DNA of 64,000 bases from Auricularia sp. M13 (Eukaryota > Basidiomycota > Agaricomycetes > Auriculariales > Auriculariaceae): contig CM073197.1 of assembly GCA_037042915.1 (NCBI GenBank), forward strand, positions 1,054,001-1,118,000, read 5' to 3'. Positions 1 through 64,000 of the stretch are shown here, piece after piece (position 1 is the first letter of the stretch; every line of letters begins with the position of its first letter). The notes under the pieces are model-generated. The model was not told where the DNA came from and searched no databases. It saw only the letters and a program-made list of their open reading frames with translations. The translations under genes and the position numbers were made by a program.

Positions 1-2796
1 TTTCTTTGGACCACGCGCTCTCCGCGCCTTGGCGCATGACGACCAATACTCCTGCAAGGCGGCGGAGTGTGAGGACTCGAATGGGATAACAAGTACAGTA
101 ATGGCCTGCGCTGCGTACCTTTGTCGCCAAGCTGGATCATGAGGTGCTGCACGAACGGCAAGAAGGCGACGGCGTTCTGCACGACGCCGTCGCGCAGGAG
201 GAAGCCGAGGTCGCCCTTGCTCGTCGAGCTGTCTTGCGCGGCGGGGCGCGCGGCGAACAGCGCGAGATGCTGGCGGTAGCCGGCCTCGAGCTGCATGGCG
301 TCGAGCGCGCGCCACCACTTCGGCGCGTCGAATAGGTTCCAGCGCTCCTCGCGCGCGGCACTCGCCAGCACGGCGAGCTCGCGCGTGTTGGGCGAGGCGA
401 ACGTGACTGCCGGCGACTCCTCTGCGCTCGTTGTCCATGCTTTGAATGCCGGCAGTATGGCGCTGGCTTTCGCGACGGACGTCGGCTCACTGGTCCACCG
501 GATTGTCAGCGCAAATAGAATATTGACGACGGTGTGCATGCGTACAAGAACGCTGCGTGGTCGCAATGATGGTCAGTGGTTGTGGGAACTAGGAGCAGAG
601 TACGCACTAGGTATGCGCTTCTCGCGACAATATTGCAGCACCTGCTCTATCGTTTCCGCAGACAAGTTCGCGTCCATCGCAACCAGCCGCGGCGCATTCC
701 TCTCAATCGCAGCGATGACCTGCACAGCACAATCTCTGCATCGATACCAAGCACTCGCGTCGCGTCGCATCAGCGCTACGCACCTCCTCCGCGCGCATAT
801 TCGCCGGCGCATCCATGTCCGCAACGCCGCAAACCAAGGCGCCATGTGCATCCAGGAGCATGTTGCACACGGGCGTGCGGCCGCTTCCACCCACGAGGCC
901 GTCGACGCGCATGCCCAGGCGCACCGTCTCGTCGCGCAGCGTGCGTCCGAACGCGTCGTCTGCGTCCGTCCCGCGGGCGCGACGAGCAGCACCTTCGACG
1001 ACCCAGCGGATAGCCGGTGCGCGGCTTCCGCAACATTGCGCGCGACGCCGCCGAGCGCAGTGCGCACGCTGCCCGGCGCCGTGGACCCCGACGCGTCTAC
1101 CGCCGCGGACGCTTGCTGCGCAATGATGTCGATGGCGGCGCAGCCCGCCACGACAAGCTCTGCCTTTCCCTCGGCCGGTTCACGGAGCAGTGGTAACGGA
1201 GCGGAATCTTGTTTTGCCAACGTTGCAGATGTACGTACATGCTTCGACTGCGGGAGTGCGCGGCTCGAGCAGGGCTACAGTCCATGCAAGAACGTTCAAC
1301 GTACCCCTGCGCCGGAATCTTCTGCCTGCTCTTTGACAAGCCGGGTATATTGCACTGCAACCTGGGCGCCTGGAGAATTTGAACGGGAAAGAGGATGAGC
1401 AGGACGTTGTGTATGGGGCATACGCACCGATTGCAGATGTGTTCTCAATCAACGCGATATCTACGTCTGGCGTGAGTAGCCGGACTTGGGCAGTGCTGGC
1501 AATCGTACTGCTGTGCAGGCTCTTCCCCTGGCTGAGTTCTGTGACACGCTGGAGCAACCAAGGTGTTACATCTTTCCCGCGAGAGCTCATTCCGTTCTCC
1601 TCGCTCTCGCGGACGGCCTGGTCAATAACGGCTTGGATTTTCGCGCCGTCCGCTGCCGCAGATTCTGGCACAGGAGCTGCGAAGAAAACGCCGGTTTGCA
1701 GTTGAAGTGCATTGAACTGGTTGTCTGCATGCCATATATCAGATTTTTTTGAAGCCGTATATGATACGGTAACCTACAGAATATTTGTGCGGCCAGTTCG
1801 GGAGTGTTGACATTCCACGGACTCTGGAAGTAGCGCGTTAAGCAGTTAAAAATCAAGATAGAGGGAACGAGCATACCTTGCAGCCACTATCGCGGGCGTA
1901 GAAGGCAGGGAAGACGTTATTATCGGAATATGTGAGCACGGGAACGCCTTGTGTTTCCTGAACGCGTTCGGTACGACCAGACTCCTGGCATGACTTCTCT
2001 TACCAGATACCTGCAAGTTTGTTCACTCCAGCTGACTAAGGAATAGCATCGACACATACTCGAGCGTCCGAGGAATGTCCAGGATGGACTTGATGCCCGA
2101 AGCAATGACACCGACCGGGGTGCGACCTAGTTCTGTCAGATCGGCCGAGATGTCTAGCGCTGAAGTTTGTGCGTCAAAACTGAGTGCACCGTGCGAGCTC
2201 ATGCATCATGACGGACAGTTCTGCCCGTTACGATGCACTCCGCCAAGTCCGCCCGTGGAAAATACCTAGGATCGACAGTTGTACTAGTCAGCACACTGAC
2301 CATGACCATGTGTGACCTGCGCACCTTGATTCCTACGAGATTTGCGACGACCATTGTGCCCGCAATCGTTGTGCCTGCGAATTCGGAGACTGTCATTGGC
2401 GCCGCATAGAGCAATTGGAGACTACTGACCGCCAGTTTTCCGGAGGGCAATTGCAGGCGCGAAATCTCTGCGCGAAATCTTGCCCGCGCCCGTCCCGCTC
2501 TTGTCGGCAATGCGCTGTAGTTCGGCGTCGCCGAGGCCGACCTTCACCCGTCCATCTATCATGCATATGGTAGCTGGAATGGCGCCGTTCTCGCGCACGA
2601 TGCGCTCGCAAGCGCGGGCGACATTCAGATTGTACGGCGGCGGCATGCCATCTGTGACAAGCGCAGACTCGAGCGCGACGACTGGCGCCCTGCGGGCAAG
2701 CGCGTCCTCGATCTCGGGCTGAACATCAATGTATGCGCGAAGACCGGTGATTCGGCGTGAGCCCAACCGGGTGCTGATTTTGGCACGAGCGAGCAT
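1..2796 (-). CDS. psuG-psuK: Pseudouridine-metabolising bifunctional protein: PsuG-type glycosidase fused to PfkB-family kinase (partial, 3' end off window)
   Basis: The product should phosphorylate pseudouridine (kinase half) and split pseudouridine 5'-phosphate into uracil and ribose 5-phosphate (glycosidase half). The N-terminal IndA/PsuG domain starts at the ATG at 2796. It shows [16 protein letters not shown], then [40 protein letters not shown] and [19 protein letters not shown] down to about 1500. After [13 protein letters not shown] comes a linker, then a PfkB domain ([52 protein letters not shown]) that runs off the left edge. At least nine short introns are needed, and one exon is only 7 nt (2004-2010). 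The glycosidase half is open throughout. The kinase half has a probable missing base in the C-run at 970-972 and an unresolved junction near 480-605. The fusion order matches other fungal homologues. The family call is firm; the exact exons of the kinase half are not. Confidence 0.88.
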
Positions 2797-3743
2797 TGGG
2801 TGACAGCTGGAGCAACCGTAGCAGCGGAGTTGGGCAATGCGTCTCCGACTCGAACTCGATCATTCAAGTTGGCGCCTGTTCTCGTCCAGCACACGCTCAA
2901 CCCGTTTGGCTGAACCCGTTTACCTGGCTGTGTACGACGCGGACGTTTCCCATGGAAACACTCTTTGCCGACAGGTCGCGCCCCGTTCTGCACGAGCAGA
3001 TGTCTGGGAAAGCGTCTATAGGGTGTCAAGTCAGATTGTCCACAAAGCGGCGTAGGCTGGGCCCGTCCGTTATCTCGGCGATCTGGCACACATTGGCAAC
3101 GCGACTGTGAAATGATCACTGACGCCTCGTGTTCCCTTCCTCCCCACCTTTACGCCATGACTGAAGTCCCCGTTTCTCGCCTTCTAAATCCGTGGCACCT
3201 GCATCTAGCCTCTTGGTCGGAAACACCTTCCATTATCTTGGGAATCAGCTTTGCAATTGGTTGTTCTCACGCTTACGCGTTCTTCACCTGGCGCTTAGAA
3301 AGGGTGCAGGTCCCCTTTCTGGCTAGGGCATCAATATTGTCACCCATTTTCACTCTTCGACGTCCAGATACCGCCCGATTGACAGCGTGGCAACACAGTT
3401 CGCAAGGCGCTCTCCCGGGAATTCGCTCCGCCGGAATGTCATTGGGGGCAAAGTACGGGATCCAGGCTCTTTTCAGAAGAGATGGCCGTGGCTGCCAAAA
3501 CAGATAACGAAGGGTGCACAGGAAGCTAGACGTACCCCACATCACGCCCGGCAGATCTTGGCGGACCGGTGACAATGAAAACACGAGTACTTCCGCTGTA
3601 CGACGTAGATAGTATGTGCTCTCGCAAATATCGCATCGAACTGCGCAAATACCGACCAATCGCACCTTGACTTCTCCTTTCACCCCACAGTTCCTCCTGG
3701 ACTATTCACCGCTCTCCTCTACCGTCGCTCAGTCGAAACACAG
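2797..3743. other. Intergenic region between divergent genes
   Basis: This stretch lies between the divergent starts of the pseudouridine gene and the DUF6535 gene, so it should hold both promoters. Short open frames occur on both strands, but none shows a recognisable motif or consistent splice signals. I see no repeat or RNA gene here. Confidence 0.5.
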
Positions 3744-4900
3744 ATGTCAGACGCTCCACCCGGCACCCGCGCAGCCAGTACGTCTAGGTTCTGCATGCTT
3801 TGCTTGCCCGTTGACTGAACTTGGATCAGCGCGGAATGATGACCCCAAAGCATTTGAAGCGATGCGCGAGTTCCTCCTCAACGCCATTCGGGACTTCAAA
3901 CCCGGCTCGGTCTCGCAGAGCGATGACCTCGAGGCGTTTGAAGCGATCCGCGACGTGCTAACGGCAGACCCGAAAGCTATGCGGGACTTCAGGCCCATCA
4001 TCAAGGGCTTGAAGAACGTTCCCAAAGACTTCGCCGAGTTCTCCAAGAAGCGAGATGAACTCGTGATGCAGTCATGGGTCACCACACTCGATGTTCTGCT
4101 TGTATTTGTACGTCCTCCTTCAGATGCAGCTCCCATGGGGCTCACAGCGATCCAGGCAGGACTATTCTCGGCGATAGTGACGGCTTTTCTGAATCCGTTG
4201 CTGAGCCAGGCGAACTCAGACACTCCAACCTCCGAGCAAACGCAGACAAGTGCGAAAACACCAACTGGTACGCTTCGCGCTATAAGCGTGAGCTTTCTAT
4301 TTGACAAGACCTGCAGCTGCTTTGAATCGATTGGCAAACGTGCTCTGGTTCATAAGCCTAATCGTGGTTTTGTCGGTTGCTTTTCTCAGCATTTTGGCCA
4401 AACAGTGGGTCGGACAGTACGCCCTGCGCACAGCTTCCAATTATGGGGAAACCGATGCGGACTGGATCCGCCGTCGAGCGCCGTATCGTCGCGCACTCGC
4501 CAAATGGCATATGCCACTCGTTTTATCCATCCTGCCCCTTCTGCTCCATATATCCATGTTCCTCTTCGTTGCTGGGCTTGCTGCCTTTCTCCAGACATTC
4601 GACCGCGTTCTTTTTGGTTTGTCCATTGGTACCGGCGGGGCCATGCTCCTCTGGTACCTCGTGTCTGGTGCCATTGCAACTCTTCCGAATCAAAAATACT
4701 GGCCATTTTCGATTCCAATTTTCACCGCTGTTCGACACTCGCTGTATTCTGAATTATGGCGCCAGAGGGCTGTTGGGCTTACCACTCTGCTGGCGCAGTC
4801 AGACCCTTTGACTGTCGAGCAAACCGAGATCCTCGACATCTTGGTCGAGACCGAGCTTACGGCTACTGGTCGCCGACAGTTGCAGAGGGCCAGCGCTTGA
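3744..4900 (+). CDS. DUF6535 domain membrane protein
   Basis: Joining 3744-3777, 3830-4107, 4156-4267 and 4317-4900 gives a clean 335-residue protein with canonical GT-AG introns. The hydrophilic N-terminus holds two similar segments (DPKAFEAMREF and DLEAFEAIRDV). The DUF6535 signature follows: MQSWVTTLDVLLVFAGLFSAIVTAFL, then after a short polar loop ALNRLANVLWFISLIVVLS and AKQWVGQY. Two more membrane spans (LSILPLLLHISMFLFVAGL and FGLSIGTGGAMLLWYLVSG) make about four in all. Families with this domain are strongly expanded in Agaricomycetes and have no known biochemical role. The gene has no operon-like partner; the next gene downstream is also lineage-specific. The ATG at 3744 is chosen because it splices in frame to the conserved region. 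Confidence 0.85.
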
Positions 4901-5696
4901 ATGCACGATGGTTTGTCTCACATTATTACCCTGCAGTCTTCCTCATACTTACTGAATACGAGACTCTCGTATATGGCAACGAAGGATAAATCTCACGGAT
5001 GTGTACTGTGTATGTCAGACGAGAACATATCATGGGGTTCGCGGTGATTAAATATGTCTTGAGTGTTCACGAGATGCGCGCGGAAAAGATAGCACCACAA
5101 GTCAGACGAAAACAAGGCTGGTCCAGAGACGCTAGAAATCTCTAAGGAGGACACAACCAGACTAGGCCCAGAAGACCTTCAGCTCTGATGGCAAGTAGCG
5201 GCGATGTTGGTTCCCACCTGGGACTACTCTCAGGGCTTCGCCGCCATCCCAGGACCCTCATATAGTTGCCGCTATTGGTGATAAATCTTTTTACCTCGGA
5301 GTGCCAGTCAATAGTTAACCCAGCAAGCGGGGTGGCCATTGAGGAAGCACTGACGCCGGATATCGCAGACGACACGCAACCAGGGTTCTGGGAGCGATGG
5401 CCGCAGTGACAGTAATTTGACATGTCGGGACCCTCTCGAAATAAATCTCCCTTAACTTCCTTTCTTCCTTCCGTGACAGGACTCCCGAAACGGTCCTCTC
5501 GAACCCCGATCGACCTAGTACGCGCGTTGGGCTGTTTGTCGTTATGTAGGTACGTGCCGCATTCGAAAGGCCTATGTAAGTAAACAAGGACAAACAACAG
5601 GAGTATGCCCGAACACTGCCCGGTTTGTATAAATTATTGCAGAAGATTCGGCAAGACCAGCACCCACGCCTTTTCCGCTATTGAGTGCACCCCATC
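4901..5696. other. Intergenic region
   Basis: About 800 bases separate the DUF6535 stop from the next ATG. The only open frames are short minus-strand ones near 5142-5597 without motifs. I see no gene, repeat or RNA here; the right part presumably holds the promoter of the EF-hand/ZZ gene. Confidence 0.5.
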
Positions 5697-8600
5697 ATGT
5701 CGACCACATCAGATCCTTCTCCTACAGGACCAAAGGACGAAGAATCCGCCCAGGACAATCTATTGAATTGGCTTCGTAAGGTTCGAGCGAAGCATACAAG
5801 TTCGAGTTGAGATACTGAATGGATATGCAGAAATTGAAGTACAGCGATGAAGGTCTGCTGAATAAAGGTATACTACCGCTATCTAATGTCACGCCTTAGA
5901 TCGTGCAGTTCGAAAGGCGGACAAACAAAAAACGGCTGATATCCTGAGGGACGCCGCCAACGATGCCCTGGCTGTCGCAGGTACTGTACAGAGCCCACAT
6001 GACTTAGCTTATGAGACTTATTACGCATTACCGTACGGTAAACCTTGCAGACTCTCTACCTGATCTCAGATACTTGGTTGCGTCGGAGATGCAGCGCGAG
6101 GAATCGAGGGTAGCAGACCGCCGCGTTGCTTTCCTTGTCGCCCACGCAGTTGAAATGGTAACTGCATGGTGAGCATCTTGCTCAGCAAGAGGTACAGGGT
6201 CACAAAATTATACAGGTATGCCCCTGACATAAATACCGATGCGATCGAACTCGTCAAGAAGTGCGGGAATGTCGTCGACATGTTCTACAAGTCATCACCC
6301 ATCTGTAAGTCCCATTTACAAACACACTGAACCCGCGGTATAATGCGTCGCAGCAAGAGTGTTCCACTCCAAAGAGTGGGGACGGATTTTATTGGAGACC
6401 GCGGACGCCTTCTCATCCTGGGCTTTAGGCGAGAACGCCACCCTTTTGGGGGGCCTCCTCAAGGATGAGCCTGAGCTGAAGAAAAATGTGCTACGCAAAC
6501 TGTTCGAAAAACTCACTCTTCAGTCGGGCACAGATATCCGCGAGAAGATTAAGGACTTCCCAGACGCTCAAGCGCTGGTTTCTCACCTCCAGGACGGCGC
6601 GAAAATGGTCGAGCTGCTCCGCCTCTCGGGCGAAGTCGATATGGACGACAACTCGTTCCAATCACGTCCAAACCGACAACGGCAGATCGATGCAGCGCTA
6701 GAGCGTGAACTCGTCACGAACTTAGAAGACCAGATCGCGGCGAATCGCAAACATTTCGACGTCTTCCTGACCGTGAAGCAGAATATCGAAAATTTTCAAA
6801 CATCGATATCGACTGGAAGGCCCCTCAAGAGCCGATGGGCGCTGACTAGCAGTATGCTTTCAAGAACAGGGGCGAACCAAGTGGAAAATCTTGTGCGCGC
6901 GTTGAACAGCGTCGTACGGGATGCACTGACACGTTTCTAGTACCTTCGGCAGGTCTGGGAAACCTTTGTAAGTACAGGACCGAATTGGCCTTCCGGTCCT
7001 CATCGAGACACCTCAGAGATTGTCGTCCAGTGTCCCTACTGTCTACTTCATTGCTGTTCTGAGGAACTCCCTATCTGGCGGGTATGTGAGGTCTTAATTT
7101 GTTTCTCCAACAAGCCTTAATCGCGTTTTTTTTTTCTTTCAGCTCAAAGATGAAAAAAACGTTCTTCGCACGGGTTTTCAAGCATTTTAGGGAGGCCGAA
7201 CCTACACGGGAATTTGTGATACAGGACTCGGAGAAGTGGTACTTGGATTACCTCAAACCCTCTTACGTCCCAGCCATGCAGGAAGCCTTCGATCACGATG
7301 ATAACGGCTTCGTCAATGTTGGCGAGGTCAACCTCTATACTCAATCTCGTGGGTTGGATTCGGGCATCTTGGTGTCGTTGCTTCGCCATCTAGTCTTCTC
7401 TGCGGCTGGCTGGCACGTTGCTATGTTTCTCTATCGTTCGCGGATTCGGCGACTACTCGACAGAATGCTAACGATGCTGGATCGCGTCGAGGTGGCGAGC
7501 TTTGAACGGCTATGTTACTATCTAGACACGGTCATCACTCGTAAGCTTCTTCATTCGCCGCCATGCATGTCGTGTGTCATGGCATTATACAGAAATCACA
7601 CCTCTCCTTATGGGAATTTCTATCCCAAGCGGTATCCAATACAGCGACGCCCTGAACGAGCTCGTCGCGGAACACATGGAGCTCGACAAGCAGCGATTCT
7701 ACGAAAAGCTCAAGCAGCTCAAATTTGAGCTCTCGTCGGTCAATTATGTCGCAGTACTTTTCGAAAAAGAAAGGGTAGAAGAGGTGAGTCTCGTCTCACA
7801 TCTACAGCAAGGCGTTTTAACGCTCCTAGTACCTCTTTCCTGTCATATACTTTATCCTGGAACAAGCCTATAAGACGATCGAAAAGGCCGTCGACGCAGC
7901 AGCCCAAGCCGACGACCGGTCCACCGAGGCCGTTGTGGCTGTTGAGACCGAGGCCAGGACCACCGTGGACCCAGTGGAGCCTGTTACCGAGGCCGCCGTG
8001 ACCGAGACCGTGACCGACGAGGTGGCCAGGGCCGACACTGCGCACGCGGTGGCCGGGACCGAGACCGTGACCGACGAGGTGGCCAGGGCCGACACCGCGC
8101 ACGCGGTGGCCGGGACCAAGGCTATCACTGATTATATCACCGACGCGGCCGAGGGCGACAGGCCTGCCAACACCGACGAGATCGAACTATACGACCTGGG
8201 TTCCCGGTCACTGAGGAGTGTCGGCGAGATGGTTCGGAAACGTGTCTCAACGCGTGAGTACGAGTTCAATTGCGCAAACAAATGGCCACGCTTTAATCCT
8301 GCGTGCAGTTTCGTCCAAACTTGGCGGTCAGCATACAGACTTTGACATTTATGCTAAAGGATTGGTCGGTCTTGAATTTGCTAATGAATCATCCTGGCTG
8401 ACGCTACACGTAGTATAAAGCTTGCCCAAGAGGTCGTTGGTCCACCTACACGGACGTTGAGGGGGCCGAGGCCGCGTACCGTCTCTGGTCATCGAAACGT
8501 CCGGATAACGAGCGCTCACTTCGCTGGTCCAAGCCTGAGCAGAGTGCGCTTTATCCAGAAAATGACGCAATTGCGCAGCCGGCAGCACGGATGTCTCATC

Positions 8601-9821
8601 GAGGGTAGGTACTGTTTGCTCAAGATAAGTGTCTGGCCTAGCTGACAGTCACAGGTATATGTGCGATGAATGCATCAACGAGCCGATCAAAGGCGTTCGG
8701 TATCACTGCCTAGACTGTCGCGACATCAGTAAGTACTTAAAGTGCCACTTGATCCCAGGTGTACGATTATGCTTATGCCAAGGTGCAGATTATGATCTCT
8801 GCGGGGCATGCGCCACCAACAGCTCGCACAATTCCGACCACAACATGATGGTTTTCACGAGGGAACTTCCCCACGTAAAAGCGTTGAGATTCGTCTTCGA
8901 TGCTCGAACTCACCTCAAGGACGCCATTCAAGCGATGGGGCCGCTAATCTGCAAAGAATGCCGCAGACTGTTGGATGACGGCTTCTACTGCTGTGTGACA
9001 TGCGCAGGTAATGTTCACTCACGAGTTTGACACCTACTTAGTTGATGTTTCCGATAGTCAACGGCAATCAGACGTTGCTCTGCGGATTCCGCACCGGATG
9101 CACCCAAGAGTACGTGCAGCGCGCTCAGGCCCAAGAAGAGAGGGCGCCGGGGGCACGCAGGCAAGATATGGGCGTGGTGGAGGTCGCCCGCGAGGACGAA
9201 GGCGGGCCAGAGGCCGTACGCGAGGAACAAGGTGTCGCGGATGCCGAAGGCGCGAGACCGAACGCCGCACGCAATCAACTTGAGGATGCGCACTGTCATG
9301 CTGGCCGTTTCATCCAGTCTCAACACAATCGAGCCGGCCACTTCTTCGCCTGGATTCGCAACAGACGTGCACTATCCGCCACTGGGGTACTCGCCCCGAA
9401 GGAGGACGGTACGGTTTCGGATGCCAATATCGAAACCCGGTCGGAGCGGCAAATCCTCTGTGACCTTGACAAGAACGTGCAGACGCTGACACAGCAAATC
9501 GCCGGGAAAGACACATCGACCACCATTGCGACTTCGCCTGAGCCAGCGGGAACGACGGCTCAGACTGGCCACAGTGTCACGGCGCTGTCGATCCTGCAGA
9601 AGATGGGCAAGGACATGGCGACGGTGGCGATGTTGGCGGAGCGGCTGGTCGGGCAACAGGAGAGTCAAATGGTGAGTAGGGCCGGATTCAGCAAGTCCCA
9701 TGTTGATGACACAGCGGAGGTGCAGGCCACCAACGCGGAGCCGGCGAATGGGCAAAGCGCGTCGGCAGATGGTGCGACGCCAGGAGAGCCGCATATGATG
9801 TCGAGCCGACTTTGCCGATGA
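5697..9821 (+). CDS. EF-hand and ZZ-type zinc-finger protein, multi-exon
   Basis: The ATG at 5697 opens a run of small exons: to about 5782, then exons near 5830-5867, 5900-5980, 6051-6169 and 6215-6303, followed by a long exon at 6354-6940. A second block from about 7140 carries an EF-hand loop, DHDDNGFVNVGE, with acidic residues at loop positions 1, 3 and 12. Next come a Thr/Glu/Ala-rich repeat region (about 7900-8130) and a ZZ finger at 8655-8850 (CDECINEPIKGVRYHCLDC, then YDLCGAC and HNSDHNMMV). A second Cys cluster follows (CKECRRLLDDGFYCCVTCA), then a charged C-terminal tail ending at 9821. ZZ fingers bind two zinc ions and usually mediate protein contacts. EF-hand plus ZZ proteins of this type occur in Agaricomycetes but have no assigned function. 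The exon link at 6940-7145 is unresolved, so two adjacent genes remain possible. Confidence 0.7.
8001..8114 (+). repeat. Two tandem 57-bp copies encoding a 19-residue repeat
   Basis: Two nearly identical 57-bp units (8001-8057 and 8058-8114) differ at one silent position and encode TETVTDEVARADTAHAVAG twice, in frame within the EF-hand/ZZ gene. A more diverged partial unit precedes them and another follows. The near-identity points to recent in-frame expansion. Confidence 0.9.
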
Positions 9822-10139
9822 CCTCGGGCGCATAGTCCCGCGCCTTTCGACCTTTGAACACATGTGGCTCGTCGGCTTGTATGATGTCGACCAGAATTCG
9901 GATGTTCCGCAATGTATGCCTCGACGAGTTTTCAGAATACGACAGGAAAGAATACGACAGGAATTATCATACTAGACCCGCTCAGGTGGAGGCCTCGAAT
10001 TCCCGTAAGCAGCAACCATCGTGATGCGTTTGAGTCGGGTTTGTCCAGCGCATCGCCAGCTGCAGAGGTTCTCGAGTGAAGTCGAAGAAGTCAAGAGTCG
10101 GAGTTGGGCGACGCGTTTCAGACTCTGCCAGTGACCACC
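9822..10139. other. Intergenic region
   Basis: This short stretch separates the EF-hand/ZZ stop codon from the first ATG of the next small gene. An in-frame extension of that gene without an ATG reaches back to 10104, so an unseen 5' exon could lie here. Nothing else is recognised. Confidence 0.4.
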
Positions 10140-10742
10140 ATGCTGCCCGTTCCCGTGCAGCACATGGCCGACCCGTTCGGCGGGCTGAACGTGAACGCGT
10201 ACGGGCCCGTGCAGCTGGACACAATACCCGTTATGCCCATGCAAGTCGACCCCAACTCGCCGCCGCATTTCCAGCAGAACGTGCAGCTCGCGCACCAAAC
10301 GGCGCTGCGCATCCAGGAGCTCGCTCAGAGCGTCATAAACGGCATGTAAGCTTCCTCGTTTACCACGACTGTCTTCGCTCTGCTCAGTGCTGAACGCGCC
10401 GTCTTTCTTGCAGCGAGCACGCCTACGAACCCACGACGAACGCCCTGCAAACTGCCAGTACGCTCGCACTGTCTCTCCTAGGCAACTGATCATGACGCTT
10501 CTCCAGATGACCTGCAAACTCTCAAAGATACCATAATCCAATTCAGCGAATTCCTCGCGCAGACAGGCGTCGGCGCCCTCCCGCTGCAGATCTCGCCGAC
10601 CACACCGCTCACTGAGCAGCAGCTCGTAGCGCGGCACGACGGCGTCATGCGCGCCTTCTATCCCCGCGCTATGGACCCGAAAGACAACGCTGACGTTGTA
10701 GCGAGTCTGCTGACGGCTCCCGAGCGCAAACGGCCTACCTAA
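10140..10742 (+). CDS. Small protein of unknown function
   Basis: Three exons (10140-10345, 10414-10457, 10507-10742) join cleanly to a 161-residue protein. I do not recognise the family. The N-terminal half is rich in Pro, Val and Met (MLPVPVQHMADPFGGLNV) and is followed by a likely helix (HQTALRIQELAQSVING). The C-terminal half (LKDTIIQFSEFLAQTGVGAL, then LTEQQLVARHDGVMRAFYPR) also looks helical, and the protein ends in the basic tail ERKRPT. No signal peptide or membrane span is visible. The ATG at 10140 is the first in frame, but the open frame continues upstream, so the start is provisional. The gene converges on IMP dehydrogenase, with about 180 bases between the two stop codons. Confidence 0.6.
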
Positions 10743-10923
10743 TCCTACATCTCAACTCCTACTCGTCACACACCATGTATCCATACTCCAGAAAGCCCGC
10801 ATCATGCGGCTCCAGACTGAACTTGTAACGCGCATGCCATAGGCAACCAAAATTAACGCCGTGTTCACTAGCAAACCAAACGATAGCAGACACCGAGACA
10901 ATCACAGGAAAAGGTGCAAACGC

Positions 10924-12907
10924 TCAAGCGAAAAGCCTCTTAGTGTAGCTGCAAGAAAGTATCAGCTCAAGCACAAAGGCGGCGCAGCAAAAGCACTCAC
11001 GAATTCAATCCATGAACGCCGCCCTCGACCTGGGCGCTGGCGGTGCGCACCTCGAAGCGCACAGTGCCCTCCTGGACGCCCTTATGGAGCGCCTCGATGG
11101 AGCGCACGCCCAGGTCCTGCAGCGAGTGCTGCACGCCGGTATGCAGGTACGGCAGGAACGCCGTGACGCTGCCGCGGTCGTCGACGTCACCCGAGACGCC
11201 CTGGGCAACCTTGACGGCGGACGACTCGGAGAAGTAGCGGCTAGTCGCCGCGTTGTCCTGCGCCTTGCCCTTCGACGCGCCATTCATGCCGTGCACGCCG
11301 GGCTTATTCTGCTCCATCGCCTCGATGGAGCCCATGCCGCGGTACGCCTTGACGCGCTTGCCCTGCTGGTAGAAGTACTCGCCGGGCGCCTCCGTCGTTC
11401 CCGCGAGCAGGCCGCCCATCATCACGGCGTTTGCGCCCATCGCGAGCGCCTTCACGACGTGGCCCACATTGCCGATGCCGCCGTCTGCGATGACCGGCAC
11501 GCCGAAGCGGCGCGCGAACTCGGCGACGGCGTGCACGGCTGTCGCCTGCGGCCGTCCAACGGCCATGACCTCCTGCGTGATGCAGATGGAGCCCGAGCCC
11601 ATGCCAATCCGCAGGCCGTCCGCGCCAGCGGCAATGAGCTGCGCCGCCTGCTCGCGCGTGACGACGTTGCCGGCAATAACGTCTAGCTGCGGGTACGTCG
11701 ACTTGATCCAACGCAGCATGTCGGTCTGGAAAGTGCTGTTCCCCTGGCTCGAGTCGATGACGACAATGTCCAGGCCAGCCTCAACAAGGAGCGCAAGGCG
11801 CTCACGGTCGGCGGGGCGGGTACCAATGGCCGCTGCGCAGTAAAGCTGCTTGCTTTCCGGGCGCTTGGACGCGAGCGGGTAGTTGTGCGCTTTCAGAAGA
11901 TCGGAGCGCGCGACGAGGGAGATAAGCTGGCCCGCCTCGTTGATGATGGGAAGCTTGCCGCGCTTCGACACACGCAGGATGCTGTTCGCCTCGGAGAGCG
12001 TCACGCCCTGGCGGGCCGTGACCAGTTCCGTAGTCATAATATCCGACAACGGCGTGTTGGGTGGCTGGAACTGGATGTCGCGCGACGTGACGATGCCCAC
12101 GAGCTTGCCACCAAGCTTGCCGGTATCTAAAACGATAAGCGAGTCAGCACATAGTCGTATCGCAGAGCAAATGAGAGTGAAAAGTGAAGGGTTCAGAAAA
12201 TAATCATGTCATGTCTTCCGCATTCCACACCGAAGCGTTACTCAGCAGAACGAAGGTTGAAAATTTGATTCATCCTTGAGGTAGTGGGGAGGAGTGGGGA
12301 CGTAATGCGACACGCGCTGCTCACCGGTTATAGGGATACCGCAGAAGCCCAGGCGCTCCTTGACGTCAAGGACGTCGTGGACGGTGTGCGACGGCGAGAG
12401 CACGACGGGGCTGTTAATAAAACCGTTTTCGTGGCGCTTCACCGCGCGGACCATGTCGGCCTGGGCGGCGGCGCTCTGGTTATGGTGGATGACTCCGATT
12501 CCACCGAGAAGCTACTGCAGCTCGTCAGGAGCGTCCCAGCGCGCGCCGGGCACGCGGGCTTACTGCCATGTGGATGGCCATGTTCGTCTCCGTCACGGTG
12601 TCCATGGGGCTCGACATGAACGGCGTCTTGAGCGTCACCCTTTTACAGTTTGCAGCTCGTCAGCGCCGGAGGTCTCAGCGCGAGCAACACGGACATACCG
12701 GCGCGTGATGCGCACGTCGGTCGTCACAGCAGACGCAGGGAAGTCGATGCGGCCCGGGAGCATGAGGAAGTCGTTATACGTGAGGCCGCCATGGATTTTG
12801 CTGGCCATTAGGTCCTCGATACTCAGCCCATCGCGGCTCGGGTACTGCTCGAGCACGTCGAGCGCGGTGGACGGGTCGAGGTACTGGTTCTCCGTCGCGG
12901 GGGCCAT
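10924..12907 (-). CDS. IMD: Inosine-5'-monophosphate dehydrogenase
   Basis: This enzyme oxidises IMP to XMP with NAD+, the committed step of guanine nucleotide synthesis, in the cytosol. Five exons (12699-12907, 12564-12639, 12325-12511, 11001-12126, 10924-10948) join to exactly 540 residues, the normal family length. Landmarks in order are [43 protein letters not shown] and a CBS-domain pair ([40 protein letters not shown]). The catalytic segment is [13 protein letters not shown], with the nucleophilic Cys near residue 340, followed by [30 protein letters not shown] and [10 protein letters not shown]. The last exon is only 25 nt and supplies the C-terminus SYTKRLFA. The frame is intact throughout, which makes the gene a useful clean control for the frame breaks elsewhere. 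Confidence 0.97.
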
Positions 12908-13457
12908 TGCTACGGGGTGCTTAGAAGGAAATTTGGGGGCGGGGTGGGTAAGCGCAAAAAACTTGGAAGAAGCGCTGCCGGACCAGAGCCGACTTTTTCC
13001 GCGTGACCTTTATAGGAGGTCGGAGTTCCAAATCGACCTTCTCGCGACAATTCCACTTGGACTCTCGACGATAGGAACCCAGATTTGCAGAAAATGGTTA
13101 GTGTGAAGCAGAGTCAATTACATGAGCTTTTTTGATGCATGCGGAATAAATTAAAACGAGGTTTTCAGAGTTGTAAGGCTTCGATGAGCAATGTGCACGA
13201 TAAATTTGGAGTGAGCATGATGGGCTAAGCAAACCAGTCGTTCTGGACGAATGTAGGATAGGTGCGTGCAAATATTAGACGCTGTATGCCAACGATGTTC
13301 GGCGCCTTCACGTTCGTTGTCGGCCCTTTTGACTCTTGCGCAAATTTCACGATGAAACTGTGATTATTCTAGTGTCTACCGAGATGCGTGTTGCTACTGC
13401 GACATGTTCAGCTTATATATATATTTTCCACGATCACGAGGGTAAGAAATGCGGACT
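12908..13457. other. Intergenic region upstream of IMP dehydrogenase
   Basis: The region is AT-richer than its neighbours and contains a TATA-like stretch near 13010 on the minus strand, about 100 bases upstream of the IMPDH ATG. It also takes in the 3' flank of the Kre9-like gene. No gene or repeat is visible. Confidence 0.5.
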
Positions 13458-13841
13458 CTACTTCTTGATAGTGAATTTAGGACAAAAATTGCCAGAGTCG
13501 CCGAACACTACAGCCTGCAGCATCAGCAAAGCTCCCCCAGCAAGGATTGAAGGGGTAAGTATGTCATCACGCACGGACGACGCGATAATCTGTCCCAGGC
13601 ACAACGTCACCTCCTGGTGCCCCGTCCGGAGGTTAAATCCAGACGCGAGCGGCCTGTCAGTGGCCCTTGCGCAGGTAGATCGCGGCGCCGCTGCTGATGT
13701 GCACGGCCGCGCGCGTGTCCCACGTCACATTGTGCGTCGCGCCCAGCCGCCAGACCGTGCCACTCGCGCGCGGGTCGTACACGTCGCGCCGAGGCAGACG
13801 ATGGTGGCGAGGGCGAAGTGGGCTGCGGGGCTGAACTTCAT
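13458..13841 (-). CDS. Kre9/Knh1-like small secreted protein (frame disturbed)
   Basis: On the minus strand, MKFSPAAHFALATIVCLG reads as a signal peptide. It is followed in other frames by VYDPRASGTVWRLGATHNVTW, ISSGAAIYLRKG, DRPLASGFNLRTGHQEVT, PGTDYRVV and, after a short intron, LFGDSGNFCPKFTIKK and a stop. This order (xVYxPxI, GTVWxVGxxHxVTWD, IYLRKG, FGDSGNxSPxFxI) is that of the Kre9/Knh1-like N-terminal domain of Ser-Thr-rich cell-wall proteins common in basidiomycetes. Total length (about 115 residues) fits the single-domain secreted form. Single-base frame breaks are needed near 13785, 13668 and 13598, so this is either a decaying copy or a poorly called stretch. A TATA element lies just upstream of the ATG. 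Confidence 0.68.
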
Positions 13842-13897
13842 TGCTGCGGGCGTTGGGACGATGGGTAGGGGTAGCGATTTGGAGAGCCTTGCCTGCC

Positions 13898-13905
13898 CTT
13901 ATAAA
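13898..13905 (-). promoter_or_regulatory. TATA box of the Kre9-like gene
   Basis: The minus strand reads TTTATAAG about 57 bases before the ATG at 13841, a position and sequence typical of fungal TATA elements. It suggests a regulated rather than constitutive promoter. This is inference from sequence only. Confidence 0.5.
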
Positions 13906-14200
13906 CGAGCGCGACTCGGAGGACCGACACTGAGAGAGAGTCGTCCCACGATCGTGTTTCGGACATACTGTACATCCTTCCCGACGCGCCCGCAGCTTAC
14001 TCAGGCCAGTGCTATGTAGTAGTTAGTATATCGCGGCGGCATGGATAATCGCTGCACGCGTAAGGAAACAACTCGGTGTCACGACAGAGTAACGCAATAT
14101 GAAGTTCAGCATAATCGGCTCAAGATGTAGAGTACACACACGGAATGGCATCATAATCAGTGGCAACAGCAAAGGCCTCAAAGTCAGCGTAAGAATCGAG

Positions 14201-15551
14201 TCAGTCCGTATCCGACGCCGACGCGACGCCCTGCGATAATCTCCGGCGCAGAATATGGGATTGGGACTGGGAGGACGTTGCAGTCGACGTCGACCCGGAC
14301 GGGCCCGCAAGATCGTCCTGCTCGGACTTGATGATGACCATCTCCTGCGTCGTCGAGTCCGACGAGGAGTAATCTTCCGATGTCTGCAGGAAAGAGCGTG
14401 AGCAACGCGATCGTAATTCAGACTGTAAGAAGTCAAGGGCATACCGTGCTAGGTGTGGGCATCGGCGCTGCAAACTCGCTTTCCGCCTCCTGCTTGAGGG
14501 CGAGCGCAGGCAGTGCAGGAGGTGCCGAAGGCTGCTGCGCGGAATGTTTGTTCGAGGAATGCGCAGAGTACGCGTAGAGCGCCGTGAACGCCAGCATGCC
14601 CGCCACGGAGAACGCGAAGAAGGCGATCGTCGCGACGAACGTCGACGTCAGCGGGAACTTGGCGATGAGCGCACTATTACAGCAGTCAGCGCTGTCGATA
14701 CAGAGGTTGTAATTGGGTGACGCACCGTAAGCCAGACAGTTGAACCTCGCCCACAATCTGCGCCGTCAGCACGCTCAGCTCGCGTCCCTCGCCACGCCCT
14801 AGGGACTTCCAGCCGTCTTTGCGTCCTATTTCCACATATGCAAGCAGACGCGATGCCGTGGGTACGAAATTGGTGAGGAGAGGGATGGTATGCGGTATGA
14901 AGCTGGGCGTGCTCCTGAAGAGGCTCTTGGCCGGCGCGACGATAATCGACTACCGCTTTGGCGTCAGCACGCAGCCACAACTCAGGGGGGAGAGCGCGTA
15001 CAGGCTTGCTCACTGCCGCGACGGTCTTGTTGGCGACGGTCGTGAGCCGCAGCGTCGTCATAAAGTTCCCTTCTTCGCGTGTAAATCACGTGTGCACATG
15101 CGCGCCGCTCACAGCGTACCCAGCTCGAAATTGGCTGCTGTGGCGGGGACGAGCAGGCTGAGGGAGATCGAGTACGCCTGGTCGGCGACGAGGTTGCGCA
15201 GGAACGCCTCGCCGTGCGGCATGCCGTCCCTTGATAATGCACAGTTAAGTGAGCGCTTCTGGCGATGACGACGGGCTCGCACCCGTATTGCAGATACACA
15301 GTCTCCTTCCAGCCACCCGGCACGCTCGTCCAGACCATCCATCCCGCGCCGAGCGAGAAGAGCGCGAGCACGGGCAGCAGCAGCGCGCCGAGCGCGAGCG
15401 GGACGAGATACGGGATCGCGAGCTTCGACTCGGACCAGGCGAGGTCGAGGACGAAGTAGATGGGCGCCATTAACAGGCTGACGAACGTCGGCGCGGCCTG
15501 GACGTGCTGGGAGCGTGGGCGACGTTGCTGGCGTTGTGGTTGCGAGCTCAT
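14201..15551 (-). CDS. SEI1: Seipin (lipid-droplet biogenesis protein)
   Basis: Seipin forms a ring in the ER membrane where lipid droplets bud. Six exons (15283-15551, 15120-15229, 15014-15069, 14726-14949, 14445-14673, 14201-14383) join without any break to 356 residues. An N-terminal span (YLVPLALGALLLPVLALFSL, from about residue 46) precedes the lumenal beta-sandwich. That domain carries the family motifs WKETVYLQYG, HGEAFLRNLVADQAYSISLS, LLVPATAANFELGNFMTTL and YVEIGRKDGWKSLGRGEGRE. The second span, FVATIAFFAFSVAGMLAFTA (from about residue 231), is followed by a long acidic and Ser-rich cytosolic tail. An in-frame ATG 15 bases upstream would add five residues. The gene diverges from the LCCL gene across about 350 bases. 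Confidence 0.93.
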
Positions 15552-15905
15552 GGCGGTATTGTACATGATGGCAGGAGCGAAGCCGTGGACGCGCTTGCCG
15601 GTGCAGAGCCAAGCACTATCACTTATTCTTCCCACGCTCGAAGCCGTCGACAGTGCTCAAGGCTTTGGCTTGACTCTGGGCTATAGACTTCCTCTGACGG
15701 CAATAATTATTCAACGACAATACCAAGTACATGCTTAGGATACTGGTATATAATGGCTTCAAACGACGGTCTTGAAACACAGAAGGAGTATTACAGTGTC
15801 TGTGAGCACTGGGACTCATCATCCAGGCACCAGCATCGTCGCGGAAGAAGTGCATGTGGCTGAAACCGGACAGGTGCAAATCTCTTTCCCTGACCAGTCT
15901 ATTCA

Positions 15906-18120
15906 ATGGCCGAGCCATTGCAGCCCGCAGCGTCGAGCTCAACGCTCCAAGCCCGGCCTTCGGACGTGTCCCCAGACAGCGCGTCCAAGCGCAGCGCATC
16001 CATAGCACCCGAGGTCGTCCCGCTCGACTACGAGGACGAGCCGCCACGCGACCCGCCGCGGTCAGCATTCCGCCGCCACCCGCGCATACAGCGCAGCGTC
16101 GAGCGCTTCGGCGACGCCTTCCCGCGCCTGCGCAAGCTCTGGCTGTGGATCGACGGCCCCCGCCCGCGGACGCTGCTCGGTCGTACGCTGCGTCCCGTGT
16201 ACCCGCGCAGCCTGTTGCTGAACGGCTGCTGTAGCGCCCAGACCGCTGCTGAGCCTCATCCCGCCCTGGCGCTACCCGCTCGAGGCCAGGTGGAAGCAGT
16301 GGACGCGGCCGCTGACGCACCCCGTGCTCCTGGTCGCCTTTGTCATCGCGTACATCGTCGGGCTCTCGTTCCTTGTGCGCACCAACAGCTTCCTGACCCC
16401 GGCCGACTCGGTAATACAATGCGGCTGTGAGTGCTATTCTCGTGTACATGTCCCCCCTGTGCCTTACTCCAGACGTCCCTATGATGCAGCGACATACTTC
16501 CCCGCCGACGACAGCTGTGGTGTCAACGGCACCCTCTGCGAGCCGTTCGCCGGCACCACCTTCGACTTCCGGTGTCCGGCCCAATGCAAGTCTCTGATAC
16601 TGGCTAACCCGCGTCCAGTGGGTGCTGAGGAGGTTGCATTCGTGCCGTTTGTCGTGGGTGGGGGTGACTCGCAGGGTACCTACCGCGGCGACAGTTTCAT
16701 CTGCCAGGCTGCAGTCCACGCGTGAGCTCGTCACAACTGCATGCTTGCAGGATTAGCAGCTGCTAAACTTGACTTTCGCAGCGGCATCGTGTCCAATTCC
16801 AAAGGCGGATGCGCAACTGTCACACTTGTCGGCTCACAACAGAATTTCCTCTCCTCCTCGGCCCACGGCATCTCCTCCACAGCCTTCCCAGGCGAATTCC
16901 CTCTTTCCTTCCGACTCTCCCCTCCAATGCTCTCAAATATTGTAGCGACCTGCGCAACGAGGGCCTCGCCTTCGACATCCTCGTCACCTTCGCCCTCTTC
17001 CTCCTCCTGCGCCCCAAGCCCATCGTGCTCTTCTGGTGTCTCGTCTGCATCGGATTCTGGCATATCACACTCTTTTCCGACACGCGCAGCATGCCGCCCG
17101 ACCTCTCAGGCGCCTTCGCCGACTTCCTTCCCGCGCTCTTCGTCTCGTACGCATTCTGGCGCGTCGCCTACCGACACTGCCTCCCCTCCTTCAGCGACAC
17201 GCCGCTCGAGCGCGCAGCGTGGTACCTCCCGTTCTACTGGCTCGGCGTGCTCTTCAACATCACCACCGCGAAGATCCCCATCGACCGCCTGCTCGGGTCC
17301 GACATCAAGCAGCGCCCCGGCGCGCTCACCGCGCTCATCGTCATCGTGATCGTCGTCGTTGTCGCCGTGCTCAACCAGATCCGCGTCGCGCGCAAGACGG
17401 GCTGGTTCACGTTCTACCTGTGGCGCTACGCGCTCGCCGCGCTCGTCGTCCTCGTGCTCAGCCAGCTGCCGGGCCTTACGTTCCGGCTGCACCACTACAT
17501 CGCAGCAATTGTGTTGATGCCGCTGACGGCGTTCCCGACGCGCCCGAGCGCGGTGTACCAGGCGTTTTGTCTGGGTATGTTCCTCAATGGTGTCGCCAAG
17601 TTCAAGTTCGATAGTATCCTGCAAACGGCCGAGGAGGTGCGCCTCACTCACTCTTGCCAGCTACCTGACTGTATGTCTTATGAACATTCATTCTCGCGTC
17701 TGTGGCAGCTGCGGAGAGACGCGCCGCTCGGCTCGTCGCTGCCCGTCTTCCTCACCAACTCGAGCAACTACAACGCGACCATTCCGTTCGCGCAGCAAGT
17801 CCTGCAGTGGGACACGTTCCCGGACACCGACGAGGGCTGGAACGGGTTCTCGCTGATCATCGACGACGTGCAGCGCTACGCGGGTGCGGCGCTGAATTTC
17901 TCGCTCGCCGCGCTCGAGCCTACCTTGCCGCACTTCTTCCGCCTCGCGGTACGCCTTCAGTGCTTATTGAATTCTGCACCTGCCCACCGAGCTCATCGCA
18001 TCCCTGTTATCTTGACAGTTCCAACGGGATGGCACCAGCGGGGACTACACGAAGGCGGCGACGCTGTGGCCCAACGGCACGTGGATCGATCCTGCGCCCG
18101 GGCCCGCACGTGCTTTCTAG
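15906..18120 (+). CDS. LCCL-domain multi-pass membrane protein (frame breaks)
   Basis: The N-terminal cytosolic part (MAEPLQPAASSSTLQ...) leads to a first span, VLLVAFVIAYIVGLSFLV. An LCCL domain follows at about 16540-16920: FDFRCPAQC, VGAEEVAFVPFVVGGGDSQG, TYRGDSFICQAAVHA, then GIVSNSKGGCATVTLVG and NGISS-like residues. Six or more spans come next, from LAFDILVTFALFLLLRPKPI to about 17570. The C-terminal soluble part contains NSSNYNATIPFAQQVLQWDTF and ends WIDPAPGPARAF at 18120. This is the fungal LCCL family architecture; its role is not established, though lumenal or extracellular ligand binding by LCCL is often proposed. Clean introns are visible at 16727-16781, 17639-17698 and 17950-18020. 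Three single-base frame discrepancies (about 16225-16232, 16430-16480 and 16900-16925) interrupt the reading. Since the rest is fully conserved, I favour sequence errors. Confidence 0.82.
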
Positions 18121-18598
18121 ATCAGCCGGCTGGCAGTACCTAGACTTTTCGCACTGTAGAGGGGCACGGTGGGCTGCGATGGGCCTGCGGGCATTGTACT
18201 TGTACTGCATCGCGTGCATCTGGAATGAGATCGCCAGCGCGCACATTGCTCGATATAGCGCGATGGGCGAGAAACGTGTGAGGGTGTCGCGGGCTTGCGC
18301 CACCGGGACTTGCCGGCGCTGCATGCATGCAGGCGTGCAGGCGGCTCGCTAAAGCTGTGGCGGAGGACGGACGGGGAGTGGTGTTCCCCAGCCTCCTGCC
18401 TCCCTGCTTGCCGCATCTCCAGCTACTTCACGACGGAGACGATGCACGCCCCGCGCGCGGACTCGGAGTCGGTCAACACCTGGACGTCGTCCGTGCGGCC
18501 CGATCTGGAGGAGCCCGAACGCAAGTCCACCGTCTCCCCGCCGCTCAGCGCGCGCTGCTGACGGTGCGATCATTGAAGATTTTGGCAGGACGAACGGC

Positions 18599-19473
18599 AT
18601 GGGGACGTGGTACTGCACGGCGTGCACGCGCTCGCCCGCGCTCGCGCACCTCTTCTCGTTCGACCCCGCGGGCGCGGAGGCGCACGAGCGCTCGCCCGCG
18701 CACCGCGCGAACGTCGAGCGCATGGCGCGCAGCTGGCTGCTGGGCGAGCTGCCGCCGGACGAGGCCGCGTGGGCGATGGCGGAGCGCACGCCGTACGCGG
18801 ACGTCAAGGCGCGCGAGGGGGCGGCGGACGGTGGTGTGTATAGTGCTGCGGGCGTGAGGAGGCGCGTGAGGGCGTGGAGGCGGGAGTGTGTGATTGCGTG
18901 GGGCGGGGTGCCGCCTGAGGAGGACGAGGAGGAGGAGAGGGAGAGGGAGTGGGACGATCATGAGGCGCGCGAGGGGGATGAGGACGAATCCGAGGTCCCG
19001 GAGTCCGTGACCGAGACGACGCAGGAGCTGCACGCCGCGGGGCCGCTCCTCGCCGCTGTGGCCGCCGCGGCCGCGCCGCAGCTCGTCATAGACGACTCCG
19101 ACAGCTCCGACAGCTCGTCGTCCTCCTGCTCGACGGACGTCATCGCCAAGTGCAATCGGCTGGCCACGACGGGCACGAGCGGCAGCACCGGCCGCTCCTC
19201 CGTTCCCTGTGCGTCTCACCCTGCCCCGCCCACCCTGAGAGACGCTGACGAGTCCGCCTTGCAGCCGCGCTGGTGACGTTCAAGGTGAAGACGGTGCGGA
19301 CGGGGCTCTCGAAGCTCGCCGCCGTCCGCAATTCGCTGCGCTGGCTAGGCGTGAGTCCCAGTCCTCTCCCTTCAGGGAAAACCGCATCGAGACTGATCTC
19401 GGCGCAGTGGCCCGCGCAAAAGTCGCTCGAGCGGGTCTCGCGCCTTGTCGGCCGCGCGAGGGTCAGACACTGA
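18599..19473 (+). CDS. Unknown protein with N-terminal finger-like Cys/His cluster
   Basis: From 18599 the frame reads MGTWYCTACTRSP..., with a C-x2-C pair followed by H-x5-H (EAHERSPAH). The spacing resembles a U1/matrin-type zinc finger, though the loop is long. Then come Arg-rich and Glu-rich segments (EEDEEEEREREW) and a Ser/Asp run (DDSDSSDSSSSSCSTD). Two introns (19209-19253 and a second ending at 19406) lead to exons reading ALVTFKVKTVRTGLSKLAAV and WPAQKSLERVSRLVGRARVRH, with the stop at 19473. I do not recognise the family. Open frame continues upstream, and an ATG at 18442 could start a preceding exon, so the 5' end is uncertain. The acidic and Ser-rich middle suggests a largely disordered, possibly nuclear protein. 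Confidence 0.5.
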
Positions 19474-20059
19474 CCAGCGACCGCCGCACGGGGCCGTCAT
19501 GTGACCCTGCGCGCTCGCTTACTCGCGCAACCCCGACCGCGGGCATGCATGCGGGATTATGTATGTTTTCCTGCGCTTCTACTTCTACAAGTTCTATCCG
19601 CGGCAGCAGAGGACGGTGCGCGGGTGAGACGTTGGACTCACGACCCTGGACGGCGTACTACAAAGCCCATTCCCTGGAGAAGCTCTACATGCCAGTGAGA
19701 CTGCAGTATATATGTACCCTCTCGGCGGGAGGCATCTTGCTCGGTGCTTACCACAGAGAGCACGATGACGATCGGTTCACGACTCATGCCATGTCACGCC
19801 TTTATGTGATGTGCCACACGTACAAAACACGAGCGGTGGATGATAATCTACAGTAATACGAAATCCTGCTATACAGGACACGCGCCGCGAGAATCGAACT
19901 CTGATTAATCATGTGTTCCTTCCCTTTAATAATAATAATTCGAAGTGCAATGATTCGACTTGCCAGCACGATCAGACGGGCCACTGAACTGAAACCGAGA
20001 AAACCTACAAGCAGTCCGTTCGTTGTACACTAGTACAAACCCTACAATCCTTCAAAAGT
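19474..20059. other. Intergenic region between convergent genes
   Basis: The 3' ends of the unknown finger protein and the stress-protein gene converge here. The stretch near 19920-19950 is AT-rich with a short AAT repeat. I find no supportable RNA gene; a tRNA-like arm was examined and rejected. Confidence 0.45.
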
Positions 20060-21939
20060 TCAAGGTGTCATCGATATCATCCGGATCCTCGATGCATCAC
20101 GCAGCCATTCGCACACTCTTCCGCCCCCTCTCCTCAACCTCAACCTCAACCTCATCCTTCTCCTCATCCTGCTCCCCCTCCCCATCCTCCCCACCATCCC
20201 CTCCGCATCCCCGCCATCCTCCTCGACATCAACGCCCGCCTCGACGGTATCCTGCTCCGGTCCGGGTGCGGTGGCGACGTTGGCCTCCTTCTCGACCTTG
20301 GCCTGCGCGAGCGGCACGCGCGCGCGGTGCTCGAGGTGCGCCGTCTGCCGCGCGGGCCGCTTGAGCCGCCGGCGCGCGACCATCACTGGCACCGAGGATT
20401 TCTACAGAGAGTGCGGATAGGACGGATGAGAACGGGGAAGTGGGGAGAGGAGACGGAGGGGGAGGATAGGTGAGACGCGGTAGTTGAATGGGGTTGAGAT
20501 GCGGTAGAATGGGGTTGAGATGCGATGGGACGGCGTGAGACGCGATGGGATGGGGTTGAGACGCACCTGGACGAGGTAATGCGACGTGCTGCCCAGCAAA
20601 ATACTACACAGTCCAGCGTCAGCGTCAAAATGGGGGCCGGCCAAGCAGGGGAGCGGCATATACGCACCCCTTGATCTCGCCCATGCCGCGGCTGCCCACG
20701 ATGAGCATGACGGGGTCGATGATGTCCACCAAGTCTGCGATAGGAGTTCAGTCTCAATGCAGGAAGGCGAACGTGTTTGCGAAAGCGCTCACCGAGGATG
20801 TGGTGGCGCATGTTCTTGGCATGCCACGCCTGGCAGACGACGGTGACATGGAGCTTCGTACGCTGCAGCATGCTGATGACCTGGCGTGTCAGGAGGTATG
20901 CGTGCGTTTCGCGCTGCCAGAGTGCGTGTGTGAGAGGGCTTCTCAGCCACGATGGGAGCGGGCGATCCGCACCTCTTGCTGGTTTCGCAGCTTGGCGACG
21001 TGGTCTATGTGGCCGTCTGTGGGGTCGACTGACAATCATGCGGGGTGAGACGGCGTGTGAGGGGATGGTGACGGCGACGGACCTTTGGCGTCGTTCTCGA
21101 TGACGGTAGCCACCACTCTGCACATGGAGTTAGAACAGGGGCAAGGTCACGAGTGATGAAACGCACAGCTCGTCGCCGTCGCGCAGGACCATGCCGATGG
21201 CCCAGTCGAGCGCGAACCTGCTCTCGGGGCTGAGGTCTGAGCAGACGAGGTAGGTCTTGGGCTTGCGGCCGGACTCGGCGAGCGCGCGCGCGGGGTCGCC
21301 GTGGACGAGGGTGATGGCGCAGCAGTCGCGCTTGAAGACCGGGCGGCGCGTGACGAGCGGGAGGCGGGCCTGGGCGCTGATGCTGTTGACTCTGCGCGGG
21401 GCGCCGGCGCGGCGGTGCGAGGAGGGCCGCTGGAAGTGCGGCTCGGGCTTGGGGTAGAGCACGTTGATGCCCTCGCCGAGCGGGTCGCGCTCGTCGAGCG
21501 GGTTGTCGGCCTCGAGCGGCGGCGAGAGCGCGTTGAGCTCGGTGTTCTCGAGCGTCTCGTCGCCCCAGTCGTCCAGCTCGTCGTCGTCGTCGTCGTCCTC
21601 GTCGGCTTCACCCTCGTCGTCGTTGCCGCTGTCGTCGTCGGTGCTGGTGCTGGGCGACGAGACGTCCGAGCGCAGGCCGCCGGGGCCGACGTGCAGCGGG
21701 ATGTCCTCAAAGTCCTTGCGCAGCGGGCCGACGGCGAACGGCGACTGGGCACGGCCGCCCGGGGAGAAGAGCGAGCTGAAGGACGAGCGGCGCGAGCGCG
21801 GCGACGACTGGCGCGAGCCGGGCTCTTTCTCCTTCTCCTTCGTCGGCGACGGCATTGGCGACGGGTCTCGCGAGGTCTTGCCCTTCTCGCGGGAAGGCGA
21901 CCGCGACGAGACGCGCTTCAGCAGATTTAGAGCTGACAT
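20060..21939 (-). CDS. Universal stress protein (UspA) domain protein
   Basis: The ATG at 21939 opens a Ser/Pro-rich N-terminus (SSRSPSREKGKTSRDPSP) and a long acidic tract at about 21590. The UspA alpha/beta domain follows across several exons: TYLVCSDLSPESRFALDWAI, VVATVIENDAK, LQRTKLHVTVVCQAWHAKN, then IDPVMLIVGSRGMGEIKG and ILLGSTSHYLVQ. The G-x2-G-x9-G-S nucleotide-binding pattern (GSRG...GS) is intact, so the protein probably binds ATP. The C-terminal exon reads KSSVPVMVARRRLKRPARQ. The assembled frame ends at 20060 with an unusual Arg/Met-rich tail. The adjacent frame gives an acidic tail ending RKSVRMAA near 20097, so a base may be miscalled around 20190. Function in fungi is not well defined. 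The start lies only 71 bases from the divergent molybdopterin synthase gene. Confidence 0.87.
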
Positions 21940-22010
21940 GGTGGAAGGTCGGGTGCAAAGCCTGCCAGGGAAGGGATCGGCCCGCTCGCCTAGATCCTGC
22001 CAGCCGCCCC

Positions 22011-22571
22011 ATGGACGCGGAGCATGGCGACCACGCGCACACCGCGTCCGTCGCGCTGGCCACCGCATCCGCCGACGGCGACACGTGCGCCCTGACGTTC
22101 GCCCCGCTCGACGCTTCCGCCATCGCGGCGTCTGTGCTCACGCCGTCCTGCGGCGCGACGGCGCTCTTCATCGGCACGACGCGCAACTCCTTCCAAGGTC
22201 TCGACGCGTCTCCGTCGGGCCGCCGCTTAGTCTGACGGGGCGTAATAGGCAGGGAGGTCGTGCAGCTGCGCTACCAGGCGTACTCGGCGCTCGCCCTCAA
22301 GTCCCTCGTGCGCATCCTCGATGGCGTGCGCGCCGCCGCAGCCGGCGAGGAGCTGCACTGCGCAGTACATCATAGACTAGGCGTCGTGCCCGTCGGCGAG
22401 GCGTCCATCGTCGTCGCTGTCAGCGCGCCGCACCGCAAGGCTGCGTTTGTCGCGTGCGAGCGCATCCTGGAGGAGGTCAAGGCGCACACCCCCATCTGGA
22501 AGCAGGAGGTGTACGCAGACGGGGCTGGTCCGCCTGAATGGAAGGCCAATGTTGTCCCAGCATCTCATTGA
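22011..22571 (+). CDS. MOCS2B: Molybdopterin synthase catalytic (large) subunit, MoaE/MOCS2B family
   Basis: This subunit inserts the dithiolene sulfurs into precursor Z with a thiocarboxylated MoaD/MOCS2A partner, giving molybdopterin for nitrate reductase and sulfite oxidase. Exons 22011-22197 and 22249-22571 join to 169 residues, a usual MoaE length. Family landmarks are ATALFIGTTRNSFQGREVVQ, LRYQAYSALALKSL, HHRLGVVPVGEASIVVAVSA, HRKAAFVACERILEEVK and TPIWKQE, which holds the conserved Lys of the active site. The acceptor TAG at 22246-22248 is the one that keeps GREVVQLRYQ in frame. No partner gene for the small subunit is visible in the window. Confidence 0.94.
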
Positions 22572-22846
22572 GACTCTTTGCACAATTGCTCAAAACGGCT
22601 TGAATAACATCCATTTTGGTCAACATAGAAATGCTCTTCTGAATCTCGGCACCTGGATTGGCTGCGCAAACGAGCAAGTTCGTGTCCTTTCCAGACAGGT
22701 CTCGCGAGTCCCTGACATGCCAAGGCGGTGCAAAAAGACTGTCAGATGCGCCACCGGGATTGGCGAGGCGATGACGTCGTCCCTCAGACCCGTCTGCTGC
22801 CGTCGGGTCCAGTCTCCAATCTTGCCCTCTCACCACTACACTCACA

Positions 22847-23833
22847 ATGAGCGAACGTCCACCAGAAGACAAGTGCGCGCCGTCCAGTACTGTGCCAGCG
22901 CGTGTTGCTGACCTGTCTTTGCTTAGACGCCCCCTGCCCGAGGGCTGGATCCGCCAGTTCGACTCCAAGTGCGTCTGCTGTGACTGTCCTGTTGTGCCTC
23001 ACTGACTGACTCGTCCCTCCTTGCTGCTGTAGTAACAACGCGTGGTTCTATGTACGTGTGTCCTCCTGCTGCAACACATCCTGTGCCTTGTGCTAAATGC
23101 ACTGTACCTGTAGGTCGACACGCGCGCCAACCCCCCGCGCTCGATCTGGGTGCACCCGCTAGACGACCCGGAGTACCAGCGCACGCACAAGGGCGGCAAG
23201 GACGACGCGCCGCCGTACCCGGGCTACCTCGCGCCGCCCGGCCCGCCGTCGCACCGCGGGTCGCAGTCGCACCCGAACCTCGGCCAGCAGGAGGGCGGCA
23301 GCGGCGGCAAGCCCACGGAGAAGGAGAAGCGCGGCGCGTTCGCCAAGCTCAAGGACAAGCTCGTCGGCACCAAGGAGGAGCGCGAGGCCGAGCGCCGCGC
23401 CGAGATGCTGCGCAGGGAGCAGGACCGCTTGAGGCGCGAGCAGCTGGTGCGTCGTCCTTCTTCCCCTCCTCCTTCCCCATTGCAATGCGTGTTCATGTTG
23501 ACTGACTGTTTGTAGTTGCGCGAGCGCCAGCAACGCATCCGGCAGTCCGCCCCCGCAGGATACTATGTCCAACAAGGCCCGGGCGGGTACTACCAGCAGG
23601 GCCCAGGACCATACGGCTATCCGCAGCAAGGCCCCTTCGTGCAGCAGCAGCAGCAAAGCCGCTTCGGCGGCGGCGGGATGGGCATGGGCCTGCCCATCCT
23701 CGGTGGCCTGGCCGGCGGCTTGCTCCTCGGCAGCGCGCTTGATGCCGGCGATGGTGGCTTCGACGGCGGTGATGGTGGCTTCGATGGTGGAGGCGATTTT
23801 GGCGGTGGCGATTTTGGAGGCGGCGACTTTTGA
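22847..23833 (+). CDS. WW-domain protein with Gln/Gly-rich C-terminus
   Basis: Four exons starting at the ATG at 22847 encode LPEGWIRQFDS-NNNAWFYVDTR-ANPPRSIWVHP, a WW domain with its first Trp and Tyr/Trp pair; WW domains bind proline-rich peptides. A helical, highly charged segment follows (EKEKRGAFAKLKDKLVGTKE, then EEREAERRAEMLRREQDRLR). The tail is YYVQQGPGGYYQQGPGPYGY, a short Gln run, a hydrophobic Gly-rich stretch (GLPILGGLAGGLLLGSALD) and a terminal (F/G)-D-G-G repeat ending GGGDFGGGDF. Similar WW plus Gly-rich proteins occur across fungi, often annotated only by the WW domain. No frame break is seen. Confidence 0.85.
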
Positions 23834-24220
23834 GGAGGAGACGACCTCTGATATGAAAGCACCCAATGGCCCTACGATAATACCCTGCTTGTGCTAGTAC
23901 TAACTCACCGGACGTTGTTCTCTTGACCCGCGTTGTATCTTGTTGTACTGTAGCACCGTGACTGTTACACGCCTGGTCGTTCTTGTACTGTACGCCATGT
24001 TTCCCGCAATCGCTAGATTAACGAAGCGACGCCTTTCTTGGAGATAACGATTACAACCTGGTCCTGGCCCCGTATTCTCACTGTGGGTGGTGGTTTACGC
24101 CACGGTGGGCGGTGGTGGTTTGCGCCACGGTGGACGGTGTGAAATCCCGATTAATCCGAAGAACAATTCAGCAGGAGAAACTCCGCCTCCGCGGCTTCCC
24201 ACGCTGCCGGACTCAGGCTC
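23834..24220. other. Intergenic region with short direct repeat
   Basis: This gap lies between the WW gene and the Myb gene. Around 24085-24138 a short unit (ggtggtttacgccacggtgg and variants) occurs two to three times in tandem just upstream of the Myb ATG. It could be a regulatory repeat; nothing else is visible. Confidence 0.5.
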
Positions 24221-26467
24221 ATGACGCCCTGGACGCAGGATGAGGACAACGTGCTGCTGCAGCAGATCGCGGTGTATGGCACCAAGGACCAGTGGCGCCA
24301 GATTGCGGAGGCCATCCCGGGGAGGTGCGTGCAGGTTCTCACACGCCTGCAGCTCGCTGATTCGGACGTCCTCGCATTGTCGCTCGCTGGATCGCCAACA
24401 CCCGCTCGCTGCTCACTATCGCTCGCTGCGTCCGCAGGACGAACAAAGCGTGCCGCAAACGCTGGCTGCACTCGCTCTCGCCGGACGTGAAGAAGACGCT
24501 GTGGAGCGCGGAGGAGGACGCGGCGCTGCTCGCGCTGCACGCCGCGCACCCGGGGCGCTGGGCGGCCATCGCGCGCGGCATCCCCGGCCGCACGGACGAC
24601 GCGTGCAGCAAGCGCTACCGCGAGGCGCTCGACCCCGCGCTGCGCAAGGACGGCTGGTCCGCGCGCGAGGACGACGAGCTGCTGCAGATGGTCGCCCGGT
24701 TCGAGGGACGGTGGACTAAGGTCGGCCAGGCCATGAGCAGGAGTAGTCTTGCGTGTCGCAATCGGTGAGTCTTTTTGAATTTGTGGGAGGGTGTGCGGAT
24801 GGAGGGGTGGGAGGGTGCTGATACCTAGCTTTGCGCGCTACTTTAGATATAGGATGCTGCAGCGCAAGATCCAGATGCAAACTCAAACTCAAAGTCAAAC
24901 GCCAAATGCAGCTTTAACAACAACAACAGCAACAACAGCAGCATCGACGTCAACTTCAACTTCAACGTCAACTCCCAGCCCGTCGCCTGTCGAGTCAGAC
25001 CGTATCCAGGATCTTCAGCAGCACTCAGACTGGCCGGCACCCTCGGATACGCCGGTCGACGCCAGCCTCGCGCTGGGATGGGGCGGCTTCCCGTACGCGT
25101 CGCAGCTTATGCCGTCGTGGCAGGTCACGGCGCACCAGCAGGACACTGCGGTGTTTGCCATCGACCCGTCCTTGCAGCAGCAGCCGCTCGAGCTTCATCT
25201 TCAAACGGAGCTCGACGCCCCGAGTGGGAGCGGCACTTCAGCTCTTTCGTCGCCGCAGGACGGTCCCGCAGCCGTTCTACCAGCCGTCTGACGTCGACTA
25301 TGGCCGGCTGGACTTGCACGACGACATGGAGGTGGATATGGATATGCAGCATGTGTATGCGTCTCCCGACGTGCACGCGCAAGCACCGGACGAGCAGCAG
25401 CTCTCGCCCGCCGAGCCTCTCCCCGATGCATACGTGCCGGTGCCATCGTTGGATCTCGACAGCGGCGGCGCATCCATCCCTGACGGCGCCGGGTCCTCCT
25501 CCCCCTCAACATCCACGTCCACCACCGTAGCGCACACACGGCCCGCAAAACGGCGGCGCGTGGACGGCGGCGCGACGTCGCGCCTGTCGTCCGTGCGCGC
25601 GGTGACGTCCGACGCGGCGACGCTGGCGTACGCGTGCGGGCACGCCGCGTGCTGGCCGCTCGTCGAGCGCGAGATGCACCAGCAGGACAGCGGCACGGGG
25701 GCGGGGGCGAGCACGGTGCGCTTCGCGACGAGCGCGGACCTCATGGCGCACAAGAAGGCCGCGCACCCCGGCGCCGCGGAGGACAAGATCTTCCGATGCG
25801 CGCTGCCGGGGTGCGGCAAGGCGTGGAAGGTGCGTGCGCTACGGCGTTGGGGGGTGGGGGGCTAATGCGCGTTGCTCCCTGTCTCTGGTGGTGGGCGACA
25901 GAATATCAATGGCATCCAGTATCATCTGCAAGTGTGCGTCGTCGTCGTCATCGTTATCGCCGTCCTGATCGCTGAGCGCGCGCATGCAGCTCGCGCGCGC
26001 ATTTCCGCACCGCCGTGAACCGGGTCAAATGCACCACCTCCACCACTACCAACACTGACACCAACACCAACGCCGGACCGGGAGATCAAGGTCAACTCCA
26101 AGAAGCCGCCCGTGCAAAGGCGGCGGAACTCGGACGTCCGAAGAAGCTGTACACCTGCCCGCGCGACGGGTGTCCGAATCGGTACAAGCAGCTCAGCGGG
26201 CTCAAGTATCATTTGACGCATGTGAGTCCCGCCCGCGTTGAGTGTTCCGTCCTGTCTCTGTCTGCTGTTGGGTGTTCCGTCCTGTCTGCATTCTGCTGTT
26301 GGGTGTTCCGTCCTGTCTGCATTCTTATCTTGCATGCCACTGTGCGCCAATCTCCCTACTTACTTGCCTGGTTTATTTAGGGCCATCCGGAAAATCCGCC
26401 GCTGCAGCTGGACGAGCTGCCGCATCAGCTGCGGCGCCAGCTCGGCGCTGTCGCGCCTGTGGCTTGA
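24221..26467 (+). CDS. Myb-type plus C2H2 zinc-finger transcription factor
   Basis: The ATG at 24221 begins three tandem Myb/SANT repeats: TPWTQDEDNVLLQQI...ACRKRWLHSLSP, LWSAEEDAALLALH...ACSKRYREALDP and GWSAREDDELLQMVARFEGRW...ACRNRY. A Thr/Ser/Gln-rich linker and an acidic middle follow, with a basic patch, AKRRRVDGG, that could be a nuclear localisation signal. The C-terminus carries C2H2-like units: YACGHAACWPLVER...HKKAAH, FRCALPGCGKAWKNINGIQYHL and YTCPRDGCPNRYKQLSGLKYHLTH, followed by GHPENPPLQLDELP as in SFP1-like factors. Introns at 24326-24440, 24764-24845 and in the finger region join cleanly. One single-base frame discrepancy lies near 25250-25275 in the linker. The product is a nuclear DNA-binding regulator whose targets are unknown. 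Confidence 0.85.
26242..26325 (+). repeat. Tandem 31-bp repeat inside an intron
   Basis: Three successive copies of a roughly 31-bp unit start at 26242, 26272 and 26303; the second and third match exactly over the shared part. They sit in the intron between LTH and GHP of the transcription-factor gene. The intron is thereby lengthened to about 160 nt, against about 50 nt for its neighbours. Confidence 0.85.
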
Positions 26468-26749
26468 CGGGGCCGATGCTTTTATCAGGTCAGCCTTGGT
26501 CGTGAACGTTGTCCTTTTACGCTTGTCTGCTCGTAGGGTCGTAGGAGTACGGGAACCAAGTAATTGTATGTAAAGATGTGCTAATACGGGGTGTACGCGC
26601 GGACGGAGGGAAGAAATAGAACGGAAATTTCAACGCTTGCCATAGCCGAAAACCTGCGACTGCTTGTGGGCGACGATACTCGAGGGATACAGCACTATGA
26701 TAGCAGCAAGATGGGAGTACAGGTACTATACATTGATACACGCAAGATC

Positions 26750-28186
26750 TTACGAGTCCAGCGACCGAGCTGACTTCTCTAACGCGTCGCGATTCGCGCG
26801 TTTGGCTTCCTTCATGACTTCCTCTATCTTCCGACCGAGATACTCCAGCTCCCTCTACGCATATTATATGAGTTCCGCAGACCACGGAGCCACGATGACG
26901 ACGCACCAGCTCTTGGTCTAGCGTCAAGATTTCCCTGCACTGGATTAGCACGAGTACATCCTAAATGAGTGATTCGCTCAGCGCTTACATTGCCTTAATC
27001 TCGGACTGAAACAGGCAGAAAGCGAGAGTCAGTGGAACTCATGCAGGTCGGAACGATGGCTCACATGGAAGTTGGCCGCATTCGACTGGTAGTCGACCAG
27101 ATAGCGCCGCACCATGCCCAGCTGGGCCTGCACGTCGTTCGTCGCGTCGTAGATGCCCTGTATACTGCGCACGTTGCGCTTGGCGACCTTGACCGCGTGC
27201 GAGCCGGCCTCCCAGACGCGCTGCGGGAGCGAGCGCTCGTTCAGGCGGCGCTGGATGTCCGCGCCGGCGGCGAGCGCGTGGCGGCGCACGTCGCTCGCGG
27301 CGCTGAGCCCGGCGTGCGTGTGCAGCAGCGTGCGGTCGATGAGCCGGATGAGCTCGTCGACGCCCGCGCGCGACGAGGCGGACAGCTGCGCGAGCAGGCG
27401 GTGCAGCTCGCGCTCGTCCGCGCGCCCCGCGTTGTGCATGGCGACGATCGCGTCGCGCACGCGCGCGATCCAGCGGTCGATGGACGAGAAGGCCTGCCAG
27501 CCGACGCGGTTGATCTCCGACACGCCGTCCTCGACGCGCATCACGACGTCCTTGAGCTCGGCGAGCGAGTCCGCGAGCCGCGGGCCGTCCGGGATGTCGT
27601 CCATGATGGACACCGCGTCCGACATGGCCCATAAAGCTGATTGATATAAATTCAGTATCGATTCTATGAGAATTTTTGGCGTTCATTATGCTTACTCGAT
27701 ATACGACACGCGGTCGGAGAGCGAGGCCTGCATGCCTCGTGCAAACGACTCGAATACCTGAAACACGCGTCAATCGTCTTCAAACAAGGAAACTTGTGCA
27801 CCACGCACATCGAGCGAGGTGACTGCGGTATGCTTTACTCGATGTGCAGCCAGTTCAAGAGTGATCGGCTCGTTGAAGGACGCCGGCGAGCAGCCCCATC
27901 GCGGGCCAGGAAGACGGCACCAAGCTCTCGCGCCGAGCGAGCCAGCCGATCCCAGAACACTCGCCGTTCCAGTAGCAAGCCTAAATGCCAATTGCAGTAG
28001 ACGCCAGCCAGAGAGAAGTAGCGACTTGAAGTCGGTGTGCAGATTCACGAGCAGAGACACGCCGAGGACAACCAGCGTAGCGAGCGCGGTGTATGTGCAT
28101 AGCGTGGATATGTACTCCTGAAGCCCGTATTCAAGGATATTTCGCCGTCTTCGCCGTGCGGCCGAAGGTGGAGGCGAGGCGGGCAT
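26750..28186 (-). CDS. Unknown membrane-anchored coiled-coil protein
   Basis: The ATG at 28186 starts a short basic N-terminus (PPPSAARRRRRNILEYGLQE) and a hydrophobic span, YTALATLVVLGVSLLVNL. After introns the exons read VFESFARGMQASLSDRVSYI, then a long exon (about 27075-27640) of predicted helices: SLAELKDVVMRVEDGVSEIN, VGWQAFSSIDRWIARVRDAI, ELHRLLAQLSASSRAGVDEL and IYDATNDVQAQLGMVRRYLV. Small 3' exons give SEIKAM, EILTLDQEL and LEYLGRKIEEVMKEAKRANR, ending ALEKSARSLDS at 26750. The heptad-like pattern suggests an elongated coiled coil attached to a membrane. I do not recognise the family, and the junctions between 27650 and 28020 are not fully resolved. Confidence 0.6.
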
Positions 28187-29901
28187 GAAGAAGTGACGTG
28201 CGGCGCAGATCCATTGGAGAAGCCGCGAGGTGTCATTTGATTCCGGATTTTCAATGACAACAATCTATTCTTCTACACCTCCAGGCAGGTGCATAATCAG
28301 TAAAACTGAGTGCTATAGACTACATAAAAATCAAGCAAATATTTTCACTATGCACTCTGCACTAAATGGCAGTAAATATGCCCTGCATCACTTCGGAAAC
28401 GCTGTAGAGGATCTGTACGAGCGACAAGTGTATTTTAGATTTTTAATTACCCGTGAGATATGAAGACGGTGAGCAGATGTACCAGTGTGCGGGGTGAGCT
28501 GAACAACATTCCGCAGTGCGCGAGGAGTCTGCGATAAACAGGCGACATATGTAGGCGTGCGGCTTCAATCCCGAACTACGTGGCAATGACCAAATTCACA
28601 GCTGTGGATCCTCTTTCTGTTATAAAGCATATCGCAAGATAAAGTTGCATTGCAAACCTTCAGAACGTCGAATGCGGCATGGGAAATTTCGTCACTGGAA
28701 TGTGCCGTGGGAAGTAGACAGTTTGGCATCGAAGGCGCCGTTGTCAATGGCAATACACCCATAAGTCATCATCGTAAAAGAGCCCAATAGCCACCTCAGC
28801 GCGCGGTCCAGAATCTAGGCGCTGCCTGGTCAGGGAACGGGCCGCGAGGACATACAAATCGCAGATCGAGCAAGATAACTCGTTCAGGTGTAAGCGCTGT
28901 CGTTTCAAGAAAGCGCGTACAATTTACGCCGGCACAACTTCAGCCATGGCAATAAGGTAATGTGCCTGGTAAACAGGGGCATAGCAAAGCAGGGGGGTTA
29001 CTGTACGCGTGCAATCGGGGAAGACGGTCGGGCGGACACCCCATGCAGAGTAACAGACCGCGCCTTCTTTCAAGCGTTGAATGCTGGCGCTGCTGCCTAT
29101 CAATCAAAGCCCAAAGTTTTGGTGCACAAAATTGCCAGCAGCCACAGGATAGGTTGGAGGGCTGAACAGTCCGGCCGAAGAGCGTACGAGCTGCGGAAAA
29201 GACGGCCGAGTGCAGCCTGGGCAGATCTAGTGGACGGTCAAGGCAACGCAGAAATCAGATTGAGTAAGAGACATGCATTACGTGGCGCAAATGCGGTAGC
29301 GGATGGAGAGGCGCGTCTCGCAGTCAGGGCGGCTGTTGGTCACGACCGTCGACGTCGAGCTCGGGACGTGAACCGGTGAATGCTCAGGAACGGTGCTGTC
29401 GCCGTTGGCAGATCCATATGCTCAGAAATGTGGAGCCTGCCGTACAGTGTGGGAGAAAGCAAATGCCCGAGCGGGAAACAGGTCGCACGGCTGGGATTAG
29501 ATGGCAGCACGAATTGACAGTGGCCAGTGGCAGAGATCGAAAACATACCCAGGAAAGAGGTCGACGTGTGAGTGGCAAACAGTCAGGTTCCGGAGCATGA
29601 GAAACGATTTCGGCGTCCAGGAGTTTTTTTACTGACGCTGTTCACGTCCAGGACCGGGTTCAGACACCGAAAGTCACAAAAAATCCTCAGAAGGACAGCT
29701 GTCATAGATCGCAGGCAGGGAGGCGATACTGAGCAGCACCAGTGACAACCAGTCCGCGCCGTTGTCGTTGGAGGTCAAGCCATGTCCCGGTGACGGAACC
29801 GCGCCGGCAACTCCGACGACTCAGCTTGCTCGACTCGACCGCGACAGGCGCGTTTCTTCACATCTCTACTTCGTTGCTCGGGTCGCCTAGCGCATTGCGT
29901 T
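28187..29901. other. Gene-poor region upstream of PRP17
   Basis: About 1.7 kb separate two divergent genes. Base composition is more AT-rich at 28250-28450. Open frames are short and motif-free on both strands, and no tRNA, repeat array or transposon end is recognisable. Pyrimidine-rich DNA near 29840-29900 directly precedes the PRP17 ATG. Confidence 0.5.
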
Positions 29902-32240
29902 ATGACTCTTGTTGCCTACGACTCTGCGTCTGACTCTGACGATGCCACGGCTCAAGTGGCTGGTCCGGAGGACGCGTTTGCCATTTCCACGCTACCAGCT
30001 GCTAAAAGACCTCGCGTTGCTGGCCCAGAAAAGAGCGTCGACGCTGCGCCTGATGTCCTAGCAGAAGTATGGTTATTATACTTCCACTATGGTATAAGCT
30101 AACATCCCGGATATTCCTGCAGGACATTATGAACCTCACCTCGCTCGTAACTCGGCCTTCGGACACGCAGATGAACGTCAACATCCCATACGAAGACATG
30201 ATGCAGCCAGTCACCGGTCCCATGAATCCGTTCATGGACCGCAATAAGCTACCAAACCAGAACGCCATTGCTGGACATGTCGAGGAGCATGCTATGACCG
30301 ATCACTCGTTTCGCGCCCAGCACCTGTCGCACGTCGTACTTGGCTACTCCGCAAACCCTAGTCAGGACCCCTTAGCACCCCGGGTCGTTGGCGACGCTGC
30401 TCTTGCGGCGCAGAACAACGGCGCTACGCTCGATGTCATCCGTGCATCCCATAGCTCTCGGAAGGAGCTCAAGCGGAAACGCGGCAAAAAGGGCGACCTC
30501 GACGTCGTAGATGGCGAAGGCGCGTACGTGGGTCCTTGGGCGACGTGGACGGGCGACGACATTCGCGAAGACGCGCCGGACCAAGCGGAAATTGACGAGC
30601 TGGAGGCCGCCGACGCGGCTCTCGTAGCGGCCGGAGCTGCTGATCCAGAGTCGATCCGCCTCGGGAAGCTCAAACCCAAGAAGGGCTTTTTGGCTCGGAG
30701 AAGACGCAGTTCCACGGCAAGAGTCTCACGGACTATCAAGGCCGGACGTACATGGATCCGCCGTTTGGCGAGGCGCCACAGCTGGCCGCCGAAGCTGGCT
30801 CCCAGGAATGCTTCTTGCCCAAGACTTGTATCCACACGTGGACGGGGCACCAAGGCGGTGTCAGTGTCATTCGCACCTTTCCTAGCACGGGCCACCTCCT
30901 GCTCAGTGGCGGGATGGACACCAAGATCAAGGTGAGCAGCGCTCCGTTCTGCTTTCATCGTCCTTTCACTCTTCGGCATGACGTGCCGTGCTTGTTTTAC
31001 ACTCGTGTCTTTCCGTCGTGCGCTTGCGCTACTTGACCTTCGCTGGATGCTGAAACTTCGGCATTGCCCACCGGCAGCTATGGGACATTTATCGGGAGGG
31101 CAATTTGTTGCGGTCCTTCATGGGGCACACGAAGGCTGTCAAGGACGTCACCTTCACCAACGATGGCCGCAAATTCTTGTCTTGTGGATACGATCGTCAA
31201 ATGAAGCTGTGGGACACGGAGACCGGCCAGTGCTTAAAGGCATTTTCGAATGGCAAGACACCCTATGTGGTTCGGTTCCACCCGGACGACGACAAACAGC
31301 ACATCTTCCTGGCCGGCATGTCAGACAAGAAGATCATCCAGGTACGCGCGCACGTCGCTAAACGGACCGTCACGGCACGGGATGTGGGGAATTTAGGCTG
31401 ACTGGCTTCTTTTCTGTCTTCCCGGTGCAGTACGACATCAACAGCGGGGAGATCACCCAAGAATACGACCAGCACCTTGGGCCTGTCAATACAATCACTT
31501 TCGTCGACGAGAATAGACGATTCGTCACGACGTCGGACGACAAGACGATTCGCGCATGGGAATTTGACATCCCCGTCGTCATCAAGTACATTGCAGAGCC
31601 GCACATGCACTCGATGCCCGCGGTCACGCTTCATCCTAGCAGTGCGTACCGTTTAGTGTTTTCGTGTCGCGTTGTGGTTCCGCCAGCAACGCTTTGCGAT
31701 CTGAAACCACCCTACTGACGCGCGGCTGGCCGGGTGCAGAGAAATACTTTGCCGCGCAATCGCTCGATAACCAGATTCTGGTGTACAACACGGACAACTT
31801 CAGGCAAAACCGGAAGAAGCGGTTCGCGGGCCACGGCGTCGCGGGGTACGCGGCGCAGATTGGCTTTTCGCCCGACGGCCGCTGGATCTCCAGCGGCGAC
31901 GCGGGCGGGTGGGTCATCTTCTGGGACTGGAAGACGGGGCGGATCAAGAATCGCCTGCAGGCGCACTCGAAGGTCGTGATCGCGCACGAGTGGCTCCCAC
32001 ACGAAACGGTACGTCCCCATACCCATGCCCATACCCACGCCCACGCCCTGTACACCCTGTACGGCGAGTGGCGTGCTGTTTGCGGAGCGAGGTCGCGCGG
32101 GTGCTGACGCATTTGGCGCCCTTGCAGTCTAAAGTTGTCACGGCTTCGTGGGACGGTCTGATCAAGCTATGGGTACGCCCTGTCGTCTATTCCACCATGC
32201 CGGAGTTTGTGTGGATACTGACTGTGCTCATCAGGATTGA
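29902..32240 (+). CDS. PRP17: Pre-mRNA splicing factor PRP17/CDC40 (WD40)
   Basis: PRP17 acts in the second catalytic step of splicing. Seven exons (29902-30066, 30123-30931, 31078-31341, 31431-31641, 31740-32008, 32128-32172, 32235-32240) encode 589 residues once one base is restored. The conserved N-terminal block contains [18 protein letters not shown] and [15 protein letters not shown], then [18 protein letters not shown]. Seven WD40 blades follow, including [75 protein letters not shown] and [20 protein letters not shown]. The last exon is just GATTGA, giving the ending IKLWD. A T-run at 30687-30691 has five bases where six are needed (KKGF-FGSEK). In an essential single-copy gene this is best explained as a homopolymer sequencing error. 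Confidence 0.95.
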
Positions 32241-33348
32241 GTGCTGTAGCTGTAGGGGTTCGTCCGGGGCTTGCCTTGTGCCATGGCGCGCGACAGATCG
32301 GTTGCTCAGCGCAGCGCTCGCTATGATGATGTATATCGCAACTTTGCATAGATGTGTAACATTACTTCCACACGTGCGACCATTGGACAAAGGTCCCGGC
32401 GTCACTTGAACAAAGTCTGTGAGCTGGCGCTTGGAGCGTCTGGAATTTGCTGGAGATGGGGGTGTGTTATGTCATCCCCGTTCTACTGTTCAATGCATCG
32501 TATCTATCGTGGCTGGCCAGGGCCTGTCAGTGAATTCTTGCAGGCGCAATTGACAGTACTGTCTTTGGGTTGCGCAGATTTCGCAATCGGAAGACACTGG
32601 CAGGTGCGGTCGTATGTTGTTGCAGCGTCTGCGATTGGAAGGTCTGGATTGCTCCGGGCTCCTGGCAGGTGCGCGATAGGCAAGGGCGGGATGACACGTG
32701 AGAGGCAGCGTGCGGAGTGGAGGATGAGGTGCTACTGCTGGCCGCTGGACCACCAGGTTGGGTTGAATGGCGTGCCGAGTTGAGAAGACGTCTTGGCCGG
32801 AGGACGTCGGACAAGGTGTGAGTACATGATACATACGGTCTCGAGCATGCAGCAGCCAGAGAGGGCTGCGTGTGGTTCTGATCTGCTGCTGGGTGATGGA
32901 CAACTTGTAGCGCATGTGGGCATGGTACGGTTCTTGTTCAGATGGGAGGCCAACACCATACTGTACTAACTCGCTCTCTAACATCGAACAATCAACGAAC
33001 AGCCATTTGGATGCTGAGATTATCATTTAGGAGTTGTGTAATAGCTACCCTGGCGGTGTGAGGAGTAAGGTGGCGGGCATGCCAGGATTTTGCACGGCGT
33101 GCCTGGAGGTGAACAGAACTGAGCCGTGTTCGGGATGGATCCATGGCATCAGCTGGACGGGATAAGTCTACTGTAACTTAACTGGCGGGGGGCGTGACAG
33201 GGCCAACACTGCGGCCACAGCCGGGGCAGGAGTAAGTGCAGCCGTGCTCCGCCGCGTTCCTGATGGGCAGTGGGTCCGTCATAAAAGTCGTCCCGAAGCA
33301 TCTTTGCTTGCCTCCTGACTTCCCCTGCCTGTCCTCATACTCGCCGCC
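32241..33348. other. Intergenic region upstream of the repeat-peptide gene
   Basis: About 1.1 kb without a recognisable gene. Minus-strand open frames at 32490-33026 have no motif. The right end holds the promoter of the secreted repeat precursor, with a TATA-like element. Confidence 0.5.
33281..33287 (+). promoter_or_regulatory. TATA-like element of the repeat-peptide gene
   Basis: The sequence ATAAAAG lies 68 bases before the ATG at 33349, followed by a pyrimidine-rich leader. The spacing fits a fungal TATA element driving a regulated gene. This is inference from position and sequence. Confidence 0.5.
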
Positions 33349-34042
33349 ATGAAGCTGCAACCCATTGCCCTCGTGCTCTCCGTCGCCCTCGCCTACGCCG
33401 CCCCTGTGAGCCCCTCAACGCGCCCCCCGCCCGCCAAGCCTTGCTTATCGCCGTCTCAGGTCGTCCCCCCGCAGGACGAGCAGCTCGCACGCCGCGTATC
33501 AGACTGGCGCCGCTCGGACGAGGTGCGTTGGCCTCTCCTCGGACTGCGATCTGTGCTCAGTTCAGTTGCTGCAGGCACGGCGAGCGACACCTGACATCGA
33601 AGCCGTGCGTTTTTATCGATCCCGTTTTGGGGGGCAGGCATGCTCACCGTCTTCGCAGCGGGTATCAGACTGGAAGCGTGACGACGTTGAGGCTCGTGAG
33701 CCCGTGTCGGACTGGAAACGCGACGACGTAGAGGCCCGCGAAGCCCAGCCAGTATCAGACTGGAAACGCGAGCCAGAGCCAGAGCCCGTCTCCGACTGGA
33801 AGCGCAGGCCCGTGTCCGACTGGAAACGCGTTTCGGACTGGAAGCGCGTATCGGACTGGAAGCGGGACGACGTCGCTGCCCGCGAGCCCGTCAGCGACTG
33901 GAAGCGCACGCCGGTATCAGACTGGAAGCGGGTGTCGGACTGGAAGCGCTCAGAGTCGCCCGTCGAGGTGTGTTCTAGCTGCTTGCACACAAACGCAAAT
34001 GCCCGGCACTGATCGCTCCCCGTTTAGGCTCGCGACTCGTGA
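33349..34042 (+). CDS. Secreted Kex2-processed repeat peptide precursor (VSDWKR repeats)
   Basis: Exons 33349-33405, 33460-33522, 33575-33604, 33659-33967 and 34028-34042 join in phase 0 to 157 residues. A signal peptide (MKLQPIALVLSVALAYAA) is followed by a short pro-region and eleven copies of VSDW(K/R)R: one as VSDWRR in exon 2 and ten as VSDWKR in exon 4. Every copy ends in a dibasic KR/RR, the cleavage signal of the Golgi protease Kex2. Spacers are acidic (DDVEARE, DDVAARE) or X-Pro pairs (EPEPEP, RP, TP, QP), which dipeptidyl aminopeptidases of the Ste13 type can trim. Three junctions have copies directly abutting. Expected products are VSDWKR, trimmed to VSDWK or VSDW by a Kex1-like carboxypeptidase. 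There is no C-terminal CaaX, so it is not a classical basidiomycete lipopeptide pheromone. Function is unknown; a signalling or RiPP-type peptide is plausible. Confidence 0.85.
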
Positions 34043-34224
34043 ACATCTTCTGCATCGACACCCAAGACAGGTGTCCAGGAGGTACGCGCTCATCTGTCCA
34101 TGGCCCTTGCCCGGTCTGCTTAAGCCGCGACCATCACAGCGTTCGCAACGCCCTGGCGCCGTCTTCTCTTTTCCTTGTGCGTAACAACGGCGCAGATCGC
34201 GTTTACTTGGTCAACGTGTGCTAA
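34039..34224 (+). other. Cys-containing open frame overlapping the end of the repeat-peptide gene
   Basis: Immediately after the fifth exon's splice acceptor, a different frame stays open for about 60 codons. It reads VNIFCIDTQDRCPGG, then HGPCPVCLSRDHHSVRN, and ends YLVNVC and a stop at 34224. Five Cys and the absence of an ATG suggest either a 3' untranslated stretch or an alternative C-terminal exon of the precursor. No visible splice donor puts it in frame with exon 4, so I do not call it a gene. Confidence 0.3.
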
Positions 34225-37200
34225 AATCGATCGCTGGCGCACAGATTCGGTCCTCGTATTGGTGTTTCCTTAGCATCTCATCTATCGTCGTCACCCAAAA
34301 CCTCCTAGTATCCTCGTCGCTCCGCCGAGCTCGCGCTGGTCCGCCCTTACCATTCAGTCACTCACATACGCCATCCCCCCCGCCCACCTCTTTACCGCCA
34401 CCCGCGCTCAGCTGTTATACGTGGCTTCCCCGGCCGTTCCGTCCCTACGGGACCCTCATCCGAATTCTGGATTCTGCTTTCCGCCCTTCTGGATGGTTGC
34501 CTGACCGCTGCCGCTGTTAATTCCCCGGACGTAGGCCCTACGTAGCACCAGCAGAGCATGCGGTCTTGTTCTCCCTTCGAAACCAACACCTTTCTTTGGT
34601 AACTGTACCACCCGTAACCACCGTCGCTCTTTTATTCCTTGTCCCCAAGAACATTTGACCCATCTCATACACACTCACATACTTTTTCTTCCCCCGTGAG
34701 ATACTAGTGTCCGTAGTCCCTCGCGGTTACTACCATGCGCTTTTCTTTACACTCTGTCCTCTCTGTCAGTCTCTCTCATGGCAATGTAACATCGAGCAAT
34801 CTCACCGCCTGTGACGCAAAAATTGTATGCTCAGGGTCTCACTGAGATGATGCGAACCGCCGCAGCTCGGGATCATCAGACGGGATCATGGCAAACATCA
34901 TCGGCCGTGGGATCCCGTTCCCAGGATCGTCGACGTCTTTGTTGGTGTCCTCAATGCGCTCATTCATTGTTGCAAGGCGGTGAGCTGAGTCCCTTCTCAC
35001 GTGAGGCCATGTCTGACAAAGGCAAGCGCTATGCGTTCATTCTGAAGAGCACAAAGACAGCTGAGTACGGTTGGATACAGGCACGCTCTTGGCCGTCGGC
35101 TGGCCAAGAATCGATTTTCAATTCATAGGAGGCCTCGAACCGCGGATCCGGCATGCCCTGTCTGGCCGATTCACACACTGAGCTGCTGGAACGCCCACGG
35201 CATTCAGCGAACCCCAATGCCAGAAGGCGCATGCTGCTTCGCCGGCGGTTCCATGCTCGCGGCGAACTTCGAAAGGCGCAGATGGGACTGGGGAATCTGA
35301 ATGGGGATTCGGACGGGGCATCTTGCAGTTGCACTGGTGCAGAAATGTAAATCTTTCCCCTCAATGGGCGTGCGTGACCGGCGTCAAGTCGCGTACCTGG
35401 CCGCCAATAGAGAATAAGCTAGCGAGTACGTACACATGCAGTATATTTTGCAATTGCCGACGCCCGTGCCTTGCGGCTTTTTGTTTGTTGTGTGACGACT
35501 GCGCCGGTTGCAGCGGCGGCGGCGACGAAACGGGTTTTGGTCTCCTGCTTCAGCTTCAGGTCGGAAGCGGTCCCGCGCAGGGCGCGATGTCGTTTCACGA
35601 TCGTCCGCGGCCGGGCGAACGATGAGTTGAGAACGCGTGCAGGGGCGGAGCAGACGTCGGCAAGAGGCTAGACGACGTCCGCCGAGTTGATCATGATGGT
35701 CAACAATGAACGGCTCGCGGAGAGAAACAAACCCCGCATGGCATGCTGCTCATTGACGCATCCAGGAAGGTCGTTCATCTCTGCAGGTGCCTCGCCGGTG
35801 AGTTCATACATTGTGTTCCCAGATTGAGAACAGCCATTGTGCCCCGCGAGTATTGTGCGTTCAGGCACCAGGAGTGTTGTTTTTGTTTCAACTGTGACTA
35901 GTGCAAATACGAACAAACTTTGATCCGGACAGCTGAGCCTGACAGAACAATGACGACTGAGAACGGAGCACTCAGCCCGCCTTCCGGAGTCGCTCTGACG
36001 TCTGCTTGAAGGTGACGAGCATGCCCGGCGAGAACTTATCAGATAAATTTAAGCTTACTGTACACAGACAGTGGCACAAACGCGGCATGACGTCGTCCGG
36101 AGATGCTGGCGAGCGCGGTCTCCTGGTGCGCATGTCCCTTCGGACAACAGGGCTGCGGTCCGGCTTTTGGAGATACCCTTTGATAGTCATACTATATGTC
36201 TGGGCATGCTTTAGTCTCTCTTCGGCAACGACAGTACAGACAGTGATTCGCGATACACTTGCCAAGCTGCCAGAGCCTGTTCGTCCAGCACGTCAACTGT
36301 CGTACGGTCATGCTTCAGTTAAGCACAGCTCCCATTTAGGCCTGGTGCCGCATTGCATATGCAAAATGGCAAATTCAGGTGCGGACGTCACGCCAGTAGT
36401 GCCCTGCCAGGGGGGGCAGCTAATGAAATTACAAGATTTTCTGAGCTGCGGCTTTGCGCTTTAGCTTGGATTGCGACTCCTGGTGAACCCGTACTCCTTG
36501 GCTGCGCAGAGACAGCTTAAAGGGTCATTTCCCTAGAGCTGAATTTCACTGGTCGTCCCGGTGAAGCCGACTTGGCCCGTGGCCGGCAGCGATGTCTCGA
36601 ATGAATTGACTTTAGACTGCTATAGGCAGTGCCGCCCTCGGGAGCGCCGGTTGCCCCGGCCGAGTAACCCATCCCGCTGCGCAGCACCATTATGGCTCAC
36701 CATTGGCCCTATAGTGTCGGAAAACGTTGGATAAAGCGCTGAGGGGCACGTTCATGCTTGGTTTCATTTCGGTTGGGTGAAGGTCGATTCTGCAGGCGGC
36801 CGCGGTCAGCACCCTGCCTGCGGGCTCCTGTACTTAACTCACCCGTTGCTGAGCAGGAGACCGCAGGTGGCGTAGTGGCTTTGTTAGTTGATAGCCCTGC
36901 AAACGGTCTGGTCAGGGGATTTTTCCTCATTGGCGGAAGGGACGCCCAGAAAATGGCGTACTGATGCGACAAAAGGCTGCTTTATGGCCAGAATGGTCAG
37001 ACAGACGCACTGGAAAAGGGTATTCCGTGCTTTACGTCACTATAACAGCGGCCGTAAAGGCTGGAACGCGTATGCGCATTGAGGACGTGAAAAGACGTCC
37101 CATACAAGGCGCGGCCCTAGATTGACTCGATAAGCATGAAAGGGTGAAGAGAAGATTACTGTATCTTGCATAGCTCATTCTGCTTCTGCACGCTTCAGCA

Positions 37201-37349
37201 TTTCGCCGGCCGAAGACGAGTCGCTTCGACATCTCCGAACCGTTGGAATGCCGCCGACGATGGCCAGTGATTGCGCTCTGGAAGCTTTTGCCAGTAGCAG
37301 GGTACGACTGAGGATCGATTGTGGCCGTGACAAGCAAGAGATATGAACG
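34225..37349. other. Three-kilobase gene-poor region
   Basis: No family motif or coherent set of exons is visible on either strand. The part 34300-34800 is strongly pyrimidine-rich on the plus strand and ends in a run of C/T-rich DNA like a promoter. However, the open frames after it (34811-35128, 35153-35350) have no recognisable content. A 152-codon open frame at 36006-36464 includes one hydrophobic stretch (YPLIVILYVWACFSL) but lacks supporting evidence. Confidence 0.45.
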
Positions 37350-38790
37350 AACAAGATATAAACAGGGCCTTCAGCGCGTCCATAATCTCGGCCCACGATG
37401 GTCGATCGCGCCAGGGTCTCGACGAGCGTAAGAATAGCATCTCCCATTGCATGCACTTCGCCTCTGAAATGCATTCAGAATACTACGAGCTGCATTTCGT
37501 AGACATTCGTCGTCATAGCAGTCATGGCGAAGGACATGCCGCTGCAAGTACAGTATATGGCCCGCAAAACCAGACTACAGGGTGGCCTATTCGTGACCGC
37601 ATAGCGCGAAGAAGTTCCGCTGTACGGCCGAGTGGTCCCCATCCAGACATGGACGGTTTGCTTTGGTCGGCGCGCTGATCAGGCATGGCTGCAGAAGCGC
37701 AACGCAATCGCGGCTTTCCGTCACTGAGTTTAGCCAGAGGATTCACGAATACGCATGTACACAGGGAATGTTACGCTGCGCGTCGTGTGTGTGGAAAGTC
37801 ATGCATAGGAAGAGTGTGAGGTGGTGGAGGATGGTGACAGACTTCGACTGCCAGTGCCAAACATCGGAAGTGCGGCGCCAACATCCGGCCCTGCTTCGCC
37901 GCTGGGAGAAGACAGACACCAGTGTGGATCTGCGGTGGCTGGGGTTCCCCGGGTAGATAATGCGGAGGACGACTGGTGCTAGAGACGTTGAAACACCTTC
38001 GAGTCACCTAGTCTATATCGGCGTGAGAGTAACATCTGCAGCCCATGCGTCACAGTGCGTCGGGGTCGCCTCAGTATAAAGTTCACAAGCTCCAGGTGTC
38101 CGACTAAGCAGCGGCTCGGGGCGAGCAGGGTTTGCGAATTTGAGGCAGCCACAGACACGTAGCATCGGCGCCAGCAAGTTGGGCTCCCTAACGACGTCCA
38201 ATGCAATACCTCCAACAGGTAGACGCCGTCCTGGGCAGACAGTAGCTCCTCGTGATCAATCGGAAGGAGCAAATGAATAGTGTAGCAGATACCGAGAGCA
38301 ACGAGCAGTAACCCATGCAATGTCATCGTATGTCGGAGCGCTTCGCTATTTGCGGACGGCGCTAGAACAGCGGTCAAATATGCCGATTGAAAGGGAGCGC
38401 TGTGCGCCGTCGATGGGTTGGACGAGGCTGTCGACGAGGTCGAGCAACTGCCTACGCGGATGCCAGATGTGCAGATCATTTCCAGAAAAAAATGGGTGAT
38501 ACAAGGTTCCAATGTGTGAGCCATTCAACTGGATGATGGAGTGGGTGCACACTGTCGGCGCCGTGTAAGTAGGTGGGCAAATGCTGCATAACGTTTCAGT
38601 CGCCGCCGACTCGGACTTGTATGTACCCTCTTGAATTTCTTGATTTCCTCGCCAGCCCAGCGACTCCTTGAATACACGCCGCCCGATGCGCCTATCGCAT
38701 CCACAATAGCCATGCGCCGCTTCATGGGACAGCGTGCGAGTTCCAGACTCTGATTGCTAAAACGCCCGCCGCGGCGACGGGCGTCCACTG
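37350..38790 (-). pseudogene. Decayed protein kinase-like gene
   Basis: Fragments in successive minus-strand frames follow the order of a tyrosine-kinase-like Ser/Thr kinase domain. A possible glycine loop (IGASGGVYSRSRWAGEEI) lies near 38680. The segment LEVLHWTSLGSPNLLAPML lies near 38170-38200. THGLQMLLSRR near 38040 resembles the helix before the catalytic loop. LAKLSD near 37720 resembles the subdomain VII DFG region. The C-lobe end, WRDRPSWAEIMDALKAL, lies near 37390 and is the clearest piece, matching the RPS/RPT-W-x-E-I end of such domains. The catalytic HRD and DFG motifs are not recognisable, and the frame changes several times. I infer a pseudogene of the kinase families expanded in Agaricomycetes; the call rests mainly on the last motif. 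Confidence 0.4.
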
Positions 38791-38867
38791 GCAGCCGTTA
38801 TCTCAGTGCGGACCCTTTAGACGATGTCAGTTGGAGCACGCGGAATACGTTGCCTTCAGTCTACTAC

Positions 38868-41172
38868 ATGGTTCGTCAGATTCGCTCTCGCCTTGCCAGA
38901 CTTGCCACTAGAGAGGCTTGGGAACTCAAGCCAGAGGCGTCGACTCTTGCGCCAGATCATGCATGGAGCAACAAGGTCACCTGGGCACTGTACAACGCTG
39001 TATTTGGCGCTGATAAACGCCTCGCCGAATATAGGACATGGAACCCTGCCCGCCCGAGGCACGCACCTGGTCGACGTACAATTATATTGCGTACTGGGTC
39101 TCCGATGCTTTCAACGTCGCGTAAGCGCCGTCTTACGTCCATCCTATCCACCCTGACAGCGCGGTGAATAGTACTTGGGAGGTCGCAAGCTCTATGCTAG
39201 CGGTTGGCTTGTCCTGGCGCCAGTCTCTGCTCGCAATTGCCATCGGAAACCTTCTCATCGGCTTTGCCGTAACCGCGAATGGGTATATCGGAGCGAGGCT
39301 TCATATCCCTTTCCCAGTCTTGAACCGCTCTTCGTTCGGGTTCTTCTTCTCTTACTTCAGCGTCGTGTCCAGGTGCATTCTGGCGCTCTTCTGGTTCGCG
39401 GTCCAGAGCTTTACGGGGTAATAATTCGGACCCGACTCTGCGCAACAGGTCTAATGCCCCTTCGTCTAGGAGTGAGTGTGTTTACCAGATGATCAAGGCC
39501 ATTTGGCCCTCCTTTGCACGTCTTCCAAATCACCTTTCGAGTTCGTCTCCGATTACGTCGTCTGGTATGGTTTTCATTATACCAGAACCGATTTGTGGCA
39601 ACCGACCAACGTTCCACACACCCAGGGATGCTTTGCTACTTCATCTTTTGGTGCATACAGTTCCCATTTCTGCTTGTTTCGCCGCAGCGCATCCGGTGGC
39701 TCTTCCTAGCGAAATTCGTCGTAGTCCCCATCGCATGGCTCTCCATGATGATCTGGGCATTCATTTCGACTTCAGGGCGGTCTGGATCAGACAGTGTGTT
39801 ATCGTTACCGGCGACAATCCATGGCCCCCGTCTCGCGTGGGCATGGCTCCTGGCCATGAACTCTGCCATGGGTGAATACGCTACCGTAAGGAGTATTTCG
39901 TCACAAAGGAGCTCCTGTACCGAGCGTTGATATTCTCCTGCAGTTGGCATGCAACATTCCTGATTTCACTCGCTATGCACGCACGCCAAAGGACCAATAC
40001 ATACAGCTCCTTATTATTCCAGTCTGTTTCACGCTGGCTGCATTCATCGGCATCGCCGTAACAAGTGCTGGGACGATCCTCTACGGCGAAGTCCTCTGGG
40101 ACCCGCTGCGCCTGATCGATCACTGGGACAACCGCGCTGCAGCATTCTTCGCCTCGCTTGCATTCGCTCTCGCAACACTGGGCACTAATATCTCCGCGAA
40201 CAGCCTGTCGGCCGGGAATGATTTTGCAGCATTGTGGCCGAAGGTGCGTGTGTTTTCTGCACTCGCAGACCGCAGTCTAGATTCATCTCCCCCGTCTCTG
40301 CTGATGCGCGCGGCAGTACTTGAATATTCGCAGAGGACAGATTCTTTGCGCGATTATTGGAGGATGGGCACTGTGCCCTTGGGAGATCCTCGCGAACGCC
40401 ACGGGTTTCCTTACTTTTAGTAAGCACGAGCGTTCTGCGGCCTTTGTTATACGACAGCTCGCGACATTAACAACTTACTGCGCTCCCTCGCAGTGTCCGG
40501 CTACACTGTGTTTCTCGGTGGGTTGCTCTTGTTGGAAGACGCGGGCCCGCCTCATCGTTGTTGACGAAACTACAGGCCCTATAGCTGGTATCATGATTAG
40601 CGATGCGCGTGCTGTCACATTGCCTTGCTATAATGCCAACTCAAACCCGATTGGATTATAGTACTACCTTGTGCATCGGGGTGCCCTGGACGTCCCTGCG
40701 CTGTATCAGCCGCATGGACGTTACCGCTATACCGCAGGAATCGTGCGTGCCTGATTCCTCGGGTTCTTGCACTGCAGCACTGTAGTAACTGTGATCCTCG
40801 GCTGCGCCGCTGGCAGAACTGGCGCGCGGGCGTGGCTCTGCTCGTCTCGGTCCCGCCGAATCTCCCAGGGCTCATCAGCGCCATCAATCCCAAGATCGTC
40901 GTAGGAGGGGGCAGGTATTTGTACGACATGGCGTATATCCTCGGGGTGCGTTCGCTTGCTCAACTTTAGCATAACACGCCGGTGACAGCTCGATAAAGTT
41001 CGCGCTTGCGGCCGCCGTGTACTCGCTGACGAGTCTCCTGTGGCCGGCGCATGAGACTATGCTTGACCAAGCTATACTCGGTCAATGCGATGACAGCAGC
41101 CGCGTAGAGGTTGTCGTGGCTGAGGAGGTCGATTTGGAAGTCGAGAAACCCCATACAAAACGAGACGACTAG
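38868..41172 (+). CDS. NCS1-family nucleobase/nucleoside permease (Fur-type)
   Basis: Proton-coupled NCS1 permeases of the Fur group import uracil, uridine or allantoin across the plasma membrane. The ATG at 38868 opens VRQIRSRLARLATREAWELK and is followed by about ten exons with an open frame throughout. Family motifs appear in order: WSTYNYIAYWVSDAFNVATW, GLSWRQSLLAIAIGNLLIG, HIPFPVLNRSSFGFFFSYFS, ECVYQMIKAIWPSFARLPNH, CNIPDFTRYARTPKDQYIQL, ATLGTNISANSLSAGNDFAA and NIRRGQILCAIIGGWALCPW. Then come SGYTVFLG, GPIAGIMISD and NWRAGVALLVSVPPNLPGLI. About twelve membrane spans are expected; the tail is acidic then basic, ending KPHTKRDD. One intron (40605-40661) appears to start with GC instead of GT. 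Substrate cannot be fixed from sequence alone. Confidence 0.92.
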
Positions 41173-42090
41173 ACTTGGTCCATCACTTTCGACCAGCTTA
41201 GAATGCCCAAGACCACGCCTGCTGGTTTGTTACAAGCTGGTCATCATGCTGATAAAATCGTGCCTTCTGTTGAATCTTCTAACGTTGTTCTTCATTCGCA
41301 CTCCGACTGGTCCTCAATTCTGGTCCTGTCAGTTTCTGGTCTGAGTCGCTTTCCTAGAACGACTACGCTCTAGATTCTTCTAGCTATGACTGCGTGATAG
41401 GTTCTGCGATTCTCCGACCACGAGCTTTGAGCTCAGGTGAGACCAATCACTGATCAGTGCGATTCACTCAACGGAATTTTGACGGCATTCCGATGCCACG
41501 CTCGGTCGAATGTATCTCTCATTAGCATTTCTTGGCGTGCACTATCGCTACAGCGTGTATCCAAGCTGTGAGATAGCGATGCATGCGTTGACGACGATGA
41601 TTCGAGGTCGGTCTTCTTTGAGCGCGAGTCCGTGCGCATGCGTCTTTGCAGGAACAAGCAGCCAGGCTGTGCGCGGAGAAGCTGCACCTGGACTGTTTGC
41701 AGCGCGGGACGGAGGCAGCGAATAGGAGTCGAAAAGAGCAACGGGCCGAAGAAGCACGACTCGTCCAGAGCGCGTGCCTGCTGCAGGCGGCAGCGAATTA
41801 GCCGGAACACGCGAGGGAACAGCTGCCAGAGCAAGGGCCGGGACACGCGCAAGGAGTGCAGCAGTGAGACGGGAGATTGGAATCGCAAGGAGAGGCCTGG
41901 GGGCTGTGAGAGAGTGGGTCCGGTGCCTGAATGACCTGCAGGCCAGGGGAAAGTTTGCTGTGGCGGAGTTGGACGGTGACAGCGCTCAATCGGCCGTTTG
42001 GGACTGGGACAAGTCGGGCGCAATCAGCACTTGCGTCCTGCCGCTTGGCCCGGTCGCTCCATCGCCTTTCTTCTCTGCCTGCTGCCAGCC
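41173..42090. other. Intergenic region
   Basis: About 900 bases between the NCS1 permease and the OPT transporter, both on the plus strand. Open frames on either strand near 41450-42020 show Ser/Arg-rich low-complexity translations without motifs. The right end is the OPT promoter and leader. Confidence 0.5.
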
Positions 42091-45000
42091 ATGTCGCGAC
42101 GACCGCAGACGTCGGCGTCGGGGCGCCCGATGACGGCGGCCTCCGCGCTCAGCGAGCCGCAGTCCCTGTTCTGGCAACCCGGGACGGGCCAGCAGCACCA
42201 GCAGCAGCCCATATACGAGGACCAGGACGAGGAATACGAGAGCAGCGACGAGGAGGACGTCTTCGCGTACCTGCCGCCAGCCTCTGCTGGCTCCCACCAC
42301 AGCTCGGAGCCACCGTCAACACCGGCCTATGCTCAGCCGCCGCCGACAGCAAATTCACTACAGCCACCGCCGAGCCGGTTCGCGACCGGAAAGCAGTCGT
42401 TGCAGTCTATACCAGAAGACGACGACAGCAACGTCGCGCCAGGAACCACCTCCAGCGACGCCCACGTCGGCGCTGCTGTGGGCGGCGACGCCTACCGGAT
42501 GTCGCGGATGGGTCTTTCGACGCAGGCATCCAATGACACGTCCAGCAGAGAGGTCCATGTCTCGCTACCTTCCCGGGGCAGCGAAATACCAGAGTTCAAG
42601 CGTATCAGCTCGGACATGGGCTCGAGCGTTGTCGACGGCGCCGACTTTGAGAACCTCAAGTGCGTGACTTGGCTTGCGACCCGCAATCAAATACCAATGC
42701 GCACCTGCAGGAATCACCACTACGATGCAGAGTCTGAGATTGACGAAGACTCGCCCTTCCCTGAGGTTCGTACCTGACATTTCGTCACGAAGCCCTCGCT
42801 TAGCACTTTATTTAAACTTATCTCAGGTTCGCGCGTCGGTTTCGAACATCGACGACGTAACCATGCCCGCGTACGTACTCGTAGCACAAAACGCTTGGGG
42901 CGGTGTTGAAAGTGTCTTTCCAGTATGACCTTTCGAATGTGGACACTGGGAATGACACTCTGCATCGTGGCCAGCGGCGCCAACATATTCTTCAATTTCC
43001 GGCAACCTTCACCACAAATCGTCCCCCTCGTTCTTCTGTACGTTCTGGTCGTACTCCTTCCGCAACTGTCATTCTTCGCTCTGGCGATGCGGGTGTCGCA
43101 GCCCGTGCATTGACGCGCGGTGCCGCTTTACACCCAGAATGGCACTTCTGGACCCGCTGCCATCCTCTTCCTCTCCCACAGCTGACAGCCTGCGCTCCCA
43201 AACAGGCTGATATCGTACCCGGCTGGAAGACTCATGGCTTACTCGCTGCCAATACGAGTTATGAAGTTTCCCCGGTGGTTAGGAGGCTTCGAGTTCTCGC
43301 TCAACCCGGGCCCTTTTAACATGAAAGTACGCATCAAAATAATTCAGAAAGTCTCATAGTCTAAACAACTCCACTTGCAGGAACATGTCTTGATTTACAT
43401 CATGGCAAATGGTGGGTCACGGAACCAAGTGCAACACGCAACTATTGACACTTATTGCCCCGCACAGTCTCGATTGTCCCTGCTTACGGCTTAACTGCTA
43501 TCGTGGTTGCCGAGGTTTTCTACGACATGAAGAGAGGTTACTGGTACGCGTTTATCCCATAAACGCGGTAAGCATGGTGTAACCCGGGTTTGTAGGTTTG
43601 CGCTCGTCCTCGTCCTCGCGACGCAATTGACCGGGTTCGGGCTCGCCGGTCTTTGTCGTCGATTCCTGGTTTGGCCAGCGAGCATGATCTGGCCGCAGAA
43701 TCTCGTTGCCTGCACATTGCTCAACACGCTCCACGCGGAGGATGACAAGCTTAGCGGTGGAATAACGCGATTCCGGTTTTTCATGTTTGCTTTCGTGGGA
43801 ACGTTCTTTTTCTTTTTTCTCCCTGGGTACCTCTTCTCCGCCCTCTCCACGTTTTCGTGGGTCTGCTGGATCGCGCCCAGTAAGTCCGTTCGGGAAGAGT
43901 TGATATACTTGAAGCTCATCATGGCGCAGATAACATCGTCGTTAACCAGCTTTTTGGCGTTCAAAGCGGTCTTGGCCTCGGCTTCCTCACGTTCGACTGG
44001 TCGCAGATTACGTGGATTGGTAGCCCGCTCATGGTGCCATGGTGGGCCGAGTTGCACGTCTTTACTGGCTTCGTCATCTTCTATTGCATCGCGTGTCCGA
44101 TCCTGTACTACACGAACGTGAGTTTCTTTCATACCGGACCAGGATCGCGGGACTGACCGTGAGGACCAGGTGTGGAACATGGCCTACTTCCCGATGCTGT
44201 CCAACATCCCGTACGACAGGTTCGGCAACCAGTACAACATCAACCTCGTCCTGGGGCCAGACCACAAGCTCAATATCACCGCGTACGACGAATACTCAAC
44301 GCTGTACATGCCCGCCGGATGGGTTATGACCTATTTCCTGGCGTTTGCGGTGTCGACCAGCGTTATTGTCCATACTGTCCTCTACCACGGCGAGTCGATG
44401 CTTAACGGCATCAAGAACATGCGAGTCGAGAAGGACGACATCCATGCTAAGCTCATGAGGAGCTATCCCGAGGTGCCTGATTGGTGGTATGCGATCGTGT
44501 TCGTCGTGTTCTTTGCTCTGGCAATTGTTGCGGTGGAGGTGCGGTAGTCTTTTACTCGACTTCGAATTGACATGCTTACTCACGCCCGACAGCACTGGGA
44601 TACTGGCGTTCCTGTCTGGGCCCTCCTGCTTGCACTCATTATCGCCATCCTTTACACGTTACCTGGCGGCTTTATTTTTGCACTGACAGGGCAAACTGTG
44701 CGTAGAAGTCCAAATTTACGACATGCACGCCCGACTGAAGGTTCTTCGCGCAGATCACTCTGAATCAGGTCGCGCAAATCATCCCGGGGACGCTGTTGCC
44801 CGGCAATGCCTTCGCGAACATGGTCCGTCGGCGGTGTGCGCGAACCGTGTGCTCAGCGCTCACCCCAGTTCTAGATCTTCAAGGTGTACGCCATCCAGAC
44901 GCAAATAGAAGCCATCAACTTCGTGCAGGATCTGAAACTAGGTCTGCACTTCGTCGCTCGGCGGGCGCCAGCCTCTGACGCTCGAATAACCCGTAACAGG

Positions 45001-45895
45001 TCACTACATCAAGGTTCCGCCGAGGGCTACCTTCATTGGTATGTCGGAAGAATGTTGGTGACGCGAGCATGGCTGACCATCTACGCAGTCCAATCGACCG
45101 CCACTATTATCGCATCATTTGTTCAGGTTTCTGTCAAGACGTGGCTTTTCAGCAACGTGGAGCACATATGCGACCCGCACCAGCCTGACTCGTTCACCTG
45201 CCCGCATAACCAAGTGTTTTACACGGCGTCTATGATCTGGTGCGCAGTTCACGAGCTGTACATGCTCGTTCACGCATGCTAAAACGTGTGCGACACGGCA
45301 GGGGTCTGATTGGACCAGGCCGCCAATTCGGCAATGGGTCCATTTACCATCCCGAGCTGTACGCACTGGCCTTTGGTGCAATCCTGCCGATACCGTTCTG
45401 GTTATGGCAGCGCAAGTTTCCGCAGTCGCGGCTCAAGTACGTGAGCATCCCGGTCATTGTGAACGGCGTCAGTCAGATACCGCCTGCAACTGGGGTAAGT
45501 GTCTGGTCCCACTGCTGAAGCGTGTGCTGCGGATGGCTGATTCTTTGTGGTACAGATAAACTACAGCAGCTGGTTTATCGTTGCGTTCGTCTTCCAGTAC
45601 CTTGTGCGCCGGCGAAGGTTCGCCTGGTGGAGCAAGTACAATTACGTGCTGTCCGCCGCACTCGACTCAGGGACGGTTGTGGCCATTCTGGTCATATTCT
45701 TCTGCCTTCAGTTCCCGAAAGGAATCAACCAACCCCAATGGTGGGGCACGACCGTGTTCAAAAACAGTACGTGCTTGTCCCCTTTGTCCCCTCGACTAGC
45801 GAGTTCGGTTGAGCTAACGGGCGTTTTGCACAACAGCGGCCGACTGGAAAAGGTTACCACTGCGACAAGCCCCGCCGGAGGGCCTCAAGGACTAG
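42091..45895 (+). CDS. OPT-family oligopeptide transporter
   Basis: OPT proteins import small peptides, glutathione or metal chelates with protons across the plasma membrane. The ATG at 42091 begins a long acidic and Ser/Pro-rich cytosolic N-terminus. The family signature SPFPEVRASVSNIDDVTMPA then precedes the first span (FRMWTLGMTLCIVASGANIF). Later landmarks are LISYPAGRLMAYSLP, the NPG motif in FSLNPGPFNMKEHVLIYIMA, TFDWSQITWIGSPL, VWNMAYFPMLSNIPYDRFGN, NAFANM, INFVQDLKLGHYIKVPPRAT, CDPHQPDSFTCPHNQVFYTA and PPATGINYSSWFIVAFVFQY. It ends RLPLRQAPPEGLKD at 45895, a usual OPT C-terminus. More than a dozen short introns all splice in frame, and I see no break. About 14-16 spans are expected. 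Confidence 0.93.
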
Positions 45896-46454
45896 TTCAG
45901 AGCCGCGCTCGCTTTCCTGCTTCCCGTCGTGTTTTTCTCTCGTACAGCTCCATCTCTTAGCGTCCTCTCATCATCATCTGACATCTGTGTACCCTTTGCG
46001 CGCATACCTGCAATTGCTACCTCCCTCGCTCTCTTCCGCTCTATCTTACCTCGATCTTCATTTCCCCTCGGCCACATTTAACCCTCCCTCGCGACTCTCC
46101 TTTTTTGGCATGTGGGCTCGCAGGCGTTGGTGCGAGCCTGTTGATAGACCGTGCGTCGCAGGACGCCGAATCGTGTTGTGCTAGTAATGGCTCTCAACCT
46201 GACAAAAACAAATAAAGCTGCGTGCGACATCGCATTGTCTCGGTGGTGAAACTCTGGCTCGGAAAAAATTGCTGGGTTCTGGCAGACAACCACGCCGGTA
46301 CTGCTGAGCAGTACTGTGAAATTTTGAGGCGTTGCAAATCTGAATGCTGACTACAGTAGGTCCCTTCCATCGGAGGATGAATCGATGGAAATTCAGTCGC
46401 ATTACAAGAAACAGCCAGCCTACAACATCGAAAAAGTACCATTCCCCCAAAATA

Positions 46455-46528
46455 TGGCCCACCTGAGGCTTGAACTCAGAACCTTCGAGTTATTAGCTCG
46501 ACGCGCTAACCAATTGCGCCAGCAGGCC
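46455..46528 (-). tRNA. tRNA-Ile (anticodon AAU)
   Basis: The minus strand folds as a complete 74-nt cloverleaf without intron. The acceptor stem GGCCTGC pairs with GTGGGCC plus discriminator A. The D arm is GCGC...GCGC. The anticodon stem TCGAG/CTCGA encloses the loop CTAATAA with anticodon AAT. The T arm is CTGAG-TTCAAGC-CTCAG. This is the eukaryotic tRNA-Ile that reads AUY/AUA after A34-to-inosine editing. Confidence 0.95.
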
Positions 46529-46696
46529 GATGAACGTTAGCCTCCGCTAACACCTTATATTCACCAAGAGATTCTTTCTTGAGTGGATAGTTGATAGTAC
46601 GCAAAGGTGATTATCTGAGTTTAAACTCCTTTATCACACCCCTTGACGCTGCTTTGCGCGCAAACTGAGCGCATGCGCGTTCTTTGACACAGTAGC

Positions 46697-47857
46697 ATGC
46701 CCGAAGCCTTGATATTCCTGTTCTGTATCTCTGGGCTTGTCGTGGCTGCGCCAAGCCTCCCTCGGCCTGTCGCGAACGACCTGTCCGAGTCGCCGTTTCC
46801 CCGCTCACCTATCAAAGCATGGACTGAGCCATCTTCCGACGACTTCTGCACCAGTCGTGTCGTCTTGATCAACTGCATATTTCTCGCTCTCGTTCTTCTG
46901 CTCTACACGTTTCTTGCCATCGAAGACTTCGTTCGCCAACCTGAACGCCTTGCTCCCGACTACGACAACACTAGCGATACATTCCACAGTGCAGATAAAG
47001 GCAAAGGCAGGGCCTCACAGACAGATAATGATTGTCAGCCACGCTTCGAGCTGGGCAGGGAAATGAAGACTACTACTTCCGATAGTACGCTCGCATCCAC
47101 CAGTACTGGACGCACGCTCGTCGCTTCTTCGTCCTCTGCCACGGCATCCACGTTGAGCACTGCTCCAAAGGCACCATTTCCTTTTCCTGTGGACACTCGC
47201 AGCCCATGTGCAGACGAGCTCGAACGTTTCGGCGAAGCGGCAAGCCCTCGCACGTCGACAGATAACTCGCGCCACCACGATGCCCGCACTCGCAAGGTTG
47301 CCTTGCGTCCCATGCGGCCTTCGACCTTGGAAAGGTCGTGTGCTTCGCGTTCGGTTCCCGTCATGTCGCGCCCTGGGTTGACATCAACACAAGCGGAAGC
47401 ACGCCTGGCCGCCTTGCAGCAAAAGCATTCGCACTTCGACCACGGCGCCTCAAATTCTCAAAATGAATCGCCGTTGCTGCCCACATGGCTTCCTCCAGGG
47501 TCCTCGTTGGCATATTCCACCAGCGTTGAGGACGACGGGTCATCTCCTGACGGCATCGTCACTGAATGCTTCCCCTTTGAGGATGACGACGACGCCGGAG
47601 TCGCGCCGCGTGCACCCCCGCGTTTCTACGCTATGCATCTCAATACCAGCATTAACGAAATTTCCGGACATACAACGACGAGTCGCAGGCAGTTCCAGCC
47701 AATCATGCCGCCGATGCGTAACTCGCGCCGCCACGCCGCCTTCAGCAAGCAAATCGCACGCGACTTCGGCGCGCGATTGATGACGCTCCAGCCAGTACCC
47801 GCGTCTCCCTCGCCCCATGCATGCGAAGAGCCGCAATCATCGCCCAGTTCCTCGTGA
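46697..47857 (+). CDS. Unknown single-pass membrane protein, Ser-rich, intronless
   Basis: A single 386-codon exon starts MPEALIFLFCISGLVVAAPS, a likely signal peptide. After a short extracellular segment comes one membrane span (VVLINCIFLALVLLLYTFLA, about residues 55-75). The remainder is a long cytosolic tail rich in Ser, Thr, Pro and Arg (STSTGRTLVASSSSATASTL) with acidic patches such as FPFEDDDDAGV. I do not recognise a domain. The topology resembles small receptor-like or cell-wall-sensor proteins, but the extracellular part is too short (about 35 residues) to support that. The lack of introns is unusual beside its intron-dense neighbours. Confidence 0.62.
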   Translation: MPEALIFLFCISGLVVAAPSLPRPVANDLSESPFPRSPIKAWTEPSSDDFCTSRVVLINCIFLALVLLLYTFLAIEDFVRQPERLAPDYDNTSDTFHSADKGKGRASQTDNDCQPRFELGREMKTTTSDSTLASTSTGRTLVASSSSATASTLSTAPKAPFPFPVDTRSPCADELERFGEAASPRTSTDNSRHHDARTRKVALRPMRPSTLERSCASRSVPVMSRPGLTSTQAEARLAALQQKHSHFDHGASNSQNESPLLPTWLPPGSSLAYSTSVEDDGSSPDGIVTECFPFEDDDDAGVAPRAPPRFYAMHLNTSINEISGHTTTSRRQFQPIMPPMRNSRRHAAFSKQIARDFGARLMTLQPVPASPSPHACEEPQSSPSSS

Positions 47858-48065
47858 CTACGAGTCTCAACATAGAGTATTCCCCGTCATACCCCGCATC
47901 AAGACCATTCGTTCTCATCTGCATTTCGAACCTGTAGCACTAGGCGCACTGCAACAAGCTGTACCCTTACATCAAGGCCCCATCGCTGTACTCGTCGCAA
48001 GCCATTTCTTCTTCAATTGGAAGCTTTTTTCTCAACTAATGTACACGGGCTGATCACTGCCTCGC

Positions 48066-49065
48066 TCAGTAGCGGACCTTCGCACCTTCAGGGGTTTCGC
48101 CGCTCGCGGCGGAGAACGTACGCGCAAGGCCATCCGTGAGCGCGCCGAGGTCGTTCGTGACGCTGATCTATATGCAGCGTTTCAGCGCAGATCGCTGGTC
48201 GCGATGAGGAACGCGACTCACGATGTCAAAGCCCTGCTCTGCGCGCTTCGCGGCCTGCTCGCCGCTCGTGCAGTAGATTGCGCTTGGACAGCGTCAGGTG
48301 CGGGAAGAGCGGGTCATGCACTGGTGCGCACCACTTCTTGCCGCGCTTGTGGGCTGTTTCCTTTATTTCTTGGATGAGCTTCTCAACCTCGGGCACAGGG
48401 TCGGGCGACGGTGGCTGGTAGCCATGGGCAATGCTCAGGTCGAACGGGCCGATGAACAGTACGTCTGCGGGCGCTGAGTCTGACGAATTTCGGGCGTTAG
48501 TGTATGCACGGCACACCTATACCGTCGACGGCCGCGATCGCGTCAACGTTCTGCATGCCCTGCACAGTTTCTATCTGCACCATGACGAGCACACTCTCGT
48601 TCGCGCCGTCGAGGTACTCCTTCATTGTTGCGCCCGCGCCCCAGAGCGTATGAGCAACCGGGCTGCCCAGTCCGCGGACGCCGACCGGCGGGAAGCGTGC
48701 GGCCTGCGCGACGCGCTTCGCCGCCGCGGCGTCGGGGCACATCGGCACGAGGACGCCGCGCGCGCCAGAGTCGAGCGCGAGCTTGACCTGCCACCCGACC
48801 GAGTCTGTCTCCGCCGTGGCCGGGATGCGGATGTACGCCGTGGGCCGCCGCCGGGCAGCGCCGCGAGCACGGAGAGCGTGTCGTGCACTGCGGGGCCGCC
48901 GAGGCCGAACAGGCCGTGCTCGCCGTCGAGGCACACCCACGAGATGGCCGGGTGCGAGAGCGCGACGGCGCGCGCGAGCGACGGGTTCGCGAGCGTCAGC
49001 CACGCGCCGAACGCGGGCTTGGATGCACGCAGGGCGTTGAGCAGCGGGTGGGCGACTTGCAGCAT
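48066..49065 (-). CDS. HpcH/HpaI aldolase family protein
   Basis: Members cleave 2-keto-3-deoxy acids to pyruvate or glyoxylate plus an aldehyde, using a divalent metal in a TIM barrel. The start at 49065 reads MLQVAHPLLNALRASKPAFG, followed by ISWVCLDGEHGLFGLGGPAV, TAYIRIPATAETDSVGWQVK, LALDSGARGVLVPMC, VQIETVQGMQNVDAIAAVDG and DVLFIGPFDLSIAHGY. The Glu of QIETVQG and Asp of GPFDLS are the expected metal ligands. The C-terminal exons give KKWCAPVH and VTNDLGALTDGLARTFSAAS, ending EGAKVRY at 48066. One base is missing from a G-run at 48842-48844 (C-run on the coding strand, GGGP-TAY). An in-frame upstream ATG would add about 20 residues. A TATAAG lies about 40 bases upstream of the start. The substrate is not predictable. 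Confidence 0.88.
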
Positions 49066-49371
49066 GTTTCTGGTGTCCTTGGCGGGGCGGGACGCCGCTG
49101 CTCTTATAGACTGTCTGACGGCCATCCGGTCCGGTGCGCGAGCAGTCCCATGACAGTTCGCAGGACCTGAGAATCCTTCTTGCCGCAGACGGAGGGAATA
49201 CGTGCCGCGTTTCACCAGTCTATATGAGGTACGAATGAGGTGCTATAACGCTTGCTATGTTGCACAAAATCAACACCAAAATGATACTGAATGAACTCGC
49301 GAGTACACGAACCCTCCGGAAGACCCTCGCAGAGTAAGTAGCCGGTCTTCACTGACGCTCATCACAGCAGA
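49066..49371. other. Intergenic region
   Basis: About 300 bases between the aldolase promoter side and the stop of the next minus-strand gene. Nothing beyond the aldolase TATA element is recognised. Confidence 0.45.
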
Positions 49372-50937
49372 TCAGGATTGGGAACGGAAGAAGTCGATCG
49401 CCTCTTGGGATAATTTGGATGTTGTTCCTTCAAGGCCAGCGCACAATGTGGAGTACGCGTCCTTCGCAGGAACACGCAATGTCGCAACATTGCCGCGTAG
49501 ATCCATGGCCAGTAGGTCTTCGTCGCTCCTCGTTACGTCACCGTCCCAGTCCACTCGCACAAGAAGGACGCCTTCCTTCGCTATATCCTCGGTGTCGATG
49601 CAGAGAAAGTAGTTCTTGACGAAGTTGTCCTCGAACCTATGCTCGCGGCATAGCCAAGGGAACCGCCGCACGGCCTCATCGAACGACCATTGCACGTGTT
49701 CGGGCTTTGTGCCCTTCCGCCGCACGAAGTTGGGTGCGTACACGACGCGCTCGTCTCCGTCAGCGCGCCGGTTGTACTGCGGGTCAAGCAGCGACGCGCC
49801 GAACCCGCGCTCTCGATTTCTGATATTGTACTGGAAGACGACGACGAGCGGATGGTCGGGTTTCCAGGCGCGGATGCCGCTGGCAATGTTGATGAAGTAG
49901 TGCTGAACGCCGTCGAGTGCATTGGCGGGCACGCGCTGCGTTTTCCGTGTCGCAGCGGCGGCGATGGCGCTGAGCGCTGCGGTGGACTTGCCCGTAGTTT
50001 CGCCATCCCAGGACAGATGGGCGAGTACGAGACCATGTTCGGTGGGAGGGTCGGCGTCGGCGACTAGGAAGAGCTGCTTTTGGAGCCAGCGGTTCTTGCG
50101 ACACCGGACAGGATGTAGTGCGAACGCTCGCTCGACAGGGTCGACTGCGCGGGGGATGACAGCCTGCAGCTGGCAGACGAAGTTCTCGGGTTGTTTATGC
50201 GAGGCGCCAGGCTCCAAGCTGCGAATGAGGGCGTCTGCGTCGATGCCTTCTCGAACGTAAACACCGATGTGATAGCCTAGTGGCGGGGCGTTAGGCGGGC
50301 ATTCTGGTGAGTCGTCTTCATCTTGATCTTCGTCGTCGTCGTCATTATCGTCGTCGTTATCGTCGGCGGCGGCTCCACCGCTGGTGGCGTCGTCGCCTCC
50401 GATGGCGTAGCACTCCTTTTCTTCGCTCCAGCCTGAATTCGCAATCTGAAGATTTACGAAAGTGAGACCGGAGTCGCTGGCCTTGATGCGGAAGGAATCG
50501 GTTTTGCACTCCATGTCGTCGTCGTCCAGCGTGACGAGTAAGACGCCGTGCGTGCGCCAGTCGCGCTCAATAGCTACGATGAAGTACGTCGGGTGGTAGG
50601 TGATGGGCTCTTGTCGTCCGAGCTCAAGATGGTAGTCGAACACGGCGCGCAGAGGGCTATCGATGAAGCGCGGTCGCGGGGCGAGGCGAACGTTGGGCTC
50701 ATCACCAGGCTCGCATTGGGACTCGCACTCCTGCTGCAGCTCCTGCAGCTCGGCGTCCGAAAGGTCGACGAGCGTGTAGAGCGCAACTGGAAGGAGATCC
50801 AAGGACTGGTTGTGGAAGCGGGCCACCGCTGGCGCCGTTGTGGCAGACTGAGGTCTAGTTGGGTTGTCATAGCTGACGGTCAAGTTGCAAAGATACAAAC
50901 GAGAAGCAGTGACCTGAACTCCGGCTGAAGAGAGCAA
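49372..50937 (-). CDS. Unknown protein with three internal repeats and an acidic linker
   Basis: One uninterrupted exon of about 521 codons ends at 49372. The 5' end follows a good splice acceptor near 50928, so a short upstream coding exon is likely and the true start is unresolved. I recognise no family. Internally, a unit recurs three times: YFIVAIERDWRTHGVLLVTL (residues about 119-138), LFLVADADPPTEHGLVLAHL (about 289-308) and YFLCIDTEDIAKEGVLLVRV (about 443-462). The last two are followed by DWDG or SWDG. Each unit then has an (R/F)-(V/I)-x-A segment and a hydrophobic strand. An acidic linker of mostly Asp at about residues 190-210 separates the first unit from the rest. No signal peptide or membrane span is seen. 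A truncated copy of its 5' part lies at 53450-53660. Confidence 0.65.
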   Translation of the reverse strand: MLSSAGVQVTASRLYLCNLTVSYDNPTRPQSATTAPAVARFHNQSLDLLPVALYTLVDLSDAELQELQQECESQCEPGDEPNVRLAPRPRFIDSPLRAVFDYHLELGRQEPITYHPTYFIVAIERDWRTHGVLLVTLDDDDMECKTDSFRIKASDSGLTFVNLQIANSGWSEEKECYAIGGDDATSGGAAADDNDDDNDDDDEDQDEDDSPECPPNAPPLGYHIGVYVREGIDADALIRSLEPGASHKQPENFVCQLQAVIPRAVDPVERAFALHPVRCRKNRWLQKQLFLVADADPPTEHGLVLAHLSWDGETTGKSTAALSAIAAAATRKTQRVPANALDGVQHYFINIASGIRAWKPDHPLVVVFQYNIRNRERGFGASLLDPQYNRRADGDERVVYAPNFVRRKGTKPEHVQWSFDEAVRRFPWLCREHRFEDNFVKNYFLCIDTEDIAKEGVLLVRVDWDGDVTRSDEDLLAMDLRGNVATLRVPAKDAYSTLCAGLEGTTSKLSQEAIDFFRSQS

Positions 50938-52041
50938 AGCAAGGCTTATGACGCAACCGAAGGCTGTTCACAGCGAGGAGCCTGTACTAGCAAAACACCG
51001 GGTTGCGGTTGTGCCGTCCTGAGTCTATACAACGCCGCTTCGCGCCGATTCGCCTCGTTATGAGCGCTGAGCCCCTTAGCATGGCAGCGCGCAGCGAGTG
51101 GGGTGTTGGGGCACCGGTGAGCGCTCGAACATGCTAGTATGCAGCCGCGATCGTCAAGCACGTGTGAGTTCGACAGTTCGAAGAATGGAATTGACACAGC
51201 GTTGAACTCCGCTTTCGGAGGCGTGACATTTGTTGTTCGACAACTGCAAGTTGCCAAACTTTTCGTCAGACAGACCCCTGACACATTCCCTTATGTAAGA
51301 ACACGAAAGAGGACCCATAGAAACGACCACGAAACTGCATGCATGTCCGATTCCCGCCAGGAATCATCTCAGAATCGCGACTGAGTTGCATGCGAGTCGG
51401 TACCTATCATGATCAGGAATGACCTCTCCCGGACACATGTCTCATGTGCGGGCCCGTTGGAACGTCCACAAGTAGCAATTTTCTCGTTATTTCGCGGATG
51501 TTCAACGGGAGGCAATCAAAGTAAAAATTTCTCAGCGTACAACTAGGCTGCGTTGGGCGTTCGTCAGTGCATCTTTGTACCACAAGATGAAGTGCCTCTT
51601 TAAGTCTCATCCAGGCGCCACGATATTCACCCATTTTGGCGGGTTCCATCGCGTCCCCATCGAAACTTTCCGAATCGGGAGCATGAGTGACCATTTGCGG
51701 ATGAACGTTGTATGGTGTGTGCCTGGAGCCTGGTCAGGCTTCATCGTCTCCTGCAGGTCTCGGGCGCGCACCCGGCCGAACGCTCCCAGCTACAGCTGTC
51801 AAGGGTCCAACTACAGCCCTCAATCTGCATCCTGCTCAGGAACCACAGGTGCGCAAGTGAATGGCAACACAATTCAGCAGAAGATGGGCGATAGTGCACC
51901 ACCCACATGTGTGTTGACGCAGCGCATACACCGCACGACGATCTCAAGTGAAGCCAGATGTGCGACAATTGCAGAGCATGGAAGTCTGGGACCAAGCCCA
52001 ACATGACGCCGTGAGGACTGCGAGACAAACGGAGGACCCAG

Positions 52042-52048
52042 TATAAAT
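52042..52048 (+). promoter_or_regulatory. TATA box of nuclease gene 1
   Basis: TATAAAT lies 77 bases before the ATG at 52119, within a segment (cagtataaatgccaga) conserved in the second copy. Conservation across the diverged duplicates supports its function. Confidence 0.6.
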
Positions 52049-52118
52049 GCCAGAGCGTTCTGAGGCCAGTCCGCCGTCGAAGACGCATCAGCAATCGACC
52101 GCCCTACTCGACTCGCCA

Positions 52119-53105
52119 ATGAAATACCTCCCTCTGCTCCTCGCAGCTGCCGGACTGGCTGTAGCATCTCCCGCTGGCAGTGGCAAATTTACACTCTCGG
52201 CCAGACAGGATCCCGATGACCTCCTGATCTTCCCCTGCGACCAGATGGTTGATGTATGCCACAACATGTGCTATGGTAACGTTCTCGTTGGCGCACGAGA
52301 GCGAACCTGTCGGCTCACTATCTGCAGGCGCATACTGCCTCGGCGTTGGCACAGAGCTCATGTTCGACACACCCAGCGCGAGCGACAAGCGCAACCGCCG
52401 CAAGGCTGCCGGCTGCATCGACTCTGGCGGCAACCGCTGCTCGACGAAGAAGGGCTACGCCTCGGGCTTCAATTGCGACGAGTATCCGTTCGCCAGCACA
52501 GTGCCGACCAGTAGCGTCGCCGATCGCGTGAACCGTTGTGTTCCGTCGGTAGAGAACTCGAGTGAGCGCAACGCGGCCTTAGACAGGTTATGGTGGGTAT
52601 CACTGACTCGGACGTCATTACCGTAGGGCAAGGCGGCTACATCAACGCCTTCTATCGTGGTGCATTCTGCAATGGTGGACCATGCACCTTTAATGTCGAG
52701 TTCTCCAACGCGGGGAACATCGACATGTGCGACGCTGTGGACGACCCCAGCCAGTGCGACGATGACGACAACGAAGTCATCGGGCCTGGCGATGGGACCC
52801 CGCGCAAGACGGCGATGAGGCAGACGACGGCACTGATGATGACGGTGGCAACCCTGAGCCCGAGGGAAAGAAAAAGCGCACTTCCACGACGCGCCACAGG
52901 TACCTCACGAGCTCCGGCGTCGAGATCAATATCCGCGGAGGTCGCATCGGTCAGAGGACGATCATCGTGCTGCCTCGCAACGCGACCCTGTGGGACGAGC
53001 AGACCAACAACCACGTCTTCGACCCCGATGTCGAAGCCGGCGAATGACTACATGCTGGCGAACCTGGACGTGCGCGACGATACCATCGTCGCAGAGATCT
53101 CGTAG
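52119..53105 (+). CDS. Secreted NucA/NucB-type deoxyribonuclease, copy 1
   Basis: The ATG at 52119 gives MKYLPLLLAAAGLAVASPAG, a clear signal peptide, and then DPDDLLIFPCDQMVDVCHNM. After an intron the NucA/NucB core appears: DKRNRRKAAGCIDSGG, NRCSTKKGYASGFNCDEYPF and ASTVPTSSVADRVNRCVPS. The invariant CDEYPFAS block carries the metal-binding acidic residues of this nuclease family. A third exon reads GGYINAFYRGAFCNGGPCTF and VEFSNAGNIDMCDAV. An acidic linker follows, then a C-terminal domain ending ANLDVRDDTIVAEIS. In bacteria these enzymes degrade extracellular DNA; a secreted role in nutrient or matrix DNA turnover is inferred here. The reading frame is interrupted in the acidic C-terminal part, so it may not be translated whole. 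Copy 2 lies 2.2 kb downstream in the same orientation. Confidence 0.83.
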
Positions 53106-53449
53106 ACTCTCGACATCGAGCTCAGAAATCCAGTCATGGCATGAGCCATGATTCCCGAACCGTATACAATGTAGCACACCAGAATACCTACTGTCCTTGT
53201 GCATGAAACCCGTTGACCAACCCGTGAATAAGCAGCCACGGGTGCGGATTCGACCTCCTACCAGACGGCAGAACCGGCAAAGAGAGAACAGTGGAAAAAG
53301 AAACACAGAGCAATGAATCATCGACAAGGACCTGGAAGAGATGTTGGCATCGAGTTCAGACAGTCCATCGCTGCCGCGTCGCCCTATGGTAAACGTTCAA
53401 ATAGAACATTTGCCGCGGGGCTAGGCGCACGCTGGATCTTGATGCTGGA

Positions 53450-53660
53450 ATGAAACTCGCAAGCCTGCTGCAGGTTCTGCAGCTCGGCGTCCATAATGTT
53501 GACGAGCGTGTAGAGCGCAACCGGAACGAGGCTCGCGGTAGCGCGCTATCTGGCGCCGTCTGCGGGTCCGGTCAGGTTGTCAGAGTGTCGGTGGCAGAGG
53601 TCCGATCGAGAGCAGTAACCTGGGCTCCAGCTGCAGAGAGAAATCAAGGCTTATGACGCA
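53450..53660 (-). pseudogene. Truncated copy of the triple-repeat protein gene
   Basis: About 200 bases match the 5' region of the gene at 49372-50937 (50730-50945), including the segment coding for LQELQ and the splice-acceptor area. The sequence upstream at 53340-53440 no longer matches. The rest of the gene is absent, so this is a remnant left by the tandem duplication. It has no usable open frame. Confidence 0.7.
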
Positions 53661-54273
53661 ACCGCAGGCTGTCGACAGGGAGGGGCCCTTTCAGAAAAAT
53701 GCCGGGTTGCGGTTGTGTCGTCTTGAGTGCACTACTGTAAACAACGCAGCTTCACTTCGTATCAGAGCCCCTTGGTATGGCAGCACACAGCGAGTGGGGT
53801 GGTGGAGCACAAGTCATGCAGAGTACCGTCAACAACTGCGAGCGTTCGCTGCGCGGCCGTGATCGTCGAGCGCTAGCACGCGTGGAGTTCGGAGAAAGGA
53901 GTTTCAGCAGCACAGCAACTCCGCTTCGCGGGCGCGAATGTCTTGTTCGACAACCAGAACTCACCAAACTTTTCGTCAGAGTTCTTCGTCTCGGCATGCC
54001 TCAGACGCATACGCAGCGCCGAAGCGCGTAACTACAGCTCTCGATCGCGCATCGCGCACAGGAACTCCACAATGCGCGAGCCAATGACAACATACACAGA
54101 GCATGAGCGATAGTTGTATCCCCCACACATTGTGTTTATGATCGAGACAGCAGCGCATACACCGCACAATGGTCGCCACTGAAGCGAGACGCGCGGCAAC
54201 AGCAGAATATTGAAACCTGGGAACATGGTCAACATGACACCGCAAGGACGGCAAGACAAATGGGAGGTTCCAG

Positions 54274-54280
54274 CATAAAT
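54274..54280 (+). promoter_or_regulatory. TATA-like element of nuclease gene 2
   Basis: CATAAAT, about 80 bases before the ATG at 54355, is the counterpart of the TATAAAT in copy 1. The first base has changed, which may weaken the promoter. Confidence 0.5.
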
Positions 54281-54354
54281 ACCAGACCATTCTGCTGTCA
54301 GTTCGCCATCGAACAAGACGTACCAGCAAGCGACCGCCCTACTCGACGTCGCCA

Positions 54355-55343
54355 ATGAAGTACCTCCCTCTCCTCGTCGCGGCTGCCGGACTGGCCACCA
54401 GCGCCGCAGCATCTCCCGCTGCCAGTGACAACTTTACGCTCTCCGCCAGACAGGATCCAGACGACCTCATGATCTTCGTCTGCGACCAGATGCCCGAAGT
54501 CTGCCACAACATGTGCTATGGTATGGTAACGTCCTCGTCGGCGGACTTGTTTGGCTTACACACTATCGGCAGGCGCGTTCTGCCTCAACATCGGCCAGGG
54601 GCTCACGTACGACAAGCCCAGCGCGAGCGACAAGCGCAACCGCCGCAAGGCCGCGGGCTGCATCGCGTCCGGCGGCAACCGCTGCTCGACGAAGAAGGGC
54701 CACGACGCGGGCTTCCAGTGCGACGAGTATCCGTTCGCCAGCACCGTGCCGACCGGCGATGTCGCCGACCGCGTGAACCGCTGCGTCCCCGCGGGAGAGA
54801 ACCGGAGTGAGTGCACCGCGCCCTTCAGCGCTGAAGCTGACGCCATCCCTGTCATATAGAGCAGGGCGGCATCATCAACGCCTTCTACCGCGCGGCATTC
54901 TGCGGCGGCGGGCCGTGCACGTTCAGCGTGGAGTTCTCCAACGCGGGGAACATCGACATGTGCGACGCTGTGGACGACCAGAGCCAAGTGCGACGACGAC
55001 GACAACGAAGTCGTCGGCCCAGGCAGCGGCACTCCCGCGCAAGACGGCGACGAGGCAGATGACGGCACGGACGACGACGGTGGCAACCCCGAGCCCGAGA
55101 AGAAGAAGAAAAGCGCACTTCCACGACACGCCACAGGTACCTCACGAGCTCCGGCGTCGAGATCGATATCCGCGGAGGTCGCATCGGTCAGCGGACGGTC
55201 ATCGTGCTGCCCGCAACGCCACCCTGTGGGACGAGCAGGCCAACAACCACGTCTTCGACCCGGATGACGAAGACAGCGAATACGACTACATGCTGCCGAA
55301 CCTGGACGTGCGCGACGACATCATCGTCGCAGAGCTCTCGTAG
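54355..55343 (+). CDS. Secreted NucA/NucB-type deoxyribonuclease, copy 2
   Basis: Paralogue of the gene at 52119. The signal peptide MKYLPLLVAAAGLATSAAAS is followed by DPDDLMIFVCDQMPEVCHNM. After an intron the core reads DKRNRRKAAGCIASGG, NRCSTKKGHDAGFQCDEYPF and ASTVPTGDVADRVNRCVPAG, so the CDEYPFAS motif is kept. The next exon gives GGIINAFYRAAFCGGGPCTF and NAGNIDMCDAV. An acidic segment with GTDDDGGNPEPE and the ending LPNLDVRDDIIVAELS at 55343 follow. Intron positions match copy 1. The frame is disturbed at a few places in the C-terminal half, more than in copy 1. Either this copy is decaying or the region is poorly called. The tandem arrangement suggests an expanding secreted-enzyme family. 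Confidence 0.8.
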
Positions 55344-56140
55344 ACTCTCGACCCCGAGCTCCATCTTCTATGTAATCATGGCAAGGCCATGAGTCTCGCA
55401 CAGTATTTGAAGCAGCCCGCCATAATATAATATGTCATCGAGCACAACTCTCGTCGACGAATTCGTGATTAAGCAGCCACGAGGGCGAGTGCAATTTGTT
55501 CCAATTCGACAACGATCCAGGCAGCGGAACAGCAACGCGAGCACAGACGAGCAACGAGACGCAGAGCCACAACCCATCCACGAGGACCTCGCATGGCTTG
55601 GAGAACATCATTTATACGGGCTCGAGTTCAGCCAGTCCACCAGCACCTCAGCGCCGCCCCTCCCAGCAAGGAAGACTGATAAGGCAGGCCACAAAGCAGA
55701 TCCACAGTCGCGCCTGAGTACTTCTATCTGCGAGATCGTGCATTTACGCGCGGGCAACCGGTACCAAGCAACATTACGGACGCGCTGAAGAGCCTGGGAG
55801 CTGGTGAGGTAGTCAAGGTTGCGGTGGCTTCGCTGATAACCGACCGAACGATATCCTCCGTGCGAATTTCTGTACGTATGAGCGTCGTTCTCATCTCTTT
55901 GACTGACCAGACCGTTCTCATACAAATCGCTAGTGCTCAGGGGACTTGTACCAGGTCTGTGGTGCTCATCCACTTCAAGATGCTTGTCCGGCCAGGTCCG
56001 TCGCTAAAAGAGTCAACAACATCCAGGACACGCGTTGGCGCCGCCGCCAATGCTACCAGATGAAAGGAAAGAGCCAGGGAACGAGAAGAAAAATAAGAAT
56101 TTGCACGTATGTTGTCTACGGGGGCGATTATGGTGTTATT
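55344..56140. other. Intergenic region
   Basis: The left 280 bases are the duplicated 3' flank of the nuclease gene. The remainder, to the QCR2 stop, has short open frames (55432-55788 on the plus strand is the longest) without motifs. No repeat or RNA gene is seen. Confidence 0.5.
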
Positions 56141-57643
56141 CTACAAGCCAATCTCGTCCGGGTACGGCAGTTCGTGCAGGTTCCCGACCGCGACGAATGT
56201 CGGCTTGGCTTTTGTGAGCGCCGCTGCGGCCTGGTGTGCGAAGGAGATCAGCGCAAGCGTCTGCATGGAGGTGGAGAGAGCGGGAGCGTACCTTGGAGAC
56301 GGCAGCAGCGTTCACACCGCCCAGCGCGGAGAGCGTGCTCTCGAGCGAGGCCGACGGGCCGCCGAGGAGCTGCGATTATCGTGAGCACGAGGGGATAATG
56401 TGGTGAATAAGGAGAAGGACGTACGCCAGGTGCAAGAGCAGCAACGAGGCCGTCCCGCGTATCAGGCAGCGACGCCGCGCGGAAGCGCGCTTTGGCGATG
56501 GCGCCCTTGAGCTCCTCAGCCGCCGGCGCGGCGCCCGCGGCGGCCTTGAGCGCGGCGACGGCGGTCTTGGCGGCGGCCTTAGCGTCGGCGGCGCTGTGCG
56601 CCTGGACGAGGAAGCCGAGCAGCGCGGCGTCCGAGTACGTGAACAGCACGCTCTCGACGCGCGCGCCGGCCGGCAGCGCCTTGGCGAGCGGCGACGCGCC
56701 CGCGCTCCACTTCACCGCGGGCGCGGGCGAGAGCAGCGCGGCGAGCACGCCGAGCTCCGGCGCGAGCGCCGTCGTGCCGAAGCCGACGAACACCGTCTGC
56801 AGCCCGTGCGCGCCGCCGGACACGCGGCTCTCGCCGCCGTGGTACACCGACGGCGTGCTCGGCGGCGGCGCGGCGTTCTTCAGCGCCGGCTGGAAGACGC
56901 GCGCGAGCGCGTCCTCCGCGATGCCCTGCGCGACGACGGCGACGTTGCCCGCGCTGAACGCCGCGCGCGCGTACTCGCGCACCTGGTCGGCGGAGACGTC
57001 CGCGTGCTGCGGCGCGAAGAGCGACGCGCCGAGCCCGGCGCGGAAGGCGACGTGGTGCGCGAGGTCGAGCGCGCGCACGGCGGGGTCCGCCTCCGCCTCG
57101 GCCGCCTCGGCCGCGACGACCGGCAGCACGTCCTCCGCCAGCTCGTGCGGCAGGAAGCGCAGCGAGCTGACGTTCTGCGCGAGCAGCTCGCCGAACTTCT
57201 GTCTGCTCGTCGTGATCAGTATGGCCGTTCAGTTCAGCAGATGGAACGCACTCGTCGCCGCGCAGGAACTCGGCGGTCAGCGCGACGTGCTCGCGCGTGA
57301 GCGTCGCGGAGAGCAGCCCGCCGCTGAGCTCGGCCTCGCGCACCGTCCTCAGCGCACTTTTCGCGCCGGTCGTCTGCACCGTACGAACATCAACACCTCG
57401 CACACACTGCAATGCCTTGAATCGCACCTTGAACGCAAAGTTTTTCAGAATATGCGCGAGGCCGGGCGCAGTCTCGTAGCGCGAGCCGGCCTTGGCAATG
57501 ACGGTGATGCTCGTCGTGGGCTCGCCGCGGTCGACGGCGGCGACCTTGAAGCCGCTTGCAGAGTCCACCGCAGTCGCCAGGCACCGCGCGGCACGCGGGA
57601 CGCCGCGCACGGCCCTGGACGCGCTGGCCGCTGTTGCGAGCAT
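56141..57643 (-). CDS. QCR2: Cytochrome bc1 complex core protein 2
   Basis: QCR2 is a matrix-facing subunit of respiratory complex III, related to the processing peptidases but usually inactive. The start at 57643 gives a mitochondrial presequence (MLATAASASRAVRGVPRAAR), then VDSASGFKVAAVDRGEPTTS, SITVIAKAGSRYETAPGLAH and ILKNFAFK. Introns lie at about 57382-57442 and 57195-57250. The next exons read TTGAKSALRTVREAELSGGL and KFGELLAQNVSSLRFLPHEL, followed by LDLAHHVAFRAGLGASLFAP and GLQTVFVGFGTTALAPELGV. The small C-terminal exons end KPTFVAVGNLHELPYPDEIG at 56141. The zinc-binding HxxEH motif of true peptidases is absent, as expected for core 2. The whole frame is open, with a strong GC bias at third positions. 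Confidence 0.92.
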
Positions 57644-57933
57644 AGGTGCGAGTGCGTAGAGTATTCGAGTCGAGAACTTTGAGAAGAAAACTCCGACCGT
57701 GTCATCATGTCTCGACCTATCGCATCGTTTGCATTTGAACAGGGTAGGAAGGCATGAACAGCGCGGTCCTCTACATTCAGAGGTGGCATTATGTGGGAAG
57801 TGTATGGATACAGCGTTCTTTATTTATAGTTTATTTCCACTCGTTCATTTCAGGGAGACATGTACGCTGCCATGCTGCATGATTATGGAGATTGCATGAG
57901 TGTGATTTCCTTTGGAGTGGGCGGAAGCGGAAC

Positions 57934-58878
57934 TCACGGAGAGTCCTGCGGTGGTGGCTGCTGCTTCTTGTGCTTTTGCGCGAGTTGCTGCTCAAACTTT
58001 GCAAACTCGTCCAGAGCAATCTCTTCCTCCTGGTCCAGCACCTGCGCAACCAAGCGTCAGCAAGCTCCCAAGGTAATCATGCATCGCAACACACCTGTTC
58101 GACGCCCTTTGACCTCGGGGATATAATGCATAAGCATGCGCTCGATGCCGCTCTTGAGCGTGACGGTGCTCGAGTCGCAGCCTCTACAGCTGCCCTTGAG
58201 CTTGAGGCGGACAATGCCAGCCTCGTCGAAACCACGATACTCGATATCGCCGCCGTCCTCCATAATGGCCGGGCGCACGCGTGTGTCGAGCAGCTCCTTG
58301 ATCATCGCGACGGTGTCGGAGTCGGTGTCGAGCACGCGCGTGTCCTGCGGGCCCGCGGCGTCGCGGTCGGCGTCGCTGCGGAACAGCGGGGCCTGGACTG
58401 GAGAAGTGCTCCATGAGGATGCTGTAGATCTCGGGCTTGAGCACGGGCCAGGGCGTGTCGGCGTCCTTGGAGACGGTGACGAAAGTCGGGGCCGAAGAAG
58501 ACGGCCGTGACGCCGTCGACGCCCATGAGGCGCAGCGCGAGCGGCGAGCTGAGCGCGGAGCGCGTGTCGAGGAACTCGGCGGTGCCGCCGGTGTCGCCCA
58601 TGACGGGCACGCCGGGGATGAACTTGAGCGAGGCGTCGTTGGGCGTCTGCTCCGTCTGGATGAACATGCTGCGGCCTGCGCGTGCCGTTAGTAGGTAGTT
58701 GTGTGCTGAGGCTGGGACGTACGCGAGCCTGCGGTCCACCGGTGCGCGGGTGACGTCGCGCGTGCGTGCTCGGTCAGCAGCGTGCGGGCGGTGAGCAGCG
58801 AGCGCGTTGGCGCTGCAGATGGCACGGGCGCGCGGCAATGAACCTGCGCAGGGCGGGGGCGAGCGCGGCAGTCCTCAT
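57934..58878 (-). CDS. NFU1: Mitochondrial NFU1-type iron-sulfur scaffold
   Basis: NFU1 delivers [4Fe-4S] clusters to lipoate synthase and respiratory enzymes in the matrix. The start at 58878 gives a basic presequence ([17 protein letters not shown]). The Nfu N-domain follows: [55 protein letters not shown] and [14 protein letters not shown]. The NifU-like C-domain reads [48 protein letters not shown] and [18 protein letters not shown]. The cluster-binding CRGC motif is intact. The tail is Gln/Pro-rich and ends PPPQDSP. Three single-base frame breaks are needed: an extra base in the A-run at 58482-58484, one near 58400, and a missing base in the G-run at 58826-58828. Homopolymer position and strong conservation argue for sequence errors. 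Confidence 0.9.
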
Positions 58879-58991
58879 AGTTGACCAGCAGGTCGGCGTC
58901 TGGCAGGCAGCAAACGAAACTCAGCTCCGGCCAGAGTCGCCGGGTTCGTCCCGTCCTTCACTCTCCAACTACACTCTACACTCGGTCCCCA

Positions 58992-60030
58992 ATGGCCGCC
59001 ATCGCTCCGCGGAGACTGACCAAGGAGCTCAAGGAGCTCACCACCGGAGAGTGTCCAGCGGGTCCGTCCTGCCGTCCCCGTGCCACTGCATCCACTTGAC
59101 TGACTGGACCGACCGCGCCGCGCAGGCGTGAAGCTGCTGCAGAGCAGCGACTTTGAGATGTGGATTCTCTCGCTCGAGGTCCTCGGCGAGTCGCTCTACA
59201 AGGCACGCACGCCCGCCTCCCACCGCCAATCAGCTGATCGTGATTATCTACTCACAGGGCGAGACGTTTGCATTGCGCTTCAGATTCGAGCCACAGTCCG
59301 TCTAACCCGCCGCCGGAGCCCTTTTTAATAATTATTTTCCAGGTACCCCATCGCCTCGCCCGAAGTCACCTTGTGCGTCGCCTGCTTGAGCGGCTGTCCC
59401 CCGTCACCATGTGCTCACGCCAGGACAGTGTCGTTGACGACAAGTACAAGGCCCCGATACATCCCGTGCGTCCTCCCCCAGCCCGCAGATAGCACAAGAG
59501 CTAATGCCGAGCAGCATGTGTACTCGAACGGCCATGTACGCCTGCTCCGCGGCTGCGCTGTCTATTGTACTCAACTACATTAGATATGCGCCTCCATCCT
59601 CGGCCACGAGTGGTCGCCCGTGCTGGGTGTCGCGTCGGTGTGCATCACGCTCCAGAGCATGCTCGCGTCCTGCAAGGTCTGTCTCTTCTCAGACTGGTCG
59701 CCTCGCTGTGGTCCTCACGCCGAATTTCTATAGGACCGCAAACGGTACGTCGCCGGGCGCGCTTGCGAAGCTCAACCCGTCGTTGATCATTGCTCCTCGC
59801 ATTCCCCCTACTATAGGCCGCCGGACAACGACCGCTACGTGCGCAATGCGCCCGCATCGCCCAAGAAGGTGCGAGCGCGCCTCCCTGTCCTGTCTCCCGC
59901 CGCTCTTAGCCCGGACTGACCGACCGACTGACGCTTGACATCACAGAGCCGGTTCCATTACGACGGTGCGTCCATCCGTCCCTCCCGCAACGCTAAACAT
60001 TTGCTTATTATGCTTTCAGATGACACGTGA
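58992..60030 (+). CDS. UBE2W: Ubiquitin-conjugating enzyme E2 W
   Basis: UBE2W attaches ubiquitin to the N-terminal amino group of substrates with disordered N-termini. About ten very short exons from the ATG at 58992 join in one open frame: MAAIAPRRLTKELKELTTGE, VKLLQSSDFEMWILSLEVLG, ESLYKGETFALRFRFEPQYP, IASPEVTFVVDDKYKAPIHP and HVYSNGHICASILGHEWSPV. Then come LGVASVCITLQSMLASCK, DRKRPPDNDRYVRNAPASPK and KSRFHYDDDT with TGA at 60030. The HxN-type active site is SNGHICASIL with the catalytic Cys, and the family-specific C-terminus (basic PKK then aromatic, H/Y, DDT) is present. One intron (59203-59257) has a GC donor. The start lies 113 bases from the divergent NFU1 start. Confidence 0.93.
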
Positions 60031-60595
60031 GTTGCCTTCCTCGTTGTTGTTCGCTGGCTGACGGCGAGGAGTGTATGATTCCGCATGGATCGCACGCGAT
60101 GCGAACGAACGAACGAAGGACTCGGGAGGATGCGTGCACGGTGCTGCAGGACGATGAATTCCGATTCTTTCGGGCTTCGCTTGCGTATGCGTCGGTGCCG
60201 CGCTTGTATATGTTAGGCCTTTCTATCTCTCTGTCTCTGTCTGTCTGTCTACCTGTCTCTCCGTTTGTGCCGTGGGAGGGACGTCTCTTGAACGTTGAAT
60301 CTTGCAATTGACGTGAATACTCTTTCATGTGAGACTCAAAATGAGACGATGTGATTCTCAATTGGATGTGCTGTCGCCCGTATCCCGTACTTACGAATGC
60401 AGGATTGAAGCTTGAAGGTGTGGTGACTCGGAGCGATCAGATTCAGCGCCCACGGTCCACGGAAAGACTGCGCAGGGCGCGGCGCGGACTGAGTCTGAAA
60501 GACTCCGAGTCGGAGAGCGTCAGCATCTCAGTCTCAGCGCGTCACCCGCGCCATCGCATCCAGCACGAAATTTCGAGAGGAGCAGGGCAGCCAGG
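60031..60595. other. Intergenic region with CT-rich simple repeat
   Basis: Between UBE2W and the BAR-SH3 gene. Positions 60222-60265 hold an imperfect tetranucleotide tract (tctg/tctc units). The rest carries no gene; the right part is the BAR-SH3 promoter. Confidence 0.6.
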
Positions 60596-62535
60596 ATGAA
60601 GGGCATGCTCAAGGCCGTCAAGCGGTGCGCCCCCTTCCCCACCGCCCGCCGCAGACGCATTGGCTGAGTGGCTTGGGCAGGACGCCGCATATGGTGACTG
60701 CCAAGGTCGGCATGAGCAAGAGTGCGTACTTAATATGAATATGAAGTATAGGACTCGGGTGGAGAAAGGGCTGATGCGCTGGATGTGTAGAGTCGACGGA
60801 CCCCGAGTTCGACGAGTACGCGCGCAAGTTCGCCGCGCTGGAGGGCGCGACGGATAAGCTGCTCAAGGATGCGAAGGTCTTTACGGAGAACGTTATGGGT
60901 GCGTCTTCCTGCGCTCTGCATTCGACGCCCTGCTGTTCGTCTGCGACTTGGTCCTGGCGCATTGCTGGGGCACCGCTGCGCTTGGCCTTGTGGCCCATGA
61001 TGGACATGTGACGGCGCTGGTCGGCTACCTTGGAGCTTGGAGCTTGGAGCTCGCCCCGACACCGCGCCTTGGGCCTTCCAAATCTCAATCCGACTGTGCG
61101 GGTTCGCTGACTCTCCCTCCCCTTCCCTTCCTCTTCCTTCCCGCAGGCCTACTGTCCGCAGGCGAGGGGTTCGCCAAGCACTTCGCCGCGGTCTTCCACC
61201 CGATCGCGGGCGAGTACGACCTGGTGGGGAAGAACCCGGGCGCGGCGCTGACGATCAAGAACGTCGACGGGTACGCGGCCGCGATGGAGGAGCTCAAGGC
61301 GACGCTCGGGCCCGAGCTCGAGCTCATCGAGAGCCGCGTCGTCGGGCCCGTCAAGGAGTTCAAGGAGGTGCTCAAGCAGATCCGCAAGAGCATCACCAAG
61401 CGCGACCATAAACTCGTCGATTACGACCGCTTCAATAATTCGCTGACCAAGTTGAGGGAGAAGAAGGAGAAGACCCTGAGCGACGAGAAGAATCTGTTCA
61501 AGGTTTGTCTTTTGTTTTGAGTGTCTTTTTTGGCGTCGCTGGTGCGGGGGTTGATTCTGGCTTTTTGGTTTCGGCAGTTGGAGCAGGACTTTGAGGTCGC
61601 GGCGAACGACTATGATTTCTGGAACAGCACGATGAAGGCCGAGCTGCCGCGCTTCATGACGCTCTCCACGCAGTTCATCGACCCGCTCTTCCATTCGTTC
61701 TTCTACATGCAGTATGTCGCACATCACGTCACCCGATGCTCGCATGCTCATCCGTCCAGGCTGAACATTTTCTACCTGATGCTGGAGAAGCTGCAGGGCT
61801 TCACGGACGGCAAGTTCAACACCGCCATGTCGGGCAACGAGATCGCGGCCGAGTACGAGGAGAAGCGCGGCGACGCCGTCGAGCGCGTCGAGGCGCTCTC
61901 GATCACCCACCGCATCCTCTCCACCTGTACGTCTGTTGCATGCACGACGACATTTTTTTTCGGGTCGAGCGCTGATGGTTTTGCCGCAGCGCGGATGATG
62001 CAGCAACACCGCGCGGAGAGCGGCAGCGGCGGCGGCGGGTCGAGCATGACGCGCGCGCCGTCGATGGCGAGCACGGCGTCGTCCGCGTCGCGCGGCGTGC
62101 CGCCCTCGCGCGCGTCCACCGTCGCGGGCAGCACGTTCAAGAAGGCGCCCCCGCCCCCGCCCAGCTTGCACGCCAGCGCCTCGCCGCGCCGCCGCCATAC
62201 ACGCCGCCGAGCAACGGCGCGGGGGCCGCGGCGGCGATGGCGGCGGCGACGAAGCGCGCGCCGCCGCCGCCGCCGGGGCCGAAGCCGAAGCCGAAGCCCG
62301 AGGTCAAGTACGTTGTCGCGCTGTACGATTTCGAGGCGCAGGCGGAGGGCGATTTGTCGTTCAAGACGGGCGACCGCATCGAGCTGCTCGAGAAGACGGC
62401 GTCGTCGGAGGATTGGTGGACCGGCCGGCTGAACGGCAACAAGGGCGTGTTTCCTGGTATGTTGTATTTGTCTGTTTGTATGCGGCGAGCTGATGCGTTG
62501 GGGTTGTCGTAGGAAACTATGTACAAGAGACCTGA
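60596..62535 (+). CDS. hob1: Amphiphysin-like BAR-SH3 protein (Hob1/Rvs167 family)
   Basis: These proteins bend membranes and link them to actin during endocytosis. Exon 1 (MKGMLKAVKR) joins to TPHMVTAKVGMSK and then STDPEFDEYARKFAALEGAT, the usual N-terminus of the family. The BAR domain continues through KLLKDAKVFTENVMGLLSAG, KEFKEVLKQIRKSITKRDHK, LVDYDRFNNSLTKLREKKEK, LEQDFEVAANDYDFWNSTMK and FIDPLFHSFFYMQLNIFYLM, to about 61930. A Ser/Pro/Ala-rich linker follows (PPSRASTVAGSTFKKAPPPP). The C-terminal SH3 reads YVVALYDFEAQAEGDLSFK, SSEDWWTGRLNGNKGVFPGN and YVQET with TGA at 62535. One frame discrepancy lies in the GC-rich linker at about 62140-62200. Domains and order are unambiguous. Confidence 0.92.
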
Positions 62536-62897
62536 ACTTGAACGGACCTTTTTTGCTTTCTTTTCTTTTCTTGCCGCCTTTTTTTTTTCTTTACGAAGTG
62601 TTGTATTACGCTCGCCCCGGACGCCATTCCGTTTGTAGGCCCGTTGGCAGAACGACGTCAAGCCTGTATATGGATGAATAAACGAACACTGCACAGAGAT
62701 TTTGCATCGGGATTCTCGCGTTTCTTATCCACATTGAGGGATGCTTACAGCAAGAGGTTGCAAGTTAGGTATCCGGACTGGGGCTGTAATAACGCAAGGC
62801 GAGTCGAGGAGCGCCCTGCTGACCAGCCACACTCTGGAAACTTCCGGCGCAAGTCCGACGACGCGTCGCTTCTTCCTTTCCGTTCCAAAAGCTCAAA
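62536..62897. other. Intergenic region
   Basis: The 3' flank of the BAR-SH3 gene is T-rich (62550-62595), as expected near a poly(A) site. The right part is the CCT3 promoter. No gene is visible. Confidence 0.5.
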
Positions 62898-64000
62898 ATG
62901 TCGCAAACGCCCGTGGTCGTGCTCAGTGCGCCATCTGCTTGTGCCAGGAGTCTTTGCTGATCCTTGTATGTTGTAGACACTGCGCCCGACCGGCAGTCGG
63001 GGCGCAAAGCGCAGATGAGCAACATCGCCGCGGCCAAGGTATGCGCGCGTTGGATGCGCGCGATGCTCGTGCTTACTTGGCCATGCATAGACGGTCGCAG
63101 ATGTCATTCGGACGTGTCTGGGGCCCAAGGCGATGCTGAAGATGATTCTGGATCCTATGGGCGGCATTGTGTGCGTGCTGCTGCATATTTCGCTGCACCG
63201 GGAAGGCTGATTGTGCGCACGCAGCGTGACGAACGACGGGAATGCTATTCTGCGCGAGATTGACGTCGCGCATCCTGCGGCGAAGAACATGATTGAGCTT
63301 GCAAGGACGCAGGACGAGGAGGTCGGCGATGGCACTACTTCTGTTATCGTGCTGGGTAAGTCTGGCTTGCATGCTCACTGGCCATTGAAGCTGACTATGT
63401 TTTCATAGCTGGTCAAGTGCTCGCTCAAGCTGTACCCGCGCTCGAACGCGGCACACACCCGGTCGCGATAATCGGCGACCTCAACGCCGCGTTGCGGATA
63501 GCACTCGACGTCGTGCAGCGCATCAGCCAGCCCATCGACGTCTCCTCCGACGCGCAGATGCTCGCGCTCATCCGGACGTCCATCGGCACCAAGCTCTCCA
63601 TCCGCTGGGCGGACCTGATGTGCAACCTCGCGCTGACGGCCGTGCGCACGGTATGGCAGAGCGATGCGGGCATCACCACCGTCGACATCAAGCGCTACGC
63701 GCGCGTGGAGAAGGTGCCTGGCGGCGCGATCGAGCAGAGCCGCGTCCTGCGCGGCGTGATGCTCAACAAGGACGTGACGCACCCCAAGATGCGCCGCCGG
63801 ATCGCGCGCCCGCGCATCGTGCTGCTCGACTGCCCGCTCGAGTACAAGAAGGGCGAGTCGCAGACGAACATGGAGCTGCAGAAGGAGGACGACTGGAAGC
63901 GCGCGCTCGACATCGAGGAGGAACAGGTGCAGCGCATGTGCGAGGCGATCATCGCCGTCAAGCCCGACCTCGTCTTCACCGAGAAGGGCGTGAGCGACCT
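62898..64000 (+). CDS. CCT3: T-complex chaperonin subunit gamma (partial, 3' end off window)
   Basis: CCT3 is one of eight subunits of the cytosolic TRiC/CCT chaperonin that folds actin and tubulin with ATP. The ATG at 62898 gives MSQTPVVVL, spliced to [20 protein letters not shown]. Then come [40 protein letters not shown], the ATP-site motif [20 protein letters not shown] and [20 protein letters not shown]. Next are [40 protein letters not shown] and EKGVSDL at the window edge. EKVPGG and the KGESQTN region are specific to the gamma subunit. Introns at about 62926-62975, 63036-63090, 63170-63223 and 63354-63408 splice in frame. The apical and C-terminal parts lie beyond the window. Confidence 0.95.

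Follow-up and report, generated by a model that had tools for sequence, protein, structure and literature searches.

The window analysed here is a 64,000-nucleotide stretch of an Auricularia sp. M13 contig (C5), and it carries on its plus strand a complete gene model spanning 33349-34042, with an ATG at 33349 and a TGA ending at 34042, in agreement with the start and end that an earlier note had given for a repeat precursor. The splice model was read from the sequence alone and comprises five exons, each starting in phase 0, and four introns that all have GT-AG borders and measure 69 (or 54), 52, 54 and 60 nt. Exon 1 (33349-33405) carries the signal-peptide-like MKLQPIALVLSVALAYAAP, exon 2 (33475-33522, with 33460 as an alternative start) encodes DEQLARR-VSDWRR-SDE, exon 3 (33575-33604) ARRATPDIEA, exon 4 (33659-33967) ten VSDWKR units together with XA/XP dipeptides and spacers of the DDVEAR/DDVAAR kind, and exon 5 (34028-34042) ARDS and the stop codon. 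The encoded precursor has 152 aa, or 157 aa if intron 1 is 54 nt long and exon 2 begins at 33460, which adds five residues. Judged by eye, the N-terminus resembles a signal peptide, MKLQPIALVLSVALAYA, with AP after the putative cut and Ala at -3 and -1, and the tail is short (SESPVEARDS). A basidiomycete a-type pheromone has a C-terminal CaaX box and no signal peptide, a layout to which the signal-like start, the absence of Cys and the EARDS end do not correspond, and a Pfam scan of the precursor found nothing significant (best E 0.14). A TATA-like box, CATAAAAG, lies on the plus strand at 33280-33287, some 68 nt ahead of the ATG, and TATAAAA is also found 60-100 nt upstream of the ATG in two other precursors of the genome, named GTPGW and RYSAY after their cores; in all three cases this is a resemblance only. 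Two other open frames were set aside, one on the minus strand (33613-33990, with FQSDT repeats), which is the antisense of the VSDW repeats, and one that reads through intron 3 (33566-34012), which the spliced model supersedes.

The neighbourhood was scanned with Pfam in six frames from 34.1 to 44 kb, on the plus strand from 23.4 to 33.3 kb and from 44 to 54 kb, and in 29 selected open reading frames of the window. On the plus strand, a gene for a Myb-type DNA-binding protein (near 24 kb) and a WD40-repeat gene (about 30.8-32.1 kb) lie upstream, and a purine/cytosine permease (about 39.6-40.2 kb) followed by an OPT oligopeptide transporter (43195-45708) lie downstream. Two NucA/NucB-type nuclease matches stand close together on the plus strand, at about 52.4 kb and 54530-54856, and the window also has a match to DUF6535, an Agaricomycete family; together with two STE3-type receptor loci elsewhere in the genome, this match suits a mushroom-forming basidiomycete.

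Repeat units and the selection acting on them

Eleven VSDW[KR]R units are present in the spliced product, as the earlier note had counted, each with a dibasic end. Unit 1 is a VSDWRR in exon 2 (33496-33513), and units 2 to 11 are VSDWKR, located on the same plus strand at 33662-33679, 33704-33721, 33752-33769, 33788-33805, 33812-33829, 33830-33847, 33848-33865, 33890-33907, 33914-33931 and 33932-33949. These units give the precursor the repeat layout of a KEX2-processed repeat protein (KEP), a class defined in part by at least three near-identical motifs separated by KR, RR or KK. A degenerate VSDWKR DNA pattern, which does not cover the VSDWRR of unit 1, had 11 forward matches in the 52.1-Mb genome, ten of them inside the precursor gene, and no reverse match, and the same pattern written backwards as a control gave no forward and one reverse match.

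Across the units, four different codons serve Val, four Ser (AGC included), two Lys and three the final Arg, and only one of the 66 residues differs. Across the 55 unit pairs the per-site differences are pS 0.63 and pN 0.061, the non-synonymous part being put down to the one Lys-to-Arg replacement and to the TCN and AGC serine codons, which cannot be interconverted without a non-synonymous step. Because synonymous sites differ this much and residues hardly at all, the repeats are old enough for synonymous drift and yet are held to one peptide.

These figures bear on whether the locus might be an unexpressed relic or a chance repeat. Such a reading could draw on the gene model being a prediction from sequence, and on the roughly 5 kb downstream of the gene (34.1-39.6 kb), in which six scanned frames gave no Pfam match. 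It is nevertheless very improbable, since the frame is open through five exons, the synonymous difference among units is ten-fold above the non-synonymous one, and similarly laid-out sister genes occur in the same genome.

Spacers, proteases and the predicted product

Each VSDW either follows its basic site directly or is separated from it by X-Pro/X-Ala dipeptides only. Extensions of this kind precede six of the eleven copies (EP twice, EAQP, RP, TP, and EPEPEP at 33770-33787, plus strand); three of the six, namely EP, EAQP and EP, come after a single Arg, and RP comes after KR. X-Pro and X-Ala dipeptides are the substrate of Ste13, which trims alpha-factor as a dipeptidyl aminopeptidase (PMC6339444, PMC9769878). 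With a single Arg counted as a basic site, the rule of a basic site followed by X-Ala/X-Pro or nothing fits all ten inner spacers, four of which are empty and so pass for free. When spacer residues were shuffled, a score of 10/10 was reached in 5 of 100,000 trials and the commonest score was 5/10, a descriptive figure, as the rule was framed after sight of the sequence. With dibasic sites alone as starting points 7/11 copies are clean, and with single basic residues admitted as well all eleven are; the other four require monobasic cleavage, at the Arg of IEAR, VEAR (twice) and VAAR. Products of Coprinopsis precursors expressed in Pichia were apparently also cut after a single Arg (PMC9769878). 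The Kex2-processed, alpha-factor-style layout proposed by the earlier note fits, and the Ste13-type dipeptides, which that note had missed, make it better founded than claimed there.

The same dipeptides weigh on the idea of a structural repeat protein comparable to the Rep1 surface peptides of Ustilago, in which the repeat itself and not a freed tetrapeptide would matter. The secreted repeat layout is compatible with such a protein, and Rep1 is likewise processed by Kex2 (PMC9769878), but pieces of just a few residues would be very short to build a surface fibril, Ste13-type dipeptides would be without reason, and the Rep1 precursor is described as lacking a Ste13 signature (PMC6339444), which makes a structural role most unlikely. 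One PDB sequence, 7rdr, 'Circular tendon repeat protein', matched over the whole sequence (E 2.7e-10); the best stretch covers residues 11-32, no single stretch passes, and the match is judged to be most likely a summed effect of repeat and composition and not kinship. Searches of a viral contig collection (seven pattern matches) and of a prokaryote genome collection (46 pattern matches), where a mushroom gene is not expected, confirmed no relative in either.

Enzymes suited to this processing are encoded in the genome, in numbers that the search gives as lower bounds. At least two Kex2-like loci on C4 combine a proprotein-convertase P domain with an adjoining S8 subtilase domain, and for Coprinopsis three kex2 genes are reported (PMC9769878). 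At least one Ste13-like locus, on C8, has DPPIV_N and peptidase S9 domains, and upstream of them a strongly hydrophobic segment is encoded, which would suit a type II membrane peptidase resembling Ste13.

It is therefore probable, and held with good confidence, that the gene encodes a KEP of the alpha-pheromone-like type with a Ste13 signature that is known in Agaricomycetes, processed by Kex2, Ste13 and Kex1 into a linear, secreted VSDW. The precursor would enter the secretory pathway, where a Kex2-type protease would cut after KR or RR, and probably also after the single Arg of IEAR, VEAR and VAAR. A Ste13-type membrane dipeptidyl aminopeptidase would then take off the X-Pro/X-Ala dipeptides and a presumed Kex1 enzyme the C-terminal KR, so that up to eleven linear VSDW tetrapeptides could be secreted per precursor and might act outside the cell, in self-signalling or in dealings with other organisms. 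Expression of the gene, actual cleavage of the precursor and linearity of the product are what we infer from this arrangement. The predicted product is identical for all eleven copies, the tetrapeptide VSDW, with a computed [M+H]+ of 506.2245. The corresponding computed values are 634.3195 for VSDWK and 732.3199 for an untrimmed EPVSDW, and, for cores of other precursors in the genome, 517.2405 for GTPGW, 777.3930 for VVYHPY and 772.3988 for IRYSAY. The earlier note had left the choice between VSDW and VSDWK open; VSDW is the likely form and VSDWK the less likely one, because Kex1 normally trims basic residues (PMC9769878) and two sister precursors stop at the final aromatic residue.

Kex2 sites flanking a short core that contains an aromatic side chain would also suit a dikaritin-type RiPP precursor, in which UstYa-family oxidases would cyclise VSDW in the manner of the tetrapeptide core of ustiloxin, an option that the earlier note had listed. 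The genome contains 16 UstYa matches, and in one survey a UstYa neighbour was found for 22% of the KEPs resembling the basidiomycete alpha-pheromone-like set (PMC7329392). However, the matches are located on C8 (12), C4 (2) and C2 (2), none of the 16 on the contig of the VSDW gene, no UstYa appeared in the frames and open reading frames of the neighbourhood scans, and cyclic tetrapeptide precursors are reportedly without a Ste13 signature (PMC6339444). The option thus finds no local support, and a dikaritin-type fate for VSDW is quite unlikely. The UstYa matches themselves, at 1.64-2.53 Mb on C8, 0.414 Mb on C4 and 0.814 Mb on C2, are in many cases paired or in triplets, and these groups are possible dikaritin-type clusters; in the loci of about 3 kb around eight of the 16 matches no repeat precursor was flagged.

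Since the precursor follows an alpha-factor-like grammar, it could also be read as an ascomycete alpha-type mating pheromone acting through a Ste2-type receptor, Ste2 being the kind of receptor that ascomycete alpha-factor uses. The genome-wide search returned no STE2 match, a search without any control match from which absence does not follow, and the two STE3-type receptor loci are both on C7, a contig other than that of the VSDW gene. Moreover, a core of 4 aa contrasts with the 9-24 aa of ascomycete alpha pheromones (PMC6339444), and a mating role of this kind is extremely improbable.

Sister precursors in the same genome

Further precursors were sought with four DNA patterns and one protein query, followed by the reading of loci from a set of 91. 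With part of the pattern matches examined, at least three further precursors were found, which brings the whole set to at least four. The two WKR-pair patterns were little or not enriched as such (39 matches against 41 in the control, and 37 against 23), with loci cut out around 30/39 and 30/37 of the matches and the remainder seen as short matched strings only. The KR-[DE][AP]-[DE][AP] pattern had 58 matches in the genome against 30 in the control, and its two clusters, on C5 and C3, were followed. Five identical matches of this pattern, spaced about 9.5 kb apart on the minus strand of C1 (7806035-7844055), form a tandem array that is perhaps ribosomal DNA. Outside its own gene, the VSDW precursor used as protein query gave E 1.09 at C5:1522523, where reading the locus revealed no repeat precursor, and E 8.19 at the RYSAY gene, which was recognised by reading and not by score.

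The RYSAY precursor (C5:1632180-1633143, ATG at 1632180, about 544 kb from the VSDW gene) has 304 aa and 14 copies of [I/L/V/M]RYSAY preceded by EPEPEP-type dipeptides, ends with RYSAY directly before the stop codon and, on its sequence, is a canonical alpha-factor-like precursor. A third, likewise alpha-factor-like precursor lies on the minus strand of C3, from an ATG at 2026742 down to about 2026004; it has 227 aa and ten VVYHPY copies, mostly with DPEPEP-type dipeptides, and continues for about 40 residues past the core with no stop there. Its start (MLA...AAPIA) and the phase of its intron 1 resemble those of the RYSAY precursor. From dibasic sites, the Ste13 rule leaves 10/14 RYSAY and 8/10 VVYHPY copies clean, a stronger pattern than that of the VSDW precursor. 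The GTPGW precursor (C7:3519579-3519827, ATG at 3519579, 64 aa, four copies, ending GTPGW-stop) lacks the Ste13 pattern, one of its four copies being clean and that one having no extension. The GTPGW and RYSAY precursors end on the Trp or Tyr of their last core, which argues for an aromatic residue at the mature C-terminus. The missing Ste13 pattern of the GTPGW precursor and the run-on end of the VVYHPY precursor count against the proposed reading. A common ancestry of the four precursors would be no more than a possibility, the VSDW query having reached the RYSAY gene at E 8.19 only.

The OPT gene, about 9.2 kb downstream of the VSDW gene with the purine permease in between, was considered as a functional partner, as OPT transporters import tetra- and pentapeptides. 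In a genome-wide OPT search (91 stretches, with 71 of 80 candidates scored), no match stood beside the GTPGW, RYSAY or VVYHPY precursors: C7 had none, and on C3 and C5 the nearest lay more than 500 kb off. The link was dropped and the adjacency treated as chance, the other three precursors having no OPT gene nearby.

Possible role and relation to known systems

The earlier note had regarded an alpha-factor-like layout as unexpected in a basidiomycete, a point already in print. Le Marquer et al. 2019 named the KEP class, stated this very surprise and gave a section to alpha-pheromone-type KEPs in Basidiomycota (PMC6339444), KEPs were surveyed across 1461 strains in 2020 (PMC7329392), and peptidomics by Vogt et al. 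2022 found peptides of this type in Agaricomycetes (PMC9769878). Mating in basidiomycetes is described as relying on lipidated a-type pheromones only, and yet many of these fungi carry alpha-factor-style precursors (PMC6339444, PMC9769878). The role of KEP peptides is viewed in two ways, the authors of PMC9769878 leaning towards interaction with other organisms and Le Marquer et al. towards self-perceived hormones, with effectors allowed (PMC6339444). Deletion of six Coprinopsis KEP genes had no visible phenotype, and none of five bacterial strains was inhibited by the synthetic KEP peptides tried (PMC9769878).

A more specific idea, offered tentatively and rather doubtful at present, is that VSDW is an endogenous tetrapeptide hormone of a mushroom-forming fungus, made by an alpha-factor machinery that basidiomycetes would have kept despite mating pheromones of the other type, and perceived by a receptor other than Ste2. 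If it were true, VSDW, GTPGW, RYSAY and VVYHPY would form a small vocabulary of aromatic-ended signals. The VSDW gene is an unusually clean case, given a core of four residues in eleven copies, a defined exact mass and no fewer than three sister precursors, and what KEP peptides do becomes easy to test here by means of synthetic peptides and gene deletions.

The core VSDWK was absent from the open literature searched, and supplementary tables of the KEP surveys may already list VSDW. A wider search for the VSDW motif showed no fungal peptide by title among the matches listed, and a search for the RYSAY and GTPGW strings likewise showed no such precursor by title among the matches listed. Reported KEP motifs range from three to 352 aa (PMC6339444), and non-repeat GH128 proteins are mentioned as having stretches of four residues between Kex2 sites (PMC9769878); the peptides that PMC9769878 describes as detected in basidiomycetes are longer than the VSDW core, which still falls inside the reported KEP range.

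Among known systems, the ascomycete MF(ALPHA)1-type alpha-factor precursors resemble the VSDW precursor in their KR sites, their EA/DA or XP dipeptides and a repeated core, as well as in a signal peptide, which is putative for VSDW, and differ in their longer cores (the 9-24 aa class) and mating role (PMC6339444). Dikaritin precursors such as that of ustiloxin share short cores split by Kex2, whereas their products are cyclised, DUF3328/UstYa proteins are needed, and no Ste13 signature is reported for them (PMC7329392, PMC9769878). The mushroom precursors described in PMC9769878, whose authors note a C-terminal Trp in many basidiomycete KEPs, offer further likenesses. SGVAADW, MSGVAADW and SGTGEASAADW were detected in Pleurotus and Lentinula, and such -AADW-ending peptides from fruiting bodies provide a precedent for the proposed processing. 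The Pleurotus ostreatus KEP 1091723 and P. eryngii KEP 1439342 are likewise basidiomycete precursors with Kex2 sites, Ste13 XA/XP dipeptides and a core in -DW, although their cores, MSGVAADW and SGVAADW, have 7-8 aa against 4 and the shared -DW is a resemblance only. The Lentinula edodes KEP 2599, from fruiting bodies, also repeats a core in -DW (SGTGEASAADW, seven times), but this core has 11 aa, and it is for the Pleurotus precursors, not for this one, that Ste13 motifs are described in the text consulted. The Coprinopsis cinerea KEP 490115 shares the C-terminal Trp and the Ste13 motif and differs in its 7-aa cores, QYKAPSW and QMRPPSW, and their N-terminal pyroglutamate. The VSDW precursor is thus a clear new member of a class already on record from mushrooms, in which its four-residue core and the set of four genes stand out.
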